DNA from: Ignavibacteria bacterium
Lineage (GTDB): Bacteria > Bacteroidota > Ignavibacteria > Ignavibacteriales > Melioribacteraceae
Direction of reading: 5' to 3'
DNA length: 14,386 bases
NCBI GenBank assembly: GCA_003233295.1
Contig: QILJ01000416.1
Coordinates: 1 to 14,386 of the forward strand
Shown here piece after piece: positions 1-14,386 of this stretch; the first letter of the stretch is position 1, and the number at the start of each line of letters is the position of its first letter. The notes under the pieces are model-generated. The model was not told the DNA's origin. It was given only the letters and a program-made list of their open reading frames with translations, and searched no databases. A program made the position numbers and the translations under genes.

Positions 1-84
1 AACACTCGTCCGAGAAAGCGACATTGCGGTTTGACCCCTTATGAAGTATTCTATCAGAAAACAGGTGTTGCGTTAGAAACTTGA
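1..84 (+). CDS. IS30-family transposase, C-terminal fragment
   Basis: The frame is open from the first base and ends at TGA 82-84, giving 27 residues. The stretch RPRKRHCGLTPYEVF matches the extreme C-terminus typical of IS30-type DDE transposases, where an RPRK..G..TPYE motif lies just before the stop. The rest of the gene lies upstream of the window, so nothing can be said about the catalytic residues. No clear IS30 terminal inverted repeat is visible in the 40 bases after the stop, so the right end of the element is unresolved. It shows that insertion sequences occur beside this accessory region. Confidence 0.75.
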   Translation, partial: NTRPRKRHCGLTPYEVFYQKTGVALET

Positions 85-119
85 ATGTAGCTCCACTTGA
101 TGGAGTACCGCTCCAAACA

Positions 120-230
120 ATGAAAAAAATAGCCGGAATAGACAACATCCAACGTCACGGTGGCCTTCTGGCAATAACAAAGAAGGAGTTTGATGAGCTA
201 TCATCAGAACTCAATAAGTGTTTGAAGTAG
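120..230 (+). CDS. Possible tiny ORF, 36 aa
   Basis: An ATG 36 bases after the transposase stop opens a 36-residue frame (MKKIAGIDNIQRHGGLLAIT...) ending in TAG. The composition looks protein-like, with a charged helical tail (KKEFDELSSELNKCLK), but there is no Shine-Dalgarno site and I do not recognise the family. It could be a real small gene, the remnant of a gene cut by the insertion, or chance. It runs toward the 3' end of the recombinase gene, the two stops being 10 bases apart. Confidence 0.25.
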   Translation: MKKIAGIDNIQRHGGLLAITKKEFDELSSELNKCLK

Positions 231-240
231 AGGGCGTCAT

Positions 241-1548
241 TTAATTAGTGAGAGTGATAATTTTGTTTTCCAGCTTAATCTTTCCGTTCAAACAACCGAG
301 CAACTCTCTCTTTTCAGTATCTTCCCCTTCTCGTAAAACATACTTTGCGTAAGTTCGTATATCGATATCAGCAATAACAACTTTTTCTTTTTTGCCAAGA
401 ATAAATTGTTGGAATTTTTTAAACTTTTCAACATCTTCTTTAATCTTTTTTCTAACACCACTCTCGTTTATATCAATCTTATCAATTAGTCCTTCGAATT
501 GTTTAATCAGATCTGTTTCATTTATATACCCACATTTACAATTCTTGTCTCTCGCCTTAGTACAACCATAATAAACGTGTCGCTTGGGTGGTCCGTTCTT
601 TTGTTTCTTAAACTTCTCGGTTGCCGAAATACCAGAACCACACAATCCGCATTTCATAATCTTAGTAAATGCGAATTCTATATTTTCTTTTCTAACTAGT
701 TGAGAGTTTTTGATTTGTTCTTGGGCCAAATCAAATAATTCTTTTGTGATAATTGGCTTATGTTTTCCTTGATACCAGTTGCCTGATTTTCTAGGATATT
801 CAAAAGTTCCATAATAAAATGTATTTTCTAATATTCGATATATATTACCAAGACTTAAATGTTTCTTTCCCGCTTCTGTTCTAAAATTCAGATCAAATTT
901 AAGCCAATGATACAATTTTCTACCTGACCACTTATCATATGCCACTTTCTCAAACATTTGTTTAATGACCGGTGCCCTATCTTCGTCGATTATTGTCTCG
1001 CATTTTCGATCCATTCTCTTTTCTTTAAAATATCCAGTCGGAGGGCATGTCGGCCACAATCCCATTTCACACCGTGTGCGTAATCCACGTTTTACATTTA
1101 TTCCCCTGTTGTCATTCTCAAGTTTCGCCTGAGAGCAAAGGATCATCAAAAGAAACTTTTCATTTGGTGAATTGCTGAAGGTTTGACCATAAGTACGAAT
1201 ACCCATGAGTTTCTTTTCATCCATAAGGTCAACGAGTGATCCTAAGTCTCCGGCATTTCTTGATAGCCTATCGGGGGCCCACGTGAGAATCCCATTGAAT
1301 CTCCCCTCTGATATATCATGAAGCAATTCTTTAAATACAGGTCTTTTGTTTGAATCCTTAGCTGATTTTGATTCTCTCCTAATATCAATAATTCTAAGGC
1401 CTTCTCTTTCTGCTATTTGCAACATCTCTTTTACTTGTGAATCAATTGAAAGCGCTTGTCGTTCATCTGATTCAGTACTTTTTCTGGCATACAAGCAATA
1501 CGTCATTTTTACTTCTGTATTGTCGGCATGCTTTGTCTGTTGTGACAT
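241..1548 (-). CDS. Large serine recombinase (site-specific integrase/resolvase)
   Basis: This 435-residue protein cuts and rejoins DNA through a serine-DNA intermediate to integrate or excise an element. Numbering from the ATG at 1548: the resolvase domain (about 16-145) has YARKS with nucleophile Ser24, and DRLSRN with Arg94 and Arg97. A recombinase domain follows (about 150-260, with PPTGY). A zinc ribbon follows with Cys300, Cys303 and Cys329 and further cysteines at 337 and 339, then a short charged tail. It is at the short end for the family. An upstream in-frame ATG at 1563 exists, but GGAG at 1557-1560 lies 8 bases before the ATG at 1548, so that start is preferred. No excisionase or directionality factor is recognisable nearby. 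It most likely mobilises the phage-like block to its right, though its attachment sites are not proven. Confidence 0.93.
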   Translation of the reverse strand: MSQQTKHADNTEVKMTYCLYARKSTESDERQALSIDSQVKEMLQIAEREGLRIIDIRRESKSAKDSNKRPVFKELLHDISEGRFNGILTWAPDRLSRNAGDLGSLVDLMDEKKLMGIRTYGQTFSNSPNEKFLLMILCSQAKLENDNRGINVKRGLRTRCEMGLWPTCPPTGYFKEKRMDRKCETIIDEDRAPVIKQMFEKVAYDKWSGRKLYHWLKFDLNFRTEAGKKHLSLGNIYRILENTFYYGTFEYPRKSGNWYQGKHKPIITKELFDLAQEQIKNSQLVRKENIEFAFTKIMKCGLCGSGISATEKFKKQKNGPPKRHVYYGCTKARDKNCKCGYINETDLIKQFEGLIDKIDINESGVRKKIKEDVEKFKKFQQFILGKKEKVVIADIDIRTYAKYVLREGEDTEKRELLGCLNGKIKLENKIITLTN

Positions 1549-1589
1549 ATTACTTACTCCCATATATATATGGTGTCAGAGAAAGGGTC

Positions 1590-1642
1590 TTTTGCTAAGC
1601 GATATAGCGTTGGCAACGTGTTGGTAACTCTCCTCAGCAAAA
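1590..1642. repeat. Imperfect inverted repeat upstream of recombinase; possible attachment or operator site
   Basis: TTTTGCTAAG (1590-1599) faces CTCAGCAAAA (1633-1642), with 9 of 10 positions complementary. Between them lie two direct near-copies, GTTGGCAAC and GTTGGTAAC. An imperfect palindrome of about 50 bp next to the 5' end of a large serine recombinase is where attP or attL/attR sites are often found, but it could equally be a regulatory site for the recombinase gene. Confidence 0.3.
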
Positions 1643-1653
1643 TAAAGGATTAG

Positions 1654-1662
1654 TGATATGAT
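1654..1662 (+). promoter_or_regulatory. Extended -10 promoter candidate
   Basis: TGATATGAT is a TGn extended -10 joined to TATGAT. No good -35 is seen at the normal distance, which is tolerable for extended -10 promoters. Transcription would begin near 1669 and run through the structured region 1745-1904 into the zinc-ribbon gene. It also reads through AGGAG followed by ATG and an immediate TAA at 1693-1698, a one-codon reading frame. Confidence 0.35.
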
Positions 1663-1744
1663 GGATGGATAATGCTTTAAAAAAGGAGTATTATGTAAAT
1701 TAACAGTTAAATATTATTAGTCGCCTAACCCTTTTGGATTCATT

Positions 1745-1904
1745 CAAGAGGTATGGTGAAAACCCCGGTTGAGTACAAAGGACTCCTAGTCAGAGTCACT
1801 CAACCGGGTCGTATGGGGAAACCTGTATGGGCTCCCGCAAGGGGGTCGCGATGGCTAGGAGCCTTTTGTATATCTGGCTTCTACCACTTTTAAAACCCGG
1901 TTGA
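1745..1904 (+). ncRNA. Structured RNA candidate (leader or independent small RNA), class unknown
   Basis: No gene fits 1561-1908, but this part folds strongly. An 11-bp perfect helix pairs 1764-1774 with 1798-1808, stacked directly on a 5-bp helix 1781-1785/1793-1797 with a 7-base loop. A GCAA-capped hairpin spans 1831-1846. A long-range helix pairs AAAGG+CTCCTAG (1777-1781, 1783-1789) with CTAGGAG+CCTTT (1855-1866), which would form a pseudoknot or compete with the inner helix. An outer helix 1745-1752/1882-1889 (7 of 8) closes the whole. CCCGGTTGA recurs at 1896-1904 and can also pair with 1800-1808. Alternative pairings next to a downstream gene suggest a regulatory leader. I do not recognise a known riboswitch, ribozyme or intron core. 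Confidence 0.45.
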
Positions 1905-1908
1905 AAAT

Positions 1909-2445
1909 ATGAAATCATTTAAATTCTTTCGTTCGTTGGAATCTAAAGAGGATTCTAACGAAACGAAAAAGTGTCACGAATGTTTAGCAGACATTCCGAA
2001 AGAGGCGAAGAAGTGCTCTCATTGTGGGAGCAAACAAAAGATACATGTCACAAAGAAACAAATTGTATACTTTGCGATAATTGCACTTTTCTTTATTATT
2101 CTTATCAGTGGCGGTGACGATAATGTATCAACTACTCAGCCACCTGAGATTACTGACAGTAAAGTATATGTCACAGCACGAAATTATGTAGAGAATGTTT
2201 TAAAGTCACCCTCAACTGCTGATTTTCCATTACTCGATTACCGGTTCTTTGATCTTGGAAATCAGAAGTATAAGATTGTCTCGTATGTAGACGCACAAAA
2301 TAGCTTCGGTGCACAAGTGCGGACTAATTATTCCGTCACTCTTTCGCATAATGGGGGTGATTGGGCAGACATAAATAACTGGACGCTTCACGAGCTTGTC
2401 TTTGGTGGTGAAATTATGTATCAAAAACCAAATATTGCAGAATAA
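1909..2445 (+). CDS. Zinc-ribbon, single-pass membrane protein
   Basis: A 178-residue protein. A zinc ribbon near the N-terminus has Cys22, Cys25, Cys36 and Cys39. A hydrophobic helix follows at about 52-67, then a C-terminal domain (about 80-175) with A..YVENVLKSPSTADFP and YVDAQNSFGAQVRTNYSVTL. The SPS(T/A)A.FP plus YVDAQN.FGA pattern is familiar from zinc-ribbon proteins of unknown function often met in mobile elements of Gram-positive bacteria. The zinc ribbon is probably cytoplasmic and the C-terminal domain outside, by charge distribution. It is preceded by the structured RNA candidate and has no Shine-Dalgarno site. Its stop abuts the stop of the convergent terminase gene. No function can be assigned. 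Membrane exclusion of superinfecting phage is one possibility, but nothing in the sequence proves it. Confidence 0.8.
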   Translation: MKSFKFFRSLESKEDSNETKKCHECLADIPKEAKKCSHCGSKQKIHVTKKQIVYFAIIALFFIILISGGDDNVSTTQPPEITDSKVYVTARNYVENVLKSPSTADFPLLDYRFFDLGNQKYKIVSYVDAQNSFGAQVRTNYSVTLSHNGGDWADINNWTLHELVFGGEIMYQKPNIAE

Positions 2446-3990
2446 CTAAAAAATCATATCCATAGTAACTCTAAAGTTTTCTAGTTCTGTACACATTCTT
2501 GTTCGTGGATTTTCTTCAACAATCAAGCCGCTTAAGCCATGACGACATCTTGGTGGATTTTCAGATAATCCTAATATTAGTGTTGAAAATGCATCAGAAA
2601 GATCATCATAAGCCTCAACCCCAAAATTTGTTAGTTGCCGAATGAGATCGCTACAACCCTTTTTAGGAAACAGTATGTGCCCAGAGTTAATTTTGAGTGC
2701 TGTTAGGGCTAAGCGAGTTCTTTTGTCAGTTTGTCCAGGACTAAATCCTTGTACGTTAAGTCCGGCTTTTTCCAAATATTGAATAACTCCTTTTTGCTGT
2801 CCAGCTTCTTCAACTATAAATTTTGGCCATGCTTTTTCGCATGTGTAATATTTATTTAAAGTATTACATCTCTCAACCAAAACCGGTGAAGTCAGCCGTT
2901 CATTTATTGGGTTTGGCAGAATATAAATATACATTTCTCTTTCAATCCAATACACATAGGCACTTACCATGGCTGTATAGTCCGCCGTGTTCTTCTGAGA
3001 AAAGGCTAAATCAATTCCGATACTAACTCCTGCAAACGACCTGTCTTGTAGTGGAAGATCGGAGTAATATTTAATCCACTTTTTATATATCACCTGATCA
3101 ACATCTGGAACAATATTAAGCAAGAACTCTCTTTGCCACTCAATTTCATTTCCGATTTCTTTCTTTTGTCTCTCAATACTTTCTCTATCAGGATACTTGC
3201 CGGGCCAAAGAGATATACCGTTCTCAACAAGTGGAAACTTCATAAACACTCCTGACCCCTGGCCACCTTCAACTTCGTCTTTGAGTCGCATAAGCAAAGA
3301 GTCTTCATGCAACAGATTTCCAATAACAATGAGTCGAGTAGTATTAACGTCTCCTGTTGCAACAACATCACCCTTAAGCCATTTATATGTCTTCTCTCTA
3401 CCTTCTTTAGTTCTTGTTGAATTTATATCCTCAACATCATCGCAGAGAATAAGGTCTGGTCTGTATTGCCTATGTCGCAATCCGCGGATACCCTCATCAA
3501 CAGAAGCAACTTTAATACGCGCGCCCATGTTTGAGAACACAAGTGAAGTCGAGGACCATTCTCCGTTTCTGCCTGTTTCTTGTATTTCTTTAAACGGACC
3601 AAGGTCTTGTCTTAGAAGATCATTGTTTTCAGCCTCCTCTCTGATATTTCTAAGCACCTGCTTTGATTGCCCCTGTGTTTTACAGAAAATCAAAATGTAT
3701 TTCTTTTTTTGGCGTCCAAGGATAGCCCAAAGTGGATATGCCGTTGTTGCGATTGTTGACTTGCCAGAATTTCTAAACGCAACAATGTACAGATTTTCTA
3801 TCTCATTTTTTTCAAGAGTATGTATGATCTTTTTTTGAAAATCTGCAGTCTGATATGTGACGTAATGAGCGAAATAGAAGTTGAAGAAATACAAAAAACT
3901 TTCTTTGGTTATGGCTTTTCTAACCTTTTGATCCTTTACCATTTGATCAAAAAGTTCTTCCGACATTGTTTTATTCGTTTGGTTTTTCAT
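2446..3990 (-). CDS. Phage terminase large subunit (packaging ATPase/nuclease)
   Basis: The 514-residue protein is the motor and DNA-cutting subunit that packages phage DNA into capsids. Its ATPase domain has a variant Walker A (FRNSGKST, about 72-79) and Walker B (DLILCDDVED, about 179-188). The C-terminal RNase H-like nuclease domain shows acidic positions at D327 (GIDLAF), E394/E395 (IVEEAG) and D462/D463 with D466 (YDDLSDAF). Length and motif order are those of an intact protein. The start overlaps the small-subunit gene by 20 bases. A weak AAGG lies 15-16 bases upstream, and a second ATG at 3966 is possible. Normally portal and capsid genes follow the large subunit; here the next gene is a convergent zinc-ribbon gene, so the morphogenesis module is absent from this window. 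Confidence 0.9.
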   Translation of the reverse strand: MKNQTNKTMSEELFDQMVKDQKVRKAITKESFLYFFNFYFAHYVTYQTADFQKKIIHTLEKNEIENLYIVAFRNSGKSTIATTAYPLWAILGRQKKKYILIFCKTQGQSKQVLRNIREEAENNDLLRQDLGPFKEIQETGRNGEWSSTSLVFSNMGARIKVASVDEGIRGLRHRQYRPDLILCDDVEDINSTRTKEGREKTYKWLKGDVVATGDVNTTRLIVIGNLLHEDSLLMRLKDEVEGGQGSGVFMKFPLVENGISLWPGKYPDRESIERQKKEIGNEIEWQREFLLNIVPDVDQVIYKKWIKYYSDLPLQDRSFAGVSIGIDLAFSQKNTADYTAMVSAYVYWIEREMYIYILPNPINERLTSPVLVERCNTLNKYYTCEKAWPKFIVEEAGQQKGVIQYLEKAGLNVQGFSPGQTDKRTRLALTALKINSGHILFPKKGCSDLIRQLTNFGVEAYDDLSDAFSTLILGLSENPPRCRHGLSGLIVEENPRTRMCTELENFRVTMDMIF

Positions 3991-4390
3991 TTTGTTTGTC
4001 AGTTACCTTAGGAATAATTGAAGCGAGATTAAAAGCGTTTCGCACGACTGCCTGTTGTTCAGGAGTCAATTCCTCATCATTGACATCGACCTTTGTTGTA
4101 ACTTTAACCCTATCTTTATATTTAGGATTCCTGCGGCTTAGTATAAAGCGAATGGCTGACCAGTTTTTCTCTTTAATAAGAGTCAGCAACTGTGACTCCG
4201 CAATGTCATTGACCAAAGCCTCGCCCTCGGCTAATGATTGGTCCATTTCGTTGCAAAATTTTTTGTCTTCCTTTCTCCAGCGATAAATACTTTGTCGAGA
4301 AACATTAATTCTTTCGCAGGCGACTAAAACTATTGGCATTTTTTTTAGTTCCTCAAGGAATGAATCTTTAACTTTGTTTTTCTTTGCCAT
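3971..4390 (-). CDS. Phage terminase small subunit-like HTH protein
   Basis: This 139-residue protein has an N-terminal helix-turn-helix of the form VACERINVSRQSIYRWR (about 23-39). A helical middle (LAEGEALVNDIAESQL...IRFILSRRNPKYKDR) is characteristic of HTH-type small terminase subunits, which recognise the packaging site and recruit the large subunit. Position supports this: it overlaps the large-subunit start by 20 bases and overlaps the end of the upstream methyltransferase gene by 23 bases, implying translational coupling within one minus-strand transcript. The ATG at 4390 is preferred over an upstream TTG at 4396. Without the adjacent large subunit, a generic phage HTH protein would be the fallback call. 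Confidence 0.8.
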   Translation of the reverse strand: MAKKNKVKDSFLEELKKMPIVLVACERINVSRQSIYRWRKEDKKFCNEMDQSLAEGEALVNDIAESQLLTLIKEKNWSAIRFILSRRNPKYKDRVKVTTKVDVNDEELTPEQQAVVRNAFNLASIIPKVTDKQNEKPNE

Positions 4391-5663
4391 GTTCAATTTT
4401 TGCTTTAATACCTGTTAATTTTTCGTACCTTTTAATTGCGAGGTCGCAAAAGATGGGTTCAAGCTCGACCGCATAAACTTTTCTCTTCAATTGTTCTCCC
4501 GCGATTAAAGTACTCCCTGACCCCGAAAAAGAATCAAGGATAATATCGCCCGGTTTTGTGCATCTCCGAATTGCTTTTTCGTGTAGTTTTGGGGGCTTAG
4601 AAGTAGCATGCTTGTATTCTTTATGTGAAAGACGTTTAACAAGCCAAATGTCCAATTCGTCCAGAGCTTCTTCAAGCAAATTATTTCCTGTAGTGATTTC
4701 CTTATTCAATACCTCGTTGAGGTTCTGAATATTTGGAGATATATATGGCCTACCTATGACCCCATAAGTACAGGGCTCATAGCACTTATTAAATGCCACA
4801 CCCGGGGTAGGGTTGTGTCCGTTCTTAATCCACAAACACACCCTTTTGTTTGTAATTCCTAATTCTCGGTAAAGCGTCTGTATCAACCAAAGATATGTCT
4901 GATCTGACCAGTAAAATACATGAGCGTTATTTTTGGTAACTGATAAAGCGGCTTCAATACTTTTCTTAAGAAATTCCTTGTATTCTTCATCAGTCCTATT
5001 ATCGTTCACATGTCCACCATAATTTTGTTTACCGCTTATGCCCGAGTTATAATCAACGCCGCCCTTGAGATTATAAACTGGGTCGCTATATATCACTGAG
5101 GCTCGTTCGTCCCCAAATAATCGTTTCAGGTTTTCCGATTCCGTGGAATCACCACAAAGTAATTTGTGTGGGCCAAGATGAATAAGGTCACCCAGTTTTG
5201 TTTTTGGTTTCTTGATTTTCGCTAACTCTGCTTCTTCGTCAAAATCTTCGTCTTTAACTTCTAGTTCTTCGCCCCAGATATTTGATAAATCTAATTGATC
5301 TAATCCTGAGTCGAGTAATAGGTCTAAGTCGAAGGATTTTAGTTTTTCGAAATCCCAGTCGCCACCGAGTGCGTTACTTGAGATAAGGTACTGTTCGGAT
5401 TCTTTTTTTGTAAGCTTGCGGTTTGGAATCCTGCAATCAATTAATTCATCGCCTCGACCAAGTATCTGTAAAACCTTTAGGCGCTGATGTCCGGCTAGTA
5501 TTTTATTATCCTTATCTACCGCAGGAATTTCCACTAAATTGTATTTCTTTAAACTTCTAGTTAAGTCTTTCAGTTGTTTCGGGCTAATAGTCCTGGGGTT
5601 TTTCTCGAAAGGCACCAAGTCATTAACTTGACGCTTTTCAGTTGTCCATTTTAGTTTAATCAT
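4368..5663 (-). CDS. ParB-like domain fused to DNA adenine/cytosine-N4 methyltransferase
   Basis: A 431-residue fusion. The N-terminal third (about 10-105) is a ParB/sulfiredoxin-type domain with LVPFEKNPR and GHQRLKVLQ (GHQR at 58-61). The C-terminal part (about 158-420) is an amino-methyltransferase with catalytic motif IV before the SAM motif, the beta-class order. It has SDPVYN at 193-198 and DSFSGSGST at 377-385, with the conserved KP..LHEKAI segment before it. Motif IV is normally DPPY; here the second proline is valine. This fusion is common in phages, next to terminase genes, where it modifies phage DNA against host restriction. It overlaps the small terminase gene and would be first in that transcript. 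No partner restriction enzyme is present. Target specificity cannot be read from the sequence. Confidence 0.9.
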   Translation of the reverse strand: MIKLKWTTEKRQVNDLVPFEKNPRTISPKQLKDLTRSLKKYNLVEIPAVDKDNKILAGHQRLKVLQILGRGDELIDCRIPNRKLTKKESEQYLISSNALGGDWDFEKLKSFDLDLLLDSGLDQLDLSNIWGEELEVKDEDFDEEAELAKIKKPKTKLGDLIHLGPHKLLCGDSTESENLKRLFGDERASVIYSDPVYNLKGGVDYNSGISGKQNYGGHVNDNRTDEEYKEFLKKSIEAALSVTKNNAHVFYWSDQTYLWLIQTLYRELGITNKRVCLWIKNGHNPTPGVAFNKCYEPCTYGVIGRPYISPNIQNLNEVLNKEITTGNNLLEEALDELDIWLVKRLSHKEYKHATSKPPKLHEKAIRRCTKPGDIILDSFSGSGSTLIAGEQLKRKVYAVELEPIFCDLAIKRYEKLTGIKAKIEHGKEKQS

Positions 5664-5677
5664 GTTGTTTATTTGTT

Positions 5678-5823
5678 AGTGATTACTAATTATTCACTCT
5701 AACCGACCCAACAAAAAACACCCACTCTGTTCAAGCAAGTAAAAAATACTAACCTGAACAAAATGGGCGCGACCGAGGCAATGCCTCTCTGAGTAAAACT
5801 CTTCTAGAAGTAAAAATTACTTC
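5678..5823. promoter_or_regulatory. Cluster of palindromes upstream of the methyltransferase-terminase run
   Basis: The 214-base gap between two minus-strand genes holds no ORF but five dyads. AGTGA faces TCACT at 5678-5698. CCCA-N3-TGTTCA faces TGAACA-N3-TGGG at 5721-5767. GAGGCA-a-TGCCTC lies at 5775-5787, CTTCTAGAAG at 5801-5810, and GAAGTAA-AAA-TTACTTC at 5807-5823. The last two overlap. No run of T follows any of them, so operators or a processing/packaging site fit better than simple terminators. The binding proteins are unknown; the small terminase subunit and the LexA-like protein are candidates. Confidence 0.4.
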
Positions 5824-5877
5824 AATACGTGACGACCTATGTGTCTTAAGTTGTTAAATGAACTTACCCTTATATTA

Positions 5878-6285
5878 CTACTTTGATTTTTTAGAGTCAA
5901 GATATTTTTGTGCCTCATCGCTTAGAATAAGCTTGGCGCCTTTTCCTGGCGGGAGTAAAATTACCACTTTTTTGTTTTCCGATTCTGCTTTTTTAACTTT
6001 CTTTTTCATTTCGGGCGGAAGATGGATTTTAAACTCTGATTTTATGCTATTCATGTCGCGTTTCATCTCCTCCATAATAGCCGAGAAAGAACCATATGAT
6101 TTTCTCGCATGACGACTTTTTTCTACGGTTCGCAAAACAGAGTTTGGTTTTCTTGGTTTTGACACCCGAATAACGGCCGCCATTAACACAATGGGGTAGA
6201 TTTTATCCTTGTACTCTTCGCTAAGACTGGTTGCATTGATAAAATGATAGTCAGCGTAAAAAGTAATTTTATCTTCTTTGTCCAT
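5878..6285 (-). CDS. Hypothetical basic protein, 135 aa
   Basis: I do not recognise this family. The protein is lysine-rich and soluble-looking, with no signal peptide or membrane helix. A basic middle (KPRKPNSVLRTVEKSRHARKS) is followed by a charged helical part (MEEMKRDMNSIKSEF) and a C-terminal PPGKGAKLILSDEAQKYLDSKK segment. An ATG two codons upstream (6291) is possible, but the -10 box TACAAT at 6292-6297 places the transcription start at about 6285, so a leaderless message starting at this ATG is more likely. It is divergent from the LexA-like gene, sharing a 109-base control region, and so may belong to the same regulatory circuit. Confidence 0.6.
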   Translation of the reverse strand: MDKEDKITFYADYHFINATSLSEEYKDKIYPIVLMAAVIRVSKPRKPNSVLRTVEKSRHARKSYGSFSAIMEEMKRDMNSIKSEFKIHLPPEMKKKVKKAESENKKVVILLPPGKGAKLILSDEAQKYLDSKKSK

Positions 6286-6291
6286 GTTCAT

Positions 6292-6297
6292 ATTGTA
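6292..6297 (-). promoter_or_regulatory. -10 box (TACAAT) of the divergent hypothetical gene
   Basis: On the minus strand TACAAT ends 6 bases before the ATG at 6285, predicting a leaderless transcript. The -35 region (TGTAGT, 17 bases upstream) is weak. Confidence 0.35.
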
Positions 6298-6356
6298 TCA
6301 CTGCATGCGATAAAACTACACTATGGGGGGCTTTAAGGACGCTGTATTTAAAAAGC

Positions 6357-6385
6357 TTGCATTATTGTATAAAATAATTTATACT
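6357..6385 (+). promoter_or_regulatory. Promoter of the LexA-like operon (leaderless)
   Basis: TTGCAT (6357-6362) and TATACT (6380-6385) are separated by exactly 17 bases, close to the sigma-70 consensus. The predicted transcription start, 6-7 bases after the -10, falls within about three bases of the ATG at 6395. This rejects the longer in-frame ATG at 6323, which lies upstream of the promoter, and implies a leaderless message. Confidence 0.7.
6367..6384. promoter_or_regulatory. Palindromic operator inside the LexA-like promoter
   Basis: GTATAAA-ATAA-TTTATAC is a 7+4+7 dyad that fills the spacer and the -10 box. Its position would let a bound dimer block polymerase. Autoregulation by the LexA-like protein encoded just downstream is the natural reading. 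It differs from the E. coli CTGT...ACAG and Bacillus GAAC...GTTC SOS boxes. Confidence 0.6.
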
Positions 6386-6394
6386 ATTTATATC

Positions 6395-7012
6395 ATGACA
6401 AATAACCTTAGCGACAAAGACAAAAAAGCTTTTGCCCTTATCCGCAATAAGATTATCCATTATGGTGAAAGCCCCACCCTTCGTGAAATTAACGAAGTAA
6501 CGGGCGGAAGATCTCCAAGGTCAGCAAGTCTTGTAATTAATCGACTTATTGAATCGGGTCTTATAAAGAAAAAAGGGAGAAACTTAGTACTTATGAATAC
6601 TTATAAAGAAAATTCAGTAAGTACGGTAGATGTTCCCCTTGTCGGTTCTGTCGCCTGCGGTACACCAATCTTTGCAGAAGAAAACATAGAAACCCGCATT
6701 CCTGTTTCGACGAGAATGATTCAAAAGGGGTCTAAGTATTTTTTTCTCCGAGCGCTTGGTGATTCAATGGATGCAGATGGAATCAATAGTGGTGACTTGC
6801 TTCTTATAAGACAGCAAAACACAGCGGGCAATGGAGATAAGGTGGTTGCCCTTATCAATGATGAAGCAACTGTAAAAATTTTTGAGAGGACTCGTGATGC
6901 TATTATTCTTCGACCGAAATCAAAGAATAAAATTCACAAGCCTATAATATTAACAGATAATTGTATGATCCAAGGGGTGGTTGTTGCGGCACTCCCAGCA
7001 GATCTATATTAA
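6395..7012 (+). CDS. lexA: LexA-type self-cleaving transcriptional repressor
   Basis: A 205-residue protein, almost the length of E. coli LexA. The N-terminal winged helix (about 5-68) contains GESPTLREINEVTGGRSPRS. The C-terminal S24 peptidase domain has the cleavage region VGSVACGTPIFAEENIE, catalytic Ser124 (GDSMDADG) and Lys161 (EATVKIFER), at LexA-like spacing. The scissile bond would be Cys88-Gly89, as in UmuD, rather than the usual Ala-Gly of LexA. On DNA damage, RecA-stimulated self-cleavage would relieve repression. Starting at ATG 6395 agrees with the promoter; the upstream extension is rejected. It heads a tight same-strand run of five genes (gaps 5, 6, 14 and 20 bases) and probably controls it and the divergent gene. 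It could be the host's LexA or an element-borne copy; context favours the latter. Confidence 0.88.
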   Translation: MTNNLSDKDKKAFALIRNKIIHYGESPTLREINEVTGGRSPRSASLVINRLIESGLIKKKGRNLVLMNTYKENSVSTVDVPLVGSVACGTPIFAEENIETRIPVSTRMIQKGSKYFFLRALGDSMDADGINSGDLLLIRQQNTAGNGDKVVALINDEATVKIFERTRDAIILRPKSKNKIHKPIILTDNCMIQGVVVAALPADLY

Positions 7013-7017
7013 AAAAT

Positions 7018-7263
7018 ATGGCAAATTACCATGTAACAAACCCCAAAGGTTCTGGTGTTTGGAAAGTACTAAAAGCTGGGGCAGATCGTGCTTCCGCTAT
7101 AGCTAGTACCCAAAAAGAAGCAGAAAAGATTGCAAAAACATTATTAGCTAATTCTGGCGGTGGAGAAGTGAGGATTCATAAGCCTAACGGTGGACCTATT
7201 CGCGATAGTGATACTGTTGCACCCGGCAATGACCCATTCCCACCCAGAGATAAAAAATTTTAA
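7018..7263 (+). CDS. DUF2188-family small protein
   Basis: An 81-residue protein starting at the ATG five bases after the repressor stop; an upstream TTG would overlap the repressor gene. It has the DUF2188 layout: an aromatic beta start (YHVTNPKGSGVWKV), ASTQKEAEKIAKTLL helix, GGGEVRIHKPNGGPIRDSDT and the terminal NDPFPPRDKKF, which is the hallmark of the family. No enzymatic motif is known for DUF2188. Members are small, soluble and widely spread, often in accessory DNA. Its place between a repressor and a Cas2-like gene suggests an accessory or regulatory part of the operon, but its function is unknown. Confidence 0.8.
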   Translation: MANYHVTNPKGSGVWKVLKAGADRASAIASTQKEAEKIAKTLLANSGGGEVRIHKPNGGPIRDSDTVAPGNDPFPPRDKKF

Positions 7264-7269
7264 AAACTT

Positions 7270-7551
7270 ATGTCCCGAATATTTTTAATCGCTTACGACC
7301 TAAACAAAGGAGAAACATCATCAGAATATAAACGCCTTATTGATCAAATTAAAAAGCTTGGTTCATGGGCAAAACCACTAGAATCTACTTGGTTTGTTAT
7401 TTCTGAAAGTTCAGCTTCTGAAATTATAGATTACCTCAAGAAATTCATTGATTCCAATGATGAATTATTGGTAATGGATGTTACAGACGATGATTGGGCA
7501 ACCATGGGAATTAATAAAGAGGTGACTGATTGGATGAAAGAAAACATTTAA
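7270..7551 (+). CDS. Cas2/SinR-like ferredoxin-fold protein, not in a CRISPR locus
   Basis: A 93-residue protein of the stand-alone Cas2-like (SinR-named) family. It opens with FLIAYDLNKG, carrying the Asp of the first beta strand that binds metal in Cas2 nucleases. It continues with an alpha helix (YKRLIDQIKKLG), WAKPLESTWFVIS, a second helix, and ELLVMDVTDDDWAT. True Cas2 pairs with Cas1 in spacer acquisition, but no cas1, effector or repeat-spacer array occurs in the window, so a role in CRISPR adaptation is unlikely here. VapD/Cas2-fold proteins can be RNases or structural dimers. In this operon it may act on nucleic acid together with the HEPN-type protein downstream, which is inference from context. 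Confidence 0.8.
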   Translation: MSRIFLIAYDLNKGETSSEYKRLIDQIKKLGSWAKPLESTWFVISESSASEIIDYLKKFIDSNDELLVMDVTDDDWATMGINKEVTDWMKENI

Positions 7552-7565
7552 TCTGGAAAAGAAAA

Positions 7566-8603
7566 ATGAATATTTACGAATTACATAAAAAAATAAACCT
7601 TGCACTTAATGAAGAACTTAGGGCGTATGAAGCACGGGGTCGTCGTAGTGGTGATTTGGGTAGTATGAATATTGGATTACAAAGCATGCCAAATAATGGC
7701 TGGACTAACCAAGGAAGTATTCCACGGTTATTATTTGAGGAAAGTAACCCAAATGTTATTTCTTCCCCCAATGCTACGATACTTTTAAAGTTATATTCAT
7801 CTTTAGATGATAATGACAAGAGAAGTTTTGATAATTATCTTATTGGGTCTTTAAATAAGACCTCCACATATGTGAGTATTGCTTATTTAGTTTTCTTTAT
7901 CTTGTATCGAATTGGCAAGACTGCTGATGCTCTAAAAATGGCACGGAGATCGCTGGCAGGAGATTCGGTGCATGGTTACGGCAATTTACTCGGAACACTT
8001 TCGATGATAGTCTCTCGAGAATATTTAGAGATTGATCCTAAAGATTATGAAAGTATTAAATTAATACTTCAAAATGATACTGAGGACGATTTTAGATTAC
8101 AAGAAAAGATAAATCTTGCATTACTTAAGCATCTTGAAAGGGACCTAGATGACGTAAATCCTGAAATCAATACTGATCGAGACAAAGTAATTGAAATTTG
8201 GAATACTGAGTTTAAGAATCCAGAAGTGCCAACATTGATTGGAGAGATAGAAGACTATTTTCGTGAAGGAGATTTTACGGAAACAAAGTTTGCGACTTCA
8301 ATAGGTAGAATCCGAGTTCTTCTTGCCGAAGTGTCTAAACGTTTGGCGCTAAGAGTTGCTCTTGAAAAATCAGACAAGTCTATATCAGAAAATTCTAACG
8401 ATCATAGTTTTTCCCAATACTTAAAGGATAAAGAAATAATTTCCACTAACGAATGGAGTATTTTGCGATCTCTATATAATTTGGCATCCAACGAGGGCGC
8501 CCATAGCTCAGTTTCTAACCGTGAGTACGCTCGACTTATTAAGAATATGTCGTATGAGCTTATTCTGCTTTTTTTGAGTAGATATAAATTAGCTGATGCT
8601 TAA
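7566..8603 (+). CDS. Abortive-infection C-terminal-domain-like protein
   Basis: A 345-residue soluble protein, start chosen at ATG 7566 with the weak purine tract GGAAAAG before it; an upstream ATG at 7530 would overlap the Cas2-like gene. The N-terminal half (about 1-200) is mainly helical and unrecognised, with a basic RRSGD patch near 27-30. The C-terminal part (about 240-340) contains RSLYNLASNEGAH followed by SNREYARLIKNMSYELILLFL. A helix ending in (N/E)EG(A/S)H followed by a long hydrophobic helix is characteristic of the Abi C-terminal domain seen in anti-phage proteins, and R301...H313 is reminiscent of distant HEPN folds. A phage-defence effector or sensor role is plausible, but the resemblance is read by eye and should be treated as moderate. 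Confidence 0.6.
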   Translation: MNIYELHKKINLALNEELRAYEARGRRSGDLGSMNIGLQSMPNNGWTNQGSIPRLLFEESNPNVISSPNATILLKLYSSLDDNDKRSFDNYLIGSLNKTSTYVSIAYLVFFILYRIGKTADALKMARRSLAGDSVHGYGNLLGTLSMIVSREYLEIDPKDYESIKLILQNDTEDDFRLQEKINLALLKHLERDLDDVNPEINTDRDKVIEIWNTEFKNPEVPTLIGEIEDYFREGDFTETKFATSIGRIRVLLAEVSKRLALRVALEKSDKSISENSNDHSFSQYLKDKEIISTNEWSILRSLYNLASNEGAHSSVSNREYARLIKNMSYELILLFLSRYKLADA

Positions 8604-8623
8604 AAAAGTTGAAAATAGATAAT

Positions 8624-9739
8624 ATGCCTAACAATACAAAAATTAAAGACAATAGAATGCAGTGGGTATTGGAGCTTGAGAAATTAGAACAAGCCAAAGA
8701 AAGCCCTGTTTACTTTACTGAATATGAAATATGTTCCGAGGTTAGAATACCAGGAGTTTTTGAATATGGAAATAAAATGATGCAATGCTCGTTATTTCAA
8801 GAGGCTGATGATAATAATCTTTATACCTACATTTTAAGAATTAAGCATGTAGAGGAAGCTTTTGAGTACGATGAGAAAAACTACTCAAAAGACGGATATT
8901 ATTTTAAAGAAGGTTTAATTGGAGAAATAATTGCGTTATTTTCTTTTCACTTCCAAGCACGTTTTTACTTGAAAGCAATCATTACAGGTGAGATGACACC
9001 TCACAGTATAAAAATACGTATAGAAAAGAAGTTTCGATATAAAAAAATAAATGATGATTCTACATGCTTGAACAATGAGATGTTTTCAAACAATGGAAGA
9101 AATTGGAGTAAAGATAACGGTCTGGTTGATTTTCTTGATTCAATAAGAACAATCGACCAAAAGTACCACCAAGGTCTTATCAGATCATTTCATTGGTATT
9201 CAGAGGCAGTAAAAGAAATAGGGGTTGATCATGAATTGTTTTTCATTAAAATGGTTTCGGCGGTGGAAGCACTATTAGAACTCTCTAAAGCAGATCCCGA
9301 TAGTTTAGAAGAAAAACTTATTGGATTTAATGATAAAGAGCTTTTTACTCCTGATGAATGGGTTCAGATTGAAAAATGGTTAGAGAACAGAAAGATTCGC
9401 AAAAGGTTTGCAGATTTTTTTGAGAAATATTCGGAAGGCTTTTCTGGAGATGTTCCCGAAAAAGCCTCCCACTGCTATATAGCAAAAGACGGAGTGACAA
9501 CATATGTTAAGCGGATTTATGATGCACGTTCTGCATATTTACATGCTGGAAAGCCGATGTTTTTAAGCATGGACTTGAGGGATGATGATGCAAAAAAGTG
9601 GGATTTAGATCCTTCTATGGGTATGAGTGCAGACAGAAAGAAAATCTCTGAGAAAGAGAAATTACCACGCACGCGGTGGTTTGAGAGAATAGTAAATTTT
9701 TCTTTAAAAAGTTTTGTTACAGACAACTTACCTTCATAA
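8624..9739 (+). CDS. Apea-like HEPN-domain protein (putative RNase)
   Basis: A 371-residue protein, started at ATG 8624; a TTG at 8609 is the alternative. Residues 1-180 are an unrecognised alpha/beta region. From about 185 it matches the Apea-like HEPN pattern: a paired-helix core (HWYSEAVKEIGVDHELFFIKMVSAVEALLEL) and, after a variable insert, VKRIYDARSAYLHAGKPM, where R302 and H307 form the R-x4-H active-site motif of HEPN RNases. The motif appears intact, so metal-independent RNA cleavage is the expected activity, as in many toxin and abortive-infection systems. It is the last gene of the repressor-led operon, followed directly by a terminator hairpin. No membrane segment is seen. Confidence 0.7.
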   Translation: MPNNTKIKDNRMQWVLELEKLEQAKESPVYFTEYEICSEVRIPGVFEYGNKMMQCSLFQEADDNNLYTYILRIKHVEEAFEYDEKNYSKDGYYFKEGLIGEIIALFSFHFQARFYLKAIITGEMTPHSIKIRIEKKFRYKKINDDSTCLNNEMFSNNGRNWSKDNGLVDFLDSIRTIDQKYHQGLIRSFHWYSEAVKEIGVDHELFFIKMVSAVEALLELSKADPDSLEEKLIGFNDKELFTPDEWVQIEKWLENRKIRKRFADFFEKYSEGFSGDVPEKASHCYIAKDGVTTYVKRIYDARSAYLHAGKPMFLSMDLRDDDAKKWDLDPSMGMSADRKKISEKEKLPRTRWFERIVNFSLKSFVTDNLPS

Positions 9740-9740
9740 T

Positions 9741-9764
9741 AAAGTTACATTGGTGTGTAACTTT
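9741..9764 (+). terminator. Hairpin closing the LexA-like operon
   Basis: AAAGTTACA (9741-9749) pairs perfectly with TGTAACTTT (9756-9764) around a six-base loop, one base after the HEPN gene stop. The short A and T ends could serve as a weak intrinsic terminator in either direction. Confidence 0.6.
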
Positions 9765-9779
9765 AAGTATTGATTATGT

Positions 9780-9839
9780 GTCACTTTTGTCACTTTTTGA
9801 AGCGCACGAGGAACCTTCGATTTATATCTTGAAAAAGTG
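9780..9839. repeat. Tandem 9-mer with distal inverted copy
   Basis: GTCACTTTT occurs twice in tandem at 9780-9797. CACTTTTT (9791-9798) is complementary to AAAAAGTG (9832-9839). It lies between the operon terminator and the GC-rich repeat array. A protein-binding site or weak stem is possible; no gene is seen in it. Confidence 0.35.
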
Positions 9840-9866
9840 TAAAATAACCTTACGGGGTAAGGAACC

Positions 9867-9897
9867 CCACGGTTCCAGCACGAGGTTGCCCGCAAAA
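9867..9897 (+). repeat. Dispersed repeat A, copy 1
   Basis: This 31-base segment (CCACGGTTCCAGCAC...) matches 13975-14005 at 28 of 31 positions in the same orientation. Both copies run into a CCGCAAAA arm that can pair with a downstream TTTTGCG. They bracket the whole cassette array. Confidence 0.7.
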
Positions 9898-9941
9898 CAA
9901 AGAGTAAAATGCGAAGCATTTTAGGAGTATGCTTTTGCGAG

Positions 9942-9955
9942 AGAGGGAGGGATTC
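9942..9955 (-). repeat. tRNA-Ser 3'-end-like 14-mer, copy 1 (inverted)
   Basis: On the minus strand this reads GAATCCCTCCCTCT preceded by GGTTC, that is the T-loop, T-stem and acceptor 3' strand of a tRNA-Ser. No tRNA body is attached. Three plus-strand copies follow downstream at 10256, 12720 and 14222. Confidence 0.7.
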
Positions 9956-10086
9956 GAACCGAGCCGCCGCGAAGCCCGATTTTGAGGAACGAAAAATCGG
10001 AGGCGGCGAGTGGGGGCCGAGGGAGTGAGATTTTTATGAGTCCGAAAGACGAAATAAAAATCCACGAGAGTGGCCGAATCCCCTCT

Positions 10087-10152
10087 CCGCAGATTTGAAC
10101 GCAGTGAAAAACTGTGGAGAGGAGTCCCGCTAAAAGCGGGACGCGGGGATTC
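10087..10152 (+). repeat. 66-bp direct repeat B, copy 1
   Basis: Identical to 12530-12595 except for three loop bases (AAA here, TTT there) in the embedded GTCCCGCT...AGCGGGAC hairpin. It starts inside a tRNA-3'-like stretch (GAATCCCCTCTCCGC at 10076-10090). Its CCGCAG arm can pair with CTGTGG downstream. Confidence 0.85.
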
Positions 10153-10255
10153 GAACGGCGGAGCATGTCGCCGCAGGCGACGGCGAGCCGTGTCCCGCGG
10201 CGCTTATGAGTTTGGAGCCCGCAAGGCGAACAAACGAATTAGCGACCGTCAGGAC

Positions 10256-10275
10256 GAATCCCTCCCTCTCCGCCA
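10256..10275 (+). repeat. tRNA-Ser 3'-end-like fragment with CCA, copy 2
   Basis: GAATCCCTCCCTCTCCGCCA reads as T-loop end, T-stem 3' strand, acceptor 3' strand, discriminator G and CCA. Upstream bases do not form the rest of a cloverleaf, so it is a fragment and not a tRNA gene. Such ends are classical integration targets, so this may be an attachment-site footprint at the left of the XRE cassette. Confidence 0.75.
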
Positions 10276-10305
10276 ATTTGTGCTTTTTGCGAAATTGTAA
10301 GAGGT

Positions 10306-10394
10306 TGCCTCGGCTGATTTCCCGCCCGCAGGAGGGGTCTGGGGAGGAATGCGGGCGGGATTCGGAACCCTTTTGAAAAAAAATTGGACGGCTA
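10306..10394 (+). repeat. Left arm of 88-89 bp inverted repeat around the XRE cassette
   Basis: This segment is the reverse complement of 12333-12420 with one substitution and one single-base indel. It contains its own stem, CCCGCCCGCA (10321-10330) with TGCGGGCGGG (10350-10359), a purine-rich loop, and a run of eight A near the inner end. The arm ends 70 bases before the XRE start codon. Confidence 0.9.
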
Positions 10395-10412
10395 CAAAAT
10401 CTATAAATATAT

Positions 10413-10433
10413 AATATACCAAACTGGTATATT
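10413..10433. promoter_or_regulatory. Operator of the XRE regulator
   Basis: AATATACCA-AAC-TGGTATATT is a perfect 9+3+9 dyad 31 bases before the XRE start. A possible -10 (TATAGT, 10445-10450) follows 11 bases later. A dimer bound here would cover the promoter, consistent with autorepression by the small XRE protein. Confidence 0.65.
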
Positions 10434-10464
10434 CCACAATAGGTTATAGTATGGTAATATAATT

Positions 10465-10683
10465 ATGTCGAAACTATATTCACAAAAAAACAAGAATTTG
10501 CTTAAAAAGCTTCGTTCTGCTCGCATAGAGGCAGGATTGACGCAAATTCAAGCAAGTAAGAAATTAAAAAAGCCTCAATCATATTTGTCGAAAATTGAAC
10601 GAGGCGAGCGCAAGATCGAAGCGATTGAATTAGCAGATTTTGCGAATATTTATAATAAAGATATTAACTACTTTATAAAATAA
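10465..10683 (+). CDS. XRE-family helix-turn-helix regulator
   Basis: A 72-residue single-domain Cro/CI-type DNA-binding protein. The helix-turn-helix spans about 24-50 (LTQIQASKKLKKPQSYLSKIERGER), followed by the usual IEAIELADFANIY helix. It is the first gene of a three-gene run, with a 3-base gap to the next gene. The perfect palindrome upstream suggests it represses its own operon. Regulator-first organisation is typical of toxin-antitoxin and defence cassettes. Confidence 0.9.
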   Translation: MSKLYSQKNKNLLKKLRSARIEAGLTQIQASKKLKKPQSYLSKIERGERKIEAIELADFANIYNKDINYFIK

Positions 10684-10686
10684 TTT

Positions 10687-11505
10687 ATGGAAAACGAACA
10701 AAACAAAAAAGTCCAGCAAGCAGTTCCTGCAAAAAATAGATGGTTCGCGGGTTATCTTATTGCTGGTCTGATTTGGACATTCGCCCAAACTTTCAAAAAG
10801 AACACGATAGACGAATTTATCATTTTGGTTATTGCGATAACCGCAGGTGTTCTTTATCATCGTCTTAAGTCAAAAATCAAAGTTAAAAACGAAACAGGAA
10901 AAATTGCGATAACTTTCATCATTCTTTATATTGTTTCTGCATTGTTGATTGGATTTTTGACTTCTTTGGCAAACAACTGGGAATCTGTCGCGGTGAGAAG
11001 TCCACTTGGAACAGAAATTGCAACTAGAGATCGGAATTCACTGACACAATTAAATCAAAACCAAAAAACATACCTAGTAAATTTTCAAACTCGGTGGGAT
11101 GCGGCTCAAAACAATGTTGACGATAAAACTGAATCGAGAGTGGGCTATACGAATAATATATCCGCTTATAAAATCCTACGAACATTAAACGATGAACGAC
11201 AAGACAAAGTCGTTCAGTATTTTAATCAAGCGAGTCCTATTTTAGTTAAGTATTCTCAAAATTTAGTAGATGCTTTTTCGCAGTTAGTAAAAACTGATGA
11301 TGATGCAAAAGTTGTTTACGATGATATTTTCACTGCGAAAATAAATTATTACCAAGCAATTATTGATAACCGATCAGACTCAGAAATTTCGGCGAAAGCT
11401 TCAATCGTTAATAACGCTGTTGATAGGGTTAGTGCGGTAGTGCAAGCGGGCGCACAAGCTCAAGCAAATTATCAAAAGATATATAACGAAGTTTTTGGAA
11501 GCTAA
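10687..11505 (+). CDS. Three-TM membrane protein with helical C-terminal domain
   Basis: A 272-residue protein I do not recognise. Hydrophobic helices are at about 19-36, 43-58 and 72-95, followed by a soluble, mostly helical domain of about 170 residues (98-272) rich in Asn, Gln, Asp and Ala, with coiled-coil character near the end (VVQAGAQAQANYQKIYNEV). There is no signal peptide or catalytic motif. The charge pattern leaves the location of the long domain uncertain. It starts 3 bases after the XRE stop and ends 1 base before the next ATG, so the three are co-transcribed. A membrane effector or sensor in a defence-like cassette is a reasonable but unproven reading. Confidence 0.75.
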   Translation: MENEQNKKVQQAVPAKNRWFAGYLIAGLIWTFAQTFKKNTIDEFIILVIAITAGVLYHRLKSKIKVKNETGKIAITFIILYIVSALLIGFLTSLANNWESVAVRSPLGTEIATRDRNSLTQLNQNQKTYLVNFQTRWDAAQNNVDDKTESRVGYTNNISAYKILRTLNDERQDKVVQYFNQASPILVKYSQNLVDAFSQLVKTDDDAKVVYDDIFTAKINYYQAIIDNRSDSEISAKASIVNNAVDRVSAVVQAGAQAQANYQKIYNEVFGS

Positions 11506-11506
11506 A

Positions 11507-12331
11507 ATGGCAGGAGACAAAAAAAATTTACTCGAAGAAAGTAGCACTCCAAAAATTGTTAGGGGTGCTTTGCAAGTAATCGGTGGAGCCGTTCCTTTTG
11601 CTGGCGGGCTACTTTCTGCGGCGGCAGGTGCTTGGTCTGAAAATGAACAAGAGCGAGTAAATAAATTTTTTCGTCATTGGATAAAAATGCTTGAGGACGA
11701 AATAAAAGAAAAAGAAAGAACCATTCTCGAAATAATGGCGCGATTAGATATTCACGACGAAAAAATTGCTAAAAGGTTAGAGAGCAAAGAATATCAATCG
11801 CTCCTTAAAAAAACATTTCGAGAATGGTCTGGTGCAGAAAGTGAGGAGAAAAGAACTTATATCAGAAATATACTTACAAACGCCGCTGCTTCAAATATGA
11901 CGAGCGACGAAGTCGTTCGACTTTTTATTGATTGGCTCAAAACATATTCCGAACTTCATTTCAAAGTTATTGCAGTTATTTATAAACACGGAACAAGCGG
12001 AGTTTCTCGCGGTGGCGTTTGGGCTGATTTAGGAAAAGCAGAGGTTACAGAAAATTCTGCGGACGCAGATTTGTTCAAACTGCTTTTCCGAGATTTAAGC
12101 ACTGGCGGAGTAATTAGGCAACATCGAGAAGTTGATTATTATGGAAATTTTGTTGCAAAAACACCACAACACCGACCGAAAGGATCGGGACCAAAACCCG
12201 TAACCTCTGCGTTTGATGATGAATATTCATACGAACTTACCGAACTTGGTAAACAATTCGTTCATTATGCAATGACTGATTTGCCGCTTAAAATTGAATA
12301 TAAACATCACGATGAGGCAAATCAAAAATAA
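11507..12331 (+). CDS. Protein with N-terminal amphipathic segment and C-terminal winged-helix-like domain
   Basis: A 274-residue protein started at ATG 11507, with GGAAG five bases before it; a TTG at 11495 would overlap the previous gene. Residues 18-44 (ALQVIGGAVPFAGGLLSAAAGAW) form a glycine/alanine-rich hydrophobic segment that could insert in or lie on a membrane. Residues 45-145 are a charged helical bundle (KMLEDEIKEKERTILEIMARL). From about 150 (HFKVIAVIYKHG) to 255 (YELTELGKQFVHYA) the pattern resembles a winged helix. I have the impression of a recurrent family of unknown function but cannot name it. Its stop lies one base before the right inverted repeat, so the cassette is tightly packed. 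Confidence 0.7.
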   Translation: MAGDKKNLLEESSTPKIVRGALQVIGGAVPFAGGLLSAAAGAWSENEQERVNKFFRHWIKMLEDEIKEKERTILEIMARLDIHDEKIAKRLESKEYQSLLKKTFREWSGAESEEKRTYIRNILTNAAASNMTSDEVVRLFIDWLKTYSELHFKVIAVIYKHGTSGVSRGGVWADLGKAEVTENSADADLFKLLFRDLSTGGVIRQHREVDYYGNFVAKTPQHRPKGSGPKPVTSAFDDEYSYELTELGKQFVHYAMTDLPLKIEYKHHDEANQK

Positions 12332-12332
12332 A

Positions 12333-12420
12333 TAGCCGTCCATTTTTTTTCAAAAGGGTTCCGAATCCCGCCCGCATTCCTCCCCAGACCCCTCCTGCGA
12401 GCGGGAAATCAGCCGAGGCA
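12333..12420 (-). repeat. Right arm of 88-89 bp inverted repeat
   Basis: Reverse complement of 10306-10394 with two differences. Its internal stem is weakened by one change (TGCGAGCGGG). The eight-T run at 12343-12350, reached soon after the last gene, may also help end transcription. No target-site duplication is obvious outside the arms. Confidence 0.9.
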
Positions 12421-12459
12421 GGGCGAATCCAAAACCCCAGACAAATTGTTTCGCCCTGC
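12418..12459. repeat. Hairpin at the outer edge of the right arm
   Basis: GCAGGGCGAA (12418-12427) pairs perfectly with TTCGCCCTGC (12450-12459) around 22 bases. It overlaps the end of the inverted repeat by three bases. The remaining bases to 12529 show no gene or clear repeat. Confidence 0.5.
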
Positions 12460-12529
12460 AGAGTCCGCTTTATTAGTTTTAATCATTTGGATTTTGTTCA
12501 AAGAAAGTTCGAACATCGTCCAAAAAACA

Positions 12530-12595
12530 CCGCAGATTTGAACGCAGTGAAAAACTGTGGAGAGGAGTCCCGCTTTTAGCGGGACGCGGGGATTC
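12530..12595 (+). repeat. 66-bp direct repeat B, copy 2
   Basis: Matches 10087-10152 except for the loop of its hairpin, which reads TTT and not AAA. The upstream tRNA-like stretch seen at copy 1 is absent here. A third GTCCCGCT...AGCGGGAC hairpin (loop TTC) follows at 12648-12666. Confidence 0.85.
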
Positions 12596-12647
12596 ACAGC
12601 AAGGGCACTTCTTATTTTGCAAGCAAAACAATGTCGCGAAAAGCGGA

Positions 12648-12666
12648 GTCCCGCTTTCAGCGGGAC
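12648..12666. repeat. Third copy of the GTCCCGCT hairpin
   Basis: GTCCCGCT-TTC-AGCGGGAC. Stems are identical to those at 10124-10142 and 12567-12585, with only the three-base loop differing. The surrounding 12596-12769 region is non-coding. Confidence 0.7.
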
Positions 12667-12720
12667 GAGCTCGGGTAGGAAGTTCTTAACGAACGAAGTG
12701 AGTTTAGAAACTTGACACCG

Positions 12721-12734
12721 AATCCCTCCCTCTC
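12721..12734 (+). repeat. tRNA-Ser 3'-end-like 14-mer, copy 3
   Basis: The shared string runs CGAATCCCTCCCTCTCCG from 12719 to 12736, as at 10255-10272, but the following bases are TAA and not CCA. It lies 34 bases before the receptor-like gene. Confidence 0.7.
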
Positions 12735-12739
12735 CGTAA

Positions 12740-12757
12740 CTTCGTGCCAGCACGAAG
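12740..12757. repeat. Palindrome before the receptor-like gene
   Basis: CTTCGTGC-CA-GCACGAAG, an 8+2+8 dyad ending 12 bases before the ATG at 12770. It shares CCAGCACGA with repeat A. It could form a leader hairpin or operator. Confidence 0.5.
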
Positions 12758-12769
12758 AATTTGATATTT

Positions 12770-13906
12770 ATGAAAGTATTAATAATATTATCTTTAATAA
12801 TACTACTGTTCATACCCCTAGTCATGAGTGCAGAAAATAGTAACAATAACAACGTTTTATACTTAAACTCAGATACATCAATTGTGTTACCTTATTTTGA
12901 TACCTCGTCAGTTGCGAACAGTAATATTGATGCAATAATTCTATCTTTGTATGTTTTAGATAAAACTCCTGAAGTATCATCACGAGTACAGATAACCATT
13001 AATCCCGTTGATCTGAATACTAATAATGTAGACGACGGACTATCAGCATTCGTAAATGTAAGTAAAGATAGTTATATTGATTTTAAACTACCCAAGGAGT
13101 TATTTGAACAAACAGTACATAAACCAAAAAGATTTCTTGTCCATCTTGTTAACAAAGATCAAAAGATTGTGTTGGCTGGTCCAGATATGGTTGGTACAAC
13201 ACAGGATCCGAAGTTAATAGTAGTACATACTAAACTTAATGAAAATGAGATCCCAGACCAACCAAAAATAATTGAAAATAATTACTATACTATTGAAAAT
13301 GCTCAACTTCACTTTGGCGTAGGTGATAATGTGGGAAATAATAAAATCGGAACAATTAACACTTCTGCCTTAAACGATATTCCCCTTTGGCTTAAATGGT
13401 TGGTTGCTATAGCTACAATATTCGGAGCTGGTTGGGGAGTATATTCATATTTACATACAAAAGATAGCAACATACAACAATACCATTCTGGACAAGGAGA
13501 TAATATTATAGGAGATAAAATTATTAACATTCAAAAATATTCTAGTACCCAATTTATAAAATCTTGGCCAGAGTATTTAGGTGGTGTTGATGAATTGAAC
13601 TTGGATAATATTGGGATACTAAAAGCATATTTTCCACGAGATGAATACAGTATTACTTTAATATCTAATATTATCCCAATAGGAATGCCTGATAGAAATG
13701 AATCTGAAAAATTTAAATCTACTGGAAATATAGAAATAAACGAAACTAATCAAAGTGATAAAATCTTATTTGATTTAAAAAATCCAGTTCATGCATTTGA
13801 ATTTCAAAACAGAATTTTTAATGTAAAGCTATTAAGTATTACTGAAAAACAAATTAAAGATGTACAGAAAGCAATAGAATATAAATTTGGAATCTCAGAA
13901 AAATAA
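12770..13906 (+). CDS. Exported receptor-like protein with central TM and GxGDN-type motifs
   Basis: A 378-residue protein started at the ATG 12770; a TTG nine bases upstream is less likely. Residues 1-21 are a signal peptide (MKVLIILSLIILLFIPLVMSA) without a lipobox cysteine. An extracytoplasmic beta-rich domain (about 28-160) includes a SNIDAIILSLYVL strand pattern like jellyroll surface domains. One membrane helix lies at about 206-228 (PLWLKWLVAIATIFGAGWG). The C-terminal 150 residues should be cytoplasmic. Two related motifs flank the helix: HFGVGDNVGNNKI (181-193) and HSGQGDNIIGDKI (239-251). GxGDNxxGDK-like motifs recur in proteins of large multidomain defence or signalling types, but their role is unclear. 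It stands alone between repeats. A surface sensor passing a signal inward is inferred only from topology. Confidence 0.75.
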   Translation: MKVLIILSLIILLFIPLVMSAENSNNNNVLYLNSDTSIVLPYFDTSSVANSNIDAIILSLYVLDKTPEVSSRVQITINPVDLNTNNVDDGLSAFVNVSKDSYIDFKLPKELFEQTVHKPKRFLVHLVNKDQKIVLAGPDMVGTTQDPKLIVVHTKLNENEIPDQPKIIENNYYTIENAQLHFGVGDNVGNNKIGTINTSALNDIPLWLKWLVAIATIFGAGWGVYSYLHTKDSNIQQYHSGQGDNIIGDKIINIQKYSSTQFIKSWPEYLGGVDELNLDNIGILKAYFPRDEYSITLISNIIPIGMPDRNESEKFKSTGNIEINETNQSDKILFDLKNPVHAFEFQNRIFNVKLLSITEKQIKDVQKAIEYKFGISEK

Positions 13907-14221
13907 ATGTGCACAAAGATCCTTCGGTTAGTAACACCGAGGGGGTTCAAAACCGCTTTACAGGGCTTAACCAACCACGGTTCCAGCACAAGGTTATCCG
14001 CAAAATAATCCGAAGTGTTTTGCGGGCAACTCGTTATGCAAATTTATTGATTGCGTTAATATAAAAATATGAATAGCGAAAGTAAAAAACAATAACAGAG
14101 TCGCGAAGGCCGGACTGAGCGAAGCGAGGGAGGCATGCGCAGATTTTATTATGAAGAATGAGTTACAAAATCAAGTGCAAAGCTTCTTGAAATCTTTTTG
14201 TCAGAAAAAATATTCCTAACG
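13907..14221. other. Repeat-bearing intergenic region, no gene
   Basis: Contains a hairpin CCTTCGGT/ACCGAGG (13921-13942, one bulge), repeat A copy 2 (13975-14005), and a stem CCGCAAAA/TTTTGCGG (13998-14025). It then holds a GAGCGAAGCGAGGGAGG stretch and CGCAGATTT, which also begins repeat B. No convincing ORF or RNA gene is seen. It is a mosaic of the same units as 9867-10254. Confidence 0.6.
13975..14005 (+). repeat. Dispersed repeat A, copy 2
   Basis: Same orientation as 9867-9897, 28 of 31 positions identical; the three differences are transitions (G to A twice, C to T once). Confidence 0.7.
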
Positions 14222-14235
14222 GAATCCCTCCCTCT
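14222..14235 (+). repeat. tRNA-Ser 3'-end-like 14-mer, copy 4
   Basis: GAATCCCTCCCTCT again, here followed by TCTTATCC with no acceptor-CCA sequence. It marks the right edge of the repeat array, 36 bases before the promoter of the final gene. Confidence 0.65.
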
Positions 14236-14257
14236 TCTTATCCCTCAAAATTTGCTA

Positions 14258-14266
14258 TGGTATAAA
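14258..14266 (+). promoter_or_regulatory. Extended -10 promoter of the final gene
   Basis: TGGTATAAA (TGn + TATAAA). The predicted start near 14273 leaves a leader of about 60 bases that contains the hairpin described next. Confidence 0.45.
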
Positions 14267-14272
14267 GACAAC

Positions 14273-14319
14273 GGCGAGAGCCTAAACGCCAAAGTGTTCG
14301 GCGTCGCCCTTGTTTTTTT
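14273..14319 (+). terminator. Terminator-like leader hairpin (possible attenuator)
   Basis: ACGCC (14286-14290) pairs with GGCGT (14300-14304), and GGCG (14273-14276) with CGCC (14305-14308). CTTG and a run of seven T (14313-14319) follow. It lies between the promoter and the start codon, so premature termination could control the downstream gene. Confidence 0.45.
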
Positions 14320-14333
14320 GATGAAATAAAATT

Positions 14334-14386
14334 ATGCCGGAAAAGGAAATTATCGTAAACAATTTCAAAATTCGCTATTCCGAAAG
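14334..14386 (+). CDS. Start of a gene, possibly an alpha/beta hydrolase (truncated by window)
   Basis: Seventeen codons are visible: MPEKEIIVNNFKIRYSE. The pattern of a short polar start, then V(N)NFKIRY, resembles the first beta strands of alpha/beta-hydrolase proteins, which continue with a G.G.P..FLHG strand and oxyanion turn. That part lies outside the window, so the identification is tentative. The upstream extended -10 and leader hairpin support a real start here; there is no clear Shine-Dalgarno site. Confidence 0.5.
   Translation, partial: MPEKEIIVNNFKIRYSE

Follow-up and report, generated by a model that had tools for sequence, protein, structure and literature searches.

A LexA-headed candidate cargo operon in a phage locus with a probable Patescibacteria host

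In the cI-rexA-rexB operon of phage lambda, the repressor gene comes first and the exclusion genes stand behind it. The operon described here, found in a 14.4-kb stretch of DNA that was analysed at its full length (the window), differs from this arrangement in that its repressor is LexA and not CI, no protein family was seen to be shared and self-repression is probable. A second likeness is with the defence hotspots of P2-like phages and P4 satellites, which, in the portion of Rousset et al. (2022; PMC9122126) considered here, are small loci where variable defence genes adjoin conserved phage genes, one hotspot being located between a cI repressor and the integrase. Unlike these hotspots, some members of the present locus are headed by a LexA-type repressor gene that shares their strand, and the hosts are probably Patescibacteria. 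With moderate confidence, we read the operon as the cargo of a temperate phage, headed by a repressor gene and placed in a swappable slot.

Organisation of the operon and its phage surroundings

As stated in the original prediction, five ORFs lie on one strand (+) between positions 6395 and 9739, with gaps of 5, 6, 14 and 20 bases (Table 1); the gap before the DUF2188 gene was counted from an ATG at 7018, read in the sequence, while the searches used positions 7021–7260, without the first methionine. The clean promoter and the terminator that had been proposed for this operon were not confirmed. The promoter is a sigma70-like site that is one among 28 of its grade in the region 5700–10800 (shuffled sequences hold 15.2 on average), and the closing hairpin is absent from a consensus terminator scan of the plus strand, whose single entry thereabouts is at 9807–9819. 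The palindrome overlapping the -10 element is the only 0-mismatch match to its own motif in the window. When the upstream region was shuffled 2000 times, its exact geometry came up in 34 shuffles, and any arm of at least 7 bases with a spacer of 2–8 bases in 198; no such palindrome was found ahead of the LexA genes of four genomes (L073, L053, L061 and L064), nor was a perfect one with 7-base arms upstream of LexA in L086, L097 and L121. We regard the palindrome as weak evidence for a LexA operator.

Table 1 Features of the window and of the candidate cargo operon
Feature	Position	Strand	Support or remarks
Serine integrase	241..1563	-	phrog_95
Terminase large subunit	2446..3990	-	phrog_38
Terminase small subunit	3971..4396	-	
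ParB-like / DNA methyltransferase	4368..5663	-	phrog_498
137-aa protein separating the phage genes from the operon	5878..6291	-	
Sigma70-like promoter of the operon, weak	6347..6375	+	9/12 consensus match
Candidate LexA operator, overlapping the -10 element	6367..6384	+	GTATAAA-N4-TTTATAC, 7+7 palindrome
LexA-type repressor, S24	6395..7012	+	TIGR00498, PF00717, PF01726, PDB LexA matches
DUF2188 small protein	7018..7263	+	PADLOC candidate PDC-S16
Lone Cas2-like protein	7270..7551	+	phrog_1090; D10 invariant (20/20)
P4, 345 aa	7566..8603	+	helical N-terminal domain, candidate HEPN-like C-terminal domain, S308-x4-H313
HEPN protein, 371 aa	8624..9739	+	R302-x4-H307, beta-rich N-terminal part
Hairpin closing the operon	9740..9765	+	11 pairs, no U run

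The operon diverges from a block of ParB-methylase, terminase and integrase genes, and the window appears to be a phage locus whose host probably belongs to the Patescibacteria (CPR); the host assignment rests on relatives, the named homologues of P4 and of the HEPN protein being from Patescibacteria and several other groups. The terminases, methylase and integrase in the left part of the window had not been used in the original reading. A small gene occupies the place of the 137-aa gene in L085, L097 and L121, a likeness judged by eye only, and the profile of the 137-aa protein gave no hit to any of these three.

On the LexA side, the genes differ between related phages, and variable defence genes were found beside conserved phage genes in 7 of the 11 loci with scanned genes (16 loci were read). 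Relatives hold defence genes of quite other kinds close to this position, so the locus looks more like an exchangeable cargo slot than a fixed four-gene system. A recognised LexA was present in 6 of 83 phage relatives (the window counted, one match being weak), most relatives thus lacking it, and no LexA operon with the HEPN protein was found besides that of the window.

Protein families of the operon

The first gene is predicted to encode a repressor of the self-cleaving type, as had been proposed: its product scored 140.5 bits against the curated LexA model TIGR00498 (cut-off 110.95) and, in an alignment of nine LexA-type proteins including that of the window, it retains the Cys-Gly site and the conserved Ser and Lys, which we take to be the self-cleavage site and the Ser/Lys dyad. 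It is just 24–32% identical to the eight other proteins compared, which raises the possibility that the repressor gene, too, was exchanged. Assignment of the second gene to DUF2188 was likewise confirmed (68.4 bits, cut-off 22), and its product matched no PDB sequence.

The third product is Cas2-like, as predicted (phrog_1090, 4.3e-24), though it falls just below the cut-off of the Pfam Cas2 family PF09827 (23.2 vs 23.8 bits). No convincing match was obtained against PDB sequences, one Cas2 at E 0.29 being among the hits. No array-like repeat family of at least 18 bases was found in the window, and the proteins scanned, which cover part of the ORFs of this 14.4-kb contig, included no Cas1. The gene resembles VapD/Cas2-like nucleases, as far as these are described in the portion of Gilep et al. 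(2025; PMC11980593) considered here, in belonging to a Cas2-related family, in standing alone and in having an invariant Asp that ends the first strand. Besides the invariant D10, S39 is present in at least 90% of the homologues, and the two were equated with the catalytic Asp and Ser of VapD by eye alone.

P4 had been called Abi-C-like, and here the family assignment failed while the kind of protein was close. None of 25 P4 members matched Abi_C (PF14355) at E up to 0.1, yet there is support for the C-terminal half as a candidate HEPN-like fold. S308-x4-H313 is present in 45/45 aligned members, Ser standing where the motif has Arg; a conserved R-x4-6-H was not found, any such motif past residue 200 occurring in 4/45. 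P4 differs from HepT/MNT-type HEPN toxins by this Ser and by its extra N-terminal domain, and no MNT family match was seen among the P4-neighbouring window proteins scanned. Alignment scans with P4 found L001 and L002, and the A1 search 2 of 379 genomes (G001 itself and one weak match), while plasmids, phages and the first viral scan gave none. Elsewhere, P4 homologues lie behind LexA-MBL-TM or near restriction genes.

The R-x4-H HEPN motif claimed for the last gene was upheld, R302 and H307 being invariant in 57/57 aligned homologues (the window's protein counted), and the predicted structure has a pLDDT of 92.4. The beta-rich N-terminal part and the R-x4-H motif are shared with ApeA-type HEPN proteins, in the portion of Anantharaman et al. 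(2013; PMC3710099) considered here. Nine of the 57 family members match HEPN_Apea (PF18739) with E-values of 0.1 or lower, the best being 3e-4; unlike ApeA, the window's protein is not among them and matches nothing in Pfam or PADLOC at E up to 1. Comparison sets for Abi_C and HEPN_Apea, each drawn from 192 genomes, comprised 2 and 3 genomes, respectively, and were set aside as too small. P4 and the 371-aa protein showed no similarity to each other in a profile comparison and nothing convincing against PDB sequences. A 381-aa protein was considered as GapS6a/GapS6b and rejected, the match spanning about 20–30 residues, far below the cut-offs. As a whole, the sequence evidence supports the operon's families being defence- or toxin-like.

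Proposed action and alternative readings

Damage-triggered release of the module can reasonably be inferred. LexA would bind the palindrome on the -10 element and thereby repress its own promoter; DNA damage in the host, caused by an incoming phage, a rival or another stress, would give rise to RecA filaments, and self-cleavage of LexA at Cys-Gly would then release a burst of cargo. The cargo would consist of independent modules: a canonical HEPN RNase (R302/H307), expected to cleave RNA and arrest growth; P4, a degenerate HEPN preceded by a sensor-like N-terminal domain; and two small proteins, DUF2188 and a candidate VapD/Cas2-type nuclease, which in other settings can be encoded close to repressors or toxins. 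The benefit would probably lie in excluding competing phages or in shutting down a doomed cell, comparable to that of cI-rexAB and the prophage defence hotspots.

Alternatively, the cargo could be expressed during lysogeny, as in lambda cI-rexA-rexB, a steady low level acting post-translationally on incoming phages with SOS mattering little. The repressor-first order agrees with this, and so does the position, on the repressor strand beside CI, of DUF2188 in two Streptococcus phages and of the Cas2-like gene in one Enterococcus phage. We nevertheless consider it unlikely: if the palindrome on the -10 element is an operator, the repressor would lower the cargo and not raise it, and a recognised S24/XRE/ImmA gene lies within 2.5 kb of the Cas2-like gene in only 2 of 27 viral contigs (26 and L103). 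Repressor-type genes number 0.023 per kb within 2.5 kb of the Cas2-like gene vs 0.084 per kb farther off, counts obtained with profiles built from few sequences, which will miss many repressors. The Cas2-like gene is near a repressor in 4 of 5 strong loci in genomes of G001's phylum; the link holds in that phylum and in some annotated phages, and is not general.

The original prediction had the four downstream genes form one combined system and had itself made this depend on their being conserved neighbours; they were not so in the loci accessible to inspection, and on that point the claim is refuted in part. One dedicated LexA-gated system, with DUF2188, the Cas2-like protein and P4 regulating or sensing and the HEPN protein as effector, is in our view improbable. 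It would suit the tight single operon, the P4 gene that follows LexA in G001 too (two genes between) and the DUF2188 genes adjoining LexA or a pair of XRE and M78 protease in 5 of 24 places (the XRE of L057 recognised by eye). One P4 contig of 15429 bases (P0012) and one HEPN contig of 15428 (P0107), just one base apart in length, may also be two versions of the same contig, which would speak for it. Against it, the contigs carrying P4, HEPN and Cas2-like homologues (76, 103 and 14, respectively) had only the window's own in common, in a comparison by identical base count of the longest contig per 90% cluster. The 371-aa protein was found in 0/379 genomes of G001's phylum, a scan without a known positive genome, and in none of the other viral contigs, plasmids and phages scanned. 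Within the phage lineage outside the window, L103 is the single contig with the Cas2-like gene and L001/L140 the single one with P4, both genes lying elsewhere than in the operon's slot, and HEPN and DUF2188 occur in none. A fixed four-gene system was thus not upheld by the contig comparison and the genome and viral searches, and no description of this combination was found in the titles and abstract openings of the open-licence literature. That P4 and the HEPN protein are addiction-type toxins which share DUF2188 as their antitoxin and stabilise the phage, or a prophage of plasmid-like kind, is very improbable: DUF2188 overlaps, or is at most 5 bases from, a zeta-toxin-like kinase gene in 4 of 24 places (three scanned, of which one exceeds the Pfam cut-off and two fall short of it, and L066 by eye), is near SocA/Panacea genes in 4 of 24 (two by Pfam, two by eye) and in one phage record belongs to a protein named antitoxin, but the zeta-like and Panacea partners are other families than P4 and HEPN, and no DUF2188-P4 or DUF2188-HEPN pair was found to recur.

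Wider meaning of the repressor-headed slot

The cargo operon may, very tentatively, exemplify a general class of damage-gated operons in mobile elements of Patescibacteria, although we hold this generalisation to be doubtful. In such operons, LexA, or XRE with an ImmA/IrrE-type M78 protease, would stand beside DUF2188 and/or the Cas2-like gene, followed by an exchangeable effector (MBL and TM, P4, HEPN or others), and P4 would constitute a novel HEPN family in which Ser replaces the motif Arg and whose sensor domain is shared with a diguanylate cyclase and with membrane proteins. Because proteins of the VapD type increase the SOS response themselves, a Cas2-like protein under LexA would latch the switch once thrown.

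To our knowledge, little is known of how Patescibacteria or their phages fight other phages. Most Patescibacteria lack CRISPR, according to the portion of PMC12911398 considered here. The present analysis corrects the reading of the gene set as one system and provides two uncharacterised HEPN-type families to test. New defence genes might be sought in the repressor-headed slot of this phage lineage, which probably lives in Patescibacteria, much as the P2 hotspots served for E. coli.

Operon organization, families and control signals

As originally predicted, five closely spaced genes lie on one strand: the operon consists of five plus-strand ORFs separated by 5, 6, 14 and 20 bases (the first gap measured from the DUF2188 ATG at 7018), which encode, in order, a LexA-type repressor, a DUF2188 protein, a Cas2-like protein, the 345-aa protein P4 (a name unconnected with satellite phage P4; candidate C-terminal HEPN-like domain, S308-x4-H313) and a 371-aa HEPN protein (R302-x4-H307). 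LexA exceeds the cut-off of its curated model, and the alignment retains the Cys-Gly site as well as the Ser and Lys columns, residues which we take to have the roles usual in LexA. The DUF2188 protein exceeds its family cut-off and also matches the PADLOC candidate PDC-S16; the Cas2-like protein falls slightly under the Pfam cut-off, yet is a firm member of phrog_1090. Family-model scans of the window proteins alone gave no usable match for P4 or the 371-aa protein. The N-terminal half of P4 is also present on proteins that lack the HEPN part, one of them with GGDEF and others longer and membrane-like (P0070, P0073, P0075 and P0077), and eight HEPN homologues (P0160, P0161, P0163, P0165, P0167, P0171, P0173 and P0174) carry a fused gamma-glutamylcyclotransferase domain (PF06094).

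The -10 element of a sigma70-like site is overlapped by the palindrome GTATAAA-N4-TTTATAC, the sole zero-mismatch match within the window. Its exact geometry arose in 34 of 2000 shuffles of the 103-base upstream stretch, and any arm of at least 7 with a spacer of 2–8 in 198 of 2000; because of these counts, the evidence for this candidate LexA operator is suggestive rather than strong. Another stretch agrees with the candidate operator stretch at 18 of 20 bases (equalled in 0 of 200 shuffled windows); it lies ahead of the next gene, at 10687, but covers the end of an HTH ORF and the start of the following one. An 11-pair hairpin lacking a U run closes the operon.

Coordinates of features in the window and in related loci (L numbers)
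Location	Coordinates	Feature
Window	6347-6375	sigma70-like site
Window	6367-6384	palindrome, candidate LexA operator
Window	6363-6382	operator stretch
Window	10669-10688	stretch resembling the operator stretch
Window	6395-9739	five-gene operon
Window	10306-10384 and 12342-12420	inverted repeat, 79 bases, 99% complementary
Window	10465-12331	enclosed cassette: HTH gene and two unknown genes
Window	immediately outside this element	66-base direct repeats
Window	12761-13903	381-aa protein; very short, weak match to GapS6a/GapS6b
L052	7250-8164	~305-aa protein after DUF2188
L057	7195-8232	~305-aa protein after DUF2188
L103	8893-10633	MBL and TM pair
L053	7153-9031	MBL and TM pair
L073	9427-11174	MBL and TM pair

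Phage lineage and slot variability

The left part of the window, which coincides exactly with its contig, encodes on the minus strand a serine integrase, both terminase subunits and a ParB-like methylase. An alignment of three terminase members retrieved 157 related stretches, the best 80 of which were scanned together with L084, L001 and the window. Among these 83 sequences, which are not independent (L091/L098 and L105/L108 are same-contig pieces, L106/L107 near-duplicates), ParB-methylase was found in 60, integrase in 26, LexA-type genes in 6 (one weak, L125), P4 in 3 (the window, L001 and L140, the last two being one contig) and Cas2-like genes in 2 (the window and L103), while HEPN and DUF2188 were present in the window alone. 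The host of this phage lineage is probably a member of the Patescibacteria.

In L086, L097 and L121, as in the window, a LexA-type gene diverges from the ParB-methylase block, and what follows it varies. L086 has two AAA ATPases, both similar to AriA, Old and GajA models, the larger with an above-cut-off OLD-like TOPRIM match; in L121 a 310-aa protein has no match and is accompanied by a slightly under-cut-off DUF4145-like protein, DUF4145 being described as a HEPN family (PMC3710099); L097 stops at this point. With 13 further loci having sequence upstream of ParB-methylase, the survey comprised 16 loci on 14 contigs, L087, L097, L108, L112 and L140 included, and slot genes were scanned in the other 11. 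Matches above cut-off to R-M, OLD/AAA, GmrSD, HNH or SocA/Panacea were obtained in seven of these (L086, L091, L096, L102, L105, where several plus-strand genes intervene, L109 and L120), and none in L085, L088, L098 and L121. L124 also has LexA ahead of a type I restriction gene, but at a position past the integrase that may be host flank. Neither P4 of L140/L001 nor the Cas2-like gene of L103 is in the slot; both are at other positions of their contigs. The window LexA is 24-32% identical to eight other LexA-type proteins, and those of L086, L097, L121 and two genomic ones share 36-43% mutual identity; the window LexA shares place and kind with the others, not close kinship.

Distribution of the cargo genes

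The original prediction also joined the four downstream genes into one dedicated LexA-gated system, which we now consider improbable. Protein searches gave 77 P4, 103 HEPN and 14 Cas2-like proteins, including those of the window. Comparison of the longest contig per cluster by size (76, 103 and 14 entries, one P4 entry having no contig size; 37, 65 and 7 of at least 5 kb) gave, for sizes rather than contigs, only one value that recurs between sets, the window's own 14386. The near-coincidence of 15429 (P4 homologue P0012) and 15428 (HEPN homologue P0107) slightly raised our estimate for a single system and slightly lowered that for exchangeable cargo. Among 379 genomes of the phylum of genome G001, which we infer, partly from named homologues, to be Patescibacteria, HEPN was found in none, P4 in 2 (G001 itself, plus a single weak match), Cas2-like genes in 7 (5 strong) and DUF2188 in 22. 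Both DUF2188 and Cas2-like genes occur in one genome, G235, roughly 6 kb from each other on a single contig, where the latter adjoins an integrase, terminases and a ParB-methylase related to those of the window. The combination is thus, as far as could be seen, a mosaic.

The single genes have recurrent companions. In 24 DUF2188 places from 22 genomes (one without an ORF, one a fragment only), an upstream divergent LexA-type gene was found in two and XRE with ImmA/M78 in three, a small ORF intervening in two of these five. A zeta-toxin-like kinase gene overlaps DUF2188 or lies within 5 bases of it in four places (L062, L064, L066 and L067; by Pfam one above and two below cut-off, L066 by eye), which might represent an undescribed toxin-antitoxin pair. 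SocA/Panacea genes are near DUF2188 in four (two by Pfam, two by eye), and in L052 and L057, beside XRE-ImmA, proteins similar by eye follow it, the one scanned having no family match. DUF2188 adjoins CI on the same strand in the two Streptococcus phages examined. ImmA-type genes are near four of the five strong genomic Cas2-like loci (two weak loci being outside this count); in annotated phages, Cas2-like genes adjoin CI and integrase (phiFL1A) or belong to the early region, and they also occur in P2-type phages. Across a set of viral contigs, however, a recognised repressor was within 2.5 kb of the Cas2-like gene in only 2 of 27. An MBL and TM pair is found repeatedly: after LexA in G001, where P4 comes next, after DUF2188 adjacent to LexA in genome G157, and after a Cas2-like gene adjacent to XRE-ImmA in L103, whose MBL matches PADLOC PDC-M48B.

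Proposed function and relation to known hotspots

We lean towards a repressor-headed, exchangeable cargo operon of a temperate phage. The order of the genes, their families and motifs, the lineage of the phage and the variable content of the slot are established; the working of the operon is a model. LexA would repress its own promoter and damage would release expression of the cargo, which would cut RNA and exclude rivals. In E. coli, VapD-type proteins increase the SOS response (PMC11980593), so the Cas2-like protein, if it acted alike, could speculatively form a latch under LexA. Prophage defence hotspots have already been described (PMC9122126), and the slot is thus a variant of these; the terms 'LexA' and 'repressor' are absent from the main text of one paper on Patescibacteria phages. 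What differs from the known hotspots, and is new here, is a slot headed by LexA in phages of a lineage whose host is probably patescibacterial, together with two uncharacterised HEPN-type families.
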